In this document: piece after piece, positions 1 to 64,000 of the stretch
How the letters are laid out: every line of letters begins with the position of its first letter
How positions within the stretch are numbered: position 1 is the first letter of the stretch
Assembly (NCBI GenBank): GCA_017645765.1
Contig: JAGCNV010000046.1
Location: forward strand, 1 to 64,000
DNA from: a bacterium
GTDB taxonomy: Bacteria; UBP6; UBA1177
Direction of reading: 5' to 3'
DNA length: 64,000 nucleotides
The notes under the pieces: model-generated
The model's database searches: none
The model's input: the letters and a program-made list of their open reading frames with translations, nothing else
What the model was told of the DNA's origin: nothing
Program-made: the position numbers and the translations under genes

Positions 1-1582
1 CGTCAGTGATAAGATTTATCGCTTCGTATTTTTCTTCGCGCTCATGCACTTCAAAAGGATAAATGAGATTAGTCTTTTTTGCAGTTATCGTGGGAATTTT
101 TTCTTCTTCGCGCAGATATCTCCAGTCCATTCTGAGCGCATTGCCTTCAACGATCGTCGCACTTGTCGAAAGCGGCAGGAAATCGAGGTTTTCCTCAACA
201 ATTTCCTCGGTTTCTTTCATCATCTGCGATTCTGCGATCCAAAGTGCCGTTTTGGCGACAGTGACAGCAAAATCGTTGATTTCAATGCCGTAAAACTGCG
301 AAATTTTCACTTTTATAGGAGAAAAATCACTGCCTAAAAGCTGCTGGTTTCCGTGAATCTTTTTAAGGATTTCGTTTTCCAAACGGCGCAGTGAGATATA
401 AGTTTCTGTCAGGAAATTTCCGCTGCCGCAGGCAGGATCGAGGAACTTCAAATTTGCGATTTTATTGCGGAATTGCTCCAATTTTATCTTTTGAGACGTG
501 CCGCGTGATGTCTCTACGATTTTTTTTAATTCCGCACGCAAATCATCTAAAAACAGCGGATCAATTACTTTGTGGATGTTTTCGATGCTCGTGTAATGCA
601 TTCCGCCTTTGCGCCGCGTTTCGGGGTTAAGCGTTGACTCAAAAACCGCTCCGAAAATCGTGGGCGAAATTTTAGACCAGTCGAAAGGAGCACAGTGATT
701 TACTATAATATTGACTATTTCATCGCTAAAATTGGGAACTTCTATGTCCTCTGCAGCAAAAAGTCCGCCGTTCACATAAGGGAAAACCTTTAATTTCAGG
801 TCATATTTGTCGCGGTTTTCAGGTTTTGTGTCCAATGCCTTGAAGAGATTGATGATTCCAAGTCTTAGGTCAGGCAGGTTAAACGATTTTATATAGTCTT
901 CAAAACTGGTTCGTGTCTCGAAAAGCCCTGCATCTTCGGCATAAAGGCAGAAAACAATACGGACACACAGAATATTAAGGCTTCGGAAGCTGTTTTCATC
1001 GGGATTTATATATTCCTTGATGAGTGCGTCGTAGAGTTTTCCGACAAGTTCTCCGGCTTTTAAAGAAACCTGTGTTTCCGGCGGAATTAAATCTTTGCCA
1101 GAATCGACTAAAAAACGTAAGCCATCAAAATCATTTGATAAATTTTCGAGCAGAACTGCCTCAAAATGCTTTTCTGGTTCTTCTTTTTCCATGTCGTAAA
1201 TGCGGAACTCGGCAAAATTTGACACCACGATCCAGCGGCAGCGTTCCGAGTAGCGCAGATTGTCGTTGTAGCGTTTTGCCTGCTCGTAAGGCGTGAGCAG
1301 AGAGCCGTCGCTCTGGAGCTCTTTTTTGTCGAGGTTGGTTTTCAGGCTTTTCTGCTCGATAGCGGCATTTGTTGACGGGATGTAGGCATCGATGTATTTC
1401 GTGCCGTTGATTCGGACCCGTTTTTCAAAGTCAATGACGGTTTCCGGCTTTTCAATTCCGAAGACATTCCGCAGAAGCGATGTCCAGAAAAGCTGTGTGT
1501 GCTGCTTCTCGTCCCCTTTATTTTTCCAGAAATCAGCGAATTCCTTTGCCGCTTTTTTGCGATTTATTGCAGTTTTTGCCAT
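1..1582 (-). CDS. MmeI-like type II restriction-modification enzyme (N-terminal part)
   Basis: Reading the minus strand from an ATG at 1582 gives 527 open codons to the left edge; the C-terminus lies outside. GGAG sits about 6 nt before the ATG. An N-terminal nuclease-like segment has Asp...Glu-Gln-Lys (IDAY...AIEQK, about residues 64-78), resembling the D-X9/10-EXK site of the MmeI family. A helical region follows, then N6-adenine methyltransferase motif I FLDPACGSGNFL near residue 395, and FYGIEINDFAV further on. The order nuclease, helical spacer, methyltransferase matches single-chain MmeI/YeeA-type enzymes, which modify and cut the same target; the target-recognition domain would be in the missing part. 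A methyltransferase-only orphan cannot be excluded. Family assignment is by motif and order; the target sequence is unknown. Confidence 0.85.
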   Translation of the reverse strand, partial: MAKTAINRKKAAKEFADFWKNKGDEKQHTQLFWTSLLRNVFGIEKPETVIDFEKRVRINGTKYIDAYIPSTNAAIEQKSLKTNLDKKELQSDGSLLTPYEQAKRYNDNLRYSERCRWIVVSNFAEFRIYDMEKEEPEKHFEAVLLENLSNDFDGLRFLVDSGKDLIPPETQVSLKAGELVGKLYDALIKEYINPDENSFRSLNILCVRIVFCLYAEDAGLFETRTSFEDYIKSFNLPDLRLGIINLFKALDTKPENRDKYDLKLKVFPYVNGGLFAAEDIEVPNFSDEIVNIIVNHCAPFDWSKISPTIFGAVFESTLNPETRRKGGMHYTSIENIHKVIDPLFLDDLRAELKKIVETSRGTSQKIKLEQFRNKIANLKFLDPACGSGNFLTETYISLRRLENEILKKIHGNQQLLGSDFSPIKVKISQFYGIEINDFAVTVAKTALWIAESQMMKETEEIVEENLDFLPLSTSATIVEGNALRMDWRYLREEEKIPTITAKKTNLIYPFEVHEREEKYEAINLITD

Positions 1583-1771
1583 ATTTCACTCCGCTAATCA
1601 CGATTAAAGCGTTTTATTGTACCACATAAACAAACAGAAAACAAATTTTAGAATTGCTTCGTTGCAGAATGATGCTTATTTCGCTTCTTTCTTCTTTTTT
1701 TACAATATATTTTGACATCGGCCGTTTTTCGATGATATGTTTTCCTGTGTTTTTTAGATTTGGAGGCAAAA

Positions 1772-2197
1772 ATGAGAGTTGAGCAGATTTCGGTACTTTT
1801 AAGGAATGAACCCGGCGTTTTGAAAAAAATCCTTGAATCAATAAGCGAGGGCAATATCAATATTCTCGGTTTGACAATCAACGAAACGGCGTCTTTAGGC
1901 GAACTCAGGATTGTCGTAAGCGACACGAAGAAAACCAGCGAGATCCTGAAAAAAATGGATCTGTCGCACAATGTCGTAAAAATCATCGTCGTAGACCTCA
2001 AGGACAAACCTGGCGAACTGCTTGAAATTGCTCGTCTTTTGAGCGAGAACGATATAAATATCGACTACATCTACACTCTGGCTTCCGGTAAAAACTCTGC
2101 TTTTATCGCCATAAAAACATGGGATATGACTGCAACGGAAGAGATCCTTCTTGCCAACAAAATAAAAATCGTAACCCTTGAGGATTTCGCTAAATAG
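1772..2197 (+). CDS. Tandem ACT-domain regulatory protein
   Basis: 141 residues made of two ACT domains in tandem: residues 1-65 (VEQISVLLRNEPGVLKKILE) and about 68-140 (VDLKDKPGELLEIARLLSEN). The 'N-E/K-P-G-x-L' turns are the usual small-ligand (amino acid) binding loops. Stand-alone double-ACT proteins are usually amino-acid sensors, often near amino-acid or phenylacetate-CoA ligase genes; no such enzyme is adjacent here. The start is the ATG at 1772 with GGAGG at 1762-1766. A TTG at 1760 would add four residues but lies over the ribosome-binding site. The next gene begins 9 nt after the stop, so they are probably co-transcribed. The ligand is not predictable. Confidence 0.85.
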   Translation: MRVEQISVLLRNEPGVLKKILESISEGNINILGLTINETASLGELRIVVSDTKKTSEILKKMDLSHNVVKIIVVDLKDKPGELLEIARLLSENDINIDYIYTLASGKNSAFIAIKTWDMTATEEILLANKIKIVTLEDFAK

Positions 2198-2206
2198 GAG
2201 GGTTTT

Positions 2207-4081
2207 ATGCCTAAGATTTTTGCATTTTTAATGGTTTTCATTTTCAGTTTCGCTCTTCTGCCTCAGGAAACACCTGCGGAAGATACGGAATCGGATAAAG
2301 CAGCTGAAGAAACTGCCTCTGAACAGGCTGCCGAAGAAGAAAAACCGGCAGAAGCTACCCCTTCGGAAGAACCTGCCGCAACGGAAGCTACGCCGGAAAA
2401 AGAGCCTGAACCTGAAAAAGAACCCGAAAACATTGAGGCTGAAAACAGTGAAACTCCGGTCGAAAATGCCGGAACTCCGGAAAAAGAGGAAGAGTTGCAG
2501 GACGGTCAGGAGTTCATCGCTGAAGAAGAACCGACCACCGATGCGCCTTTAGTCAAGATCCAGCAGGGTAAACCTGTGAAATTCTTCGAGCTTTACGGAT
2601 ATTTCAACGTAGCCGACACTTTCTCCTACAACATGAAGCTGAGCGGCAACAACCCCTACATGGCTTCGAGAAACACTATAAACAATGTCGTTACGGACGA
2701 AACGACAGGCGAAAGAGTGACACGTGAAACAAACGAGCATGTTTTGAACTGGGCTTGGCTCAAACTTCATCTTGAACCGGTAATCAACATTGCCGAAACT
2801 ATGGAAATCCACACTAAACTGTCGATTTTCGGCAACACGGCGATGGGAGCCGACAACTACGAATTCGACAAAAAAGAGAACGGTCTTATGCGCGATGCAC
2901 AGCTTTCGACCTCGGCAAATATAGTTTTTGAAGGGCTTTGGGGGGTTTTCGATACTCCGATCGGTCAGCTCAAAGTCGGAAGGATGCCTTTCAGCTGGGG
3001 TCTTGGAATACTTTACAGCGACGGCAACAAGTTCAATTCCCTTTCAAGCGGCAACTATCTTGACAGAATACAGCTCACTATCCCGATAATGGGATTCAAG
3101 CTCATTCCGGCGTTCGATGTAGCTTCTACAGGACTTCTCGACAAATACCATGACTACTTCATTGATGCGTCACAAAAAGACGACGGCTTCAACATCAGCC
3201 TTATGTTCACCATGCAGGAAGACGATCCGGCTGTCCTTGAAAACAAGATCCTCAATGAAAAAACTGTTGTTGAAGTCGGCGCAATGGTTATGTTCTCGTG
3301 GAAGAACAACTCTTCGGGCGAATGGGCAAAATCAGACGAACAGGATGGCACGGTCGAGCCTACCGGCGATCACTTTGTTGATCCCGACAAAGTTTATGCC
3401 TACACCGGACAAGGCGCCAAACTTTGGAAATTGGATGCGTGGCTCAACCTTCATTACAAAATTTTCTCTTTCAAAACCGAACTCGCTTTTCTTACCGGAA
3501 CTATCGGAAAAGTACGTCTTGACGACGGTAGAGAAAAATCGGTAAAAACCCAGATGGTCGGTTGGGCTGCGGATCTGGGATTCCGCGTAATTCCTAAAAA
3601 ATTCCACATTGGTCTTCTAACAGGTATCGCGTCTCCCGACGATGCAGATCGTGTTCAAGCCGATTCCTGGAGTACTCCCGGAAATTCGATCAACAACTCT
3701 TCTACCAAAAGCGACCGAACCGTTGAAAACTTCCGCTTCAACAAGGATTACAACTTCAATTCGGCTTTGTGGAACAATTTCCTCGGCAGATTCACGGCAG
3801 GCTACTATGCAAGTTTGACCATGACATACTTCTTTCTTGACAGCCTCAAAGGTTATATCGGAACGACTTACTCTATGGCGCTTAAAGAGAATAACTCTCT
3901 AGGCGGCAAAGGTCTTCCGAATGCGATCGAGCCCTTTATCGGCATAGACTACGCAAACAAAAGCGGAATGCGGCTCGGCACGAGATACCAGATCGGTGTT
4001 CCTTTTTCAGGCCTCGATACCGATGAGCACGACACTTCACTTTTCCACTATCTGAATGTTTATCTCGGAGTAGTTTTCTAA
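2207..4081 (+). CDS. Outer-membrane beta-barrel protein with acidic Glu/Pro/Ala linker
   Basis: 624 residues. A signal peptide (about residues 1-24) is followed by a long low-complexity Glu/Ala/Pro/Thr region to about residue 110, then a region of amphipathic strands ending in YLNVYLGVVF. A C-terminal aromatic residue is the usual signature of beta-barrels folded by BamA. Phrases such as FFELYGYFNVADTF and GQLKVGRMPFSWGLGILYSDG resemble porin-like outer-membrane proteins that carry an N-terminal spacer. The acidic linker may span the periplasm or contact cations. GGAGGG precedes the ATG. No precise family or substrate can be named; a porin or structural barrel is most likely. Confidence 0.75.
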   Translation: MPKIFAFLMVFIFSFALLPQETPAEDTESDKAAEETASEQAAEEEKPAEATPSEEPAATEATPEKEPEPEKEPENIEAENSETPVENAGTPEKEEELQDGQEFIAEEEPTTDAPLVKIQQGKPVKFFELYGYFNVADTFSYNMKLSGNNPYMASRNTINNVVTDETTGERVTRETNEHVLNWAWLKLHLEPVINIAETMEIHTKLSIFGNTAMGADNYEFDKKENGLMRDAQLSTSANIVFEGLWGVFDTPIGQLKVGRMPFSWGLGILYSDGNKFNSLSSGNYLDRIQLTIPIMGFKLIPAFDVASTGLLDKYHDYFIDASQKDDGFNISLMFTMQEDDPAVLENKILNEKTVVEVGAMVMFSWKNNSSGEWAKSDEQDGTVEPTGDHFVDPDKVYAYTGQGAKLWKLDAWLNLHYKIFSFKTELAFLTGTIGKVRLDDGREKSVKTQMVGWAADLGFRVIPKKFHIGLLTGIASPDDADRVQADSWSTPGNSINNSSTKSDRTVENFRFNKDYNFNSALWNNFLGRFTAGYYASLTMTYFFLDSLKGYIGTTYSMALKENNSLGGKGLPNAIEPFIGIDYANKSGMRLGTRYQIGVPFSGLDTDEHDTSLFHYLNVYLGVVF

Positions 4082-4106
4082 AATTTCCGTCTCTGCGGAG
4101 AAATAA

Positions 4107-5363
4107 TTGAGAAAATCACCCTGGTTCTGGATCCCGACCCTATATTTCGCCGAAGGACTTCCCTATTTCATAGTGAACACCATTTCTGTAGTGATGCTGA
4201 AGGATCTCGGTGTAAGCAACGGAAAACTGGCTGTACTGACAAGTTTCATCTCGCTTCCGTGGCTTTTCAAGCCTTTGTGGAGTCCGCTTGTCGACACAGT
4301 TAAAAGCAAACGGTGGTGGATACTTTCAACACAGCTTACTATCGCACTGTCAGTTGCTCTCATCGCTCTGACGCTTGCCGGAACATCACTCGCCCTTACC
4401 CTTTCTCTTTTCGCTCTCGCCGCGTTCGCTTCGGCCACTCACGATATTTCGGCTGACGGATACTATATGATCGCTCTGGATGAAAGGCGGCAGGCAGCTT
4501 TTATCGGCATCAGAAACACTTTCTACCGAGTTGCCATGATTTTCGGTCAGGGCGTTCTGATCGTTTTCGCCGGAGCAATTGAAAAATATACGAAAAGCAC
4601 CGTTTCCGCATGGCGGACAACCTTCTTTTTCACCGCTTTGATACTTGCTCTGCTCACGATCTATCACAAATCGGTCCTGCCGGAAATAGAGGCAAAGTCA
4701 ATCACAATAACAGATAACGGTTTAAAATTATTAAGAAATTTTACAACAGCCTTCATTTCGTTCTTCACAAAAAAAGGCTGCATTAGTGCAATGATTTTCA
4801 TGCTTTTCTACCGTTTTCCCGAAGCACTGCTCATGAAAATGCTATATCCGTTTTTCATTGACCCTGCCACAGCGGGAGGACTCGGACTGGACAAGGAGGC
4901 ATACGGCCTCATCTGCGGTTCAGCCGGAGTCGCAGCTCTTCTTGCCGGAGGAATTTCAGGCGGTTTCTATATTTCGAAGCACGGTTTGCGAAAATCGCTT
5001 CCGCTTATGGCTTTGAGCCTGACACTACCGTGCATCGTCTATCCTTATTTAGCTTTCGCGCAGCCTGAATCGCTCTGGACGATAGGTTCTTGTGTTGCAA
5101 TCGATCAGTTCGGCTATGGTTTCGGCTTCACCGCCTATATTGCTTACATGATGAAATTCGCCGCAGGTCCGCTCAGAACGTCACACTACGCCATCTGCAC
5201 CGGATTTATGGCTCTCTCCGCGATCCTCCCCGGAGCCGTATCAGGTTACCTTCAGGAAATATGCGGCTACGGCGGATTTTTTACGTTAGTCGTGCTCAGC
5301 TGTGCCATAACATTCGCAGTCACATACCTTGCGGCAAGAAACAGCAGCTATCTGATGCAGTAA
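4107..5363 (+). CDS. AmpG-like MFS transporter
   Basis: 418 residues, strongly hydrophobic with about 12 membrane helices. The N-terminus (PWFWIPTLYFAEGLPYFIVN, then SLPWLFKPLWSPLVD) is characteristic of the AmpG branch of the major facilitator superfamily, which imports anhydro-muropeptides for cell-wall recycling in proteobacteria. The only well-placed start is TTG at 4107, with GGAG six bases upstream. It follows the beta-barrel gene by 25 nt, so an operon is likely. AmpG-like proteins in other phyla may carry other solutes, so the muropeptide substrate is inferred. A lytic transglycosylase that would generate such muropeptides lies at 15.6 kb. Confidence 0.8.
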   Translation: MRKSPWFWIPTLYFAEGLPYFIVNTISVVMLKDLGVSNGKLAVLTSFISLPWLFKPLWSPLVDTVKSKRWWILSTQLTIALSVALIALTLAGTSLALTLSLFALAAFASATHDISADGYYMIALDERRQAAFIGIRNTFYRVAMIFGQGVLIVFAGAIEKYTKSTVSAWRTTFFFTALILALLTIYHKSVLPEIEAKSITITDNGLKLLRNFTTAFISFFTKKGCISAMIFMLFYRFPEALLMKMLYPFFIDPATAGGLGLDKEAYGLICGSAGVAALLAGGISGGFYISKHGLRKSLPLMALSLTLPCIVYPYLAFAQPESLWTIGSCVAIDQFGYGFGFTAYIAYMMKFAAGPLRTSHYAICTGFMALSAILPGAVSGYLQEICGYGGFFTLVVLSCAITFAVTYLAARNSSYLMQ

Positions 5364-5400
5364 ATGTGCAAATAATCGAAAAAAAATTACTTTTTTTCTC

Positions 5401-5499
5401 AAAACTCGCTTGAAAAAGTGTATATTTGACTTGAAAACTCCATTGAAAAAGTGTATTCTTTAGCTGAAAACTCGCTTGAAAAAGTGTGTTTTTAAAGCG
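5401..5499. repeat. Tandem array, three 33-bp units, upstream of ATPase gene
   Basis: Three units start at 5401, 5434 and 5467, exactly 33 bp apart. Each begins AAAACTC followed by TTGAAAAAGTGT; the TTGAAA cores are at 5410, 5443 and 5476. The 3' half of each unit is AT-rich and less conserved. The array ends at the ribosome-binding site of the AAA/DUF4143 gene (GGAGG at 5499-5503). A promoter-like pair, TTGAAA at 5431-5436 and TATTCT at 5454-5459 with a 17-bp spacer, lies inside it. Three helical turns per unit would put binding sites on one face of the DNA, which suggests an operator array. The binding protein is unknown. Confidence 0.8.
5431..5459 (+). promoter_or_regulatory. Candidate promoter inside the 33-bp repeat array
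   Basis: TTGAAA (5431-5436), 17-bp spacer, TATTCT (5454-5459), 49 bp before the start codon of the ATPase gene. Both hexamers overlap repeat units, so occupancy of the repeats would be expected to affect transcription. Assigned by resemblance to sigma-70 promoters only. Confidence 0.4.
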
Positions 5500-5508
5500 G
5501 AGGTTTAG

Positions 5509-6846
5509 ATGTTTAAACGAAAAATCATCAGTGAATTCAAGAGCTGGAAAGATTCAACAGGCAAAAAGAAGGCTCTTGTCGTAAAAGGGATGCGGCAGAT
5601 CGGCAAAACTTTCAGCGTTCTGGATTTTGCAAAAGCTGAATTTAAGAATGTGATCTACATCAATTTCAAGGAAAATGACTCGGCACGGCAGATTTTCGAC
5701 GGAGACCTGAGTGTTGACCGCATAACCATGGATATTTCGGCACTTTTTCCGAAATCGCGCTTCGAAACGGGAAAAACGGTGCTGATTTTTGATGAAATTC
5801 AGGAATGCGCCAACGCCAGAGCCAGCATAAAACCGTTTATGGAAGACGGACGCTACGATATCATCGCAACGGGTTCGCTTCTCGGAATCAAAGGCTACAA
5901 CAACAAAAAAACCAAAGGGATTCCGACCGGTTTTGAGAGAATCGTCTATATGAAACCTATGGATTTCGAGGAATTTCTCTGGGCAAAAGGGGTCGGTGAA
6001 AACGTCATATCCTATTTGAAAAAGTGTCTTGCAGACAAAATACCGGTAAGTACTGCGACCCACAATGCGATGCTGCGCTATTTCAAGGAATATCTTTGCG
6101 TTGGCGGGCTGCCCTACATTGTCGACCGTTTCGTTGCGACCAACGACATGAATGTTGTTTACAGGGAACAGCGCGATATTCTTGAAGAATACAAAGACGA
6201 TTTCGGCAAACACCTTGACGAAAACGAAAACGAGAAAACCGATCTGCATCTTCTCGCAAGAATAAACCGTGTTTTTGATTCGATTCCGGCGCAGCTTGCC
6301 AAAGAAAACAACAAATTCGTCTATGCCTCTCTGGAAAAAGGTGCTCGGGCCGAAAAATATCAGGCCGCAATCCAGTGGCTTTACGACTGCGGAATCGTCA
6401 ATATCTGCTACAATCTCTCAAATATTTCTGATCCGCTCGAAGGCAACAAAATTGATTCCGTTTTCAAACTATATATGCAGGATTCCGGTCTCTTTACGGC
6501 AATGCTCGAAAAAGGTTCGGCTTTTAAAATTCTGAGCGGAGAACTCGGTATTTACAAAGGAGCAATCTTTGAAAACATTATTGCCGACTGTTTTTCAAAA
6601 CAGAACCGGCCGCTCTATTACTTTCACAAAAATTCAGGACTTGAGATAGATTTTGTGACAAAAGTTGCAGGAAAAACCGCCTTAATCGAAGTTAAAGCAA
6701 CTACCGGAAACACAAAATCAGCGGATACCGTGCTGAAAAATCCGCAATACGAAGTCGATACATGCTACAAACTTTCGGAAAACAACATCGGAGTGTCCGG
6801 TAGCAAAATCACATTGCCGTACTACATGGCATTTCTGTTGGAATAA
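5509..6846 (+). CDS. AAA ATPase with DUF4143 C-terminal domain (copy 1)
   Basis: 445 residues. The N-terminal AAA_14-type ATPase has Walker A GMRQIGKT (about residues 27-34) and Walker B VLIFDEIQE (about 91-99). The C-terminal part carries the DUF4143 fold, with a restriction-endonuclease-like stretch LEIDFVTK...LIEVKA near residues 380-400. These proteins are very common in bacteria, often in many copies per genome, and their function is not established. Links to DNA metabolism, mobile DNA or toxin-antitoxin-like behaviour have been suggested. GGAGG precedes the ATG by 6 nt. The 33-bp repeat array immediately upstream suggests tight, possibly self-mediated control. A related gene lies at 9742-11073 on the other strand. 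Confidence 0.85.
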   Translation: MFKRKIISEFKSWKDSTGKKKALVVKGMRQIGKTFSVLDFAKAEFKNVIYINFKENDSARQIFDGDLSVDRITMDISALFPKSRFETGKTVLIFDEIQECANARASIKPFMEDGRYDIIATGSLLGIKGYNNKKTKGIPTGFERIVYMKPMDFEEFLWAKGVGENVISYLKKCLADKIPVSTATHNAMLRYFKEYLCVGGLPYIVDRFVATNDMNVVYREQRDILEEYKDDFGKHLDENENEKTDLHLLARINRVFDSIPAQLAKENNKFVYASLEKGARAEKYQAAIQWLYDCGIVNICYNLSNISDPLEGNKIDSVFKLYMQDSGLFTAMLEKGSAFKILSGELGIYKGAIFENIIADCFSKQNRPLYYFHKNSGLEIDFVTKVAGKTALIEVKATTGNTKSADTVLKNPQYEVDTCYKLSENNIGVSGSKITLPYYMAFLLE

Positions 6847-6860
6847 ACAAGACATAAAAA

Positions 6861-6926
6861 TTTTCACTTTTTTAAAAAAAATTATCAGAAGAACCGGCAC
6901 TTCATGTAACTAAACTATTGTGTTTT
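6861..6926 (+). repeat. Dispersed upstream element, copy A
   Basis: TTTTCAC, a T6A8 run and TATCAGAA lead to CGGCAC (6895-6900), then AACTAAACTATTGTGTTTT. It closely matches copy B (11274-11340) and partly matches copy C (54062-54134). It lies between ATPase copy 1 and the first beta-propeller lipoprotein and probably holds that gene's promoter: TTGTGT at 6918-6923 and TAAAAT at 6940-6945, spacer 16. Confidence 0.7.
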
Positions 6927-6969
6927 GGCTCTTTTTGTATAAAATCTTTCATTTTTTAGCGGGGTCGTC

Positions 6970-9738
6970 ATGAAAAAAATCGTCAAATTTTTCGCAGTTT
7001 TTGCAATTTTTCTTTTCATTTTCACTGCGTGCAGCGGCAAAGGAAATTCAGGGAAACAGGAAATTTCCGACGATGATTCTGAAAATCAGGTTTCGGACAG
7101 TGATGAAATTCCAGACAATGATCCGGAAAATCATACTCCTGAACGAGAGGAATATCCGGGTGACGGCACTGAAAAGTATATTACGTTCACAGCCCCGTAT
7201 TCCACCGACAATAATGATGATGAAGAATACGAGTCTCCTGATGCTGAGGCTGCCGCTGATGCAGAGGAAAGCTGCGATTACTCAGGCAACGGTTACAAAT
7301 ATGCCGGACTTGCCGGAAACAACGAGGCTCTGAATGCAATCGCCGAAGCAGACAAATATAAGTTGGACGGAAACACCCTCTGGCTGACAAACAAATACAA
7401 AGGTTTGATTTCAGTTGATGTGAGCGATCCGAACAATCTGAAAGTCCTTGATACTCTCAAATTTAAAGGAAATATCGGAGAAATGTATATTTTGAACGGA
7501 AAACTTTATCTTCTTGTCAGCAATACCAACGAAAGTCTCGATGAAAACGGACTTTTCAACGGCAGCACCGTAACCTCAAAAATATTTGCTGTAAATGCTG
7601 AAGATCCTTCAAACATTTCCGTTGTCGGCGAATTGGAAATGAATGGTGAAATAACTGATTCCGGACTGAAGGGAGAAATAATTTATATTGCTGCGACAGA
7701 ATATGAGCTGAATCCTAATCCATGCGAGTCGTCATATAGTAGAAAGAATCAGATTTCCGTAGTGTCTGTGGATATTAAAGATCCTGAAAATTTAAGCATA
7801 ATTGACAAAGATTACGTTTCAATCGAAAGCTGCTGTCCTTATATCTACATTTCAGAAAAATCTGTTTATGTTGCCTACAACAGCGCGAATTTGGTTGTAA
7901 CGAGGTTTGATATCAGCGACATTTCGGGAAAAATCGCAAAAAAAGCCTCTTTCGACGTAGAAGGATATATCTTCGACATTTCAAAAATGTATGAACTGAA
8001 TGGTGTTTTTTATGCTTTGTCCTGTTCCGACTATTCCGGCTCAGGTAACGCCATACTTGAAAGTTTCGATGTCAGCGGTCCAGAGGCCAAAAGACTCGGC
8101 AAATCGGTTCTTACGGCGGAAGATAAATTATATGACTCCAGCTTCTTGGGAGACAGACTTTATGCCGGAGACTCATCATCATACGACGTAGTTCCTTTCA
8201 GCATAATAGATATCTCTGATCCCGGGAATTTTGTGAAACTCGGGGAACTTGAATTATCTGGTGGAATGAAACCTGTCAAAGCCATAGGAAACTACATTTT
8301 TACAACAGCTCCGGGTTTTAACGGAATTTGTCTCTATGATGTTTCTGATCCTCAGAAACCTAAAGAAATAGATCGGTTGTCGGGAGGAGGACAGAAGAAT
8401 TCGGAAACTTTAGATATTTTTGAAAGTGAAGGACTGATTGTCGACCCGAGAGGAACAAGTGTTTATTTTGTCGATTTTGATTTAAACAGAGGGTTTAGAA
8501 TGCGCGGGTCTGTTGTATCGAGAACTCCGATAGAACGCGGTATAGTTGCCGGAAATATTGTTTTCGGCATGAGCGATACGGAAATTTTATCGGTTGATAT
8601 AAATGACCGCGATAATCCGAAACTGCTTTCAGACAAGATTCTTGCCGAAGATATCAGTTTGATCTCGAAATGCCGCGAAAATATCTGCGGACAGACAGAT
8701 CTCGGTCTCAGTGTGTATAACACGGAAACGGATTTGATTTGGAAAAGCAGCATTAGCGGCAATTCATCGGCATTTCTGAAAAACAACAACTATATTTACT
8801 TCAACCGTTCAGCTTACGGCGGGACTGAAAACATCAAATTTCAGGTGGTAAAAATCAACGAGGAGCCTCCTTTTGAAGATCTCGGAGAGACTTTTATCGA
8901 TTTCTATTACGACTACTTTTTTATCAACTCTGTTTCGGAAAACAATGTCATTGCGACACGCATCATAGACCGCAGCAACACAAAGAATCAAAAAATCGCC
9001 TTTTTAAACATGAATGATCCGGGCAAAAAGGTAAAATCTGTCGAATTTGATTTTGAATACGAATTCCTGAGTCTTCTTTGGAAAGAATTTTTGACATCCG
9101 GCAGCAGATTCTGGACAAGCGGATGCAGACTCAAAAAGGCCGATCCGGAAAACGGAGACCAGTATTACTGCTATGTGCTGCCGTTCGATGCCAGCAATCC
9201 TTCGGAACCTAAAGCAGAAAAAAGGATCAACATTCCTGGCGAACTTGAGGCAGTCAGCGATGACGGCAGATACTTTTACACAAAAACTCCGGTCATTGAC
9301 GAAAAATATGATTTTTACGTTCTCGAAATCGATTACGCTAACTCAGAGGCGAATGTAGTCAGAAAATACACTTTGGATTCTCATGGTGTTTATGTCAAAA
9401 ACGACGTCATATTCTTGATCCATGTCAGATCTTACGGCGGCTGGACCGGCTGTGTTGATGATTCTTACAATTCTTACGACATCAAAGTTGTTTCTGCAGT
9501 TTCCGGCAAAGAACTATTCTCTGGAACTTTTGAACATGCAAAACTCTGGAATGTTGAGAACGGCGGAATCGCAGTTCTCCAGGGACGCGACAAACTTTAC
9601 TACATTTCGAAAGACGGCAAATCAACGCAATTTACCTTCAGCACGGATGCGGTGTGGAAAAACACAATGCTGTTTATGAGTGACAGGCTCTACATTTCAG
9701 CGGGATACGAAGGAATCTATTCTTTTGATGTGAAATAA
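6970..9738 (+). CDS. Beta-propeller lipoprotein, paralogue 1
   Basis: 922 residues. A signal peptide ends in a lipobox (IFTAC, Cys about residue 21), so the mature protein should be a lipoprotein. A disordered Asp/Glu/Asn-rich linker runs to about residue 100. The rest is repeated blades of the type GLISVDVSDPNNLKVLDTLK, resembling the secreted C-terminal beta-propeller (Beta_propel) and LVIVD-repeat families, which are usually surface proteins of unknown role. It ends GIYSFDVK. It is clearly paralogous to the gene at 11393-14302: both have GDGTE, then DPENGDQY...C and RINIPGE in the same order. The start is weakly supported by GGGG at 6960-6964. Codon use looks more AT-rich than in the second copy. 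Confidence 0.8.
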   Translation: MKKIVKFFAVFAIFLFIFTACSGKGNSGKQEISDDDSENQVSDSDEIPDNDPENHTPEREEYPGDGTEKYITFTAPYSTDNNDDEEYESPDAEAAADAEESCDYSGNGYKYAGLAGNNEALNAIAEADKYKLDGNTLWLTNKYKGLISVDVSDPNNLKVLDTLKFKGNIGEMYILNGKLYLLVSNTNESLDENGLFNGSTVTSKIFAVNAEDPSNISVVGELEMNGEITDSGLKGEIIYIAATEYELNPNPCESSYSRKNQISVVSVDIKDPENLSIIDKDYVSIESCCPYIYISEKSVYVAYNSANLVVTRFDISDISGKIAKKASFDVEGYIFDISKMYELNGVFYALSCSDYSGSGNAILESFDVSGPEAKRLGKSVLTAEDKLYDSSFLGDRLYAGDSSSYDVVPFSIIDISDPGNFVKLGELELSGGMKPVKAIGNYIFTTAPGFNGICLYDVSDPQKPKEIDRLSGGGQKNSETLDIFESEGLIVDPRGTSVYFVDFDLNRGFRMRGSVVSRTPIERGIVAGNIVFGMSDTEILSVDINDRDNPKLLSDKILAEDISLISKCRENICGQTDLGLSVYNTETDLIWKSSISGNSSAFLKNNNYIYFNRSAYGGTENIKFQVVKINEEPPFEDLGETFIDFYYDYFFINSVSENNVIATRIIDRSNTKNQKIAFLNMNDPGKKVKSVEFDFEYEFLSLLWKEFLTSGSRFWTSGCRLKKADPENGDQYYCYVLPFDASNPSEPKAEKRINIPGELEAVSDDGRYFYTKTPVIDEKYDFYVLEIDYANSEANVVRKYTLDSHGVYVKNDVIFLIHVRSYGGWTGCVDDSYNSYDIKVVSAVSGKELFSGTFEHAKLWNVENGGIAVLQGRDKLYYISKDGKSTQFTFSTDAVWKNTMLFMSDRLYISAGYEGIYSFDVK

Positions 9739-9741
9739 CCG

Positions 9742-11073
9742 TTACACTACAAACGGCGCCAGATAAAACGGCAGAAACTTGATCCCGTTTTCATCAAAAC
9801 GGTCTTTCTGCGAAAAAACTATTGTTTCTTTTACTGTTTTTGAATATTTTTTCTGAAATTCCGTCAGAGATTCATGTTTGCCTACTCCGGAAGATTTTAC
9901 TTCTATCGCGTTTACCTTAGCTCCGGCAGAAATCAGAAAATCTACTTCGTAATAATGAGTGCTGCCGCGTTTCTGCCATGTGTGGTAGTAAAGTTCGCGT
10001 CCGTCTGCCGCAATCATCTGTGCAACTAAATTTTCGTAAAGATAGCCTAAATTCGCCGGCAGTTTGTCGGAAAGCAGCTTCATATAAATTTCGTTTTCTG
10101 TATTTGGCCTGTCAATAAACATCAATGTGACAAAAATGCCGGTGTCTGCGACATAAAGTTTGTAACTTGAAAGGTCTTTCGTGGCTGCAAGAGTGACTCT
10201 CGGATCAGTAGTGTTGTATGCCGGAAGCACTGCTTTGGAATCAATCAGATCGAAAATGCGCTCGTCGTCTTTAGTCGATTTCCTGCTGCCGACAGCCTGA
10301 GAAACCGAAAATCTTTTGATTCCCTTCGAAAGCTGTGCAGGAATTGACTTGTACATCGCCGAAAGTTTTCCCGATTTGTCCAGTTTTTTAAAATCATCTT
10401 CATAAAGTTTTATGATATTCCGTTTGACAGCGTCGATCTCCGCGAAATTTTTACCGGAAATATAGGCTTCGACCGCCTGCGGCATACCGCCGACAGCCAT
10501 GTAGATCCTCAAATCGCGCATAACTTTTCTGTTTACCGCCTGCCCGAGTCCTATTCCGCTGTCATAAACCTGTTTTAGAATTTCGTAGTTTACAGCTTTC
10601 GTTGCCCATGAAAACTCTTCGAAATCCATAGGAAAAACCTGAATTTTCATTTCTTCCGACGGAATCAGAATATCCGCGACATTTTTTTTGATGGAAATGA
10701 GTGAACCGGTTTCGATATAATGGTATCTGCCGTCCGCAGCCAGATGTTTTATCGCCTGCCTCGCTTTAGGAAAAAGCTGGACTTCATCGAATATCACAAG
10801 CGATTTGTGCGGAACAAGGTTAATCCCCGTCTCGGTCTGAAGACGCAGAAAAAAAATATTGAGATTGCTTATATCGTCAAAACAGTCCAGAACCCTTTTT
10901 GACACATTGGCAAAATCAATAAGAATGTAACTTTCATATTCCTTTTTTGCGAACTGTTCCGCGATAGTTGACTTACCTACACGCCGTGCACCTTCGAGAA
11001 GGACCGCATATTTATCGGCATAGTTTCGTTTCCAATTAAGCAGTTTGTCGTAGACTTTCCTTTTAAAATACAT
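9742..11073 (-). CDS. AAA ATPase with DUF4143 C-terminal domain (copy 2)
   Basis: 443 residues on the minus strand. Walker A is GARRVGKS (residues 28-35) and Walker B VIFDEVQLF (about 92-100). The C-terminal DUF4143/nuclease-like segment reads YEVDFLISAGAKVNAIEVKS near residue 385. GGAGG lies 6 nt before the ATG at 11073. The gene is convergent with the first beta-propeller lipoprotein, with only 3 bp between their ends, and divergent from the second lipoprotein. Its upstream region carries a repeat array of the same 33-bp period as copy 1 but of different sequence. The two ATPases share the fold but are clearly diverged, so this is not a recent duplication. Function unknown. Confidence 0.85.
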   Translation of the reverse strand: MYFKRKVYDKLLNWKRNYADKYAVLLEGARRVGKSTIAEQFAKKEYESYILIDFANVSKRVLDCFDDISNLNIFFLRLQTETGINLVPHKSLVIFDEVQLFPKARQAIKHLAADGRYHYIETGSLISIKKNVADILIPSEEMKIQVFPMDFEEFSWATKAVNYEILKQVYDSGIGLGQAVNRKVMRDLRIYMAVGGMPQAVEAYISGKNFAEIDAVKRNIIKLYEDDFKKLDKSGKLSAMYKSIPAQLSKGIKRFSVSQAVGSRKSTKDDERIFDLIDSKAVLPAYNTTDPRVTLAATKDLSSYKLYVADTGIFVTLMFIDRPNTENEIYMKLLSDKLPANLGYLYENLVAQMIAADGRELYYHTWQKRGSTHYYEVDFLISAGAKVNAIEVKSSGVGKHESLTEFQKKYSKTVKETIVFSQKDRFDENGIKFLPFYLAPFVV

Positions 11074-11089
11074 GAGTTACCTCCACAAA

Positions 11090-11119
11090 AAACCTTGCTA
11101 AAATATCACGTTTTTGCAA
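11090..11119 (-). promoter_or_regulatory. Candidate promoter of ATPase copy 2
   Basis: On the minus strand TTGAAG, lying in the first repeat unit, is followed after 16 bp by TATTTT, which is preceded by GTGA, upstream of GGAGG and the ATG at 11073. The -35-like hexamer is the conserved core of the repeat, paralleling the arrangement at copy 1. Predicted from sequence resemblance only. Confidence 0.35.
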
Positions 11120-11279
11120 TTCTTCAAAGTTTTTCTGCCAAAAAAACTGCAATTCTTCAAAATTTTTTCTGTCAAAAACATGAAGTTATTCAAAGTTTAT
11201 CTTGAAAATCTGTCACTTTTTCACGGTATTTTCAAATGATTTTTGCCACTTTTTCCGCAAACCTTCTCAAAAATTTTCA
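11115..11279. repeat. 33-bp-period array upstream of ATPase copy 2
   Basis: Three clear units start at 11115, 11148 and 11181, exactly 33 bp apart; the first two begin TGCAATTCTTCAAA and the third is diverged (TGAAGTTATTCAAA). Two more begin CACTTTTTC at 11214 and 11247, again 33 apart. Read in the direction of the ATPase gene the cores are TTGAAGAATTG, TTGAAGAATTG, TTGAATAACTT, TGAAAAAGTG and GGAAAAAGTG, at spacings of 33, 33, 31 and 33 bp. The array fills most of the 319-bp gap between two divergent genes; element B fills the rest. It resembles the array at 5401-5499 in period and core. Confidence 0.75.
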
Positions 11280-11340
11280 CTTTTTTTAAAAAAATTATCA
11301 GAAAAATCGGCACAAGGTGGAACTAAACTATTGTATTTTT
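11274..11340 (+). repeat. Dispersed upstream element, copy B
   Basis: TTTTCAC, a T7A7 run, TTATCAGAAAAA and CGGCAC (11308-11313), then GGTGGAACTAAACTATTGTA. It is nearly the same as copy A in order and spacing, and shares TCAGAAAAATCGGCAC and GGTGGAACTAAA with copy C. It lies just upstream of the second beta-propeller lipoprotein and abuts the repeat array of the divergent ATPase. Confidence 0.75.
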
Positions 11341-11392
11341 GTTCAATTTGCTGAAAATTGAATGTTTTTTGAGTATTTTAATGGAGGTCGGG

Positions 11393-14302
11393 ATGAGTAA
11401 AATTTTTAAATTGTCGGCAGTTTTGATTATGGCGCTTTGTTTTGTCGTTTCCTGCGAAAACTCAAGTCAGAACAATGGCAAGCAGGAATTTGAGGGAGAC
11501 GGAACTGAAGAGTTCGTAACAGTCGGAGGTTCTTCGCAGGAAAAAGGTGATGCGAACGGCGGGGACTATGCTGACGAGGAAGCAGCGGCTGATGCTGAGG
11601 CTCCGAGTGACGATGCGGGGAACGGAAGCGGAGAGGCAGAGCGAGAAATCGTTGAATCTGATATTTACAAGTTCGACGGAAATGTTCTCTGGCTCGCAAA
11701 CCAGTACAAAGGTCTCATCGCGGTCGATATTAAAGATCCGGAAAACCTTAAAATTCTCGGGAACCTCAGATTTCAGGGATATGTCGGCGAGATGTATCTT
11801 CAGGAAGGCAGAGCTTACATCCTCGTAAGCTATACAAATTCGAGCTACGAATACGATGAGATCTACTATTCCAACAAGACTTATTCAAAACTTATGGTCG
11901 TAAACACCGAAGATCCGACAGATCTGAAACTCATCGGCGAATTCGAGATCGAAGGCTGGATCACCGATTCGAGACAGGTCGGAGACGTTATTTATGTCGC
12001 TTCTACGGAATACACTTATTACTGGTACGGATGCGACGGCGACGGCGGCGTGTCCGGGAAAGACCAGATTTCGATCATGTCGATCAATGTCAAAGATCCG
12101 GAAAATATAAAAATGGCAGACAAGGTTTCGGTCGAAGGATACGGATATACGCTTTATGTTTCGCAGAAATCGATATATGTTGCCGAAGCCGATACTTACT
12201 ACTGGGATGAGGATTACACCGAAGGTTATCCGGTAACGATGTTCGATATCAGCGACCCTGAAGGAAAAATCGTAAAGAAAGCCGAGTTCAGAACTGACGG
12301 TTTTATGAGCGACCGCTGGAAAATGCACGAAGTCGGCAACACTTTCTTCGCTGTAAGTTCATCATCGCAGTGGGGTAACGGCGATTCCTTCATCGAAAGT
12401 TTCGATGTCAGCGATCCGAAAAACATCAAAAAGCTCGACAAACTCATTTTCATGACCAAGCAGCAGCTTTACGGCACGAAATTCGAGGGCGACAGAATGT
12501 ACGCCGTCACTTATTTCCAGCAGGATCCGCTTCACGTAATCGATATTTCCGATCCGGCAAACTTGAAGCAGCTCGGAGAACTTGAAGTCCCCGGATGGTC
12601 TGATTTCATCGAAGTAAGAGGAACGACGATCCTTGCAGTCGGACGCGACAATTCAAAATCCAAGATCAGTATGTACGACGTTTCAGACCCTGAAGATCCT
12701 AAAGAGATAAACACCGTCGAAGTCGGCTCAGGCTACAGCTACAGCGAAGCAAACTACGACTGGAAAGCGTTCAAGATTTTTGATGAACTCGGTCTGATCC
12801 TCCTTCCGCTTACCGATTACGACTATGATTCGTGGGATAACATCTACAAACTTTACCTCATTGATTTCGATCTTGACAACGGTTTGAAAACACGCGGTTA
12901 CATCGCTTCTGACAGCTACATCAGACGCGGCGTGGCGATTCAGGATCTCATTTTCAGTATCGGCGAAAACCACCTCGTAACAGCTGACGCAAGTGACCGC
13001 GACAACCCGAAAGTTCTCTCGGAACTTACACTCGCTGTCTATGTCAACGGCATTACGAATTGCGGAAAAGCACTCTGCGGATTTGATCTTGACCACATGA
13101 ATTTCAATGCATACGACAAAACCACAGGCGAAACAGTCTGGACGACAAAAACACTGCCGCAGAATTCGTATTCCTACGTCAACTTTGCAAAGAACGGTAA
13201 CTTTGCTTATATTTCCCGCACAATCATCAACAGTGAAAAAAACGATACCGAACCTGCCATAAAAGTCATAAAATTCAGTGATGACGGCAAATTTGAAGAA
13301 ACCGGGGACTTCTTCCTGGGTGAAGGAAACGAGCTTACATGGATCCAGAACGCCTCCGAAAACAATGTCATAGCAGCTATTGTCGAAAACACAGACTGGT
13401 ATGAAGATCATTCCGGATCAAGACAGATGATGAGACTGCTTGACATGAACAAGCCTGAAAAGGGAATAAAAACGACCGATTTCGATTTCGATTACGAGTT
13501 CCTTGACTATGGAAGAAAAATCTTTGCACTCAAAGACAGCTTCTGGACAAGCGGCTGCAAACTCAAAAAGGAGGATCCGGAAAACGGCGATCAGTATCTC
13601 TGCTACGCGCTTTCCTACGATGCAGGCAGCCCGTCGAGCCCGAAAGAAAACCAGCGTATCAATATCCCGGGCGAAATTGTCGGAATCAGCAAGGACGGAA
13701 AATATCTCTACACACAGACCCCGACAATCTACAGCTATTCGGATGACGAAGACTCTGTAAGCAGTGACGATGACTACTACTGGTCAAGTTCCAGAACTTA
13801 CGACTTCTACATTCTTAAGCTCAACGACAGCAAAACTGCTGTAAAAGTTGTCAAAAAAGAGACTGTCAGCAATTCATACAGCTACTCTGACGGCAAATAT
13901 GAATCTACGGCAAACAACGTTTACGCCAAAAACGACAAAGTTTTCTTCGTAAAGACTTTTACCGGCGAAGAATGGAATACCTGCTCCTACAGAAGCAGCG
14001 GAACAACGGAAATCAGACTTGTTTCGGCGGCTGACGGCAGGGAACTCTACAAAAAATCGTTCGACAACGCGAAATCAATTCTCAATGTAAACGACGGCGG
14101 CATGCTTGTTTCGACTACTGAAGGATGGACTTACATCGCTCCCGACGGCAAGGAAAAATCGGGCAGTGACGACATTTCATTTGCAAGTTACTACAATTAC
14201 TACGGCTACCGTGACACCTACAACTCAGAACCGCAGCTTATCGACGGAAAAATCTACATCGCAGCCGGCTGGGACGGCATCTATTCGCTCAACGTAAAAT
14301 AG
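11393..14302 (+). CDS. Beta-propeller lipoprotein, paralogue 2
   Basis: 969 residues from the ATG at 11393, which has GGAGG nearby at 11383-11387. An upstream in-frame TTG at 11339 lies within the regulatory element and would displace the signal peptide. The signal peptide ends in the lipobox VVSC. A short acidic linker (residues 22-80) follows, then a long series of propeller-like blades such as GLIAVDIKDPENLKILGNLR and MFDISDPEGKIVKKAEF, ending GIYSLNVK. The protein is rich in Tyr, Ser and Asp, typical of surface-exposed repeats. It parallels the 6970-9738 protein over its whole length. Probable outer-membrane-anchored protein; ligand or role unknown. Confidence 0.8.
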   Translation: MSKIFKLSAVLIMALCFVVSCENSSQNNGKQEFEGDGTEEFVTVGGSSQEKGDANGGDYADEEAAADAEAPSDDAGNGSGEAEREIVESDIYKFDGNVLWLANQYKGLIAVDIKDPENLKILGNLRFQGYVGEMYLQEGRAYILVSYTNSSYEYDEIYYSNKTYSKLMVVNTEDPTDLKLIGEFEIEGWITDSRQVGDVIYVASTEYTYYWYGCDGDGGVSGKDQISIMSINVKDPENIKMADKVSVEGYGYTLYVSQKSIYVAEADTYYWDEDYTEGYPVTMFDISDPEGKIVKKAEFRTDGFMSDRWKMHEVGNTFFAVSSSSQWGNGDSFIESFDVSDPKNIKKLDKLIFMTKQQLYGTKFEGDRMYAVTYFQQDPLHVIDISDPANLKQLGELEVPGWSDFIEVRGTTILAVGRDNSKSKISMYDVSDPEDPKEINTVEVGSGYSYSEANYDWKAFKIFDELGLILLPLTDYDYDSWDNIYKLYLIDFDLDNGLKTRGYIASDSYIRRGVAIQDLIFSIGENHLVTADASDRDNPKVLSELTLAVYVNGITNCGKALCGFDLDHMNFNAYDKTTGETVWTTKTLPQNSYSYVNFAKNGNFAYISRTIINSEKNDTEPAIKVIKFSDDGKFEETGDFFLGEGNELTWIQNASENNVIAAIVENTDWYEDHSGSRQMMRLLDMNKPEKGIKTTDFDFDYEFLDYGRKIFALKDSFWTSGCKLKKEDPENGDQYLCYALSYDAGSPSSPKENQRINIPGEIVGISKDGKYLYTQTPTIYSYSDDEDSVSSDDDYYWSSSRTYDFYILKLNDSKTAVKVVKKETVSNSYSYSDGKYESTANNVYAKNDKVFFVKTFTGEEWNTCSYRSSGTTEIRLVSAADGRELYKKSFDNAKSILNVNDGGMLVSTTEGWTYIAPDGKEKSGSDDISFASYYNYYGYRDTYNSEPQLIDGKIYIAAGWDGIYSLNVK

Positions 14303-14325
14303 ATCCAATCAAAAACCAATCTTTA

Positions 14326-14353
14326 TTGAATTTTTTCTCAGTTTTATTAAAAT
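14326..14353 (+). promoter_or_regulatory. Candidate promoter of phosphatase-transglycosylase operon
   Basis: TTGAAT (14326-14331), 16-bp spacer, TAAAAT (14348-14353), 31 bp before the ATG at 14385. The 16-bp spacer recurs at other strong-looking promoters in this window. Confidence 0.45.
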
Positions 14354-14384
14354 ACCGCCCGAAATCTGTTTGCGGGGGTGAACC

Positions 14385-15635
14385 ATGAAATTCCTGTCAA
14401 TGAGTCTTACAGACAAAGGTTTGGTAAGAAAAAACAATGAAGATCATCTTCTTGAAGTGCCTGAACTCGGACTTTTTGCAATTGCGGACGGTATGGGCGG
14501 CGAGCTTTGCGGCGAAATCGCTTCCGAAACAGCTGTAAATGCTCTCCATGATTTTGTTACGGAAAACCGGGCTGTCATCGATGCTTTCCAGATGAATTCA
14601 AGCACGGAAAACAAAGCCCAGGTGCTCGATATGCTTGCCGATGCTCTGAGAAATGCCAATGTAAAAGTTTTCAAAGAGGCCGGTAAACGCGATATCGACG
14701 GCAAAATGGGAACGACTCTTACCGCTCTTCTCGTAATTGACAACACCGGTTTTATGGTTCATGCCGGAGATTCAAGACTTTACATGATAAGAGACAAAAC
14801 TGTTACACAGCTTTCGACTGATCACACCCTGATAAACGATTACAAAAAGCAGTTCGGCGACTATTCAGGCGTTTTTGATGCCAAATTCAGCGGAATCCTG
14901 ACAAAAGCGGTCGGCATTCAGGAGTATGTCGAGCCTGAAAAACTGACTTTTGCGATACTTCCCGAAGACAAATACCTTCTCTGCTCCGACGGGCTTTACA
15001 ACGGTCTCGGCTGCGACACACCCGATTTCGGAAACATTTTCGAAACTCCGTTTGAAGATACTCAGAAGGAGAAGGAACGGCTGAAAGAGGCTATGCGCGG
15101 CCTTACCGATGTCGTTTATAAAAACGGTGCACCCGACAATGTTTCGATAATTCTTGTTTCAGCCTTCAGCGTTGACGAGGAAGAAGTTACAGGAACGCGA
15201 GAATTCATCAAAAAATTCGATAAGATACGCTCAATCGAGCTTTTCAAGGATCTTGAATACAGAGAGCTTCTCGCCGTCATGGCTCAGGTCGAAATCAGAA
15301 CTTACAACAAATACGACGTCATTTCGAAAATGTCGGCTTCAGACAGAGAACTTTTCATCATTCTTGACGGAAAAGTCTCCGCTTTGAAAGGAAGCAAACT
15401 GCTGAAAACGTTCCGCAGCGGCGATCACCTCGGCGATGTAGCATTTTTGAGCGGCGAAATACCTTCGTACAACCTTCTGCTTGACAAGACTTCATCGTTT
15501 CTGGTCATCAAAAAGTCGGCTTTTGACAAAATAGTTGCCGAAGAACCGATAATCGGCGTGAAACTTCTCACTCAGCTCGCAACGGTCCTCGCAAAGCAGG
15601 CAAATATCGCGGCCGACCTCATCAACGAACAATGA
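14385..15635 (+). CDS. PP2C-type Ser/Thr phosphatase fused to cyclic-nucleotide-binding domain
   Basis: 416 residues. Residues 1-260 form a PP2C (PPM) phosphatase, with metal-binding motifs RKNNEDH, ADGMGGE (Asp35), GDSRLYMIRD, LCSDGLYNGL and GAPDNVSIIL. Residues about 275-400 form a CRP-like cyclic-nucleotide-binding domain: LFKDLEYRELLAVMAQ, then ELFIILDGKVSALKGSKLLKTFRSGDHLGDVAFLSG. PP2C enzymes reverse Hanks-type kinase phosphorylation; the second domain suggests allosteric control by a cyclic nucleotide. The canonical Arg/Ser phosphate-binding cassette is not obvious, so ligand binding may have changed. No kinase lies in the window. The next gene starts inside its stop codon, so the two are translationally coupled. 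Confidence 0.88.
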   Translation: MKFLSMSLTDKGLVRKNNEDHLLEVPELGLFAIADGMGGELCGEIASETAVNALHDFVTENRAVIDAFQMNSSTENKAQVLDMLADALRNANVKVFKEAGKRDIDGKMGTTLTALLVIDNTGFMVHAGDSRLYMIRDKTVTQLSTDHTLINDYKKQFGDYSGVFDAKFSGILTKAVGIQEYVEPEKLTFAILPEDKYLLCSDGLYNGLGCDTPDFGNIFETPFEDTQKEKERLKEAMRGLTDVVYKNGAPDNVSIILVSAFSVDEEEVTGTREFIKKFDKIRSIELFKDLEYRELLAVMAQVEIRTYNKYDVISKMSASDRELFIILDGKVSALKGSKLLKTFRSGDHLGDVAFLSGEIPSYNLLLDKTSSFLVIKKSAFDKIVAEEPIIGVKLLTQLATVLAKQANIAADLINEQ

Positions 15636-17758
15636 TCTCTTCTTCGATTTTTATTCTACAGTTTTTTTTCTCTTCTCTGCTCTTTGATTTTTCAGGGAGC
15701 GACATCGAGAAACATATCGAGCAAAAGATACAGTATTTTCAGCAGTTTACACTAGAAGAAAAAGAAGAGTTCTGCAAATCGGGAGATGCTTTTTCGTGCC
15801 GGATCCTCTTTTTGGAGGCACTGAAATCCAAAGATAATTCCAAAAATCCGGAAGACTACCTTGCAATTATGAACGACAGGGAGAAAAGTACCGGACTCTA
15901 TCTTTATGCAGCGGACAGATGGGAAGATATTTCTTTAGAGAAATTAAAGAGTTACCTTGCAATACTTCCGGAGATCCCGGCAAGAAGCCTTTATTCGGTC
16001 TATCTCAAAAAACTCTATCTTTCGGGCAACGTGAAGCAGTTTATGGAGGATTACCGGCAGGAAAACAGCCCTACCCTCACGCAGTTTTACGTCACCGAAC
16101 TTCTAAAGCGCGATCCCCAAAGCGGCATGGCTTATCTGCGGACTCTGAACATCTCTTTTCCCGAATCTTTCTATGACACTCTTTCAAAAATCGTCGAGCA
16201 GCATGCAAAAAAATTAGGAAACAAAGCCTACAGCGAATTCAAAATCTGGAGCCTTGAGTACAACTACCGCAAAGTGCGCTACAAACAAGTGATCCAGATG
16301 TCCACAGGATGGTTTCCGAACAAAAATTACGCGAAACCTTACGACTGGAGAGCGCATCTTTACCGCGCGATGTCTTATACGAAAAGGAGGGAACACACTC
16401 AGGCGGAGGCAATTTACGCAAAACTTGAACCCTACTGCACAAACGAAGAACTTACCGACAGTGACGTCTACAAATTTTACGGCGAATACGCCTATTCAGA
16501 AGCTGCTTTGGGCAAAAACGAAAAAGCAATAGAACTTTATCTTGCGGCATACGAGCGCTTCAAATCAAAGAATGAAGAGGCTGCCGGCGAATTTCTGTAT
16601 ATGGCTGCCGACATGGCGCGTCTTGCCGGACTTTTGGAAGATGCCGAGAAATATTACAGAACTTTTATCGCCTCATATCCGCACTCCGGAAAAATCGAAA
16701 TCGCGCGTTTCCTCAACTTCTGGATCGATTACAAACGGGGGAAGTTTGCCGATGCTCAGAAAATACTTTCTTCAATAATTTCTGCAACAAACGAAATGAG
16801 TTACGACCATCAGCGGGCAACTTACTGGTTTGCGAGAGTTGCGGAAAAACTCGGTGAACAAGAGGTCGCGCAGGAAATCTACTGCGAACTTGCAGCAAAA
16901 ATCCCAGCATCTTTTTACGGTTCTTTCGCGGCAGGAAGAGTCAAAACAGAAAACATAAAATGCACCGAAAGCAAAGTTACCTCAGACGATAAAACAAAAT
17001 TTCACGATGAAACGATGCTTCCTGAAACCGAATGGGTCATTGCGGCGATGGTAACTGACGACAAGAACATGACGGCGAAAGTGCTGAAAAACGCAGCAAA
17101 AACCATCGACAGCGACGGAGACGAAATCGACAGACTGGTTGCAAGTTATGCAGCAAAAACCGTGAACAACCACACACTTGCGGCAAATATTCTGAAATCT
17201 ATAAGCAACTTTTCAAACACGTCGAAAGAGTACTTCAAACTGCGTTACACCGTTGCTTTTGAAGAGGAAATCCTCGCCCACTGCGATTTTTACGACGTCT
17301 CTCCGATATTCGTATTTTCAATAGCGCGGCAGGAAAGTCTTTTCGACACGTCGGCGATTTCAAGCAGTTACGCGATCGGACTTCTGCAGCTCCTTCCCGC
17401 TACGGCACAGACTCTGGCAACGCGCGAAGGTTACGGCAAAATCGAAACGAAAGATCTCCAGAAACCGCTGACAAACATCAGATTCGGAGTCAGATTCCTT
17501 GCCGATTTAGTTAAAAAATTTGACGGTCAGATCGCTCTCGCCGCAGCTTCATACAACGCCGGACCGAACAGGATAAAAAAGTGGCTTGAAAACGATCCCA
17601 AACGCGAACTTGATGAATTTATTGAAGATATTCCGATTTTCCAGACTAGAAACTACGTCAAGAAAGTTATGACGAACTATGCCGTTTACCACTACATTTT
17701 CTACGGAAAAGTCTACGACGGAATGAACTTCAGACTGCCTGCCGGCACGGCAAACTAA
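15632..17758 (+). CDS. Soluble lytic murein transglycosylase with TPR-like helices
   Basis: 708 residues. An N-terminal hydrophobic signal (about 1-20) is followed by a long alpha-helical, TPR-like superhelix (about 100-520), then a C-terminal SLT catalytic domain. The SLT domain shows SIARQESLFDTSA with the catalytic Glu near residue 568, AIGLLQLLPATAQTLA, and AAASYNAGPNRIKKWL. This is the Slt70 arrangement: cleavage of peptidoglycan in the periplasm giving 1,6-anhydro-muropeptides, the substrate class of AmpG transporters such as the one at 4.1 kb. The start overlaps the preceding phosphatase by 4 nt (ATGA). Its 3' end overlaps the convergent rsmG by 4 nt. Confidence 0.9.
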   Translation: MISSSIFILQFFFSSLLFDFSGSDIEKHIEQKIQYFQQFTLEEKEEFCKSGDAFSCRILFLEALKSKDNSKNPEDYLAIMNDREKSTGLYLYAADRWEDISLEKLKSYLAILPEIPARSLYSVYLKKLYLSGNVKQFMEDYRQENSPTLTQFYVTELLKRDPQSGMAYLRTLNISFPESFYDTLSKIVEQHAKKLGNKAYSEFKIWSLEYNYRKVRYKQVIQMSTGWFPNKNYAKPYDWRAHLYRAMSYTKRREHTQAEAIYAKLEPYCTNEELTDSDVYKFYGEYAYSEAALGKNEKAIELYLAAYERFKSKNEEAAGEFLYMAADMARLAGLLEDAEKYYRTFIASYPHSGKIEIARFLNFWIDYKRGKFADAQKILSSIISATNEMSYDHQRATYWFARVAEKLGEQEVAQEIYCELAAKIPASFYGSFAAGRVKTENIKCTESKVTSDDKTKFHDETMLPETEWVIAAMVTDDKNMTAKVLKNAAKTIDSDGDEIDRLVASYAAKTVNNHTLAANILKSISNFSNTSKEYFKLRYTVAFEEEILAHCDFYDVSPIFVFSIARQESLFDTSAISSSYAIGLLQLLPATAQTLATREGYGKIETKDLQKPLTNIRFGVRFLADLVKKFDGQIALAAASYNAGPNRIKKWLENDPKRELDEFIEDIPIFQTRNYVKKVMTNYAVYHYIFYGKVYDGMNFRLPAGTAN

Positions 17759-18393
17759 AACCTGTAAAAAGCTATAACCCTCTCCCCTTTTTCAAAGTCG
17801 TAGGTTTTTGTGTATTCAAGTGCCGAGTCTTTATAAGGTTCCTGCTGAGACGAATAAAAAACAACTAAACGGCCTCCTTCCTTGATGATTTTTTTACAAT
17901 GAGCAAAGATCCCGTCGTCGATTCTTACGGCTCTTGAAACGACAACATCGAATTTTTCTGTGACATCGAAAAAGTTTTGATTGATCCCTTCGGCATTTGC
18001 TATTCCAAGTTCCGCCGCAGTCAGATTTATAAAAGAGATTTTCTTTCTGCTTTTGTCCAGAAGTTTGAAATCCGCTTCCGGAAAGTAAAGCGCAAGAGGG
18101 GTTCCCGGAAATCCGCCGCCTGTTCCAAGATCAAGAACTTTAGCGCCGTCAAAAAAGACGTTTTTTTCACTTGCCGGGAACAGTGAATCAACGAAATGCA
18201 GGAGTGCCGCTTCGTGAAAATCTGTCACTGTCGTCAGGTTGTGAGTCTTGTTCCAAAAAACGAGTTTTTCCCAGAAAAAAAACGCTTTTTCCGCGAGTTC
18301 TTCCGTGACGCAAACACCGTATTTTTCAAGATTTTCCGTCAATATCTGCTGCAATGTTTCACGTGAAACATTTTCGAATTTCTCTTTATTCAT
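17755..18393 (-). CDS. rsmG: 16S rRNA (guanine-527-N7)-methyltransferase RsmG
   Basis: 212 residues, normal for the family. The SAM-binding motif [20 protein letters not shown] and [14 protein letters not shown] are the RsmG (GidB) hallmarks. The enzyme methylates N7 of a guanine in the 530 loop of 16S rRNA; loss often gives low-level streptomycin resistance. The start codon overlaps the end of mnmG by 8 nt, showing tight coupling. A perfect parS 16-mer is embedded in codons 9-14 and encodes part of NVSRET. In many bacteria parA-parB follow this gene; here a convergent transglycosylase does. Confidence 0.95.
18355..18370. promoter_or_regulatory. parS centromere site (perfect)
   Basis: TGTTTCACGTGAAACA, a perfect 16-bp palindrome identical to the canonical ParB-binding parS site. 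It lies within the start of rsmG, about 29 kb from dnaA. Confidence 0.93.
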
Positions 18394-20251
18394 GGCTCTT
18401 TTTCAAGTGCATTATCAAAATTGAAATTGCCGCGGGAGTTATTCCCGGAATCGATGACGCTTCGGCTAAATTTGCCGGTTTCTGCCTCGTAAGTTTTTGC
18501 TTCACTTCGTTCGTTAGTCCGCTAAGGTTACTAAAATCAAAATTTTCAGGAATCGCGATTGAGGCAAGACCTTCAAATTTTTTGATTTCTTCCTTTTCTC
18601 TCTCGATGAACGAGGAATACTTTATTTCAACTTCCGCCCTATCCCAGATTTCGGATGTTTCACGTGAAACAAAACCAGCCACATCCTCTGCCAGAGCGCG
18701 CGAGAAGCAAGGTCTGCGCAGCAAATTTGCAAGATTCCCCGCCTTTGAAAGCGGTGCCTCCCCTGCTTCTTCAAGCCGTTTGTTTATCTCGGCTGTCGGA
18801 TACACGGGAATCGAGTTTATCTCTTCAACCAGCGCTTGGACTCTTTCGCATTTTGCCTTTTCAACTTCATAAATTTTTTCATCAATGAGTCCTGCTGCAA
18901 ATGATTTTTCGAGAAGCCTTTCGGCGGTATTGTTGTCACGGACGGAAAGTCTGAACTCTGTGCGGGAAGTGAACATCCTGTAAGGTTCGTCCACTCCTTT
19001 TGAAGTGATGTCGCTTATCATGACTCCGGTGTAGGAATCCGACCTGTTGAGAATGAGTTCTTTTTTGCTTTCAGTTGCCGAAAATCCCGCGTTTGCCCCG
19101 GCAACTAAACCCTGTGCGGCTGCCTCTTCGTAACCGCTTGTGCCGTTCACCTGACCTGCGAAAAAAAGCCCTTTTACGAATTTGCTTTCGAGTGTCATCG
19201 AGAGGTCTGTCGGATCGTATGCATCGTATTCGATCGCGTAAGCCGGGCGCGAAATCTCAGCGTTTTCAAGACCTGGGATCGACTCAAGAATTTCTTTCTG
19301 AACGAAAACCGGAAGAGATGTAGAAATACCGTTCGGATAGTATTCACGGCAGTCCCAGCCTTCGGGTTCGATAAAGATCTGATGTGACTCTTTATCGGGA
19401 AATTTCATGAACTTGTCTTCGATCGAAGGGCAGTATCTCGGGCCTATTCCTTCAATCGATTTTGCGCTTCCGTACATCGGCGAAAGATCTAAATTGGAGA
19501 TTACAGCCTCTCTCGTTTTTTGGCTGGTACGCGTCAGAAAACATGGAATCTGTTTTGTCAGCCTTCCTTCTGTTCTCACCGAAAACGGCGTGTAATCTGT
19601 TTCTCCAGGCTGTATTTCCATCTTCGAAAAATCAATTGTTTTTCCGACGATCCTGACTGGCGTTCCAGTTTTGAGACGGAATTTTTTATGTCCTAAATCC
19701 ACCAGAAAATCGGAAAGTTCAACGGATGCCGGCTCCCCTAGCCTGCCGCTTGAAAACATGTCGCGGCCAATGTGTATTTTGCCGTTTAAAAATGTTCCGC
19801 TCGTTATAACCACGGCGCGTGAAGAGAAAATAAATCCGTCTTTCGATTTCACGATGAAAGCGGAATCCTTGTGTTCTAGCGAAACGACTTCGCCCTGAAA
19901 AACAGTTAGATTTTCAACGTTGAAAACAAAAGCCTGCATGAAATTTTTGTAGAGATTTTTGTCGCATTGAGCACGCAGAGCCTGAACAGCCGGCCCTTTT
20001 CTTCTATTCAGGACGCGGTACTGGATCGCCGCAAAATCTGCCGATCTTCCCATCGCTCCGCCGAGCATATCGACTTCACGGACGAGCTGACCTTTTGCCT
20101 GACCGCCGATTGACGGATTGCATGACATCTCCCCTATTTTGTCGATCGAAATTGTAACGAGCAAAGTTTTCGCTTTTGTTCTCGCGGAAGCGTACGCAGC
20201 TTCGATTCCGGCATGACCTCCGCCGACAACTATGACATCAAAATTTTTCAT
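18386..20251 (-). CDS. mnmG: tRNA uridine-5-carboxymethylaminomethyl enzyme MnmG (GidA)
   Basis: 621 residues from ATG 20251, which has GAGGT 5 nt upstream. An in-frame upstream start at 20428 would add 59 residues unlike any MnmG and run into mnmE. FAD-binding [17 protein letters not shown] is at residues 9 onward, followed by the family motif [19 protein letters not shown] and [11 protein letters not shown]. With MnmE it installs the carboxymethylaminomethyl group at U34 of certain tRNAs, using FAD and methylene-THF. Its C-terminal helical domain contains a second perfect parS site (encoding VSRET). Order mnmE-mnmG-rsmG on the minus strand is the conserved arrangement near origins. Confidence 0.95.
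18656..18671. promoter_or_regulatory. parS centromere site (perfect)
   Basis: A second perfect TGTTTCACGTGAAACA, inside mnmG and 301 bp from the first. Two perfect sites so close together are very unlikely by chance. Confidence 0.93.
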
Positions 20252-20390
20252 AAAGACCTCTGAAAAACGGCTTCCAAATTTAGCTTCTGACGCAAAAACC
20301 GGGTTAAACCCGATTCGTTTATCGTCTGGCAAAAATTCGTCGATTCTGCGCCAAATACGGCGTTGTTTTGAAAATCGGTTGTTGCTTTCA

Positions 20391-21731
20391 TCATTTCCCC
20401 AGGCAGAAACCACCGAAAATCTTATCATAGACGTCGTGACTCGTCAGATCACCTGCAAGATCACGAATTCCGTTGAAAATTTCCGAAATAAAGAAAAGTA
20501 TAATTTCTATTTGATCCGAGTCTAAATAAAGTTTGAGCTCTTCCAATTTGTTCAGAATCTCTTCCGCTTTCCTTTTCTGCCAGTCGCTGAAAAAAACCGC
20601 TTCATTTTTGTCAGGCATGCTTTTTTCGATATTTTCACAGATCCTGTCGATCAAAATGTCGATTCCCGTGCCGTTTTTGCAGCTTATTTCTATCCCTCCT
20701 TCAAGCTCCGGATTTTCAAATTGCGGAAAATCGCACTTGTTTTTGACGATTAACCTAGATTTCATGCAGGTTTCGCGCAATATTTTACGGTCTTCTTCAT
20801 CAAGCGGTTTTGATCCGTCGAAGACTAAAATCAGCAAATCCCCCTTCTCAAGCAGGTTTATGCTCTTTTCGATGCCCTTTGCTTCGACTTCAGAATCAGC
20901 ATTTCTGAGCCCTGCTGAGTCTGTAAGATTAGCCTGAAACCCTTTTGCGTAAAAGGTTTCAGAGATATAATCGCGTGTCGTGCCCGGAATGTCGGCGACA
21001 ATCGCCCTCTCCTGCCCCACCAGAATGTTGAACAGCGAGGATTTACCGACATTCGGCTTGCCTAAAATAATGATTTGATAGCCCAGAAGTTTCTCAAGAG
21101 CTTTTGAATTGGCTGAAACCTTGGAAATATCGAGGTTTGAGCGGTTTATAAGCTCTTTCAGCTTTTCAAAATTTATATCAGTTGAAACTTGATCCGGAAA
21201 ATCCACGACAGCAGTAGCCAAAGTGTGAAAATACTCCCACTCGGGAATAAGATTTTTCAGCCTGTCAACGGCGTTATTCTCAAATGCAGCTTTGCGTGAA
21301 AGTTCGGTTGCATAAGGGTTCTCCGAGGTTATGACCGTATTTAATGCCAAAGCTTCGTCAACGCTCATTTTTGAATTTATTACTGCTCTGAACGAAAACT
21401 CCCCTTTCAATGCGGGTATCGCGCCGTTTCTGACTATCAAAGCCATAATCTCTTCTGCATTTTCGGAAGCCCCGTGTACGTGAAATTCGGCAACATCTTC
21501 GCCTGTGAAGCTGAAAGGTGCATGAAAAGTAAGTATCAGGCACTTTTCGACAACTTTTTCACCATCGTAAATTTTAATGAAAGACGCCGTTTTGTGCTTG
21601 AAAGAATCCGTATGCGTGAGTTTCGAGGCGATTTCAAACGCTTTTGTGCCGCTCACCCTGATTATTCCTATAGAACTTCCTTTAGCCGTGGCAAGGGCGC
21701 ATATTGTGGTGTTTATTCTGTCGAAATACAT
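20391..21731 (-). CDS. mnmE: tRNA modification GTPase MnmE (TrmE)
   Basis: 446 residues. The N-terminal tetrahydrofolate-binding domain ([28 protein letters not shown]) is followed by a helical region that holds an inserted Ras-like G domain. The G domain has G1 GKPNVGKSS near residue 224, [15 protein letters not shown] and VKNKCDF. The C-terminus ends FGGFCLGK, the conserved C-x-G-K motif of the family. It works as a complex with MnmG on tRNA wobble uridines. Full length; E. coli MnmE is 454 residues. About 140 nt separate it from mnmG, which is downstream on the same strand. Confidence 0.95.
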
Positions 21732-21739
21732 TTTAAGAA

Positions 21740-22765
21740 TTACTTAGACGGGCAAAGCGGATATTTGAGAACTTCGTCGGAAAGAGGATCTTCCTCGTAG
21801 TTGCGCCCCGGAATTTCGGTCGGATAGTAAAATTCAACGTCGTTTGCAACGATTTCAACGCTTCCGCCTTCGTAAAGATCTGCATTTTCAGGATAAACCG
21901 AGGTAATAAAAACCGAACCCGTGTATCCTATACCCATTATACATTCGGTACCGTTCTGCTTGTCAACAAGTCTGTAGCGGACAAGTTTCAAGATGTTGTT
22001 AACAAGGTCAAAAATATCGACCGCGTTGATTTTGTATTCCGCTCCGGTTTTTAGTGTGCCTGGAGCGAACTCAAGTTCGTGCCTCGGATAACCGTTTGCA
22101 GGATTCTGTTTGACAAAAAGCTGGCGTTTGTTGCCGCCGAAAGTGCCGGTGTAGTTGTCTGTAACTGCAAACGAAACCGAAGAGTCTCCGCTCTGCGGGA
22201 AAAAGCTGTCAGAATCTCCGTAAAGTCCGTTGAATGCAGCGTAGGGAAGGGCACCTTGCGAGAAATAATTCGAATCACCTGTTTTCGCGTTATCAAGGAT
22301 GAATTTCGTCATGAAACGGACATTTAAAACGCCCCACGATTTTTTTTCGCATGTCGACATATCGAAAGCGGTGCAGTCGGCAAGGCATTTTGTCACCCCT
22401 GTCATGCCGGAATTGAGGTTAGAGCAGGTTATCGGGGCATCAGAATCGCATCTTTCACCGTATTCAACTGTTTCGTTTCCGCAGCCTTGCGGTAAGGAAT
22501 TTTCGTTATCAGGCAGCTCATCTGAAATCCCGGGATCTGCACTCGGCTCTGGATCGGTTGCCTCGGGAGATGGTTCTGTCGGATCGGAGTTTCCGTTGTC
22601 GACCGGAGCATCAGCATCACCATACGTCTCTTCATCTGTTACAACATTGGAATAATCCCAGTCCGGAATATCCGAAAGTTCCTCGGGATCTTCTGCAACA
22701 TCGCCACCGCACGAAATAATGAAAAACAAGCTCATAAAGAGCGTAAAAAGCAAAAATTTTTTCAT
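21740..22765 (-). CDS. Cys-rich lipoprotein, myxococcal-repeat-like
   Basis: 341 residues from ATG 22765, which has GGAGG 7-11 nt upstream; the longer reading from 22894 runs through inverted repeats and is rejected. The signal peptide ends in a lipobox (IISC, Cys19). An acidic Asp/Pro/Glu/Ser linker is followed by a Cys-rich module, CGNETVEYGERCDSD...CSNLNSG...CLADCTAFDMSTCE. This resembles the small Cys-rich repeats frequent in myxobacterial surface proteins. The C-terminal part looks like a beta-rich globular domain. It should be anchored in the outer membrane. Function unknown. Confidence 0.75.
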   Translation of the reverse strand: MKKFLLFTLFMSLFFIISCGGDVAEDPEELSDIPDWDYSNVVTDEETYGDADAPVDNGNSDPTEPSPEATDPEPSADPGISDELPDNENSLPQGCGNETVEYGERCDSDAPITCSNLNSGMTGVTKCLADCTAFDMSTCEKKSWGVLNVRFMTKFILDNAKTGDSNYFSQGALPYAAFNGLYGDSDSFFPQSGDSSVSFAVTDNYTGTFGGNKRQLFVKQNPANGYPRHELEFAPGTLKTGAEYKINAVDIFDLVNNILKLVRYRLVDKQNGTECIMGIGYTGSVFITSVYPENADLYEGGSVEIVANDVEFYYPTEIPGRNYEEDPLSDEVLKYPLCPSK

Positions 22766-22846
22766 ACCAGCCTCCAGCTGAAAAAATAACCGGAAGATTA
22801 TAGTGAAAAAGATAATTTTTTCAATAATTTGTCGACAAAAACTGTT

Positions 22847-22905
22847 CGCGCCGTCGATATATCGACATTTCGTAATATCGAAATTACGATACAATTTTCG
22901 GCGCG
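22847..22905 (-). other. Branched inverted-repeat structure after steroid-reductase-like gene
   Basis: Outer arms CGCGCCG (22847-22853) and CGGCGCG (22899-22905) enclose two further palindromes: GTCGATATATCGAC (22853-22866, perfect) and TCGTAAT/ATTACGA (22870-22876 and 22883-22889, 6-nt loop). Single-stranded DNA or RNA could fold into a three-way junction. On the minus strand it starts directly after the TAG stop of the upstream gene and is followed by AACAGTTTTTG, so it may act as an unusual terminator or mRNA 3' structure. A mobile-element remnant or protein operator is also possible. Confidence 0.6.
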
Positions 22906-23655
22906 CTAATAAATAAATGGAAAAACTCTTTTTCTTGATTTGGGGTATTTATCGCCGAATTTTTCAATATACCACTGGCGGTTTGTGTGCGCTCTCGGCA
23001 CGAGATTCGCCATCGTGAAGAAGACAAAAGCGAGTCCCGGAACTGACCATGTGAGGATCGCCCAGCCCGCCCATTCGACGATTTCGCCGAAGTAATTGGG
23101 ATTCGCGACATATTTGTGGAAGCCTTTCATCGGAATGTGGTAGCCAGGGCCGTTTTCCTTTCGCAGATTGCGGACGATGTGGTCCGACTGGATGTTGATG
23201 AAAAGTCCGCAGTAAAACAGGATTGTTCCGATTATGAACTGCGGAGTCGCGAACCACGAAGTTTCATATTTTGAAAGAAAAAACAGCCAGCAGCCGTTGA
23301 CAAAACCGTTCATGCAGTTGAAGAAAAGCGACATCGCGATGATCGAAAGGGGCATTTTCGCGCCGTTTTTAATGAGAAACGGGTAAATCAGGTCGCGCTG
23401 GACATAGTGCGAAAGCCAGATCCCGAGCATTACGCCCGTGACTGCATTGACGTTTCCTAAAAATGCGAAAACTATCGGAAGAATGACGACGGGCGATTCC
23501 ATTATCATCCAGCCAAGTTTCGGATTTATCGCGGGACCCCACTTTCTGCTGCTGTGCCTGCCGTAGCCGGCTGTCACGAAATAGAGCGAGATCCATGTGA
23601 AAACGCCGCTCACGAAGATAAAAACGAGAGTCCAGAAGTATAGTTTTTCCATCAT
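22906..23655 (-). CDS. Steroid 5-alpha-reductase family membrane enzyme
   Basis: 249 residues with about six or seven membrane helices. The C-terminal half matches the 3-oxo-5-alpha-steroid 4-dehydrogenase (SRD5A1-type) family: GPGYHIPMKGFHKYVANPNY, FGEIVEWAGWAILTWS, AHTNRQWYIEKFGDKYPKSR, and the terminal PFIY. The conserved Asn-Tyr-Phe-Gly-Glu and His/Arg residues are the NADPH-binding part of the family. Known members reduce the delta-4 bond of 3-keto steroids; related bacterial proteins may act on other lipids or be methyltransferase-like. The start overlaps the preceding gene's stop (ATGA). A second ATG is directly adjacent at 23652. The substrate cannot be read from the sequence. Confidence 0.8.
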   Translation of the reverse strand: MMEKLYFWTLVFIFVSGVFTWISLYFVTAGYGRHSSRKWGPAINPKLGWMIMESPVVILPIVFAFLGNVNAVTGVMLGIWLSHYVQRDLIYPFLIKNGAKMPLSIIAMSLFFNCMNGFVNGCWLFFLSKYETSWFATPQFIIGTILFYCGLFINIQSDHIVRNLRKENGPGYHIPMKGFHKYVANPNYFGEIVEWAGWAILTWSVPGLAFVFFTMANLVPRAHTNRQWYIEKFGDKYPKSRKRVFPFIY

Positions 23656-24440
23656 TTTTTATCCTTTTTCGGCATAAGTTCGATATCTTTATTTTCGAAT
23701 TTGTAAATGAGAACACGTTTGTAGCCGAGAATATTAAGTTCGACTTTTGTATAACCACTTGTGAAGTGGAAAAACTGGCCGTTGTTGAAGTCTTTCGCCT
23801 TATATTTTACATAAGGTCTTGCACCCATTCTGGGTTTTCCGGAAGTTCCTTCATTCTGCATATATTCGAGATTGTCGACTGCTACCCAGACGTGACCGAC
23901 AAAATGCTCGACTTTCGGTTTTCTTGCCGTCATTTTGATTTTGTATGCAAGTCTTCCGTTTAGTTTTTCGACCGCAACAAGCTCGCGGATGTACTCTTTC
24001 TCGCCGTTTTTGTCGAAATGGGGAATACCTGGAGTTGATTCGTTCGGATTACAGGCGATAATGCTTTTACGTCTCGGTTTTCCGTCCGATTCGCAGGAGT
24101 GGAGCTCGTATTTGAGGTCTTTGTACCAGTCATCGTAGCGGGTGTAGACATATTTTTCAGTCTCGAGCAACTTGTTCGTTCCAGGTTCACGGTATTCAAC
24201 CGTGACATGGCGCGTGTTTTTTACTCCGGCATAAGATTCATACATTTTCGAATATTTTGCCGTGATTTTGTCGATGACTTCCTTCGAAAATTCGGGTGTT
24301 ATCGGCATTCCTTCGTAAACTTTGCCTTTTTCCGGCCCGGCTTTTGCGGCAGGCTGTTCAACCGGTTTTTGCTGGGCAGCTTCTTCCGCAAAAACAAAAA
24401 AACTAAATAAAATAAATGAGATAAAAACGATTTTTTTCAT
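23652..24440 (-). CDS. Periplasmic or lipid-associated protein of unknown function
   Basis: 262 residues. A signal peptide (about 1-18, cleavage after FAEE-like residues) is followed by a short Ala/Gln/Pro linker. A beta-rich domain of about 220 residues then contains segments such as RHVTVEYREPGTNKLLETEK and YKIKMTARKPKVEHFVGHVW. Outer-membrane lipoprotein carrier (LolA/LolB-like) and DUF1571-type proteins share this half-barrel look, but no decisive motif is seen. It is translationally coupled to the 5-alpha-reductase-like gene downstream, which suggests shared involvement with a lipid-like molecule. This last point is inference. Confidence 0.6.
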   Translation of the reverse strand: MKKIVFISFILFSFFVFAEEAAQQKPVEQPAAKAGPEKGKVYEGMPITPEFSKEVIDKITAKYSKMYESYAGVKNTRHVTVEYREPGTNKLLETEKYVYTRYDDWYKDLKYELHSCESDGKPRRKSIIACNPNESTPGIPHFDKNGEKEYIRELVAVEKLNGRLAYKIKMTARKPKVEHFVGHVWVAVDNLEYMQNEGTSGKPRMGARPYVKYKAKDFNNGQFFHFTSGYTKVELNILGYKRVLIYKFENKDIELMPKKDKK

Positions 24441-24580
24441 GATTTTTCACCAAATTCCAACAATAAAACTTTTTTAAGACCCGTTTTTGTCATTCAGGTT
24501 TCACTCAAGCCGAGTTTTCCCTTAAAAAACGGCGGATTATATTGAAGATAAGTTTTTTATCAAACAAACTCTTAAATTTA

Positions 24581-24608
24581 TTGTGAAAAAATCAATAATG
24601 TTTATAAT
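24581..24608 (+). promoter_or_regulatory. Candidate promoter of metalloprotease gene
   Basis: TTGTGA (24581-24586), 16-bp spacer, TATAAT (24603-24608); the ATG of the protease is 44 bp further on. The -10 hexamer is a perfect consensus. Confidence 0.55.
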
Positions 24609-24651
24609 ATCCCGCTTGTTTTTCGGTTTATTACCAATTTTGGAGGTTTCA

Positions 24652-27270
24652 ATGAAGAAATTTTTGGCACTTTTCGCTCTTCTGCTTTTTGTCTGCACAC
24701 TTTCTGCGGCGCAGAAGAACAGTTTCTCCACGGCTTCGGTAAAGAAGATCAGCGGAGTAACTTCTTTGGTTTCAGAGCTCGATATTCCTGTAAAAACGGA
24801 TACAGATTCTCTGAAAAATTTTATTAAAAACGATTTTTACAAGGCTTTCAACATCGGCAAAAATGTTGAACCGGAACTTTTCCGTGCAGTCAGCATCGAC
24901 GGAACTTCGATTTACAAATTCGTTCCTTTCTACAAAGGGATCAAAGTTGACGGCATCTACACCGTTCTCACAGTCAGAGACGGAAAAATCGACAGAATCA
25001 CCAACGGTCTGTCAAATATCGACATCGACATCACGAAGATGATTCCTGAAAGCCAGGCTCTCAAATCGGCTATGAAAGTCAGAAACATGAAAGTGACACC
25101 GAAAGATTATTCCGTAGAAAAACTGATCGTCCGTCATTTCGGAAAATTCGTTCCCGCTTACAAAGTCAGATTTGCTCCGGTCACTCTTGCAGACAGCCGT
25201 TATCACATTGTTAACGCACTGACCGGCAAAGTCATCAAATCGAGTCATTCGACATACTTTGACGATCCGGAAGATCCGATATCTCCGGATGATCAGGAAG
25301 ATCCTGCTGATTCTACCGATCCTGAAGAACCGACAACTCCGACGGTGCCGGTATGGGAATGCAGCGGCGAAGAGACCGACACGGCGAAGATCTGGAAGTT
25401 CAACCCGAACGTAACTCCCGATCTTGAAGAAGTCGAACTTCCGTGGGTCGCTTCCGTTGACGACAGCGAACTTACCCCTGAACTTCTCGGCTCGCTCATT
25501 ACCGAAAAGGACGAAAAAGGGATCAGAAAGATCAGAGCTTACAACTGCCCCGATGACGACACTAAAATTCCGATCGATCCTTCGTCCATGATCGGCATGG
25601 ATATCGGCATGACCTTCAATGTCCATGTCTGCCATCCGATGCCTCTTGCAAACAAATGCGAGAAAGGAAACTTCATCTATGACGACTGCGAAAGCGGCCA
25701 CGAATTTTCCAAAGAGAACATCAAAATCGATAAAATCGACAAATGTGCCGAAATTTCGATGTATTACCACGCTTCAAAGATTTATGACTACATCCGCTCG
25801 CTTTACACCGACATCGATTCCAAAAACGAGTTCTATCTCCAGCACAATGACAAGGACAAACCCCTCAATGTCATCAGCAACTTTACGATGCCTGAGATTT
25901 CCATGGAGAATTTCCAGGCTCTTATGACGGGAGAAAACGATCTCGCGCCGTTCGACAACGCGTTTTTCACGCAGGAACAGCCGATGCTGAACATGCTGCT
26001 CGGAGAATTCGGAGTAAACGGAGACCTTCTTGTTTTCGGACAGGGAACCAAAGCTGACCTCGGTTACGACGGCGATGTCGTTTACCACGAATTCGGTCAC
26101 GCTACGATCTACACTGCCGGAATCACCGGTCTTGAATACGCCGACAAATACGGTATGACTGTTGAGCCGGGTTCACTTCACGAAGGTATGGCAGACACGT
26201 TCGCATTCATCATGACCGACAACACCTGCACGGGTGAATACGCTTCGGAAGGCTTCATCAAAGCAAATCCGCTTTATAAAACTCAGATGGATACCGAAGG
26301 CGAGGGCGACAACATGATTTACTGCATGAGAAGCGCTCTCAACAAAAGAAAAGTTTTCGAAGATTTCGTAGGTGAAGTCCACTGGGACGGTCAGCCGTTC
26401 CTTGCTTCGAACTGGGATATCTACCAGCTCATCAAAGGAAACGACAAAGATACGCAGAAACACCGCGACAATCTGGCAAAACTTTTCCTCAAAACGCTCT
26501 ATTCGATAGGCGATGCCGATGCTTCCTACAAACTTTGGGCAGAAACACTTATGTCCGAAGTCGAAAAGGATGACAACTTCAAAGGCAAAGCTGCTGAAAT
26601 CAAAAAGATCCTCGAAGACAGGAATTTCTTTGAAGAAGTTCGTGCCCGCAGCTTAAACGCGCCGATCAAAGACATTATGTATATTCCGGCAGGCGGCGGC
26701 AGTTCCGATGAAGAAGACCCGACAGGCGGTCTCATGGGCGCAGGCGGCGGAATCGAGATCGAAGACGGAGAGAAAACCGCTAACATCGGTCCCGCTTACA
26801 TCCAGTATTACTACGATGTCCCGGCAGACGCTCCCAAAGACGGACTCCTTCTCAGCGCCAACATTTCCGCCGACAGTTCAAGCTCGATGGGCGGCATGTT
26901 CGGCGGCGGCAGCGGAACTCCGACACTCCAAATCTACTTCAGAAAAGGCGCTCCGATAGAATACGCTGAAGGCGAAACCGCTATAAAAGTTGAAAAAGAC
27001 GGCAAGGCTTCCGGCAATTCCGAAAAAGGCTGGCTCATTCCTGAAGTCGAAAAGGGTGCAAGATACTACATCCAGTTCATAAACACTTCAGCAGGTGCAG
27101 CGACTGTATCGGCAATATCCGTTGAATCGGCTGACGCTCCTGCAGATTCCGAAGTTTCCGACGAAGACACCGATGCTGCACCTGATGATGAAATGACCTA
27201 CAGCGACGACGATCCTCAGGAAGAAGAAGGCAAAAAGAAAAAATCAAGCGGCTGCTCGCTTGTTCTTTAA
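24652..27270 (+). CDS. Secreted zinc metalloprotease (M4/M36-like, HEFGH)
   Basis: 872 residues from ATG 24652 (GGAGG upstream). A signal peptide covers about residues 1-20. A FTP/PepSY-like propeptide follows to about 210 (TLADSRYHIVNALTGKVIKS) and then an Asp/Pro linker. The catalytic domain has VVYHEFGHAT (HEXXH near residues 479-483) and SLHEGMADTFAF with the third zinc ligand Glu about 30 residues later: the gluzincin pattern of thermolysin/fungalysin families. The C-terminal domain includes Gly-rich stretches and a beta domain resembling bacterial pre-peptidase C-terminal domains. The protein ends in an acidic tail and KKKKSSGCSLVL. The isolated Cys near the C-terminus is unusual (see findings). 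Probably exported and self-processed. Confidence 0.8.
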   Translation: MKKFLALFALLLFVCTLSAAQKNSFSTASVKKISGVTSLVSELDIPVKTDTDSLKNFIKNDFYKAFNIGKNVEPELFRAVSIDGTSIYKFVPFYKGIKVDGIYTVLTVRDGKIDRITNGLSNIDIDITKMIPESQALKSAMKVRNMKVTPKDYSVEKLIVRHFGKFVPAYKVRFAPVTLADSRYHIVNALTGKVIKSSHSTYFDDPEDPISPDDQEDPADSTDPEEPTTPTVPVWECSGEETDTAKIWKFNPNVTPDLEEVELPWVASVDDSELTPELLGSLITEKDEKGIRKIRAYNCPDDDTKIPIDPSSMIGMDIGMTFNVHVCHPMPLANKCEKGNFIYDDCESGHEFSKENIKIDKIDKCAEISMYYHASKIYDYIRSLYTDIDSKNEFYLQHNDKDKPLNVISNFTMPEISMENFQALMTGENDLAPFDNAFFTQEQPMLNMLLGEFGVNGDLLVFGQGTKADLGYDGDVVYHEFGHATIYTAGITGLEYADKYGMTVEPGSLHEGMADTFAFIMTDNTCTGEYASEGFIKANPLYKTQMDTEGEGDNMIYCMRSALNKRKVFEDFVGEVHWDGQPFLASNWDIYQLIKGNDKDTQKHRDNLAKLFLKTLYSIGDADASYKLWAETLMSEVEKDDNFKGKAAEIKKILEDRNFFEEVRARSLNAPIKDIMYIPAGGGSSDEEDPTGGLMGAGGGIEIEDGEKTANIGPAYIQYYYDVPADAPKDGLLLSANISADSSSSMGGMFGGGSGTPTLQIYFRKGAPIEYAEGETAIKVEKDGKASGNSEKGWLIPEVEKGARYYIQFINTSAGAATVSAISVESADAPADSEVSDEDTDAAPDDEMTYSDDDPQEEEGKKKKSSGCSLVL

Positions 27271-27361
27271 TTTTTAGTCCTCGCGTTCACAAATTTTTCA
27301 GTTTTTAAACACTCCACTTAATTTAACCAATTGAAATCAAAAAGGAATTTATTGAAATGTC

Positions 27362-27389
27362 TTGACAAATAAAGAGTTTTGAGTATAAT
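27362..27389 (+). promoter_or_regulatory. Consensus sigma-70-type promoter of carD
   Basis: TTGACA (27362-27367), 16-bp spacer, TATAAT (27384-27389); both hexamers match the consensus perfectly. The carD ATG is 36 bp further on, with GGAGG at 27415-27419. This suggests strong, constitutive expression. Confidence 0.75.
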
Positions 27390-27424
27390 GCCTGCGTTTT
27401 TGTTCTTACTTTTCGGAGGTTTTT

Positions 27425-27946
27425 ATGAATCAGTTCAAACCTGATGATCTTGCCGTTTACCCTAATTACGGAGTAGGAAAAGTCGTTTCCGTCGAATCGA
27501 GAATGATGGGAAACGCTGAAGTTTCCTGCTATGTCGTGAATATTCTTTCAGACAGTTCGAAAGTCGTTATCGTTCCTGTCGATTCTGCTGAGCAGATGGG
27601 ACTCAGGACTTTGATCGGACCGGATGAAATCAACAATGTTTACGACTGCTTCAAATACAAAAATCTCGATCTTTTGAAAATGAACTGGAACAGGCGTTAC
27701 AGATCCCTTCAGGAAAAAATGAAAACCGGAAAAGTCACAGATGTCGCGACCGTAATATCCGATCTGATGTTCCTCAAAAAAAGAAAAGGTCTGAGTTACG
27801 GCGAGGAGAGGCTTCTCAACGATGCAGAAGACATTCTCGCCACAGAACTTGCAATAATAGAAAAGCTTCCAAAAGAAGAAGTCGTCACAAAAATCCACAA
27901 CAGTTTCAAAACAAAAGAACCTAAAGAAGTAAAAGCTGAAGCTTAA
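27425..27946 (+). CDS. carD: CarD/CdnL-family RNA polymerase-binding regulator
   Basis: 173 residues. The N-terminal Tudor-like RNA-polymerase-interaction domain (AVYPNYGVGKVVSVESR...VIVPVDSAEQMGLRTL) is followed by an all-helical DNA-binding domain (NWNRRYRSLQEKMKTGKVTD, KKGLSYGEERLLNDAEDILA). The family binds the polymerase beta subunit and stabilises open complexes at promoters, especially rRNA; members are essential in Myxococcus (CdnL) and mycobacteria. The short C-terminal Lys/Glu tail is variable. A perfect consensus promoter lies just upstream. A small unknown gene follows with no gap, so the two are probably one operon. Confidence 0.93.
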   Translation: MNQFKPDDLAVYPNYGVGKVVSVESRMMGNAEVSCYVVNILSDSSKVVIVPVDSAEQMGLRTLIGPDEINNVYDCFKYKNLDLLKMNWNRRYRSLQEKMKTGKVTDVATVISDLMFLKKRKGLSYGEERLLNDAEDILATELAIIEKLPKEEVVTKIHNSFKTKEPKEVKAEA

Positions 27947-28297
27947 ATGATAACCGTAACCCCTGACACCTTAGTCACAGGCATTGACAGGTGGTATCTC
28001 GAAAAACTGCTTGATTTCGATTTTTTCTGGTATGCAAACCCGTTCGAACACTCTAAATCAAAAGGTTTTATCGTTCCGAAAAAAGATTTTTCGCTGAAAA
28101 TTCCGATGACTCTGGTCGTTGATCTTGCCGAAATCGAAAACGATGCCGTTTTTTCGTTCGATCCTTCAAACACCGTCTTTTATTCGGAAGATTGGCGCGG
28201 AAACGCCTCGGCTGCCGCATCTTTTGTCAGAAATATTGTCCATTTTTCAAACGGCAAAGCTGATTTCGTGAAAAAAGATTACAAGATAACCGTTTAG
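27947..28297 (+). CDS. Small protein of unknown function, carD operon
   Basis: 116 residues starting at the base after the carD stop codon, so translation is probably coupled. There is no signal peptide or membrane segment. The sequence is rich in Phe, Asp and Lys (LDFDFFWYANPFEHSK, MTLVVDLAEIENDAVFSFDP), suggesting a compact soluble alpha/beta protein. I do not recognise a family. Its position suggests a role linked to, or merely co-expressed with, CarD. Confidence 0.65.
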   Translation: MITVTPDTLVTGIDRWYLEKLLDFDFFWYANPFEHSKSKGFIVPKKDFSLKIPMTLVVDLAEIENDAVFSFDPSNTVFYSEDWRGNASAAASFVRNIVHFSNGKADFVKKDYKITV

Positions 28298-28316
28298 CAC
28301 TTATTTTATTAAAAAA

Positions 28317-28344
28317 TTGCTTTTTGCCCTTTTTAATGTAATAT
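28317..28344 (+). promoter_or_regulatory. Candidate promoter of EF-hand-like lipoprotein gene
   Basis: TTGCTT (28317-28322), 16-bp spacer, TAATAT (28339-28344), 37 bp before the ATG at 28381. Confidence 0.4.
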
Positions 28345-28380
28345 CACGCGCGATTTTTTTATGTATGTTTGAGGTTTGAA

Positions 28381-29196
28381 ATGATTAAGTTAGTGATTTT
28401 TTTGGTTTTTTCGGCTATTTTTTGTTCATGTGCATCTGAACCTGCCGCTCAAGAGGATAAACCTTCTTCTGCAAGAACGTCCGCTGCGGCAAAAGAAATG
28501 AGAGAGCATTACAGACTCACCTCCAAAGGTGACGAGATCAGGTTTGACGGCAATGTCTACGAGTTGAAACAGTACGATATCAACAAAGACAAAAAGCCTG
28601 ATATTATTAACGTTTTCAAGAAGGTCCCGAACGAAAAGGGAGGTAATGACCTGTTGATTTCGGTTAAAATGATTGATCTCAACCACGATTCGAAAATCGA
28701 TGTATGGCGTTATTTCAACGAAGAGACCGGCGCTGTCGTCAAAGAAGAGCTCGACCTCGATTTCGACAACAAAGTCGACCGTATCGATTACTTTATCGGC
28801 GGCAGTGTAGTAAGAAGCGAATTCGACTTCCAGTTCGATGAAAAAGCCGACATTATCAAAAATTACGATGAAGCCGGCCAGCTCATAGCAATAGAATTCG
28901 ACCAGAACGGTGACGGAGCTATTGATTACTGGGAATATTACAGAAACGGCGTTATCGAAAGAATCGAAAAGGACACCGACAAGGACGGCAAACCCGATGT
29001 TTCCAAAATGCCGGGTGATGACGGTTTCAAGAGCATGGTTCCGGTTGACGAAAAACTGGAAGCAAAACCCGATGAAAATGTCCAGGAAAAGCCGGAAGAC
29101 GAAATAAAAGTCGAAATTGAAACTTCCGAAGAGCCGGAACCAGCAGCTGCACAGCCTGCAAAAGAAGAAGTAAAACCGGCAGAAGAATCCAAATAA
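28381..29196 (+). CDS. Lipoprotein with repeated EF-hand-like calcium loops
   Basis: 271 residues from ATG 28381. A TTG twelve bases earlier overlaps the GAGG ribosome-binding site. A signal peptide ends in a lipobox (FCSC). Six Asp-rich loops follow at regular spacing: DINKDKKPD, DLNHDSKID, DLDFDNKVD, DFQFDEKAD, DQNGDGAID and DTDKDGKPD. They follow the DxDxDG pattern of EF-hand or thrombospondin type-3 calcium sites, often followed by an aromatic phrase such as YWEYY or VWRYF. The C-terminus is a low-complexity Glu/Pro/Ala/Lys tail. Likely a calcium-binding periplasmic or outer-membrane protein just upstream of the lol-bam operon. Confidence 0.8.
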   Translation: MIKLVIFLVFSAIFCSCASEPAAQEDKPSSARTSAAAKEMREHYRLTSKGDEIRFDGNVYELKQYDINKDKKPDIINVFKKVPNEKGGNDLLISVKMIDLNHDSKIDVWRYFNEETGAVVKEELDLDFDNKVDRIDYFIGGSVVRSEFDFQFDEKADIIKNYDEAGQLIAIEFDQNGDGAIDYWEYYRNGVIERIEKDTDKDGKPDVSKMPGDDGFKSMVPVDEKLEAKPDENVQEKPEDEIKVEIETSEEPEPAAAQPAKEEVKPAEESK

Positions 29197-29230
29197 TTCA
29201 GCGTTTTCTTTCTCCTTTCAAGAGATCTGA

Positions 29231-30529
29231 ATGAGTGAATTTGTCAGGTTTATCGCTTTAAGATATTTCACTCAAAGTCACCGTAAACATACACTTTCTT
29301 TAATTTCACTTATTTCGGTACTCGGGCTTTCGCTTGGCGTAGCAACCTTGATAATCGTCCTTTCGGTCATGGACGGTCTCATCGCAAAAACAGAGGAAGT
29401 AGTTCTCAAATCTACGACCCACGCAAATGTTTACAAGCTTATCGGAAATTTCGACACATATACCGAAGTTGAAAAACAGATAAAATCGATCCCTGGCATC
29501 CTCGGAGCGACTCCCGTTGTGTTCAAAGAGGCTCTCCTGATGTCGGAAAAGGGACTTGCAACAGCTTTTCTCAACGGGATCGATCCCGAAGGTTACAAAA
29601 CGATTTCAGACTTGTCGAAGCTTATAGTCAAAGGTAACTACGAATGTCTGGCAAAAGGGGAAAAGTGCGGATATGTAGCTAAAAATCTTTTCGAGATGAG
29701 TGAGATGGATGATTTTCTGGGAGAAAAACCTCAGCTTTTTCCGGTAATTCTTGGCGTTGATCTCGCCGCAAAACTTCAGGTTTCTCCGGGAGACGTTATT
29801 TCTCTAATCACTTCGGGAAGCAGAAAAACTGTCGGCGAAGACGCGGTGCCTGTGAGCGGAAATCTTGTTGTTGCGGGTATATTCGAATCGGGAATGTACG
29901 ATTACGACTCCCGTTATTTCTACGCCGGGCTTGAAGAAACTCAGCAGCTTCTCGGAATCGGACGCAATGTGAGCTTTGTTTCGACAAAAGTTGATAAGCC
30001 AGGAAAAATACTGGATTTCAGAGAACTAATGATCGAAAGGACCGGGGGCTTTCCTTTTGCCGTGCAGGACTGGCGCGACCTTCACAAGACAACTTTCAAA
30101 TTTTTCCGTTTACAAAAACTGATAATGTTCATAATCCTCGTCTTTATCGCTGTTGTCGCTTCGTTCGGAATAATTACGACTCTTATCATGCTCGTAATAG
30201 ACAAAACACGCGAGGTTTCGATTTTGCGTTCCGTCGGTGCTAAAAAGAGGATTATCCGCGGAATTTTCATGTTCGACGGCTTCATAATCGGGCTTCTTGG
30301 AACGGTTCTCGGCTCTATATTTGCCGTATTGATTTGTTTTCTGCTGAAAAACATCGAATTTCAGATAAGCAAAGAAGTTTATTTTTTCTCGACTCTGCCT
30401 GTACAGATGTCGTTCAGTACTTTTGCGGTCGTTATTTTTTCTACGCTTCTGATCTCGGTCGCGGCAACGCTTTATCCGAGTATCAAGGCTTCCGGAATTA
30501 CTCCGGTGGAGGGACTCAGACATGAGTGA
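29231..30529 (+). CDS. lolC: Lipoprotein-releasing ABC transporter permease LolC/E
   Basis: 432 residues: one N-terminal membrane helix (LISVLGLSLGVATLIIVLSVMDGL), a large periplasmic MacB-core-like domain, and three C-terminal helices of the FtsX type ending GITPVEGLRHE. With LolD it extracts mature lipoproteins from the inner membrane and hands them to LolA. A single LolC/E-type permease suggests a homodimeric LolF-like system, as in many non-enterobacteria. It overlaps lolD by 8 nt. The many lipoproteins in this window would be its cargo. Confidence 0.9.
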   Translation: MSEFVRFIALRYFTQSHRKHTLSLISLISVLGLSLGVATLIIVLSVMDGLIAKTEEVVLKSTTHANVYKLIGNFDTYTEVEKQIKSIPGILGATPVVFKEALLMSEKGLATAFLNGIDPEGYKTISDLSKLIVKGNYECLAKGEKCGYVAKNLFEMSEMDDFLGEKPQLFPVILGVDLAAKLQVSPGDVISLITSGSRKTVGEDAVPVSGNLVVAGIFESGMYDYDSRYFYAGLEETQQLLGIGRNVSFVSTKVDKPGKILDFRELMIERTGGFPFAVQDWRDLHKTTFKFFRLQKLIMFIILVFIAVVASFGIITTLIMLVIDKTREVSILRSVGAKKRIIRGIFMFDGFIIGLLGTVLGSIFAVLICFLLKNIEFQISKEVYFFSTLPVQMSFSTFAVVIFSTLLISVAATLYPSIKASGITPVEGLRHE

Positions 30530-31202
30530 AAACACGATACTGACTCTGGAAAATATAAAAAAATCCTACTTCGTCGAAGGACACAGGATAGATGTCCTGC
30601 GCGGCGTAAATCTGGAAATGAAAGAGGGGGAACACCTTTCGCTTACCGGAAAAAGCGGTTCGGGGAAATCGACATTGCTCAATATTATGGCGACCTTGGA
30701 AAAACCGGACAGCGGAAAAATCCTGCTAAAAGGGGAGGAGCCTTCGAAATTTTCTGATGCAAAACTCAGCTCGTTCAGAAACCGCGAAATCGGCATAGTT
30801 TTTCAGTTTCACCATCTTCTTCCGGAGTTTACGGCGCTTGAAAACGTCGCGATCCCGCTGATGCTGACTCAGTCGAAAAAAACAGCTCTTGAAAAAGCTG
30901 AAAAAATGCTTGAAAGAGTCGCTCTTTCGCACCGCCTGAACCATAAACCGGCGGAACTTTCGGGCGGAGAGCAGCAGAGAGTCGCCATTGCGAGAGCACT
31001 TGTCACGGAACCGTCACTTCTTCTGATGGACGAACCTACGGGAAATCTGGACAACGAGACAGGAAAAATGATAATAGCACTCATTCTTTCCATTGCTGAG
31101 GAAAGAAATTTGACGACTCTTTTCGTGACGCACAATCAGGAGTTTGCCGCGGAAATGGGAAGAGTAATTGAAATAAGCGAAGGAGTTATCCGTAATATAT
31201 GA
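30522..31202 (+). CDS. lolD: Lipoprotein-releasing ABC transporter ATPase LolD
   Basis: 226 residues with Walker A LTGKSGSGKSTLLN (about 40-50), Q-loop FQFHHLLPEFTALENV, signature LSGGEQQRVAIARAL, Walker B LLLMDEPTGNLD and an H-loop His in FVTHNQE. This is the MacB/LolD subgroup of ABC ATPases, with the typical 'LLPEFTALENV' phrase. It powers the permease encoded just upstream. It overlaps bamA by 4 nt at its end, forming a tightly packed envelope-biogenesis operon. Confidence 0.93.
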   Translation: MSENTILTLENIKKSYFVEGHRIDVLRGVNLEMKEGEHLSLTGKSGSGKSTLLNIMATLEKPDSGKILLKGEEPSKFSDAKLSSFRNREIGIVFQFHHLLPEFTALENVAIPLMLTQSKKTALEKAEKMLERVALSHRLNHKPAELSGGEQQRVAIARALVTEPSLLLMDEPTGNLDNETGKMIIALILSIAEERNLTTLFVTHNQEFAAEMGRVIEISEGVIRNI

Positions 31203-33532
31203 ATAAATTTTTTCTTTTTTTCGCTATATTTCTTCTTTTTCTGCCGCTTTTCGCGCTTCAGGTAGACGATGTTGCGGTTGAAGGAACGATCAGAACGGAA
31301 CAGTCCATCCTGACACAGTATTTCAAAGAAAAACGGGACTATAGCGAAAAGGAAATCAATGAAATCCTTGAAAAAATCATCGCTATCGAGATTTTTGAGG
31401 ATGTTTCGATCTACTACGATGACTCAAAAAATCTTTTGAAATTCAAAGTTGTCGAGTTTCCTATAATCCGCTCGGTAAAATTTTCAGGCAACAAGAAAAT
31501 TGACGATGACGACATCAAAGAAGTCCTCACTGTCAAGAAGAACGAGCTTCTCGACATGAACAAAATTTCCAAGAATACCGCAGCGATTCTGGGTTTGTAC
31601 CACGATAAAGGCTTTCTTTCGGCAACTGTTGACGCGGATGTGGCGCTGAATAAGGAAAAGCAGGAAGTCAACATCGACTTCAAAATTTCGGAAGGCAAAA
31701 AAAGCCGCGTCAAAAAAGTGACGATCGTCGGCAACAAATATCTTTCTGAAGCCGAACTCAAAAAGTATATGGCTGTTCAAGAGGACGGACTTTTCTCGAT
31801 TTTCAACGACGGCGGCTACAAAAAAAGCGCGCTCGAAGAGAGTATGGGAGCAATAACATACCTCTACAATGAAAACGGTTTCGTCGACGTCAAAGTTTCC
31901 AAACCGACTGTCACTATTTCGAAGGACAAGCGGGATATCTACATTTCTTACATCGTCGAAGAAGGAAAACGCTATAAAGTCGGCAAATACGAGGTCGAAG
32001 GCGATCCGCTCGACAGCGGCAAACTACCCGATATGAAATTCTCGCAGAAACCCGGCGAATGGTATCAGCACTCAAAAACAATAAAAGATTTCGAGACTTT
32101 GAAAAAAATATACGGCAATGAAGGTTATCCTTTTGTCGAAATTCTTCCAGGCAGGCATCTTGACGACAGGCAGCAGTCGGTAGACATGAATTTCATCGTC
32201 AGAAAAGGGGAGAAGTGCTTCATTGAAGAAATCTCGTTTGCCGGCAACGACAGGACACGCGATAAAGTTCTCCGCCGCGAGATCGAGATTGCGGAAGGTG
32301 ATCTTTTCAACTATTCGCGTCAGAAGGAAAGCGAATATAACCTGAAAAGAACAGGTTTTTACGACGAAGTCAAAATCGAAGTCGTCAAAGGCTCTTCTCC
32401 GAACATGGCGAAGATGGTCATCACGGTCAAAGAGCGTAAAAGCGGAACATTCAACGTCGGCGCAGGCTTCTCCTCTTTCGAAAGTTTTCTTTTCAACGCA
32501 AAAGTCGAGCAGAACAACTTCTTAGGCTACGGTCAGAGCCTGAGCCTTGCAGGTCAGCTCAGCAAAATGAGGCGTGAAGTGAGCCTCAGTTTTTACGAGC
32601 CGTGGTTTGTCGATTCCAATATTTCGTTTAATATTTCATTTTATTACAGATATTTGAACTATGATTCCGATATTTACGAATACTACGCCGACTACAGCCA
32701 GAACAGCTTCGGTTTCAGCGTGACCTTCGGTATCCCGCTTGCTAAGTATCTGCGCGCATATCTCGGCTACAAACTGAAAAAAGTCGATATCAACGGAGCG
32801 ACGGAACACCAGATGAACTATCTTTACCGCGATATATTTTCGTCTGGCCTTACGGCGCGTCTCGCTCTTGATATGCGAAACGACAGAATGTACGCAACTA
32901 AAGGTATTTACGTCATCGGCGGAGTCGAATACTTCCCGCGCTGGATGGGAAGCGACGAGGACATCCTCAACCTCGACTTCAACTTCAGATGGTATCAGGA
33001 ACTTTTCCTGGGTGTCGTTTTCAGGACAAATATCGAGCTCGGCTACAACATCCATCTTCAGAACAAGCCGCTGCCTTACGCCGAAAGATTCAAGCTCGGC
33101 GGAATGTACAGCGTCCGCGGATACCCGTTCTATTCGATCGGACCAAACCACGACCGCAGCGACACCGAATATAACATCCCGTCCGACGGAAAGGATCCGA
33201 CAAGTTCGACTTATCCCTACATTATCGGCGGCGACAAGCAGTTCATAATGAACAACGAGCTTGAGATTCCGATCGTGAAATCGATGAGGATCAGCATCGT
33301 CGGCTTTGTCGATCTCGGCAACTCGTGGGCGAAGGACGAACATCTTTTCTACATAAATTCAAAGGATAAGGATATTTATGACCTTCCGCTCGGCGTTTTG
33401 TGGAGCGCCGGATTCGGTCTGCGCTGGGTAACACCGATGGCTCCGCTTTCGTTCGAATGGGGCTTCCCGCTCACTCCGAGACCGGGTGACCCGAAATTCC
33501 AGTTTGAATTTAACATTAAAAACTCATTCTGA
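31199..33532 (+). CDS. bamA: Outer-membrane assembly factor BamA
   Basis: 777 residues. A signal peptide (1-20) is followed by five POTRA domains, each with the glycine-rich phrase of the type VKFSGNKKIDDDDIKEV, KKVTIVGNKYLSEAELKKY and EISFAGNDRTRDKVLRREI. A 16-strand barrel starts at about residue 420 with GTFNVGAGFSSFESFLF. The loop-6 motif VRGYPFYSIGP is present, and the chain ends in Phe. BamA folds and inserts outer-membrane proteins. Coupling to lolCD joins lipoprotein sorting and beta-barrel insertion in one transcript, a layout also known from other deltaproteobacteria-type genomes. Confidence 0.95.
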   Translation: MNKFFLFFAIFLLFLPLFALQVDDVAVEGTIRTEQSILTQYFKEKRDYSEKEINEILEKIIAIEIFEDVSIYYDDSKNLLKFKVVEFPIIRSVKFSGNKKIDDDDIKEVLTVKKNELLDMNKISKNTAAILGLYHDKGFLSATVDADVALNKEKQEVNIDFKISEGKKSRVKKVTIVGNKYLSEAELKKYMAVQEDGLFSIFNDGGYKKSALEESMGAITYLYNENGFVDVKVSKPTVTISKDKRDIYISYIVEEGKRYKVGKYEVEGDPLDSGKLPDMKFSQKPGEWYQHSKTIKDFETLKKIYGNEGYPFVEILPGRHLDDRQQSVDMNFIVRKGEKCFIEEISFAGNDRTRDKVLRREIEIAEGDLFNYSRQKESEYNLKRTGFYDEVKIEVVKGSSPNMAKMVITVKERKSGTFNVGAGFSSFESFLFNAKVEQNNFLGYGQSLSLAGQLSKMRREVSLSFYEPWFVDSNISFNISFYYRYLNYDSDIYEYYADYSQNSFGFSVTFGIPLAKYLRAYLGYKLKKVDINGATEHQMNYLYRDIFSSGLTARLALDMRNDRMYATKGIYVIGGVEYFPRWMGSDEDILNLDFNFRWYQELFLGVVFRTNIELGYNIHLQNKPLPYAERFKLGGMYSVRGYPFYSIGPNHDRSDTEYNIPSDGKDPTSSTYPYIIGGDKQFIMNNELEIPIVKSMRISIVGFVDLGNSWAKDEHLFYINSKDKDIYDLPLGVLWSAGFGLRWVTPMAPLSFEWGFPLTPRPGDPKFQFEFNIKNSF

Positions 33533-33542
33533 CGGAGTGCGC

Positions 33543-34511
33543 ATGAAATGCTTGGCGAAAATCGTTCTTTTTCTTTTTCTGCCGGGCTTTTTCTGCGGCT
33601 GCGAACATAAAACAGAGCTGAACACGCTGACTTTTTCAGGCATGGGAACCGTTCTTTCGGTAATTTACACCGGCGAAAGAAATGAAGTTTTGGAAAATGC
33701 TGTGAAAAAAGATGCAGAAACGGTTGAAAACGAGCTCAGTTATTACAAAGAATCGAGTTTTGTCTCGATACTCAACCGCGAAGCTCACGAAAAAGAGATC
33801 TCTGTGCCGGAACATGTCTGCAAACTTATTGAAAAAAGCATTCAGTTCGGCGAAATGAGCGACGGAGTTTTTGACATAACCTACAAAAGCACGGGCGAAC
33901 TCTGGGAAAACAACGGAAACAAAATCCCGGATGACAAAACGATTGAGGAAAAACAGCGTTTCGTAGGCGGTGACAAACTGAGTGTCAACTGCGCCGAAAA
34001 CAAAATAAAATTCGCCAGCAAAGGTGTAAAAATCGATTTGGGCGGAGTTGCTAAAGGTTACGCGATCGACAGAGCCGCTGAAATCATGAAGAAGCACGGT
34101 GTCGAAAATTTCATCGTGAACTACGGCGGAGACATGCTTTTCTGCGGAAACAAGGGGGGAAAACCGTGGTCGATAGGGATAAAAAATCCGGACAAGCCTT
34201 CGGAAATACTGAAAAAACTCGAACTGGGGACTTCGGGCTGCAAAGGGGTTGCTACAAGCGGTGACTACGAGCGGTTTTTCGTGATAGAAGGAGAGACTTT
34301 TTCACACATCATGAATCCTAAAACAGGCAAACCGGTCAAAGACGCGAAATCGGTCACAGTTATAGGAGAAAATGCTACTCTCACGGATGCCGCCGCGACT
34401 GCCGTTTCGGTCGCTCTGCATGAAAAAGAAAGAGTTGAAAAAATTATGGAAAAATTCCGCGTAAAAATATATACTCTCAGCGGAGAGGATTCTGTTTTGA
34501 AAGAGTGGTGA
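33543..34511 (+). CDS. apbE: ApbE-type FAD:protein FMN transferase lipoprotein
   Basis: 322 residues from ATG 33543 (GGAG upstream); the longer reading starts inside bamA. The signal peptide ends in GFFCGC, a plausible lipobox. ApbE motifs are MGTVLSVIYTGE, KIDLGGVAKGYAIDRAAE, FIVNYGGDMLFCGNKGGKPW, CKGVATSGDYERF, HIMNPKTGKPVKDAKSVTV and TLTDAAATAVSVAL. The last includes the Mg-binding Asp and the Thr/Ala loop. ApbE attaches FMN covalently to Thr/Ser of targets such as NqrB/C, RnfD/G or extracellular flavoproteins. No such target is in this window. It is the last gene of the lol-bam operon. Confidence 0.93.
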   Translation: MKCLAKIVLFLFLPGFFCGCEHKTELNTLTFSGMGTVLSVIYTGERNEVLENAVKKDAETVENELSYYKESSFVSILNREAHEKEISVPEHVCKLIEKSIQFGEMSDGVFDITYKSTGELWENNGNKIPDDKTIEEKQRFVGGDKLSVNCAENKIKFASKGVKIDLGGVAKGYAIDRAAEIMKKHGVENFIVNYGGDMLFCGNKGGKPWSIGIKNPDKPSEILKKLELGTSGCKGVATSGDYERFFVIEGETFSHIMNPKTGKPVKDAKSVTVIGENATLTDAAATAVSVALHEKERVEKIMEKFRVKIYTLSGEDSVLKEW

Positions 34512-34538
34512 AATAATATCGTAAAAATAGGTTGTCAA

Positions 34539-37500
34539 ATGAAGTGTTTTTACTGTTCATGCACTGATGAAAACAAAGACGCCGGTTTTTGTCACGGTTG
34601 CGGAAAAGAATTGGCGCGACTGTGTCCCGTCTGCGGGATAAAATATGACAAAAACGCGAAATTCTGTATGTCGTGCGGTGGAAAACTTGAAGATCTTCCT
34701 GCGAGAAAAGCTGAAAACGCTGCACCGGCTGCGCCGCAAAAGGTCGAAGATGAAGGGATAAAGATCGAATTCGACGATGATGTTCCGCGCGGTGTTTCAA
34801 ATGTCGCGTCAAGTCCGGCAAAAAAAGAAAAAGAGGAGTTTGTCGAAATAGATCTCGGCATTGAAGCCGCTCCCGAAGAAGATCCCGGCGAAAAAACGCT
34901 CAAAGTCCATACCCAGCCTGAACCAGAAAGAAAACCGCGCGTTACCATAGAAATAAAAATGGATGATGAACCCGCCAAGAAAGAAAAAGAAGAAGACGTG
35001 CTTGAACTCGATTTCGAAAAACAGGTCGCCGAGCAGCGCAAACGGAACACTACAGAATCCCGGGCTCATCGAAGAACCACACTGGAATCGATCGAAAACG
35101 AAAAGGGTGCCACCGATTTCATCACAAAATGGGAACCGGCGAAAGAAGCCGTTAAAGAACCCAAAAAAATAGAAAAACCGAAAAAAGCGCCCGATAGTTT
35201 CGATGCACTTTTCGAAGAGCTTACAACCTTGACCATAAAGGTTGAAAAGGAAGTTACCGGAACCTCAGACAAACAAGAAAAAAATGATTTTCAGGATTTG
35301 TTCGAACCGGTAAAAAAACAGCCTGAAACCATGCCGGAAAAACTGACGGAACCAGAACAGCACACAGTTTCGGCAGAAGAACCCGAAGTTTTGCAGGAAG
35401 AGCCTGAAGAGCTTATGCTTGAAATCGAACCTCAGACATCTTCAGCTCAGAAGGAACCTGAAGAAGAAATAGAGCATGAACTTTTTACTGAAGAGCCCGA
35501 TGAAACCAAGTCGGAACAGCCTCAGCCTCAACCGCAGAAAACGGGACAGGCCGCCGCTGTAGCTTCAGGAATAATGTGGGCAAAAAACGCCGATACATAC
35601 AAACTTAAACCGCGTCAGGTTAACGAGACTTACGATGTCTCGTTCGACGAATTCATCCGTGACACAGTAACGCCGGAATTTGAAGAATCGTGTATCCCGA
35701 TGCTGCGGAAAATCGAGCAGAATTTCAGAATATGCAAAGGCGGAGCCTTTTTCCTGCGCGGTCCGTCAGGCATAGGAAAGAGCCGTTTTTTCAACAATGC
35801 AAAGGCTTTTTCCGAAAAAATAGAAAACACCGAAAATCAGGCTTTCAGAGTCGTTGTAAGCGATGCGAACATTTTTGATTTCGACTTCATGATTTTCATA
35901 AATCTCATCAAAAAACTTATGAAAATCGATGATAACACCGATTCAAAAACAGTTGCGGAAAAATTCGATTCTCTCTTCGGAGACGCCCTTCCGGACGGAA
36001 AAAAAGAGTGTCTCGCTGCTTTGATATGCCTCAATTTTGTACCGCTCAGGACAAAGTTGCCGAAACACGATATGGAATACCTTATTTCTTACATTCTTTA
36101 CTGCCTGAGCCGCAACAAACCTGTTCTCTGGGTAATAAACAACGCGAATGCTCTGAATGTCAGAACAGTAAAACTTCTGTCGAACCTCCGTTCCTTTTTC
36201 GACTATGCGCCGATGTCGGTTATCTGCATGGTAGATCCTGACGCTCCGGTCCTTGCAAATGCCGAAGAGGAAAACATCTATGATTTCAAAGGTTTCGGTG
36301 AAGAAAAGCTCACAGAAACCATTTTTTCCGCTTTAGATACAAAAAGAATTCCTGCCGACATGGAAAAGCTTCTTCGCGAAAAAGCGGGCGGGAACATGCT
36401 GTTTGCCATTCAACTTACTGAATATCTTAAGGATTTAGGACTTATTTTCGAGATGAAGGGAAGCTGGCGTTTCGCAAAACTTCCCGATGATTTCGTATGT
36501 CCGCCGGACATAAACGAGCTGATAAGCAAGCGTGTCGCTCTGCTTTCGGAAGATCTGCTGCTCACTTTGAAGGAAATAACGCTCCTTAACCTTTATTCCG
36601 TTCCGAAAGAGTTTTTCGCCCTTGTTTCGACAACAGGCACTGAATGCGTGGATGAACTTATCAAAAAAGGATACATCGTATCTGACGGCGATTCACTGCG
36701 GTTCACTTCTAGAGCCGTCATGAATGTCCTCAAAAAAATGGTAAAAATCGGCAAGCAGGAACGCACTTTTTACCGCAATATCGTCGACAAACTCGCCGCT
36801 TCGCAGGCCGACATCGTTTCAATAAACAAACACTGGCTGCTTCTCAGCTACATCAATCTGGGCGGAATAGTCGACAAGAACATGAATTCGTTCCTCTTCT
36901 CGTCTGCCGCATACATGGAAAAACTCGGATTCTTCGAAATCGCGCAGAGAAGCTACCAGACGATCATTTCTTCTTTCGAAGCTGATGATACCGAAGACGA
37001 CTTCAGAATCCTTCCTGAAATCAAAAATGCGCGTCTGTGGCGCATAGTAGAGCCTCAGTGGGCAAAAATCTTCTGGGAAAAGCTGCTGACCTACGCAAAA
37101 CAGCATTTCGACTATCACCTTGAACTTCTCGCGAAATCGGAACTTCTCCTTCTCGACGAGAAAAACATCAATTTCGCCGCAGTCGCCGACATAATCAAAA
37201 AATTCCATATCGCAGGCTGCTACGAAGACGAGTTCCGCCTTATAGACAAAACAACGGATATTCTCATCGGCAACGAAAATCATCTCGAGGCAAACACTTT
37301 TGCAGTCCGCGGCTACAAACTTCTTCGTGACGTCATCGTAAAATCTGACGGAAAAGGAGTTCGTCCGGCAGAATTTATCTACATTCTTTACATCAGAAGC
37401 GCGTGCAAACTCGCAGAGATCTGCATAATGCTCAAAAACTATCCGCAGGCTACCGAAATTCTCGAAGAAGCTCTTAACTATGCGGAAAAATTCGGCGTTT

Positions 37501-37718
37501 CCTACTTCAAATCAAAAATCATGTTCCTGCTCGGAAAGATAAGAATGATGAACAAGGAACCATGGGAAGAACTCATCAAAGACGGTTTTTCCAATGCTCT
37601 CATCAGCATGGATTTCTCGATAATCAAGGCATTCCTTCACTTTTTTGAGGAAAACGGACTTGAAAACAAAGACTGGGTCGAACCTTTCCTTGAATACAAA
37701 AACTGCATGAATTTCTAA
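34539..37718 (+). CDS. Zinc-ribbon protein with STAND-like ATPase and TPR-like C-terminus
   Basis: 1059 residues. The N-terminus has two CxxC zinc ribbons (Cys3/6 with 18/21, Cys29/32 with 43/46). A long acidic disordered linker runs from about 50 to 355. An ATPase domain follows with Walker A FLRGPSGIGKSRFF (about 405-415); the place of Walker B reads VLWVINNANAL (about 529), with Asn in place of the usual acidic pair. C-terminal helical repeats (about 650-1050) look TPR-like (QATEILEEALNYAEKFGVSY). This order recalls AAA_16/STAND proteins that pair with kinases or cyclases in multidomain signalling proteins. No catalytic output domain is present. The RBS is weak (AGGTTG). Cytosolic; function unknown. 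Confidence 0.65.
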   Translation: MKCFYCSCTDENKDAGFCHGCGKELARLCPVCGIKYDKNAKFCMSCGGKLEDLPARKAENAAPAAPQKVEDEGIKIEFDDDVPRGVSNVASSPAKKEKEEFVEIDLGIEAAPEEDPGEKTLKVHTQPEPERKPRVTIEIKMDDEPAKKEKEEDVLELDFEKQVAEQRKRNTTESRAHRRTTLESIENEKGATDFITKWEPAKEAVKEPKKIEKPKKAPDSFDALFEELTTLTIKVEKEVTGTSDKQEKNDFQDLFEPVKKQPETMPEKLTEPEQHTVSAEEPEVLQEEPEELMLEIEPQTSSAQKEPEEEIEHELFTEEPDETKSEQPQPQPQKTGQAAAVASGIMWAKNADTYKLKPRQVNETYDVSFDEFIRDTVTPEFEESCIPMLRKIEQNFRICKGGAFFLRGPSGIGKSRFFNNAKAFSEKIENTENQAFRVVVSDANIFDFDFMIFINLIKKLMKIDDNTDSKTVAEKFDSLFGDALPDGKKECLAALICLNFVPLRTKLPKHDMEYLISYILYCLSRNKPVLWVINNANALNVRTVKLLSNLRSFFDYAPMSVICMVDPDAPVLANAEEENIYDFKGFGEEKLTETIFSALDTKRIPADMEKLLREKAGGNMLFAIQLTEYLKDLGLIFEMKGSWRFAKLPDDFVCPPDINELISKRVALLSEDLLLTLKEITLLNLYSVPKEFFALVSTTGTECVDELIKKGYIVSDGDSLRFTSRAVMNVLKKMVKIGKQERTFYRNIVDKLAASQADIVSINKHWLLLSYINLGGIVDKNMNSFLFSSAAYMEKLGFFEIAQRSYQTIISSFEADDTEDDFRILPEIKNARLWRIVEPQWAKIFWEKLLTYAKQHFDYHLELLAKSELLLLDEKNINFAAVADIIKKFHIAGCYEDEFRLIDKTTDILIGNENHLEANTFAVRGYKLLRDVIVKSDGKGVRPAEFIYILYIRSACKLAEICIMLKNYPQATEILEEALNYAEKFGVSYFKSKIMFLLGKIRMMNKEPWEELIKDGFSNALISMDFSIIKAFLHFFEENGLENKDWVEPFLEYKNCMNF

Positions 37719-38557
37719 CGAACCAGATTTATTTTTCTTACAGTTCTGAACCTTTTTGAAAACTCAGCGACGATTTTCTGAGCGGTTTCTTCGGTTTCGG
37801 TCATTGCGACGAGTGTGGAGCCGCTTCCCGACATGAAAACTTTGGAGGCTCCCGCAAGTTCAAGTTCGGTTTTGACGCGGGCGATCTCGGGAAATTCGGA
37901 GAAGACTATCTCTTCGAAATCATTGAAGATATGCTCTTTTTCCCAGGAGAAATTTTCCGGAACGCGGTTTGAAGTATTGCAGTCGGGATAAGTTTTGTCG
38001 AAAAGAGAGTAGGCGAGCTTTGTGTCGACGTGGATCTCGGGGTTTACGAGAACGAAAATGTCGTCGCTCTGCGGAAGATCGACCGGTTCGGTTTTTTCAC
38101 CCAGACCTTTGACGACCGCAGGCTTTCCGAGAACGAAAAACGGCACGTCACTTCCGATTTTTGAAGCGATTTCAATAAGTTGAGTCAAACTCAAATCAAG
38201 TTTGCAGTATTCGTTCAGAAACTTCAGAAATGCCGCAGCATTGCTGCTTCCGCCGCCCAAACCTGCTCCTGTCGGGATCGATTTTTCGATTTTTACCGAA
38301 AATTTCGGAAGTTCTTTCCCGACATAGTTCCTAAGTGCCGAATATGCTTTGAAAACTATGTTTTTTTCAGTCTGAATTTCTTCGGCGATCCCCTTTGTGA
38401 CAACTGAAAAAGTGTCGCTTTCTTCGATTTCCAATTTGTCGCAGATATCAATCGGGGCGAAAAGCGAACGGAGAAAATGCATTCCGCTCGCCTTGTCGCG
38501 CCCTTCGATCTTAAGAAAAATATTGATTTTTGCAGGAGAATAAATTGTTGAAATCAT
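37715..38557 (-). CDS. ispE: 4-(cytidine 5'-diphospho)-2-C-methyl-D-erythritol kinase IspE
   Basis: 280 residues of GHMP-kinase fold. SPAKINIFLKIEGRD opens the protein, and the ATP-binding motif PTGAGLGGGSSNAAAFL lies near residue 92. C-terminal VFMSGSGSTLVAM is motif III of the family. IspE phosphorylates CDP-ME in the non-mevalonate isoprenoid pathway, so the organism is expected to use MEP rather than mevalonate. Its end overlaps the convergent ATPase gene by 4 nt. No other MEP-pathway gene is in the window. Confidence 0.95.
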   Translation of the reverse strand: MISTIYSPAKINIFLKIEGRDKASGMHFLRSLFAPIDICDKLEIEESDTFSVVTKGIAEEIQTEKNIVFKAYSALRNYVGKELPKFSVKIEKSIPTGAGLGGGSSNAAAFLKFLNEYCKLDLSLTQLIEIASKIGSDVPFFVLGKPAVVKGLGEKTEPVDLPQSDDIFVLVNPEIHVDTKLAYSLFDKTYPDCNTSNRVPENFSWEKEHIFNDFEEIVFSEFPEIARVKTELELAGASKVFMSGSGSTLVAMTETEETAQKIVAEFSKRFRTVRKINLVR

Positions 38558-38573
38558 TTAAAAATAAGAGATT

Positions 38574-40655
38574 TTACTGGTTAAGCCACTTTTCGAACTC
38601 GTCGAACGAAAGTTCTCTTCCGAGGAAGTCGCGGACCATCTGCATACCGTCTTTTGCGCCGCCTGCTTTGAGAACCTGATCTCTGTATCTGCCCATGATT
38701 TCGGGGTTCATGAGACCGCCGTTCTGCTGAATGTAGCCATAGAAGTCTTTCGCAACTGAAAGTGACCACATGTAGGTGTAGTAGTTCGAGCTGTATCCTT
38801 CCAAATGTCCGAAATTCTCGATCTGATGAGTCTCTTCGTAGGTTTTCCAGGGTGAGAACTCTCTTTCGGTCTTTTTCTCGAAAGCGTGGTGATTGAAACC
38901 TTCGGCATCAGGATCCTGAAGGTAAACTTCAAGCGAAAGGATCGCAAGGTAAAGCTGTCTTGAAGTGTGGAGACCTTTGCCGAATTCATCTGATTTTTTC
39001 ATCTTTTCGACAAGTTCAGCCGGGATCGGCTCGCCTGCGTCGTTGGTTGCCCAGAGCTGAAGGATCGGAGCATCCCATACATATTCTTCCATGAACTGCG
39101 ACGGAGTTTCGACGAAGTCTCTCTGGCAGTTGGTTCCTGCGAAACGGATGTATTTGTGTTCGCTTGCAAGAATTCCGTGGATAAGGTGTCCGAACTCGTG
39201 GAAAAGGGTCTGAACGCTGTCGTGACCGACATAAGCCTTGCCGTTTACGGGTGTCGGGAAGTTTCCGACGATAGCCATTCTCGGAAGCCTTCCTTTGATT
39301 CCCTGCTGGTTTGTGAACATTGCGAAATGTTTGTATTTGTTTTCACGCGGATAAAGGTCAAGGTCGAACGTTCCGATCTGTTTGCCGTCGGAATAAACAT
39401 CATAAGAAAGAATGCTTTCGTGCCATACGTCATCGCGTTTGATCTGTTTGAATTCAAGACCGAAAATCTTTGAATTTACTGTGAAAATTCCGTTCAAAAC
39501 TTTCTGGATTTCAAAGTAGGGTCTGACTGTTTCGGGGTCATAGCTGAATTTTTCCATTCTGACAAGACGCGGAATGTAGAATCTGTCCCACGGCTCGACT
39601 TCGACATCGTCTTTACCTGCGAGCTGTTTTTTCTTCGCAAGAAGGATCTCTGCCTCTTTTTTAGCATAAGGCATTGATATCGCAGCAATTTTCTTAACGA
39701 AATTCTCTGCGTTTTCCGGATTTCCGATCATAAGTTTTGCCTGGGAATATTCAGGCCAGTTTTTGTAACCCAGAAGGTTTGCAAGTTTTTTTCTTGCTCT
39801 TAAAAGTTTGTCGAAAACCTCTTCATTTGAAGGATAAGCGACTGTCTGAGCCATGAAATACATCTCTTTTCTCAGAGTTTCGTCATCAGCCGATTCCATT
39901 ACCGGGAAGTAATCAGGATAATCGCTGGTCAGAGTGATCATGCCGTTTTCGTCTTTCGCATGACCGTTGATAAAATCCTCGGGAAGCCCTTTGAGTCTTT
40001 CCGGAGAAACTTTGATGCTCTTTCTGTCGCTTGCGATGTTTGCATTGAACTGCTGAGCGATTGCAACGAGTTCTGCATTGACTTTTTTGATTTCTTCACG
40101 TGTTTTCTCGTCTTTGTCAACGCCCGAACGTTTGAAATCGTCAATGACGTCTTTGAGGAAGTGCTTGTCTTCATCATCGAATGACGGATCGTCAGCCGGG
40201 ATTGCTGCCATGACTTTGTAAAGATCTGCGTCAAGGTTGATCTCCGAAAGGATCGCCATAAGTTCGCTTTCAGCAGCCATTGCAGCATCTCTCATTCCTT
40301 TGTCGGGGTGATTCATCTGATAAATTTCGATTTTGCCCCAAGCGTCTTCGATTTTAATTTCGAAATTGTTGAAAAGCTGAAGTTTTTCGATGGGTTTTCT
40401 TTCTGCCGGATTTGCCTTGATGTCCGCAATAATTGCTTTTACTGCGGCGAATTCGTCTGTGCAGTGCTTGTAGAAAGCGTTTCCTTTTTCACCGAAATCA
40501 GGAGCTTTTGCTCCAGCCTGTTCGGGCTGAGCAGCCTGTTCTTGAGCCGGAGTCTCCGACTGTTTTGCAGGTGCTTCGTCTTTTGCCGGCTGGCTTCCGC
40601 ATGAAGCAAAGAAAAATCCGGCAATAACTGTCAGAATAACCAAGCTTTTTTTCAT
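38574..40655 (-). CDS. M3-family metallopeptidase lipoprotein (oligopeptidase/dipeptidyl carboxypeptidase)
   Basis: 693 residues. The signal peptide ends in the lipobox FFASC (Cys19), then a short Gln/Ala/Pro/Glu linker. The zinc site TLFHEFGHLIHG (HEXXH near residue 510) and GTNCQRDFVETPSQFMEEY with the third-ligand Glu are diagnostic of the thimet/M3 family. M3 enzymes cut short peptides inside a narrow channel; most are cytosolic, so a lipoprotein version implies digestion of peptides in the periplasm or at the cell surface. GAGGAAAAA precedes the ATG. The gene is divergent from glyA. Confidence 0.9.
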   Translation of the reverse strand: MKKSLVILTVIAGFFFASCGSQPAKDEAPAKQSETPAQEQAAQPEQAGAKAPDFGEKGNAFYKHCTDEFAAVKAIIADIKANPAERKPIEKLQLFNNFEIKIEDAWGKIEIYQMNHPDKGMRDAAMAAESELMAILSEINLDADLYKVMAAIPADDPSFDDEDKHFLKDVIDDFKRSGVDKDEKTREEIKKVNAELVAIAQQFNANIASDRKSIKVSPERLKGLPEDFINGHAKDENGMITLTSDYPDYFPVMESADDETLRKEMYFMAQTVAYPSNEEVFDKLLRARKKLANLLGYKNWPEYSQAKLMIGNPENAENFVKKIAAISMPYAKKEAEILLAKKKQLAGKDDVEVEPWDRFYIPRLVRMEKFSYDPETVRPYFEIQKVLNGIFTVNSKIFGLEFKQIKRDDVWHESILSYDVYSDGKQIGTFDLDLYPRENKYKHFAMFTNQQGIKGRLPRMAIVGNFPTPVNGKAYVGHDSVQTLFHEFGHLIHGILASEHKYIRFAGTNCQRDFVETPSQFMEEYVWDAPILQLWATNDAGEPIPAELVEKMKKSDEFGKGLHTSRQLYLAILSLEVYLQDPDAEGFNHHAFEKKTEREFSPWKTYEETHQIENFGHLEGYSSNYYTYMWSLSVAKDFYGYIQQNGGLMNPEIMGRYRDQVLKAGGAKDGMQMVRDFLGRELSFDEFEKWLNQ

Positions 40656-40735
40656 TTTTTCCTCCTTTTATGAAAAAACATTGCCTTTTTAAAGCACAAA
40701 ATTTTAAGGAATAAGGAAAAAGTGTCAATTTTTCA

Positions 40736-40782
40736 ACCGCAAATTTGCAAAATAATTTATTATTATTAAACTCTTGCGGTTT
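40736..40782. other. Inverted repeat in the glyA upstream region
   Basis: AACCGCAA (40736-40743) and TTGCGGTT (40775-40782) are perfect 8-bp inverted arms around 31 AT-rich bases, followed by TTTT. It could be an operator for the divergent peptidase and glyA genes, or a leader hairpin of glyA. Nothing else decisive is seen in this 158-bp gap. Confidence 0.35.
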
Positions 40783-40813
40783 TTTGGTTTTTTAACTTTT
40801 TTTGGAGGATAAA

Positions 40814-42106
40814 ATGTTGAATTTGAAGTACATCCCGAGTGTTGACCCGGAAGTTGCAGCAATCATCGAGAAAGAGGCTGAGAGACAGGAAGGCGGTCTT
40901 GAACTTATCGCCAGCGAAAACTTTACAAGCAACGCTGTCATGGAAGCGCAGGGTTCGCTGCTTACAAACAAATATGCCGAAGGTTATCCGAAAAAGAGAT
41001 ACTACGGCGGCTGCGAAGTTGTTGACCAGGTTGAAAAACTTGCGAAAGAGAGAGCTTGCGAACTTTTCGGCGCAGAGTGTGCAAACGTTCAGCCCCACAG
41101 CGGTTCCCAGGCAAATATGAGCGTCTACTTCACCGTCTGCAAACCTGGCGACACGGTTCTCGCGATGAACCTCAACCACGGCGGCCACCTCTCTCACGGC
41201 AGCCCGGTAAACTTCTCCGGAAAACTTTACAACATCGTTCCCTACGGCGTTGCGAAAGAAACCGGCAGGATCGACTACGACGAAATGGAAAGACTTGCCC
41301 TCGAGCATAAACCGAGAATGATCCTTGCAGGCGCTTCGGCTTATCCGAGAATCATCGACTTCAAAAGAATCCGCGAGATCTGCGACAAAGTTGGCGCGAT
41401 CATGTGGGTAGATATGGCTCACATTGCCGGTCTCGTAGCTGCAGGACTTCATCCGAGCCCAGTTCCTTACTGCGATTTTGTAACTTCGACGACCCACAAA
41501 ACCTTGAGAGGCCCGAGAAGCGGTCTTGTTCTCGCAAAGAAAGAATACGAGAAAGACCTCAACTCCGCTGTATTCCCCGGAATGCAGGGCGGTCCGCTTA
41601 TGCACGTCATCGCTGCAAAGGCTGTATGCTTCAAAGAAGCGCTTGACCCGAGCTTCAAAGTCTATATGACCCAGGTTGTCAAAAACGCTGCCGCAATGGC
41701 TGACGAATTCAACAAAATGGGTTATAACCTTGTTTCGGGCGGCACCGACAACCACCTTATGCTCATCGACCTCAGAAACAAAGGCAAAACTGGCAAAATC
41801 GTCGAGAAAGCTCTTGACAAGGCTCACATCACCGTCAACAAGAACATGGTTCCGTTCGACGATCAGTCGCCTTTCATCACGAGCGGTATCCGCGTAGGAA
41901 CTCCTTTCCTCACCACAAGAGGTCTCAATGAAGACGATGTCCGCCATGTCGCAAGACTTATGGACAAAGTCATCATGAACATCAAGAGCAACGAGTTCAA
42001 CCCGAAAATCGGTATCGATGACAGCATCATCGACAGCAAAGTCATTGAAGAAGTTCACAATGAAGTTGTCGAAATCTGCAAAAAATACCCGCTCATCAAC
42101 AGATAG
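40814..42106 (+). CDS. glyA: Serine hydroxymethyltransferase GlyA
   Basis: 430 residues from ATG 40814 with GGAGG 6 nt upstream; a TTG at 40802 lies before the ribosome-binding site. [27 protein letters not shown] and the PLP-lysine motif [19 protein letters not shown] are diagnostic. It interconverts serine and glycine with tetrahydrofolate, supplying one-carbon units such as the methylene-THF used by MnmEG. nrdR follows at 31 nt and is likely co-transcribed. Confidence 0.97.
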
Positions 42107-42137
42107 TCCTTTTTCATAAACTTTTTCAGGTTGTCAC

Positions 42138-42596
42138 ATGAGATGTCCATTCTGCGGTTCAATTAAAGATAAAGTTATTGATTCCCGTTCCACTAAAGAC
42201 GACTGTGAAATCAGAAGACGGCGCGAGTGCGAGGACTGCGGCGGCAGATTCACGACTTACGAGCGGATTGAGGAAATTATGCCCGTCGTAAAAAAGAAAA
42301 ACGGCGAAAGAGAACCTTACGACCGGAACAAAATCAAAAAAGGGCTCATGATTTCGTGTCAGAAACGCCCCGTTTCGGCTGAAACGATCGACCAGATGAT
42401 CGATAAAATCGAAAAAGAACTTCAGTCCTACGAAAAGAAGGAAATCGAAACGAGCGTCATCGGCGATATCGTCATGAACGTACTGAAAGAGGTCGACAAA
42501 GTCGCGTTCATCCGCTTCGCATCAGTCTATAAAGAATTCGTTGACCCGGAAGACTTCATCGCCAAAGTGAACGAAGTCCGCGAAGAAAATAAATAA
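42138..42596 (+). CDS. nrdR: Transcriptional repressor NrdR
   Basis: 152 residues. The N-terminal zinc ribbon (MRCPFCGS, Cys3/6; CEDCGGRFTTYE, Cys31/34) is followed by an ATP-cone domain (PVVKKKNGEREPYDRNKIKKG) ending in the usual short tail. NrdR binds NrdR boxes upstream of ribonucleotide reductase genes and represses them according to ATP/dATP status. The glyA-nrdR pairing is common in several phyla. No nrd operon is in the window. Confidence 0.96.
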   Translation: MRCPFCGSIKDKVIDSRSTKDDCEIRRRRECEDCGGRFTTYERIEEIMPVVKKKNGEREPYDRNKIKKGLMISCQKRPVSAETIDQMIDKIEKELQSYEKKEIETSVIGDIVMNVLKEVDKVAFIRFASVYKEFVDPEDFIAKVNEVREENK

Positions 42597-42612
42597 ATTT
42601 CAGGTTTTTAGT

Positions 42613-43803
42613 CTATTCCGCTTCGACAAGAAGACCTTTCAGATACTCTGTCTCGGGTGCGCTTACACGGATCGGATGGTCCGGCGCCTGATGGAGCTGC
42701 CGCAGAATTTTGAGTTCGCGTCCGGCATCATGCGCGGCAAAGGCAACTGCGCTTCTGAAATCGGCGAGAGTTACTGCGCCGGAGCACGAAAATGTTGCAA
42801 AAATCCCACCTTTTTTCACGAGCTTAAGTGCGTTGAAATTCAAGTCTTTATAGGCTTTTAACCCTTTTTCAAGATATTTGTTCGAAGGAACTAGTTTCGG
42901 CGGATCAAGAACCACCGAATCGAATTTTTTTCCTTCTGCGGCAAATTTGCGGAGAAGTTCGAAAACATCGCCTTTTATGAAAGTGTAGCGCGACGGATCA
43001 ATCGAATTGAGCTCCATATTCCGGCGTACAAGCGTTTCTGATTCTTTAGAAATATCCAATAAAGTCGCGTGTTTGGCTCCATTTTTAAGAGCATAGACCG
43101 AAAACGCCCCGGAAAAAGCGCAGATATCAAGGATTTCACCTTTTGCAACTTCACCGAAAAACCTGCGGTTATCCCGCTGATCGGCATAAAAACCTGTTTT
43201 CTGACCTGAAAGATCTGCTTCGAAAAAGAGATTGTTTTCACGTGAAACAATTTTTGTAGATGCTAAATTTCCGTAAAGAATTCCCGATGTTTCCGGAAGT
43301 CCTTCGATTTTTCTGCCGTCACCGTCGCTTTTTTCGTAAACTGCTTCAAGCCCTGCCGTTTTTGCTATTATTTCAGCAATTTTAACCTTTATTCTGTCAA
43401 AAGCAGGGGTCGAAATCTGCAAAACTCCGACTTTTTCGAAGACATCGCAGACAATTCCCGGAAGCATATCCGATTCTGAAAAAATGAGTCGGAAAATGTT
43501 AGTATTTTCAGAAATTATTTTTTTTCTGAGAGCAACTGCTTTTGAAATTTTCTCTTCCAGCCACTCTTCATCCGGATATTTTGCCTCATCCCACTCAAGA
43601 AGACGCAGCGCGATACCCGATTTTCCGTTGTAGTGAGCCCACGCGATAAAATCTCCGGCAAAATCGCGAACGGCAACAGTCTCTCCGTCTGAAACTCCGT
43701 CAGAAATATGCTTCAGTGCCTTTGAATAAACCCACGGATTGTGGTTTTTGGCCAGTCTTTCGCGCCCTTTTTCAAGCATGACGGTCTTATTCGGATTTTT
43801 CAT
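42613..43803 (-). CDS. rlmI: RlmI-like 23S rRNA (cytosine-C5) methyltransferase
   Basis: 396 residues from ATG 43803, the length of E. coli RlmI; a longer TTG start is possible. The N-terminal PUA-type domain (LEKGRERLAKNHNPWVYSKA) is followed by a Rossmann methyltransferase: TGFYADQRDNRRFF, ILDICAFSGAFSVYALKNGA and VVLDPPKLVPS. These are the features of the RlmI/YccW family that methylates a 23S rRNA cytosine at C5. It overlaps the upstream HD-GYP-like gene by 17 nt. A parS-like site lies in the codons for VSREN. Confidence 0.85.
   Translation of the reverse strand: MKNPNKTVMLEKGRERLAKNHNPWVYSKALKHISDGVSDGETVAVRDFAGDFIAWAHYNGKSGIALRLLEWDEAKYPDEEWLEEKISKAVALRKKIISENTNIFRLIFSESDMLPGIVCDVFEKVGVLQISTPAFDRIKVKIAEIIAKTAGLEAVYEKSDGDGRKIEGLPETSGILYGNLASTKIVSRENNLFFEADLSGQKTGFYADQRDNRRFFGEVAKGEILDICAFSGAFSVYALKNGAKHATLLDISKESETLVRRNMELNSIDPSRYTFIKGDVFELLRKFAAEGKKFDSVVLDPPKLVPSNKYLEKGLKAYKDLNFNALKLVKKGGIFATFSCSGAVTLADFRSAVAFAAHDAGRELKILRQLHQAPDHPIRVSAPETEYLKGLLVEAE
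43234..43249. promoter_or_regulatory. parS-like site (core intact)
   Basis: The 13-bp core TTTCACGTGAAAC is preserved; the first two bases differ from the perfect 16-mer. Inside rlmI, about 4.7 kb from dnaA. Confidence 0.65.
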
Positions 43804-45202
43804 TTGAGATTTCTCTTTCGTCAAGGAATGTGTTGAGGATTTCAACTATCGTTTTTTCTGGAAGGACTACTCCTGCCGCATCAGGAATATCCAAAATATT
43901 TTCAGCAGTTACGGTTTTTCTTTCGCCTACTGAAAGATTTTTGTCAAGAACGAGGACTTCCGATTGTTCAAAAAAGTTTTTGAACCTTTTGACAACTACA
44001 GCGATATTTCCGTCGAAAAGTTTTACAAGACTTCCTATCGGATAAATACCGCCCATCGAAAAGAACGCTTCTGAAATTTCTTTGTTGAACACATTTTTCG
44101 TGCAGTTTCTTATTACCGAACGCATCGCCTGCGGTCTTGTCATAAGGGGACCTTTGTAGAACGAATTTGCCGGCCATTTTCTTGTAACTGCCGAAAAATA
44201 TGCGACAACTTTGAGAATTTCCCCCGAAAGAGTCCCGCTTGAAGCAGAGTTGTCAGAAAGAAGCGCTTTATCGGAAAAATCACCTATTCTGTAAGAAGCA
44301 TTGACTGCCGCCTCGATTCTGTCGTAATTGAATTCATCCATTCTCGAAAGCGCTGAATAACCTTTTTCCTTATCTTTGGAAAAGTATTGGAAATAAGCCG
44401 AAACTGCGATCCTTTTTATTGACTGCATATCAATTTTGAGTTTTTTTGCAATCAGAACCGACCAGAAAACCATTGATGCTGCAAAAGCGCTTTCAGTTGA
44501 ACCTTCAAATGAAGGAATTGATGCCAAAAACATCATAAATTCAATGGTTTCAATCTTTTTTGTGTTTGAAACTATGCTTATAAGATCCTGAACTCTGCGT
44601 TCAGTCATGCGGAGCGGAATACTCTCCGCGGCATCGATCATTTTGCAGATATCGCCGTAATCGCGCGCAAGAGAACAGTAAATCTGCCGCACAGACTGCT
44701 CAGGAGTATAAATCGGCAGATTACCGGATTCTTCAGGGTCGTAAGGATAAATTTCAATATGATCAAGTTGGGGAAGATCTGCTCTGACGCGTTCATAAGC
44801 CTTGATTTTCGGCTCTCGTCCTACCGGATACTTTCCGAGAACTGCAAGGAGCATCAGGATTTCCTCGTCGCGTACCCCTTTTTTGAAAGTTATTCCCGAC
44901 ATACAAAGCGAAAGGAACATATCGTAGACATCTTCAAAATACTTGTCGTCCTGCCTCTGGCCTCTGATCCTTACTTTGTCAACTTTTATATCTATTCCGT
45001 CAAAAAGAATCGAAAGTTCATCCTTTTCAGCGAAGAAAAAATCGAGAACCTGCTTGAAAAAGGTGATTTCTTCAGTGATTCTCTCGTTTTTATCGCCGTA
45101 CATCTTGACGTTTTTCCAGAAAGTGAAAAGCGATTTTGAAAAGTTGTAGCGCCATTTTTTCGGCGAATTATCGTATTCCGGCCGGTTTCTTCTTTCATCC
45201 AT
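43787..45202 (-). CDS. Degenerate HD-GYP-like domain protein
   Basis: 471 residues. The N-terminal module (about 20-130) contains ILFDGIDIKVDKVRIRGQRQ...ITFKKGVRDEEILMLLAVL and resembles the N-terminus of the neighbouring HEAT protein. The C-terminal 200 residues resemble the second half of HD-GYP domains: MTRPQAMRSVIRNCTKN, then AFFSMGGIYPIGSLVKLFDG and NIAVVVKRFKN. The His-Asp metal ligands and the GYP segment are not recognisable, so cyclic-di-GMP hydrolysis is unlikely. It may be a regulatory partner that kept the fold. It starts 2 nt after the HEAT gene's stop. Confidence 0.6.
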   Translation of the reverse strand: MDERRNRPEYDNSPKKWRYNFSKSLFTFWKNVKMYGDKNERITEEITFFKQVLDFFFAEKDELSILFDGIDIKVDKVRIRGQRQDDKYFEDVYDMFLSLCMSGITFKKGVRDEEILMLLAVLGKYPVGREPKIKAYERVRADLPQLDHIEIYPYDPEESGNLPIYTPEQSVRQIYCSLARDYGDICKMIDAAESIPLRMTERRVQDLISIVSNTKKIETIEFMMFLASIPSFEGSTESAFAASMVFWSVLIAKKLKIDMQSIKRIAVSAYFQYFSKDKEKGYSALSRMDEFNYDRIEAAVNASYRIGDFSDKALLSDNSASSGTLSGEILKVVAYFSAVTRKWPANSFYKGPLMTRPQAMRSVIRNCTKNVFNKEISEAFFSMGGIYPIGSLVKLFDGNIAVVVKRFKNFFEQSEVLVLDKNLSVGERKTVTAENILDIPDAAGVVLPEKTIVEILNTFLDEREISNEKSE

Positions 45203-45204
45203 GA

Positions 45205-47094
45205 CTAACTCCTTCCCTCAAGAATGGAACGCGTTTCGCTGTCACCAGTCTGTTTTCCTTTTTCAATCCAGTTGCGCATAGCCATATTTTTCGCAGCTCT
45301 CTGCATAATAAATCCAAAAACTTGTTTTTTTATAGGTAAATATTTGTTTTTATTAAATATATTTCCATGAAGCGTAAAGAGGAACTCAAGGTGCTCAAGC
45401 ATCGGTGTTATCATTTCACCTTTCATCAGACCAAGCAGAAGTTCTATCTCCTCTTTGTCCAGAGAAAGAAATTCCTGACTTGTTATCCTTCTTTTCACCT
45501 GCATGAGCACCATTGAAGGATTGCTTAATTTATTCAATGATTTCAATGCTATAATTCTTAACTCCCTATTTTCGGAAAATATCATCGAACCAGGCAGATC
45601 AAAGAATTCGTTTCTTCCAGAAGCCAGAATGCGGTCCATGTAACGTTCGTAGTCGGTAAGGTTGAATTTAGAACGGTTCGCCGGTTTGAAAATTTCGTTA
45701 AAAATGCTTTTTACCTTAAGATCCTTGACTTTTACGAGGTTTTCAACTGCCAGTATTCTGACTTCTTCATCGGGACAGAAAACCGCTCTTTCCCAATATT
45801 CAAGGTTCTCGTCCGCATCATAAATACTCAGAACTTTTGCAGCTTCTATTCTTATCTGTTTTACCTCGTGGTTCATAACTTCACGGACCTGCGGAAGAAA
45901 TTCAGGGTTGTAAGCAAATCTCATGATATAGAGGAAATTTCTTACGATATGCCAGTCTGGGTTATCAATGAATCTCTGAACAACTTCTTTGTCTTTGAGA
46001 TTTTTAGCCAATCCTTCAAGACATGCGAGACGCACCGCCTTATTGTCAAGTTCGCAGAGTTTGGTGAAAGCTGTTTCAAACTGCTCTTCGCTGATAAGAT
46101 TGAGAAGATTGCTGAAACTTTTTATCTGTGAGGAATCTATTCCCAAGGCAACATCAAAAACCATATTGAGAAAATCTTCAGATTGTATTCTGTCAATGAT
46201 CTCCTTGACTTTCTGATATATTATATTGCCTCTGTCTTTTATATTTTTTTCCAATAAAATCAGGTTACTGATATAAATAAAACCTGAAATGAAGTCCCCG
46301 TTCTGAACATTTTTTATGGCATATTCGCATATCTTTCCGACAATATTTTTATTGGATTCCCTGTCAGGATTAGAAAGAACGACATTTACCGCATTTTCAA
46401 GATATTTGCTGACTACGGCATCTTTTCCGCAGCTTTCCGCCCACTTGTTGAACTTTTCCATGTCAACAACAGGTAACATATTATATTCATTGGATATTTC
46501 TGAAAGTTCATTCACATTCTGCGGCGGCATTGAAAAAAGTTCGTCGGGCGTTACCGGCATAATATCGCTTTTAAACCAGCTTTCCTGCCACGGTTCAGGA
46601 TCACCCATATCCGGATCGGAAATAGTTCCGATGTGAGTTATTCCGTAATCCCAAAGTCTTGTGTTGAAATCGTAATCGAGAAGAGTGTAGTTCAAAGTTT
46701 CCTGAATTACTGCGAAAAAATTGACGATTTCTTCTGGCGTTACACCTTTTACAAAATACAACTCCCTGATTTCATTGGTTAAAAATATGTTCCTGAATTT
46801 TCTTTCACCTTCATCAAAGAGTTTTATTTTGCGTTCCTGATAGTAAAAACCTACTTTTTTTGTCGTCACAGTAGCAAATGGAAGAAGATTGTGGATAACA
46901 TCCATGTTCTGCTTCATCGTCTCTGTAAATTCGGCAAAAATCTTATCGCGCACCGAATAGATTTCCGTCATCTTGGATACTTTGACAAGCATAGCCATAA
47001 TAGAACGGATGCCTCTGTAAAGCTGTGCCTTCTGCTCAAGCGGGATAGATTTGAAATATTCGGTAAGTTCCAGTTTTTTTCCAATATACAGCAT
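45205..47094 (-). CDS. HEAT-repeat protein, partner of HD-GYP-like protein
   Basis: 629 residues without signal peptide. An N-terminal module (about 30-150: VGFYYQERKIKLFDEGERKF...RELYFVKGVTPEEIVNFFAV) resembles that of the downstream HD-GYP-like protein. Many helical HEAT-like repeats follow (VRLACLEGLAKNLKDKEVVQ, VKQIRIEAAKVLSIYDADEN, EVRILAVENLVKVKDLKVKS). Such repeats build protein-binding scaffolds. With the next gene only 2 nt away, the two probably form one complex. Pairs of HEAT and HD-domain proteins with shared N-termini occur in myxobacterial-type genomes; the function is not known. Confidence 0.65.
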   Translation of the reverse strand: MLYIGKKLELTEYFKSIPLEQKAQLYRGIRSIMAMLVKVSKMTEIYSVRDKIFAEFTETMKQNMDVIHNLLPFATVTTKKVGFYYQERKIKLFDEGERKFRNIFLTNEIRELYFVKGVTPEEIVNFFAVIQETLNYTLLDYDFNTRLWDYGITHIGTISDPDMGDPEPWQESWFKSDIMPVTPDELFSMPPQNVNELSEISNEYNMLPVVDMEKFNKWAESCGKDAVVSKYLENAVNVVLSNPDRESNKNIVGKICEYAIKNVQNGDFISGFIYISNLILLEKNIKDRGNIIYQKVKEIIDRIQSEDFLNMVFDVALGIDSSQIKSFSNLLNLISEEQFETAFTKLCELDNKAVRLACLEGLAKNLKDKEVVQRFIDNPDWHIVRNFLYIMRFAYNPEFLPQVREVMNHEVKQIRIEAAKVLSIYDADENLEYWERAVFCPDEEVRILAVENLVKVKDLKVKSIFNEIFKPANRSKFNLTDYERYMDRILASGRNEFFDLPGSMIFSENRELRIIALKSLNKLSNPSMVLMQVKRRITSQEFLSLDKEEIELLLGLMKGEMITPMLEHLEFLFTLHGNIFNKNKYLPIKKQVFGFIMQRAAKNMAMRNWIEKGKQTGDSETRSILEGRS

Positions 47095-47214
47095 CTCTTC
47101 CTCCTAAAAAACCCTTAAATATTACATTATTTTATTATTTATTCAATAAATAGTGCTTATTTTTTTCCGAAGCATAAAATCGGAGGTGTTTTGAGTTTTG
47201 AAATGGAGAAAAAA

Positions 47215-47910
47215 ATGTTGAAAAAACTTATAGGCGGTCACCGCGGAAGTCAGAAAAAAGCCCATGAAAACACTATTGAAAGTTTTTCTGCTGCAATTTC
47301 TGACGGAGCCGATTTTATAGAATTTGATGTTCGTTATTCCAAAGACCTGAAACTGATAATTCATCACGATCCCGCTTTAAAAGGACATATTCTCAAAGAA
47401 ATGAACTATGAAGAAATAATAAAACTTTCGGAAAGTCTTGGTTACAAAGTGCCGCTTCTGGAAGATGTACTTGAACTGTGTAAAGGAAAAATCAAACTCG
47501 ATATTGAAATAAAAGAGCCTGAAACTACTGAAGAAACTATCGAAAAAACACTATTATCTTTTAAACCAGACGAGTTTATAACAACTTCTTTTCATGACTC
47601 TGTTTTAACAAAAATAAATAATAATTTCAAAGAGTTAAAAAAAGGACTTTTATTTGACGACACTACTAAAAAAGATTTGAGAACAAGAATATTGAATCTT
47701 GAACCTGATTTTGTTCTTCCTGACTGCAACAATTTTGACTTTACCGTAAATGATCTTATTCCTTCACTGCCTTTTGAAACTGAAGCTGTTTATTGGAATG
47801 TCAATACCATTGAAGAGATGCGAAAAACTTTGAAAAACAACCTAACTAAAGGGATAATATCAGACTTTCCAGACATTGCTGTCAAAGAAAACCACTGTTT
47901 TCAAGGGTAA
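47215..47910 (+). CDS. Glycerophosphodiester phosphodiesterase (GDPD)
   Basis: About 231 residues from ATG 47215 (GGAG 7 nt upstream); TTG 47191 and ATG 47203 are possible longer starts, 47191 having GGAGG close by. The GDPD motifs are GGHRGSQKKAHENTIESFSAA, DGADFIEFDVRYSKDLKLI and HHDPAL, with the catalytic His pair and metal-binding Glu/Asp. The enzyme hydrolyses glycerophosphodiesters to glycerol-3-phosphate and an alcohol. No signal peptide, so probably cytosolic. It is very AT-rich, like the dnaA region that follows. Confidence 0.88.
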   Translation: MLKKLIGGHRGSQKKAHENTIESFSAAISDGADFIEFDVRYSKDLKLIIHHDPALKGHILKEMNYEEIIKLSESLGYKVPLLEDVLELCKGKIKLDIEIKEPETTEETIEKTLLSFKPDEFITTSFHDSVLTKINNNFKELKKGLLFDDTTKKDLRTRILNLEPDFVLPDCNNFDFTVNDLIPSLPFETEAVYWNVNTIEEMRKTLKNNLTKGIISDFPDIAVKENHCFQG

Positions 47911-47992
47911 ATCTAAAAACTATTTTTTTTCTTGAAAAGTAACTAATATTTGGCAGAATAGCTGGAACTTTTGGAAGGTACAAGAGGATATA

Positions 47993-49333
47993 ATGTGGAA
48001 AACAATAGTAGAAGAACTTAAAAAAGCAGGCAATAATGAAATAAATACTTTTATAGACGCTCTTTCTTCTAAAGAAGAATCAAGAGAAAAAATAGTTGTA
48101 AACTGCAAAAGTAAATATGCTTATGATTTTCTTAAGAAAAACAATTACTTATCAAAAATAGAAAAAACTGCAAAAACTCTGTTTGATGAAAATACTGAAA
48201 TTCAATTTATAGTAATTCCGGAAAACGAAGAAAAAGGTTTACAACTTGAATTCGACTTTGAAAAAGAAAATAAAGATAATAAAAACAATGATAAAACTCC
48301 CGATGAGTATGAAAAATACAAAGAATACACTTTCAATAATTTCGTAATGGGTCCTTCAAACGCAGGCGTATATCTTGCAGCACAGGCTATAGCAAAAAAT
48401 CCAGGAACAGGTTACAATCCGTTTTTCATATACGGTGATTCAGGACTTGGAAAAACTCACATAATACAAGCTATAGGAAATTACATAGTAAGCAACAAAC
48501 ACAAAAAAGTTTATTATTCAACTACTAATCAGCTTTTAATAGATTATATAAAAGCCATTGAATCAAAAACAATCAATGATTTCAGAGAAAAAATAATTAA
48601 AAACGATGTTCTTCTTATAGACGACATTCAGTTTTTATCTGGAAAATCAGGAACTCAAAATGAATTTTTCTACATTTTCAACCAGTTTTACGACAAGAAA
48701 AAACAGATAGTCATAACATCTGATAAACACATAACAGAAATAAACGATATAGACAGCAGACTCAGATCACGCTTTTCAATGGGTGTTACGCTTGAAATAA
48801 TTCCTCCTGAGTATGAAACCAGAATCGCTATAGTCAAAAAGAAAGCAGAACTTTACGATATGAAAATAGAAGACGAAGTAGCTGATTTCATAGCTTTTAA
48901 TATAAAAAATAACGTCCGTGAGATAGAAGGTGCTTTAAATACCCTTAAAATCTCATATGAATTCATCGGAAACGGAACAATTGATCTTAAATTTGCCGAA
49001 AATATTCTTAAAAAAATGATAAAAAAACAACCTACAGAAATAGAAGATATAATAAAAATAGTTTCGGCAGCAACAAAGGTTAAACCTTCAGACATTATTT
49101 CAAAAAAGAAAACCAAAGGAATATCGATATCAAGACAGATAGCTATTTATCTTGCAAGAAAATATACTTCCAAAACATTCAAAGAAATAGGTGAAAAGTT
49201 CGGAGGAAGAGATCATTCCACTATTATAACATCAGTTTCAAACGTGGAAAAACTTATTCTTGACGACGAGCAAATATCTAAACTTGTTACTAAATTAAGC
49301 AAAGAAATAGGAAGTTTTGAAAGAAGTTTATAA
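47993..49333 (+). CDS. dnaA: Chromosomal replication initiator DnaA
   Basis: 446 residues with the four-domain layout. Domain I is followed by a Lys/Asn/Asp-rich linker (about 85-110). The AAA+ domain begins YTFNNFVMGPSNAGVYLAAQ, with Walker A GDSGLGKTH and Walker B VLLIDDIQFL. The C-terminal DNA-binding domain contains GGRDHSTIITSV, the DnaA-box-reading signature. It oligomerises at oriC to open DNA. AGAGGA precedes the ATG. Its codons favour A/T more than most other genes here. dnaN and recF follow on the same strand. Confidence 0.97.
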   Translation: MWKTIVEELKKAGNNEINTFIDALSSKEESREKIVVNCKSKYAYDFLKKNNYLSKIEKTAKTLFDENTEIQFIVIPENEEKGLQLEFDFEKENKDNKNNDKTPDEYEKYKEYTFNNFVMGPSNAGVYLAAQAIAKNPGTGYNPFFIYGDSGLGKTHIIQAIGNYIVSNKHKKVYYSTTNQLLIDYIKAIESKTINDFREKIIKNDVLLIDDIQFLSGKSGTQNEFFYIFNQFYDKKKQIVITSDKHITEINDIDSRLRSRFSMGVTLEIIPPEYETRIAIVKKKAELYDMKIEDEVADFIAFNIKNNVREIEGALNTLKISYEFIGNGTIDLKFAENILKKMIKKQPTEIEDIIKIVSAATKVKPSDIISKKKTKGISISRQIAIYLARKYTSKTFKEIGEKFGGRDHSTIITSVSNVEKLILDDEQISKLVTKLSKEIGSFERSL

Positions 49334-49509
49334 CAAATGTTGAAAACCAGTATGTTTAAAACTGAAAAGCATGAATAGACAACAAAAAACAGACACTTTT
49401 TTCAACACCGAAAAGTTCTTTCATCGTCATGTTTTTATTGACAATTTATCGACTTTAAACATTATAACAAAGGTTATTTATAATTGTTTTTTTAGTTAAG
49501 GAGAAAATT
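49334..49509. other. Candidate replication origin (oriC) between dnaA and dnaN
   Basis: 176 bp of AT-rich DNA. An inverted pair of 9-mers, TGTTGAAAA (49338-49346) and TTTTCAACA (49399-49407), resembles DnaA boxes of the relaxed TTNTNNACA type. An A/T-rich tract (about 49450-49497) could be the unwinding element. No perfect TTATCCACA box is seen here. The position next to dnaA and the parS cluster support an origin; the exact borders are not shown. Confidence 0.5.
49438..49465 (+). promoter_or_regulatory. Candidate dnaN promoter
   Basis: TTGACA (49438-49443), 16-bp spacer, CATTAT (49460-49465), 45 bp before the dnaN ATG. The perfect -35 hexamer with the 16-bp spacer recurring in this window is the basis of the call; the -10 hexamer is weak. 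Confidence 0.4.
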
Positions 49510-50661
49510 ATGATTAAATTAACTTTCAAAAAAGAGGAACTTCTCAAGGCTCTTGACTACTGCAGCTCATGTGTAGAAAAAAAACATCCTATGGTTGTCC
49601 TTACAAGCGTTCTTTTCAGCTTCAGCGGCAAAGAATGTACTCTCAGCGCTACAAATCTTGAAATAACTGTTTTAGCAAAGGTAAATTTAGAGGAATCAGT
49701 TGAAGAAGGAAAAATAGCTGTTCCTGCAAGATCAATTCATGATATATGCCGTCTTTCAAGAGCTGAAAACATAGTATTCAAATACGGTGAATCAAACAAT
49801 GTTCTTGATATAACTGCTGATAAGTCAGAATATAAGGTTCCGTGTTTTAGTCCTTCAGATTTTCCTGAAATTTCAGATACTTCTAAGGAATATAAGCCTG
49901 TAAAGATAAGTAAACTTATTTCTTTCTACAAAAAAGTTCAGTTCTCAATGACTGAAAACTATATGACAAAGGCTTATTCAGGCGTTCTTATCATAAAAGT
50001 AAAAAACGATGACGGAACTGAAAATGTAGATATGGTCACTACTGACATTCACAGGCTTTCAGTACTTATGCTCAAAAATTTCACTCTTGATATTCCTGAG
50101 TTTGAAAGCGGTATAGTTGTTCCTGGAAAAAATTTTGCAGAAATAGCAAAGATTTTTGCCGATGTCGAAGATGCTTATGTTGCTATAGACGATGAAAAAA
50201 TGTTCATAAAAATTGAAAATTTAACCTTTATTTCAAGACTTTTCAAAAACGAATTTCCTAAACACCGTCCGATTATAGGAACTTACGAAGTTTTGAACGG
50301 AAAGGAATTTGCAGTTGTCAACAGAAAGGAACTTATTGAAGCTATAAAACGCGTAGTCATCGTTCTTAACTCAGAAGACAAGATGTGGGTATCAAAGTAT
50401 TTCTTCAACGGAAATGTTCTTAAACTTACGGCAAATTCAAATACAGGCGGAACTTCGACTGATGAGATAGTCATTGAAAAAGGATTTTCGACTGAAAGAA
50501 GCGTTGCTGTAAATGCTAAATATTTCCTTGATGTCATAAATGTCATAGATGACAACAACGTAAATGTTATAGTTGACGGGGCTGTAAATAAACCTATGAC
50601 TTTAAAAGAAGAAACAGACGACTTCTTCTATGTTCACATGATTATGCCTCTCAGAATCTGA
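49510..50661 (+). CDS. dnaN: DNA polymerase III beta subunit (sliding clamp) DnaN
   Basis: 383 residues, typical for the clamp (E. coli 366). Three repeated clamp domains are visible: MIKLTFKKEELLKALDYCSS, FYKKVQFSMTENYMTKAYSG and VNRKELIEAIKRVVIVLNSE. The terminal FYVHMIMPLRI matches the family's conserved C-terminus, where P/M-R-L closes the ring. It encircles DNA and tethers the polymerase. recF starts 4 nt after its stop. Confidence 0.96.
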   Translation: MIKLTFKKEELLKALDYCSSCVEKKHPMVVLTSVLFSFSGKECTLSATNLEITVLAKVNLEESVEEGKIAVPARSIHDICRLSRAENIVFKYGESNNVLDITADKSEYKVPCFSPSDFPEISDTSKEYKPVKISKLISFYKKVQFSMTENYMTKAYSGVLIIKVKNDDGTENVDMVTTDIHRLSVLMLKNFTLDIPEFESGIVVPGKNFAEIAKIFADVEDAYVAIDDEKMFIKIENLTFISRLFKNEFPKHRPIIGTYEVLNGKEFAVVNRKELIEAIKRVVIVLNSEDKMWVSKYFFNGNVLKLTANSNTGGTSTDEIVIEKGFSTERSVAVNAKYFLDVINVIDDNNVNVIVDGAVNKPMTLKEETDDFFYVHMIMPLRI

Positions 50662-50665
50662 TTTT

Positions 50666-51694
50666 ATGAAAATAAACTCTGTTTTCATATCCAACTTCAG
50701 ATCACTTTCTGATTTTTCAATAAATCTGCCTCAGAAACTGCTTATAAAAGGAAAAACCGGTTCTGGTAAGACTTCTATCCTTGAAGCCTGTTTTGTTGTT
50801 TCAAGCGGAAGATCTTTCAAAACTTTTGATGTAAAGGACTGTATTTCGAAGGATTGTCAGAATTTCTATATTGAGTCTGATTTTGACGATTTTGAGGGTT
50901 ACAGCAGAAAAGTTTCCGTTGCTTATGACAAAAAAGGAAATAAAAAAATCATAATTGACGGCAATTTTTCTTCGAGAAAAGATCTTTTAAGTATAGCTTA
51001 TCCTGTAGTTCATTCTCCGGATGATATGTTTATAATAACCGGAAGCCCTAAATTCAGACGTGATTTTATAGACAGGATATGTTTTGTTGAAGATAAAAGT
51101 TATTTTGATGATATGAGCGAATATATCAGATATATCAGAAATAAAAATGCAGCTCTGAAAGATAAAAATGCGGAAGTTGTAAAATATTTGAATACTGCTG
51201 CCGTTCCGCTTATCGACAGAATAAGAAAAAAAAGGAATGTTTCATGTGAAACAATCAATAAAAAAGTATCGGTTTTATTGGAAAAACTCTTTTCGGGAAT
51301 GAAAGTTTTCTTTACCTATAATACTGATGAAAACTGTGCAGAAAAGCTTGAAGGCAGGCTCGAAAAAGAGCTTGAAAAAGGTTTTTCGCTTTATGGGCCT
51401 CATCTTGACAATATAAATATTACAACAGAAGTCGGGAACGCTAAAAACAACATTTCGATGGGTGAAACCTATATAACCTCATTTCTTATAAAACTTGCAG
51501 AACTTAGTATTTATGCCGAAAAAAACGAATTTCCGATATTTCTGATAGACGATATTTTTGTTTTTGTTGACGATGAAACCAAAAAAACACTTTTTAAAGA
51601 AATCGAATCTTTAAAAAATCAGACACTTATGACAAGTTCAATAGAAAATCTTAATAATTTTAATAATATAGAAGTTTTTTACCTATCAAGGTAA
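50666..51694 (+). CDS. recF: DNA replication/repair protein RecF
   Basis: 342 residues of the SMC-like RecF family. Walker A is LLIKGKTGSGKTSILEACFV with SSGRSFKT; an ABC-type signature (NNISMGETYITSFLIKLAEL) and Walker B PIFLIDDIFVFVDDE follow. It loads RecA at ssDNA gaps with RecOR. The signature segment differs from the usual S-x-G-x-x-K/R form, which is a modest divergence. It overlaps the convergent glycosyltransferase gene by 16 nt. A parS-like site occurs within codons for VSCET. Confidence 0.93.
   Translation: MKINSVFISNFRSLSDFSINLPQKLLIKGKTGSGKTSILEACFVVSSGRSFKTFDVKDCISKDCQNFYIESDFDDFEGYSRKVSVAYDKKGNKKIIIDGNFSSRKDLLSIAYPVVHSPDDMFIITGSPKFRRDFIDRICFVEDKSYFDDMSEYIRYIRNKNAALKDKNAEVVKYLNTAAVPLIDRIRKKRNVSCETINKKVSVLLEKLFSGMKVFFTYNTDENCAEKLEGRLEKELEKGFSLYGPHLDNINITTEVGNAKNNISMGETYITSFLIKLAELSIYAEKNEFPIFLIDDIFVFVDDETKKTLFKEIESLKNQTLMTSSIENLNNFNNIEVFYLSR
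51239..51254. promoter_or_regulatory. parS-like site (one mismatch)
   Basis: TGTTTCATGTGAAACA, one change (C to T) in the central palindrome. Inside recF, about 3 kb from dnaA. Confidence 0.65.
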
Positions 51695-53931
51695 ATTCTT
51701 AGGATTTCAGCTCTGTTATCGCTTTCATTTACTTCATTTTTATTTGTTATATTGGCTCTGTATTCTTCCTGATATAAGCCTGTGTATACAGTATAGTAGT
51801 TATTTTTCGATCCTTTCGGTATATTTATTTTTAAAGGATGTCTTATAATTTCACCCCTTTTCCAGAAATCGGTCGGGTAGGTACCGTTTGCCATACTTCC
51901 GTCGCCTTTTGTCCTCTTGTCTTTATTATTTCCTTCGTTATGAAGAAAAACATCATAATCTTTGTTGATTTTGTCGGCAATGGATCTGAAGTAAAGTTCT
52001 ATATCGATATTTGTTCCTTCTTTTGCAAAGAATTTTCCGTCGCGTTCTGTTAAATTACCGTTTTTAATTACAAAACCTTCAAGTTTTATTACATTGTCAA
52101 AAATAACATTTGTTTTTATCAGATTTTCCGGAAGATCTTGGACAATGTATGCACTTGATTTCGATATATCACGTTCCTGACCTTTTCCAAAAACTTTCAA
52201 AAGAGTATTTTTAGCTCCGCTGTAAACAACTATTGTTTTTTTATTTATTCTTTTCATCAGCGATTCAAAGCGTTTTTTATCGTTGTCGCGGAGAATTACA
52301 TACTGAACACCCGGCTTGTCGAAAAATCTTATAACATTTTTTTCTTTGTCTGTCTGAAGGAAAGTTATTTCGTTTTTAAGCCAGAAACCTGCTGATTTTC
52401 TTAGCCATTTGTAATAATCTGCAATCGGAGCTCTGTTTGGACTGTCTTTGAGATAAGCTTCAACATGAGGTTTTAAAGAATAGTATTTTGAAATTTCAGG
52501 AAGTGGTTCTGCGAAATAGTAAGTCATAAATCCTGCACTCAGCGCAAAAAGGATGTAAAAACCTTTTTTTCGCATATAATCACTTAAAATCATTGATAAA
52601 AGTATAATACAAAAAACTGCGAAAACAGAAATTATCATAGGTTCCCACGAAGCCGGAACAGGAACTTTTCTCGTGTTGTAGAAAGTTACGATGTGAAGGA
52701 AAAGAACGTGTTTGTCTCCTATGTCGCGTCCTATTGCAGCAACTAAAAATATTGAAATAATAGCTTCTACCTTTGCAGCAAGAGTCCAGCGCTCACTCCA
52801 CAATTTTTCAATATAAATACCTAAAAATATTGCAAGAAAAGGAACTACAGGAGCAATATAGTGATAAAATTTTGTCGATGAAAAAGAGAAGAAAAGAAAA
52901 GGTCCGATGAACGAACTGAAAAAGAAAAGTTTTTTAGCTTTTTCGGAGTCTTCCTCTTTTTTAGTTAAAAAATTGTAAAGCGCGGCCGGTAGCATTGCGC
53001 TCCACGGGAACATCGCATAACCTAAAATCCTGATGTAAAGAGTGTAGAGATCGTTCGGTTTGTGTATTTCACCTGTCGTTCTTTTGAAGTGATGGTAAAT
53101 TATAAAAGTGTCGAAGAAACTTTTTCCTTCGCTTATCCACATATAACCGAACCACGGCATGACTACAGCAAGATAAATTACAGCTCCGATCAAATGTTTT
53201 TTAAGGTGTTTCCAAGCAAAAAACCAGCCGAAATTACGCGAAAAAACCATGAAAACAAAAAGCGATATACCTGGAATCAGTATCGAAAGCAGACCTTTTG
53301 CCAGAAAGGCCCAACCTTCAAAAAAGTAGAAAAGATAGAGATAAAAATCGCTTCTCGGGAGTTTTTTAAATATTTTTTCATCAGAATTGATGTTTCCGAA
53401 GTAGTAAATCGCCATGCATAGCATTGCAATAGTATTCAGCGCGACAAACGGAAGATCTACCATGATCTGACGCGAAAGCATGAAAAACTGAGGCGAAAGC
53501 ATAAGAACAAATGTTGAAATTATTGCAGATTTTCTGGAAATCAAACGCGTCAGAAGAATATAAAAACCGACTAAGAAAAATATCGAAAACAGAGCTACCG
53601 GCAGTCTTCCCGAAAATTCTGAAATATTGAATTTGTAGAAAGGCATCAGCATCCAGAAAAGAAGAGGCGGTTTCGACCAGAATTTGTTTGAATTCTGAAA
53701 CCACAGCTTTGCGAACGAATTTTTCTCGAGAGTTTCCCATGCAACGTGCGAATAGTGGTTTTCCCACGGGTCGATCATGAAAAAGTTGCCGAGCATCGGA
53801 ATGTAAAGCAGCGCACACAAAACGACCGTAAGAATAATCAAAAACTTATCCAGATTGTTGAGCGAGCCGTTTCTGCACTCGGAAAACGTATCTAAATCAT
53901 TACCGATTTTGTTTTTTAAAAACTTTATCAA
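51679..53931 (-). CDS. Membrane glycosyltransferase of GT39/ArnT type
   Basis: 750 residues. An N-terminal membrane domain (about 10 to 13 helices, 1-440) includes the acidic first-loop motif MIDPWENHYSHVAWETLEKN and FWSKPPLLFWMLMPFYKF, characteristic of polyprenyl-phosphate-dependent PMT/ArnT/GT39 enzymes. A C-terminal soluble domain (about 500-750) would lie in the periplasm. Such enzymes move a sugar from a polyprenyl-phosphate donor to lipid A, proteins or polysaccharides. The acceptor here is unknown. The nearest plus-strand gene, at 54155, is divergent across a 223-bp gap. Confidence 0.85.
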   Translation of the reverse strand: MIKFLKNKIGNDLDTFSECRNGSLNNLDKFLIILTVVLCALLYIPMLGNFFMIDPWENHYSHVAWETLEKNSFAKLWFQNSNKFWSKPPLLFWMLMPFYKFNISEFSGRLPVALFSIFFLVGFYILLTRLISRKSAIISTFVLMLSPQFFMLSRQIMVDLPFVALNTIAMLCMAIYYFGNINSDEKIFKKLPRSDFYLYLFYFFEGWAFLAKGLLSILIPGISLFVFMVFSRNFGWFFAWKHLKKHLIGAVIYLAVVMPWFGYMWISEGKSFFDTFIIYHHFKRTTGEIHKPNDLYTLYIRILGYAMFPWSAMLPAALYNFLTKKEEDSEKAKKLFFFSSFIGPFLFFSFSSTKFYHYIAPVVPFLAIFLGIYIEKLWSERWTLAAKVEAIISIFLVAAIGRDIGDKHVLFLHIVTFYNTRKVPVPASWEPMIISVFAVFCIILLSMILSDYMRKKGFYILFALSAGFMTYYFAEPLPEISKYYSLKPHVEAYLKDSPNRAPIADYYKWLRKSAGFWLKNEITFLQTDKEKNVIRFFDKPGVQYVILRDNDKKRFESLMKRINKKTIVVYSGAKNTLLKVFGKGQERDISKSSAYIVQDLPENLIKTNVIFDNVIKLEGFVIKNGNLTERDGKFFAKEGTNIDIELYFRSIADKINKDYDVFLHNEGNNKDKRTKGDGSMANGTYPTDFWKRGEIIRHPLKINIPKGSKNNYYTVYTGLYQEEYRANITNKNEVNESDNRAEILRIYLDR

Positions 53932-54061
53932 TTTTCACTCCTGAACATAAAATTTAAACGCGAAACGCTATAATCACTGGGAAAAAAGTCAAGAAAGGTA
54001 TTTTCCAAGGTTTTGTCTTTAAAAAAATGCACAAAAAAATATCAATAAAAATCAATAGTTA

Positions 54062-54134
54062 TTCACTTTTTTGAAAAAAAGTTCATTTTAGAGTCAGAAA
54101 AATCGGCACTTGGTGGAACTAAATAAGCGTGTTT
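54062..54134 (+). repeat. Dispersed upstream element, copy C
   Basis: TTCACTTTTTTGAAAAAAAG, an 11-base stretch with no counterpart in A or B, then TCAGAAAAATCGGCAC (CGGCAC at 54104-54109) and GGTGGAACTAAATAAGCGTG. It shares these blocks with copies A and B although the downstream gene is unrelated to theirs. It ends 20 bases before the start codon at 54155. Confidence 0.6.
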
Positions 54135-54154
54135 TTTGATTTTTGGAGGTAAAG

Positions 54155-54415
54155 ATGAGTTTTAAATGTGAATGCTGCGGCGGCGGTGAGTCGCTTGAGA
54201 TCAGAAAAAGTATATATGAAGCAAATAACGGAAACTATCATGACGCGGTTTTCTTTGACGGAAAAAGACGCGTTTTCAAATGCTCTGAATGCGGAAAAAT
54301 CTGGCAGACCGAGCCAACGAGCGAATTCATGCACTTTGTTGCTGAAACGGTTGAATCTGCGAAATTCATTCCGATGGTTGTAAGAGAGCACAAAAAGACG
54401 CTGAAAATCAGCTGA
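54155..54415 (+). CDS. Small zinc-ribbon protein
   Basis: 86 residues from ATG 54155, with GGAGG at 54145-54149; an in-frame TTG at 54143 overlaps it. Cys5, Cys7 and Cys8 at the start and a CSECG pair near residues 42-45 suggest a one-domain zinc ribbon, FKCECCGGGESLE...VFKCSECGKIWQTEP. There is no signal peptide. No specific family is recognised. It lies downstream of the shared element C and is followed by a strong terminator, so it is probably a single-gene transcript. Confidence 0.7.
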   Translation: MSFKCECCGGGESLEIRKSIYEANNGNYHDAVFFDGKRRVFKCSECGKIWQTEPTSEFMHFVAETVESAKFIPMVVREHKKTLKIS

Positions 54416-54457
54416 TTAAGATCCCCCTCAGGTTATGTTGTAATACTCAAACGGCAG

Positions 54458-54483
54458 TCCCCCGGCAACGGGGGATTTTTTTT
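54458..54483 (+). terminator. Rho-independent terminator
   Basis: TCCCCC and GGGGGA arms (54458-54463, 54470-54475) around GGCAAC, followed by eight T residues. It ends the zinc-ribbon transcript and insulates the downstream tRNA promoter. Confidence 0.88.
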
Positions 54484-54583
54484 GCCTTCCTGCGATTCAC
54501 TCGGAACGATAGCTAAATTTAAAGTTAACTATTTGTTTTTACTATAAAAATTTGTAATATTATAAAAAAACGAAAGATTTTAT

Positions 54584-54611
54584 TTGACTATTGTCTTCTC
54601 CGGCGTATATT
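54584..54611 (+). promoter_or_regulatory. Candidate promoter of tRNA-Asn
   Basis: TTGACT (54584-54589), 16-bp spacer, TATATT (54606-54611), 45 bp upstream of the tRNA. Confidence 0.5.
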
Positions 54612-54655
54612 GTCGCTCGCTTGAGTTCGTTACATTTGATCCAATTTTTTGAGGT

Positions 54656-54731
54656 TCCTCGTTAGCTCAGTCGGTAGAGCGGGTGGCTGTTAACCACTAG
54701 GTCGGCGGTTCAAGTCCGTCACGAGGAGCCA
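54656..54731 (+). tRNA. tRNA-Asn (anticodon GTT)
   Basis: A 73-nt cloverleaf: acceptor arms TCCTCGT and ACGAGGA pair perfectly, the D arm is GCTC...GAGC, the anticodon loop is CTGTTAA (GTT), and the T arm is CGGCGGTTCAAGTCCGTC. Discriminator G is followed by a genome-encoded CCA (54729-54731), and a T-tract terminates it. Asparagine tRNA. Confidence 0.95.
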
Positions 54732-54773
54732 TTTTTTTTTGCCTAAATCCGGCGGTTTTCAGAAAATTTCAGA

Positions 54774-55760
54774 TTATTTTTTGGTTTTGGCAGGAGTTTT
54801 TGTCTGCTGTTGTTTTGCCGGAGCTTTTTTTGCAGGTTCAGCTTTTTTTGCCGGAGCAGCTTTTTTCGGCATTTTTGACTGGATGAGCTTTTCAACTTCC
54901 TTTACTTCATCGGGAAACGCAGACTGCGGGAATTTTTCTTTCATGCTTTCAACGATTGCATTTGCAACCTCGACTTTGCCGATGTGGAAAAGCGAAAAAG
55001 CTATGTGAAGGTAGCTGCGCTCGATTTTCGGGCATCCAGGATAGGTTTTTTCGATAGGCTGCAGCGTTTCGATCGCTTTGTTGTAGCTTTTTTCCATGTA
55101 GTAAGTTTCGCCGATCCAGAAAGTTACGTCGCATTTTCTGGTTTCAGGCCACTTGTCGGCGAAAGTTTCCCACGCTTTTCTCGCAATTGCCGGATCGCAG
55201 TTTTCACCTTTCGTGTATTCAACAAGCTGGTTGTAGCTTTTCTCCGAGTTTTCGGGAAGTCTGACAGTTCCTTCTTTCGTCACGGTGAACTTGTCAACAG
55301 GCTTAAGACCTTCTATCTGCGAGTTGATGTTTTCTTTCAACTGGGCGAGTTCAGTCTCGTTTTCGGCGATTTTTTTATCGAGAGCGTTTATCTGCTCGGA
55401 AAGAAGAGAGTTTTTCTGCGCTGTCATATCGACATTGTCAATTCTCTGGTTGAGTTCTTTGATGGTTTCGCGCAACTCTTCAAGATTATTGAAAGAAAGA
55501 TCGATTTTGTTTTTCTGCATCTGCTTTTCTGTCTGCTGCGACTTTTCGATTTCGTCAAGACGCGCGTTCAGTTTTGCAACTTCTTCTTTGAGTGACTGAG
55601 TCACATTTTTTGTCACGTTTTCTTCGAGAATTTTCATTTTGGCAGTTGTTTCAGCGCGAAGCTCTGTTTTTGCCACATCAACATCGTTTTTCATCGCAAT
55701 GCACGAGTTGAGAGAGAAAAAAACGGCGAAAAAGAGCGGAAACAAAAGGAATTTTTTCAT
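54774..55760 (-). CDS. CpoB/YbgF-like coiled-coil and TPR lipoprotein
   Basis: 328 residues. The signal peptide ends in the lipobox SLNSC (Cys20). Coiled-coil heptads (about 30-150) are followed by TPR-like repeats (about 185-285: WIGETYYMEKSYNKAIETLQ, YLHIAFSLFHIGKVEVANAI) and a Lys/Ala/Pro/Gln tail. The layout matches CpoB (YbgF), the Tol-Pal-associated periplasmic protein that coordinates outer-membrane constriction with peptidoglycan synthesis; E. coli CpoB is not a lipoprotein, so this variant is anchored. No tol or pal gene is adjacent. It is 9 nt downstream of ahcY, forming an odd but likely operon. Confidence 0.7.
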   Translation of the reverse strand: MKKFLLFPLFFAVFFSLNSCIAMKNDVDVAKTELRAETTAKMKILEENVTKNVTQSLKEEVAKLNARLDEIEKSQQTEKQMQKNKIDLSFNNLEELRETIKELNQRIDNVDMTAQKNSLLSEQINALDKKIAENETELAQLKENINSQIEGLKPVDKFTVTKEGTVRLPENSEKSYNQLVEYTKGENCDPAIARKAWETFADKWPETRKCDVTFWIGETYYMEKSYNKAIETLQPIEKTYPGCPKIERSYLHIAFSLFHIGKVEVANAIVESMKEKFPQSAFPDEVKEVEKLIQSKMPKKAAPAKKAEPAKKAPAKQQQTKTPAKTKK

Positions 55761-55769
55761 ATTTATCTC

Positions 55770-57188
<1,419 letters not shown>

Positions 57189-57299
57189 TTATAGTTATTC
57201 AAATAAAAACAATTCAACGATCAATATAGCAGGGGAAATATACTTTTATTTCAGGGCAATTCAAATAAATCGGAAATTATGGGAAAGATTCAGAAGAGA

Positions 57300-58370
57300 T
57301 TATTGCGCTTCAGGTGCGTCTGCGTTGTCCTGTTTTGCGAATTCCGCATCCATTGCCGAGAGGATACCGTCGCTGATGGTGACGTCGAATTCCATTTCAC
57401 CGGCTACAACATGGGCTTCGCCGTTGTCGTAATCGCCCGAGGTGATCTCGAAAGTGCCTTCAGCGTTGATTTTCTTCTCAGGCTCTCTGCCGTCTTCTAC
57501 AGAGTAGACTTTGCTGCTGGTTACAACCAGAGTGTTGTCGTTGAAAAGGAAGACTGCTTCGATTTTTATTTTGTCATCGTCTTTTTCTTTGAGCATATAC
57601 CATGCATCCAGGGTCTTGTCTGCGTAAGATGCCGGCAGATATGCTTCCGGTTCGGTTGCAAATCCCGATTCGCCGTTTTCTTTTTCTTTTTCAGCTGCAT
57701 CACAGTATGCTGTTAAATCCGACATTGCCTGAACACACTCTTCCGAACCGCTTTCCATGCATTCGTATTTTTTACCGTCTACTTCATACCAGTAGGATTC
57801 ATCTTTTGTGCATTGTTTGAGAGCTTTGCCGCCGCACTCGTCAGGGTCTTCGGTCGTAACGCAAGTCGCACCGTCTTCCTCGGTGTATTCGATATTTGTG
57901 TCGTAGCAGTAGTTGTGCAGTTCTATTGCAGCTTGGGTGCAGTCGTTTTCGTCGCATTCGAATTTTTTATTGTCTACTTCATACCATACCGAGTCGTCAT
58001 TCGAGCAGTATTTTACAGGTTTGCCGTTGCAGTCTTCAGAATCTTGAGTCGCAACACAAACAGTACCGTCTTCATCTTCATAATCAACGTTGGTATCGTA
58101 GCAGTAATTGTTCAGGTCTACTGCTGCTTTTGTGCAGTCGCCGTCAGCTTTGCATTCGAATTTCTTGCCGGTACCTTCGACTTCATACCAATAATCATCG
58201 CCTTCAACGCAAGCTCTGACCTCGTGTCCTTTGCAGTCACCGGAGAAATCGGAGCATACTTTGTCTCCGTCGGAGTAGTATCCGTCACCTGTGAGACCGC
58301 TTCCGCCGCCGCATGACATCATCAGAAACATTGCACTAAAAACAGCCGTCAAAATAAAAAGCTTTTTCAT
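57300..58370 (-). CDS. Lipoprotein with three Cys-rich tandem repeats
   Basis: 356 residues. The signal peptide ends in LMMSC (Cys20). Three tandem repeats of about 60 residues follow (about 37-95, 97-155, 157-215). Each has the order C...C.G..(V/L)..C....D..WYEV...KFEC....C..A...L..YC. Even Cys numbers suggest disulfide-bonded modules outside the cytoplasm. The rest is a beta-rich domain of about 110 residues (MLKEKDDDKIKIEAVFLFND) ending acidic. An outer-membrane or surface lipoprotein; family not recognised. Confidence 0.75.
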   Translation of the reverse strand: MKKLFILTAVFSAMFLMMSCGGGSGLTGDGYYSDGDKVCSDFSGDCKGHEVRACVEGDDYWYEVEGTGKKFECKADGDCTKAAVDLNNYCYDTNVDYEDEDGTVCVATQDSEDCNGKPVKYCSNDDSVWYEVDNKKFECDENDCTQAAIELHNYCYDTNIEYTEEDGATCVTTEDPDECGGKALKQCTKDESYWYEVDGKKYECMESGSEECVQAMSDLTAYCDAAEKEKENGESGFATEPEAYLPASYADKTLDAWYMLKEKDDDKIKIEAVFLFNDNTLVVTSSKVYSVEDGREPEKKINAEGTFEITSGDYDNGEAHVVAGEMEFDVTISDGILSAMDAEFAKQDNADAPEAQ

Positions 58371-58455
58371 TTTTCTCTCCTTAAAAAGTTGATAAACAAA
58401 AGACGTGATATTATAGAAACAAGCAGGAAAAAGGCAAGAAACGGAGGAGGAGACG

Positions 58456-58962
58456 ATGAAAACTATCTATCTTGCAGGGGGCTGTTTCTGGGGAACACAG
58501 CGTTTTTTCGACCAGTTTAACGGCATAAAATCAACAGTCGTCGGTTACGCCAACGGAAAGACTGAAAATCCGTCATACCGCGATGTGTGCGATGGGAGCG
58601 GACATGCCGAAACAGTGAAGATCGAATACGACGAGGCAGTTCTGCCGACACAAAAGCTCATCGGCTACTATTTCCGGGCGATCGATCCGCTCTCGGTCAA
58701 CCAGCAGGGATGCGACTGCGGCATTCAGTACCGCACAGGGATCTATTACACCGATGAAACGCTTCTTCCTGATATCGAGGCAGCTGTAAAAAGCGAAAAA
58801 CTTGCTCTCGGCGAAAAAGCGGCAAAATTCGCAGTCGAAGTTAAACCGCTCGAAAACTTCTATCCCGCGGAAGAGTACCACCAGAAATATCTTGTCAAAA
58901 ATCCCAACGGCTACTGCCATCTGCCGCTCGAGTTTTTCTGCATCGCGATGAAGGAAAAATAA
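58456..58962 (+). CDS. msrA: Peptide methionine-S-sulfoxide reductase MsrA
   Basis: 168 residues with the catalytic GGCFWGTQ motif (Cys at 10), GYANGKTENPSYRDVC, GHAETVKIEYD and NQQGCDCGIQYRTGIYY. It repairs oxidised methionine in proteins. There is no signal peptide, so it acts in the cytoplasm. GGAGGAGG precedes the ATG. A nucleotidyltransferase gene begins about 27 nt after the stop and probably shares the transcript. Confidence 0.95.
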   Translation: MKTIYLAGGCFWGTQRFFDQFNGIKSTVVGYANGKTENPSYRDVCDGSGHAETVKIEYDEAVLPTQKLIGYYFRAIDPLSVNQQGCDCGIQYRTGIYYTDETLLPDIEAAVKSEKLALGEKAAKFAVEVKPLENFYPAEEYHQKYLVKNPNGYCHLPLEFFCIAMKEK

Positions 58963-58989
58963 TTGGAACGTTGCGGCATGGAGAAAAAG

Positions 58990-59748
58990 ATGTCAACTGA
59001 AGAAACGATCAAAGAAAAACTTTCGGAAGTCGAAGAGAAGCACAATGTGAAGATAATTTATGCCTGCGAAAGCGGCAGCCGTGCGTGGGGGTTCGCTTCT
59101 CCCGACAGCGATTACGACGTGCGTTTCGTCTATGTGCGGGATCTCCGCGACTACTTGAAACTGGATGCCGTCCGCGATGTCATCGAGTATGAACTGAACG
59201 ATATTTACGACATCAACGGCTGGGATATAAAAAAGCTGCTTCTGCTTCTTGCAAAATCGAATCCCGTGATTTTCGAGTGGGCCGATTCGCCGGTGGTTTA
59301 CCGCACGACCGGAGACTGGGATCGGGTAAAAACCATAATGCCCGAATATTTTTCGGAAAAACGGATGCTTTATCACTACATTTCGATAGCGAAGAACAAC
59401 CTCCGTGCCTATTTCAAAGAGGAGAGCGTCATCCTCAAGAAATATCTTTACGTTCTGCGCCCGATCTTTGCATGCCGCTGGATCCTTGACAAGAAAAGCC
59501 CGCCGCCGACACTTTTTTCAAAACTTTACACGGATTTCATGCCCCGTGAGATCGAAGATGATTTCATGCGGCTTTTAGAGGCGAAAAAGCACAATCTGGA
59601 GAAGACCGAAGGAGCACACATCAAAACTCTTGACGATTTCATTCAGCAGAATATAGTCGAAATCGAAGAAATTCTGCAGACAAAAAACGAGGAATATCCT
59701 TCAAATTGGGAGAGCCTCAACAAAGTGTTTCTGGAAAATCTTCGGTAG
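58990..59748 (+). CDS. RlaP/YcgL-type nucleotidyltransferase-fold protein
   Basis: 252 residues from ATG 58990 (GGAG 6 nt upstream); two earlier in-frame starts (TTG 58963, ATG 58978) are possible. ACESGSRAWGFASPDSDYDVRF is the GS...DxD signature of the DNA polymerase beta-like nucleotidyltransferase superfamily, in the YcgL/RlaP branch. Later, YISIAKNNLRAYFKEESVILKKYLYVLRPIFACRWI is typical of the branch. The nucleotide substrate and target are not established. Confidence 0.82.
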   Translation: MSTEETIKEKLSEVEEKHNVKIIYACESGSRAWGFASPDSDYDVRFVYVRDLRDYLKLDAVRDVIEYELNDIYDINGWDIKKLLLLLAKSNPVIFEWADSPVVYRTTGDWDRVKTIMPEYFSEKRMLYHYISIAKNNLRAYFKEESVILKKYLYVLRPIFACRWILDKKSPPPTLFSKLYTDFMPREIEDDFMRLLEAKKHNLEKTEGAHIKTLDDFIQQNIVEIEEILQTKNEEYPSNWESLNKVFLENLR

Positions 59749-59791
59749 CATAAAAACTTTTCTAAAAGATTCATCTATCCCAATTTTTATC

Positions 59792-59819
59792 TTGTCGTTT
59801 GCCGATTTTTTTGTATATT
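59792..59819 (+). promoter_or_regulatory. Candidate transketolase promoter
   Basis: TTGTCG (59792-59797), 16-bp spacer, TATATT (59814-59819), 34 bp before the ATG of tkt. Confidence 0.45.
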
Positions 59820-59852
59820 CAGCCGATTTATGAACTTTTTGTGGAGTTGAAA

Positions 59853-61847
59853 ATGGCTTTTCCCGATAAAATTTCTGAAAAAAGTGTAAATACCGTCCGC
59901 GTTTTGTCAGCAGACATGATCCAGAAGGCGAATTCGGGGCATCCCGGTCTTCCGATGGGTGCGGCTCCTGCAGCTTATACGCTTTGGAAGCGGCATCTCA
60001 AGGTTTCTCCGGTGCATCCCGAATGGATAAACCGCGACAGATTCGTCCTTTCGGCAGGGCACGGCAGCGCACTTCTCTATTCGATGCTCCATCTGGCGGG
60101 ATACAAGCTTTCGATGGACGATCTGAAGAATTTCAGGCAGTGGAAAAGCAAAACTCCGGGTCATCCCGAATTCGGCGTAACTCCGGGTGTTGACGCTTCG
60201 ACCGGTCCTTTGGGGCAGGGTGTTGCGAACGCAGTCGGCATGGCGATAGCTGAAAGAATGCTCGCGGCAAGGTTCAACAAGCCGGGATTCGAGCTGATCG
60301 ATCACTTTACCTACGCACTTCTGGGCGACGGCTGCCTTATGGAAGGCATCGCTTCCGAAGCAGCTTCTCTCGCAGGGCACCTCAAACTCGGAAAGCTCAT
60401 TCTCCTTTACGATTCAAACGATATTTCGCTCGACGGGCCGACTTCGCTGACTTTTACCGAAGATGTCAAAAAGCACTTTGAAAGCTACGGTTTTCAGGTC
60501 CTCACCGTTGCAGACGGCAACAAAGACCTCAAATCGATCGACCGCGCGATAGCAAAGGCGAAAAAAGAGCTCTCAAAACCGACTCTCATCATCGTAAAAA
60601 CGACTATCGGTTTCGGTTCTCCGAACAAGGCTGGAAGCTCCTCTTCACACGGTTCACCGCTCGGTGCGGACGAACTTGCGGCAGTGAAAAAGGGTTTCGG
60701 AATGGATCCCGACAAATTTTTCTTTATCGATGACGATGTGAAGAAGGATTTCGCTTCGATAAAAAGGGCAGGGAACAGGGCTTTTTCGGCATGGAATAAA
60801 CTTTTTGCGGAATATTCGGCGAAATATCCCGAAGAAGCGGCTCAGTTCAAGCAGATGCAATCTCTTGAAACAGGTGATTTAGACAAAATTCTTCCGAAAT
60901 TCGAAGCGGGAACGAAAATGGCGACACGTGCCGCAGACGGAAAAGTCCTTGCTGCTATAGGCAAAGCGGTTCCGTGGCTCGTAGGCGGGGACGCAGACCT
61001 CAGCTGCTCGACTAAAACGACGATTTCTGGCGAAAAATGGATCTCTGCTGGCGATTTTTCTGGCAGAAACATCCACTTCGGAGTCCGTGAACATGCGATG
61101 GGAGCTATAGCAAACGGCATTTTCTACCACGGGATGCTGAAACCCTATACCGGAACTTTCTTCTCATTCGTTGACTACATGAGACCGCCGATAAGGCTTG
61201 CGGCGCTTGCAAAATTGGGCTCGATATTCCTTTTCACTCACGATTCGCTTGCAGTAGGCGAGGACGGACCGACTCACCAGCCCGTTGAACAGCTTGCAAC
61301 GCTGCGCTGCATTCCCGGTCTTGAAGTATGGCGTCCGGCAGATGCGAACGAAGTATCGGTCGCATGGAAACACATTCTTGAAAACAAAAATCAGCCTATA
61401 GCCCTTATTCTGACACGTCAGGATGTTCCCGTCATCGACAGAACAAAATACGCCGCAGCTGAAAATGCGCTCAAAGGAGCATACTCAATACTTGAGGAAG
61501 CGACTCCGGATACGATAATCATTGCTACCGGTTCCGAAGTCCACATCGCGCTCGATGCGGCAGAAACCTTGAGAAAAGAAGGTTTGAAAGTGCGCGTCGT
61601 CAACATGGTTTCACGTGAAACATTCGAGAAACAGCCGGCAGAATACCGGGAATCTGTGCTTCCGAAATCGGTCAGAAACCGCGTTGTCGTCGAAGCTGGA
61701 ACAAGTTTCGGCTGGGAAAAATACGCCGGCGACAAAGGAAAAATCATCGCTGTTGACTCTTTCGGAACCTCCGCTCCGGGCAGTCAGGTCATGGAAAAAT
61801 ACGGTTTCACCGCTGAAAATATCGTCAAAACTGTAAAATCCAGATAA
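59853..61847 (+). CDS. tkt: Transketolase
   Basis: 664 residues from ATG 59853 (GGAG upstream). [17 protein letters not shown] opens the TPP-binding domain; [20 protein letters not shown] with NDISLDG is the TPP/Mg motif. [20 protein letters not shown] lies in the pyrimidine domain, and a C-terminal domain begins near [10 protein letters not shown]. It transfers two-carbon ketol units in the non-oxidative pentose-phosphate pathway. Full length. Near its 3' end the codons for VSRET form a parS-like site. Confidence 0.96.
61607..61622. promoter_or_regulatory. parS-like site (one mismatch)
   Basis: GGTTTCACGTGAAACA: the palindrome core is intact and only the outermost base differs. Inside tkt, about 13.6 kb from dnaA. 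Confidence 0.7.
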
Positions 61848-61945
61848 TCAAACAGCCAATCATTTGCAACAGTCTGAAAACTCTTGCAGTTCTTCGAAAT
61901 TCCGTGTAACATCGCAGGATTTTTGATTTTTCAAACGAGGCAGAC

Positions 61946-64000
61946 ATGTTTAAAGAGCGAAATATCCTGAGAATAAGCATTTTCGGCATTCTTGCCGTTG
62001 CAGTGATCATGATCATCGGAACATTCTGGGAAGGGCAGAAAGCGCAGCTCGACACGGAAAAAGCGGTAAGATCGGTCAGCCTTCTCTATCTCGATGAGCT
62101 TGCCGGCAGGCGTGAGCAGGTCGTCGCCGCAAACCTGCAGGGAAAAATCAGCGACCTGAAGACCGCCGTCAGCCTTATGACGGATGAAGACCTTAGCGAC
62201 GAGGAGCATCTTCAGACCTTCCAGGCGAGGATGAAGAAGCTCTACAAACTCGTGAAGTTCGCTTTTGTCGATTCCAACGGCATAATCCACACCGCCAACG
62301 GAAAGCAGGACAATATCGGCGACTACCATTTCGACTACAAAACCATTTCCAAGCCCGAAATATCGATATTCAACCTGAAAAGCGCGGACAAGAAAGTCAT
62401 CATCGCTATCCCTGTCGAAGGACTTTCTGTCGGGAACGAAAAGCTCTCGGCGTGCTTCATGGAAATCGAAATGGAGGAAATGCTTCAGGGCGTTTCAATG
62501 CACTCGAACAAGGACGCAGCGACTTTCAGCAATATCTACACGAAAAACGGCATCGCTCTTTCCAACACGGTCCTCGGAGGTCTCGCAGTGGAAGACAACC
62601 TGCTTGAAGCCCTTCAGCACGCGGACTTCGAGGAGAGCTACTCTTATGAAGATATCGAAAGCCATTTCAACAATGCCCAAAAAGGCATAGCCTCATTCTC
62701 ATACAACGGGATCAGGGAAACTTTGAGCTATGTTCCGGTCGCGGGGACAGACTGGTTCCTCACCTACCTCATCCGTGAAAACGTCATCGCCGACAACATA
62801 AGCTCGATCTCGGACGCAATCATCACGAGGAACCTTATGCAGTCGCTCTCAGCCACGTTCCTCCTGATGATCATTTTCGCATTCATAATTTTCCAGCAGA
62901 AAAAGAACACGAAACTTCTGGTCGAAAAAAAGGCGGCCGATATCGAACAGCACGAACTTGAACACAGGCTCGAACTTCAGGAAAAACTGCTTGAAGAAGA
63001 AAGACAGAGAACGCAGCAGACAAGGCTCATAACCGCGCTGTGCTCGGATTACTGGAGCGTCTACTATCTTGAGCTCGACAAAGACGAAGGTGTATGCTAC
63101 CAGGCACACTCTGATGTAGACAACGGATTCAAAGCAGGCGACAAATTCAGCTACCTTGAGTCGGTCACGAAATACGCGGAGCAGTATGTCACGGAAAAAT
63201 ACCGTGAAGAGTTCATGCACTTCATTCAGCCTGAAAATATCAGGGAAGGACTTAAATCAAGCAGAGTCATTTCATACCGATACATGGTTTTCCGCCATGG
63301 GAAGGAATCATACGAGATGGTCCGCTTTGCGGGAGTCCGTCACCCTGAGGACAGAGAAGACCACTTAGTCCATGCAGTCGGAGCGTGCTTCACCAATGTC
63401 GATGCCGAAACACGCCAGACCATCGCCAACAACGAGGCTCTGAGCGACGCACTTGAGGCCGCAAAAGAGGCGAACAAGGCGAAAACAGCCTTTCTTTCTA
63501 ACATGAGCCACGAGATAAGGACCCCGATGAACGCGATAATCGGCCTTGACAACATCGCTCTCAACGATCCCGAAATATCCTCAAAGACCCGCGGATATCT
63601 CACCAAGATCGGCGATTCTGCGGAACATCTTCTGTCTCTCATCAACGACATTCTCGACATGTCACGCATAGAATCAGGGCGCATGGTGCTCAAAAACGAG
63701 GAGTTTTCATTCTCAAAGCTGATCGAATACATCAACACAATGTTCAGCAGTCAGTGCTCAGGGAAAGGGCTCGACTACCACTGCCACATAAACGGGCATG
63801 TCGATGATTTCTACATCGGCGACAACATGAAACTCAGGCAGGTGCTGATCAACATCCTCGGCAATGCTGTAAAATTCACACCCGCAGGCGGCAATATCAG
63901 CTTGAATATCGAAAGGACGGCACAGTTCGACGGCAGATCGACCATCCGTTTTGTCATCAAAGACTCAGGGATCGGCATGAGCAGAGAGTTCCTGCCGCAT
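61946..64000 (+). CDS. Membrane-bound sensor histidine kinase (C-terminus missing)
   Basis: 685 codons are open to the right edge from ATG 61946 (GAGG 5 nt upstream). One membrane helix (about 10-26) precedes a periplasmic dCache-like sensor (about 30-285), and a second helix follows (about 295-315). A coiled-coil and PAS-like region (about 330-495) leads to a HisKA domain, AFLSNMSHEIRTPMNAIIGL with the phospho-acceptor His near residue 521, and then the ATPase domain (GNAVKFTPAGG, VIKDSGIGMS). The 'SNMSHEIRTPMN' form is that of hybrid kinases, so receiver domains may follow outside the window. Ligand unknown. No response regulator is visible. Confidence 0.9.
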   Translation, partial: MFKERNILRISIFGILAVAVIMIIGTFWEGQKAQLDTEKAVRSVSLLYLDELAGRREQVVAANLQGKISDLKTAVSLMTDEDLSDEEHLQTFQARMKKLYKLVKFAFVDSNGIIHTANGKQDNIGDYHFDYKTISKPEISIFNLKSADKKVIIAIPVEGLSVGNEKLSACFMEIEMEEMLQGVSMHSNKDAATFSNIYTKNGIALSNTVLGGLAVEDNLLEALQHADFEESYSYEDIESHFNNAQKGIASFSYNGIRETLSYVPVAGTDWFLTYLIRENVIADNISSISDAIITRNLMQSLSATFLLMIIFAFIIFQQKKNTKLLVEKKAADIEQHELEHRLELQEKLLEEERQRTQQTRLITALCSDYWSVYYLELDKDEGVCYQAHSDVDNGFKAGDKFSYLESVTKYAEQYVTEKYREEFMHFIQPENIREGLKSSRVISYRYMVFRHGKESYEMVRFAGVRHPEDREDHLVHAVGACFTNVDAETRQTIANNEALSDALEAAKEANKAKTAFLSNMSHEIRTPMNAIIGLDNIALNDPEISSKTRGYLTKIGDSAEHLLSLINDILDMSRIESGRMVLKNEEFSFSKLIEYINTMFSSQCSGKGLDYHCHINGHVDDFYIGDNMKLRQVLINILGNAVKFTPAGGNISLNIERTAQFDGRSTIRFVIKDSGIGMSREFLPH

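What the first reader, a model, noticed from the sequence alone, without database searches (positions are those of the whole stretch)
11115..11279. Second ATPase has a different array with the same 33-bp period and a related core
Units at 11115, 11148 and 11181, then CACTTTTTC repeats at 11214 and 11247, keep 31-33 bp spacing. Read toward the ATPase the cores are TTGAAGAATTG (twice), TTGAATAACTT, TGAAAAAGTG and GGAAAAAGTG, matching TTGAAAAAGTG of the first array. Same spacing with diverged sequence suggests selection on geometry and a specific site for each ATPase.
Basis: partly seen in the sequence, partly recalled or inferred. Interest (0 to 1): 0.7.

Follow-up and report, generated by a model that had tools for sequence, protein, structure and literature searches.

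The report
Private 33-bp operator arrays before ATPases
Each gene of a very common but untested bacterial anti-virus candidate family is preceded by three or four copies of its own short DNA word, spaced almost exactly 33 letters apart over the start of the gene, which strongly suggests that each protein recognises and controls its own gene through a private landing strip.

Summary
The array is real: three 33-bp units (11115-11202), then three GAAAAAGTG-type sites (11214, 11247, 11278), read toward ATPase P0002 (9742-11073, minus). No dinucleotide shuffle of 3000 equals it. It is one case of a general feature. The genome has 24 DUF4143 ATPases, and 19 of 23 testable upstream regions carry an array. 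So do 37/46 from related genomes and 65/78 from several other phyla. Clean control genes: 12/322, none at 32-34 bp. Among 63 arrays whose proteins share <70% identity, 115 of 137 spacings are 32-34 bp. Cores are private, change with the protein and persist in orthologues, even across phyla; linkers vary. In two genomes with unrelated flanks the shared block is array plus gene. A 98%-identical orthologue lacks exactly one 33-bp unit. P0001 and P0002 match PADLOC's PDC-S01, an unvalidated single-gene defence candidate (AAA_14 ATPase plus PD-(D/E)XK). Best explanation: each ATPase binds its own array, cooperatively and on one DNA face, and autoregulates (probably represses) its promoter; shown only by comparison. 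Unexplained: phage contigs carry ATPase-free 33-bp arrays of the P0001 core (17 true hits, 0 with the reversed word).

The parts
11115..11202 (-). Array 2 proper: three 33-bp units (11115, 11148, 11181), P0002-type core TTTGAAGAAWTGC
   Evidence: TRF and the repeat finder; 0 of 3000 shuffles; same core and spacing upstream of 98%, 77% and 64% orthologues
11214..11287 (-). Three distal sites of the P0001-type word: CACTTTTTC at 11214 and 11247, CACTTTTTTT at 11278; one 33-bp unit is missing from orthologue L057
   Evidence: sequence; alignment with L057 shows a 33-bp gap; absent in L058 and L116
9742..11073 (-). P0002, AAA_14 + DUF4143 ATPase (PADLOC PDC-S01), 443 aa
   Evidence: Pfam PF13173 E 9.6e-23 and PF13635 E 6.5e-18; PDC-S01 E 8e-90; model pLDDT 91.6
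5401..5487 (+). Array 1: three 33-bp units; cores TTGAAAAAGTG at 5410, 5443 and 5476
   Evidence: TRF, pattern search, 0 of 3000 shuffles
5431..5459 (+). Promoter-like TTGAAA-N17-TATTCT with the second core inside the spacer
   Evidence: consensus scan, 1 found against 0.4 expected; weak on its own
5509..6846 (+). P0001, AAA_14 + DUF4143 ATPase (PADLOC PDC-S01), 445 aa
   Evidence: Pfam, PDC-S01 E 8e-140
5401..6846 (+). Transferable block: array 1 plus gene, the whole stretch shared with genome G010 in an unrelated context
   Evidence: blastn block L246 = window 5401-6846
9751..11194 (-). Transferable block: P0002 plus array 2 proper, shared with genome G009 in an unrelated context
   Evidence: blastn block L247 = window 9751-11194

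Best explanation
Each array is a cis operator private to the ATPase gene it precedes. The ATPase is a STAND/ORC-like AAA+ protein with helical and winged-helix-like middle parts and a PD-(D/E)XK domain. It recognises a 12-16 bp asymmetric core. Three or four cores stand head to tail at 33 bp (three helical turns), so bound subunits lie on one DNA face and can touch, giving cooperative, perhaps filament-like, assembly. The array lies over or next to the promoter and start codon, so binding most likely represses the gene's own transcription and keeps a potentially harmful ATPase-nuclease at a low level until a trigger removes it. Because each paralogue has its own core, 20 or so copies in one cell do not repress each other. 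Shown by comparison: array, geometry, private core, co-inheritance with the gene. Inferred: binding, repression rather than activation, cooperativity, the trigger.
For: Arrays upstream of 19/23, 37/46 and 65/78 ATPases at p<=0.01 against 12/322 clean controls, none at 32-34 bp. Spacing 33 in 208 of 283 intervals; 115/137 at 32-34 after removing redundancy. Core near 2 bits and linker near 0 in ten clades, several of them mixing phyla. Core follows protein identity (Mantel r 0.25, p 0.001) and follows the C-terminal two thirds, not the N-terminal ATPase part. Genome-wide the two window cores occur almost only at their own arrays. Array and gene are one shared block. The median distance from last core to start codon is 49 bp. 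The best promoter overlaps a core in 103/127 against 87 expected, often with the core between -35 and -10. A -10 box follows the last unit more often than other units, 37% against 20%, p 2e-4. Fold neighbours are MalT, Orc1/Cdc6 on origin DNA, MuB-DNA filaments and STAND resistosomes. Precedent: RptR represses a phage-defence island through three direct repeats in its promoter (PMC12255303).
Against: No binding or expression data. The -10 enrichment falls to p 0.14 in non-redundant arrays. For P0002 the strict scan puts a promoter-like site upstream of the whole array (11357-11330), which would place the array in the leader RNA. Four of 23 own-genome genes tested lack an array at p<=0.01, so the protein can do without one. 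The strongest protein-core correlation lies in the PD-(D/E)XK region (P0002 356-386), not the winged helix. Whole-chain TM-scores to solved structures are low (0.2-0.4).
Confidence: 0.62

Rival explanations
1. The array is mainly the target of the ATPase's own PD-(D/E)XK domain: the protein assembles on the repeats and cuts or remodels DNA, for gene mobility (homing or copying of the array-gene cassette) or against invading DNA that carries the same repeats. Promoter overlap would be secondary.
For: Array plus gene is the block shared between genomes with unrelated flanks, and P0001 lies on different sides of the neighbouring propeller gene in different genomes. PD-(D/E)XK residues (E347, D378, E391, K393 in P0002) are invariant or nearly so. 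Core similarity tracks the nuclease region best. ATPase-free arrays of the same word occur in phage contigs.
Against: No cut sites, target duplications or empty sites were examined. Arrays stay next to the gene start, in line with start codon and promoter, which mobility does not require. The host would carry the target in its own genome.
Confidence: 0.17
2. The array acts as an RNA element in the 5' leader of the mRNA (translation control or processing).
For: In some genes units reach almost to the start codon (L016, L118). A possible upstream promoter for P0002 would put its array in the transcript.
Against: Helical-turn spacing (33 or 23 bp) is a DNA property. Many cores lie inside the -35/-10 spacer and would not be transcribed. 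No Rfam match.
Confidence: 0.07
3. The repeats are neutral tandem duplications that arise by slippage.
For: Whole-unit copy-number change between 98% orthologues; near-identical linkers in a few arrays such as L075.
Against: Linkers differ between units of one array while core and length are kept. The same core persists between phyla. 0 of 322 clean control regions have a 32-34 bp array.
Confidence: 0.03
4. A separate host regulator, not the ATPase, binds each array.
For: RptR-type precedent: a stand-alone repressor bound to three direct repeats.
Against: The core stays with the ATPase across phyla and unrelated contexts, on blocks with no second gene. About 20 private regulators per genome would be needed.
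Confidence: 0.06

Closest known systems
PDC-S01 (PADLOC phage-defence candidate; AAA_14 + DUF4143 / PD-(D/E)XK; part of COG1373)
   Same: P0001 and P0002 match PDC-S01 models at E 8e-140 and 8e-90; all 31 proteins of alignment A1 match PDC-S01 models
   Different: No upstream array has been described in any paper found here; only one open-access paper mentions DUF4143 at all. Defence activity is unvalidated (PMC12988326)
RptR operator of an E. coli phage-defence island (PMC12255303)
   Different: RptR is a small separate regulator with a 6-bp palindromic minimal site that is conserved across species; here the core is longer, mostly asymmetric, different for each paralogue, and the gene stands alone
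MalT and MalT boxes (STAND transcription factor)
   Same: A MalT structure is the top fold match (E 1.9e-6); a STAND ATPase that multimerises (PMC4381067, abstract) and acts at repeated asymmetric sites (general knowledge)
   Different: MalT activates other genes and has no nuclease domain; here the sites sit at the gene's own start and change with each paralogue
Plasmid iterons with Rep initiators
   Same: Several head-to-tail copies at about helical-turn spacing next to the gene of the binding protein, with autoregulation (general knowledge)
   Different: No replication-initiator family match or origin; chromosomal, multi-copy, 33-bp spacing
CRISPR array
   Same: Short direct repeats at regular spacing
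   Different: Core only 12-16 bp, three or four copies, one different core per gene, array tied to the start of an ATPase gene

Membership tests
PDC-S01 defence candidate | Match to PADLOC PDC-S01 profile HMMs over the full length | tested here: met
PDC-S01 defence candidate | AAA ATPase with Walker A/B and PD-(D/E)XK motif | tested here: met
   Pfam AAA_14 and DUF4143; G28, G33, K34, D96, D378, K393 invariant, E391 at least 90%
PDC-S01 defence candidate | Protects against phage | not testable with these tools
   unvalidated in the literature
Autoregulatory operator (works like) | Private core that co-varies with the gene product and overlaps the promoter | tested here: inconclusive
   Co-variation met; promoter overlap 103/127 against 87 expected, but -10 enrichment p 0.14 when non-redundant
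Autoregulatory operator (works like) | Direct binding and change in transcription | not testable with these tools
   needs bench work
STAND transcription factors (MalT type) | STAND/ORC-type ATPase fold | tested here: inconclusive
   Foldseek E 1.9e-6, probability 1.00, but TM-score 0.29 over the chain
CRISPR array | Near-identical repeats of at least about 20 bp with unrelated spacers, beside cas genes | tested here: not met
   cores of 12-16 bp, mostly three or four copies, each array at an ATPase gene start
Slippage minisatellite | Whole unit duplicated including linker; occurs regardless of gene | tested here: not met
   linkers near 0 bits; 0 of 322 clean controls at 32-34 bp

The most novel reading that the evidence does not exclude
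The arrays are also the sensor of a defence system. Phages carry ATPase-free 33-bp arrays of the same word. An incoming array either titrates the ATPase off its own operator, switching on its synthesis, or is the platform on which the ATPase-nuclease assembles; alternatively the phage array is a decoy that soaks the ATPase up. Paralogue-specific words would then be a repertoire of recognised invader sequences.
Probability: 0.12. Interest if true: 0.92.

Novelty: new variant of a known kind. Interest (0 to 1): 0.74.

Why it matters
PDC-S01 is reported as the fourth most common defence candidate in prokaryotes and has no known mechanism (PMC12988326). A family-wide, paralogue-specific DNA word at fixed geometry gives each member a predicted binding site that can be read from sequence. 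That makes binding, autoregulation, insulation between paralogues and any link to phage DNA directly testable. The large set of natural protein-core pairs could also reveal the residues that set specificity.

Tried and rejected
1) Slippage-only origin: rejected. 2) CRISPR-like or RNA element: rejected or unlikely. 3) Localising the specificity residues by sliding-window correlation: the signal is spread over P0002 residues 120-440, peak 356-386, near zero or negative over most of 1-110; not sharp enough to name residues, and pairs are not independent. 4) Cores elsewhere in the own genome as a regulon: one stray hit for each of the two window cores, that of P0001 inside P0001's own coding sequence; dropped. 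5) Viral scans for five other cores, including that of P0002, found nothing. 6) Solved structures by sequence: none closer than short P-loop matches. 8) The first control set (15/200 positive) was contaminated by neighbours sharing the same intergenic array, so it was redone without any shared 25-mer (12/322). 9) 'Classical' DUF4143 proteins (Walker A GPRQxGKT; L001 and most of L028-L053) served as an internal contrast; by eye almost all lack 33-bp arrays, with L054 a likely exception.

Full report
Observation. The array at 11115-11279 is present as described. TRF reports 11115-11202 with period 33 (score 111) and the first array at 5401-5487 with period 33 (score 125). Neither is matched by any of 3000 dinucleotide-preserving shuffles. 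The three proximal units of array 2 read TTTGAAGAATTGC (twice) and TTTGAATAACTTC toward the gene. Farther out stand three CACTTTTTC-type sites at 11214, 11247 and 11278 (GAAAAAGTG on the gene's strand).

What the genes are. P0001 (5509-6846, +) and P0002 (9742-11073, -) are AAA_14 + DUF4143 proteins. Both match PADLOC PDC-S01 (E 8e-140 and 8e-90). PDC-S01 is a single-gene phage-defence candidate described as the fourth most common in prokaryotes and still unvalidated (PMC12988326). An AlphaFold model of P0002 is confident (pLDDT 91.6, pTM 0.90). Its best fold neighbours are MalT, Orc1/Cdc6 bound to origin DNA, plant and bacterial STAND assemblies and MuB-DNA filaments, though whole-chain TM-scores are low. 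The Walker and PD-(D/E)XK residues are invariant or nearly so across the 54 aligned proteins.

The array is a family-wide feature. The own genome holds 24 DUF4143 proteins, and a lag-autocorrelation test finds arrays upstream of 19 of 23 (p<=0.01). In related genomes it is 37 of 46. Among relatives from Bacillota, Bacteroidota, Spirochaetota, Fibrobacter, Actinomycetota, Kiritimatiellae, Lentisphaeria and Aeromonadales it is 65 of 78. Other genes in the same loci that share no 25-mer with an ATPase upstream region give 12 of 322, none with period 32-34. Plasmid copies from Collinsella, Glaesserella, Segatella, Agathobacter and Criblamydia show arrays by eye. Classical DUF4143 proteins with a GPRQxGKT motif mostly do not. 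Limits: the cross-phylum set was selected for similarity to P0002, shuffle p-values rest on 200 shuffles, and many orthologues are redundant. The 63 arrays whose proteins share <70% identity still give 33 bp in 89 of 137 intervals and 32-34 in 115. A separate subfamily (L006, L007, L008, L012) uses 23 bp (13 intervals), about one helical turn less.

Core against linker. In ten clades, several of them mixing phyla, a 12-16 bp core carries close to 2 bits per position and the linker almost none, although linker length is kept. Core similarity follows the protein: at least 11 of 12 bases match in 76% of pairs at 80-95% protein identity, 19% at 60-80%, 1.7% at 50-60% and under 1% in lower bins, where the mean match is close to the reversed-word control. 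The core of P0002 (TTTGAAGAAWTGC) is kept upstream of 98%, 77% and 64% relatives, the last a Clostridiaceae genome. The own phylum holds only 28 genomes in the collection, so it cannot be Bacillota and this is a cross-phylum match (inference). The core of P0001 (TTGAAAAAGTG) is shared with the 76% paralogue L011 on another contig. In the own genome the two cores occur almost nowhere else, and different paralogues' cores are no more alike than chance apart from a few pairs.

Array and gene are shared as one block. In G010 the stretch shared with the window is 5401-6846, first array base to stop codon. In G008, G011 and G012 the shared block also starts at 5401 but lies on the other side of the neighbouring propeller gene. 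In G009 the shared block is 9751-11194, P0002 plus its three proximal units. The 98% orthologue of P0002 in G011 lacks exactly one 33-bp distal unit, so copy number changes by whole units while phase is kept.

Position. The last core starts a median of 49 bp before the start codon. The best sigma-70-like promoter overlaps a core in 103 of 127 arrays against 87 expected by uniform placement. In many the core lies between the hexamers, for example TTGACAATTTGCGATTTTGCGGTATAAT in L118 and TTTACAAACCTTAATATTTGTGCATATAAT in L145. A -10 box follows the last unit more often than the others (37% against 20%, p 2e-4; non-redundant 32% against 23%, p 0.14). In the window, array 1 has a promoter-like site with a core in its spacer. 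For P0002 the strict scan finds only a site upstream of the array, so this point is open for P0002.

Mechanism. The evidence fits a private operator: each ATPase binds its own head-to-tail cores on one face of the DNA and controls its own promoter. Repression is the likelier sign because of promoter overlap and the presumed cost of an unregulated ATPase-nuclease. Binding, sign and trigger are inferred. Core identity correlates with the C-terminal two thirds and not with the N-terminal ATPase part of the protein, consistent with recognition by the winged-helix or PD-(D/E)XK part. [quoted passage not shown]

Phage-borne arrays. Pairs of the P0001 word at about 31-35 bp were sought in IMG/VR. TTGAAAAAGTG gave two contigs: L209, T7-like, three units at 33 bp; L208, two units at 32 bp. 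The shorter GAAAAAGTGT gave 15 stretches in about six families, all at 32-33 bp, one with three units (L210). That shorter word read backwards gave none. No ATPase is found by profile search in any of the 16 viral records searched, while the own genome rings; the records may be fragments. In marine contigs with a T4-like DNA polymerase the array lies about 100 bp upstream of the polymerase gene (gene named by inspection). Five other cores, including P0002's, gave none. The phage arrays may be decoys, targets, relics of lost cassettes or operators of unrelated phage regulators; nothing here decides.

Verdict. The distal GAAAAAGTG sites of array 2 are better read as a P0001-type array or remnant. 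No earlier description was found in the open-access library, which does not cover most subscription journals or preprints.

Noticed in passing
L208 649-691; L209 about 1074-1150; L210 9902-9944; L211 2288-2330; L214 6676-6718: ATPase-free 33-bp arrays of the P0001 word in phage contigs; in marine contigs about 100 bp upstream of a T4-like DNA polymerase gene. The reversed word gives none.
   Followed up: partly
L236 1501-1543 (genome G011) and L241 (G002): Two-unit array of the P0001 word at 33 bp with no ATPase within 1.5 kb; in L236 about 95 bp upstream of a RhuM/Fic-like gene: a relic or a trans-regulated target.
   Followed up: partly
L006, L007, L008, L012 upstream regions: A second ATPase subfamily (Walker A KWCGKT-type) has arrays with 23-bp rather than 33-bp spacing, about one helical turn less.
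   Followed up: partly
L005, L235, L240 upstream regions: Units that contain the GAAAAARTGT word in both orientations, so each 33-bp unit is an inverted pair rather than a single asymmetric site.
   Followed up: no
window 6970-9738 and 11339-14302: Beta-propeller (PF09826) paralogues around the ATPases; in G008, G011 and G012 P0001 lies on the other side of the first propeller gene.
   Followed up: partly
window 57749-58138: Two 195-bp direct repeats, 73% alike, inside an ORF without a Pfam match (57300-58370, minus).
   Followed up: no
L011 (own genome C60): Paralogue of P0001 with the same array core but with K in place of the catalytic-motif glutamate (IKVK for IEVK), so possibly nuclease-dead.
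   Followed up: no
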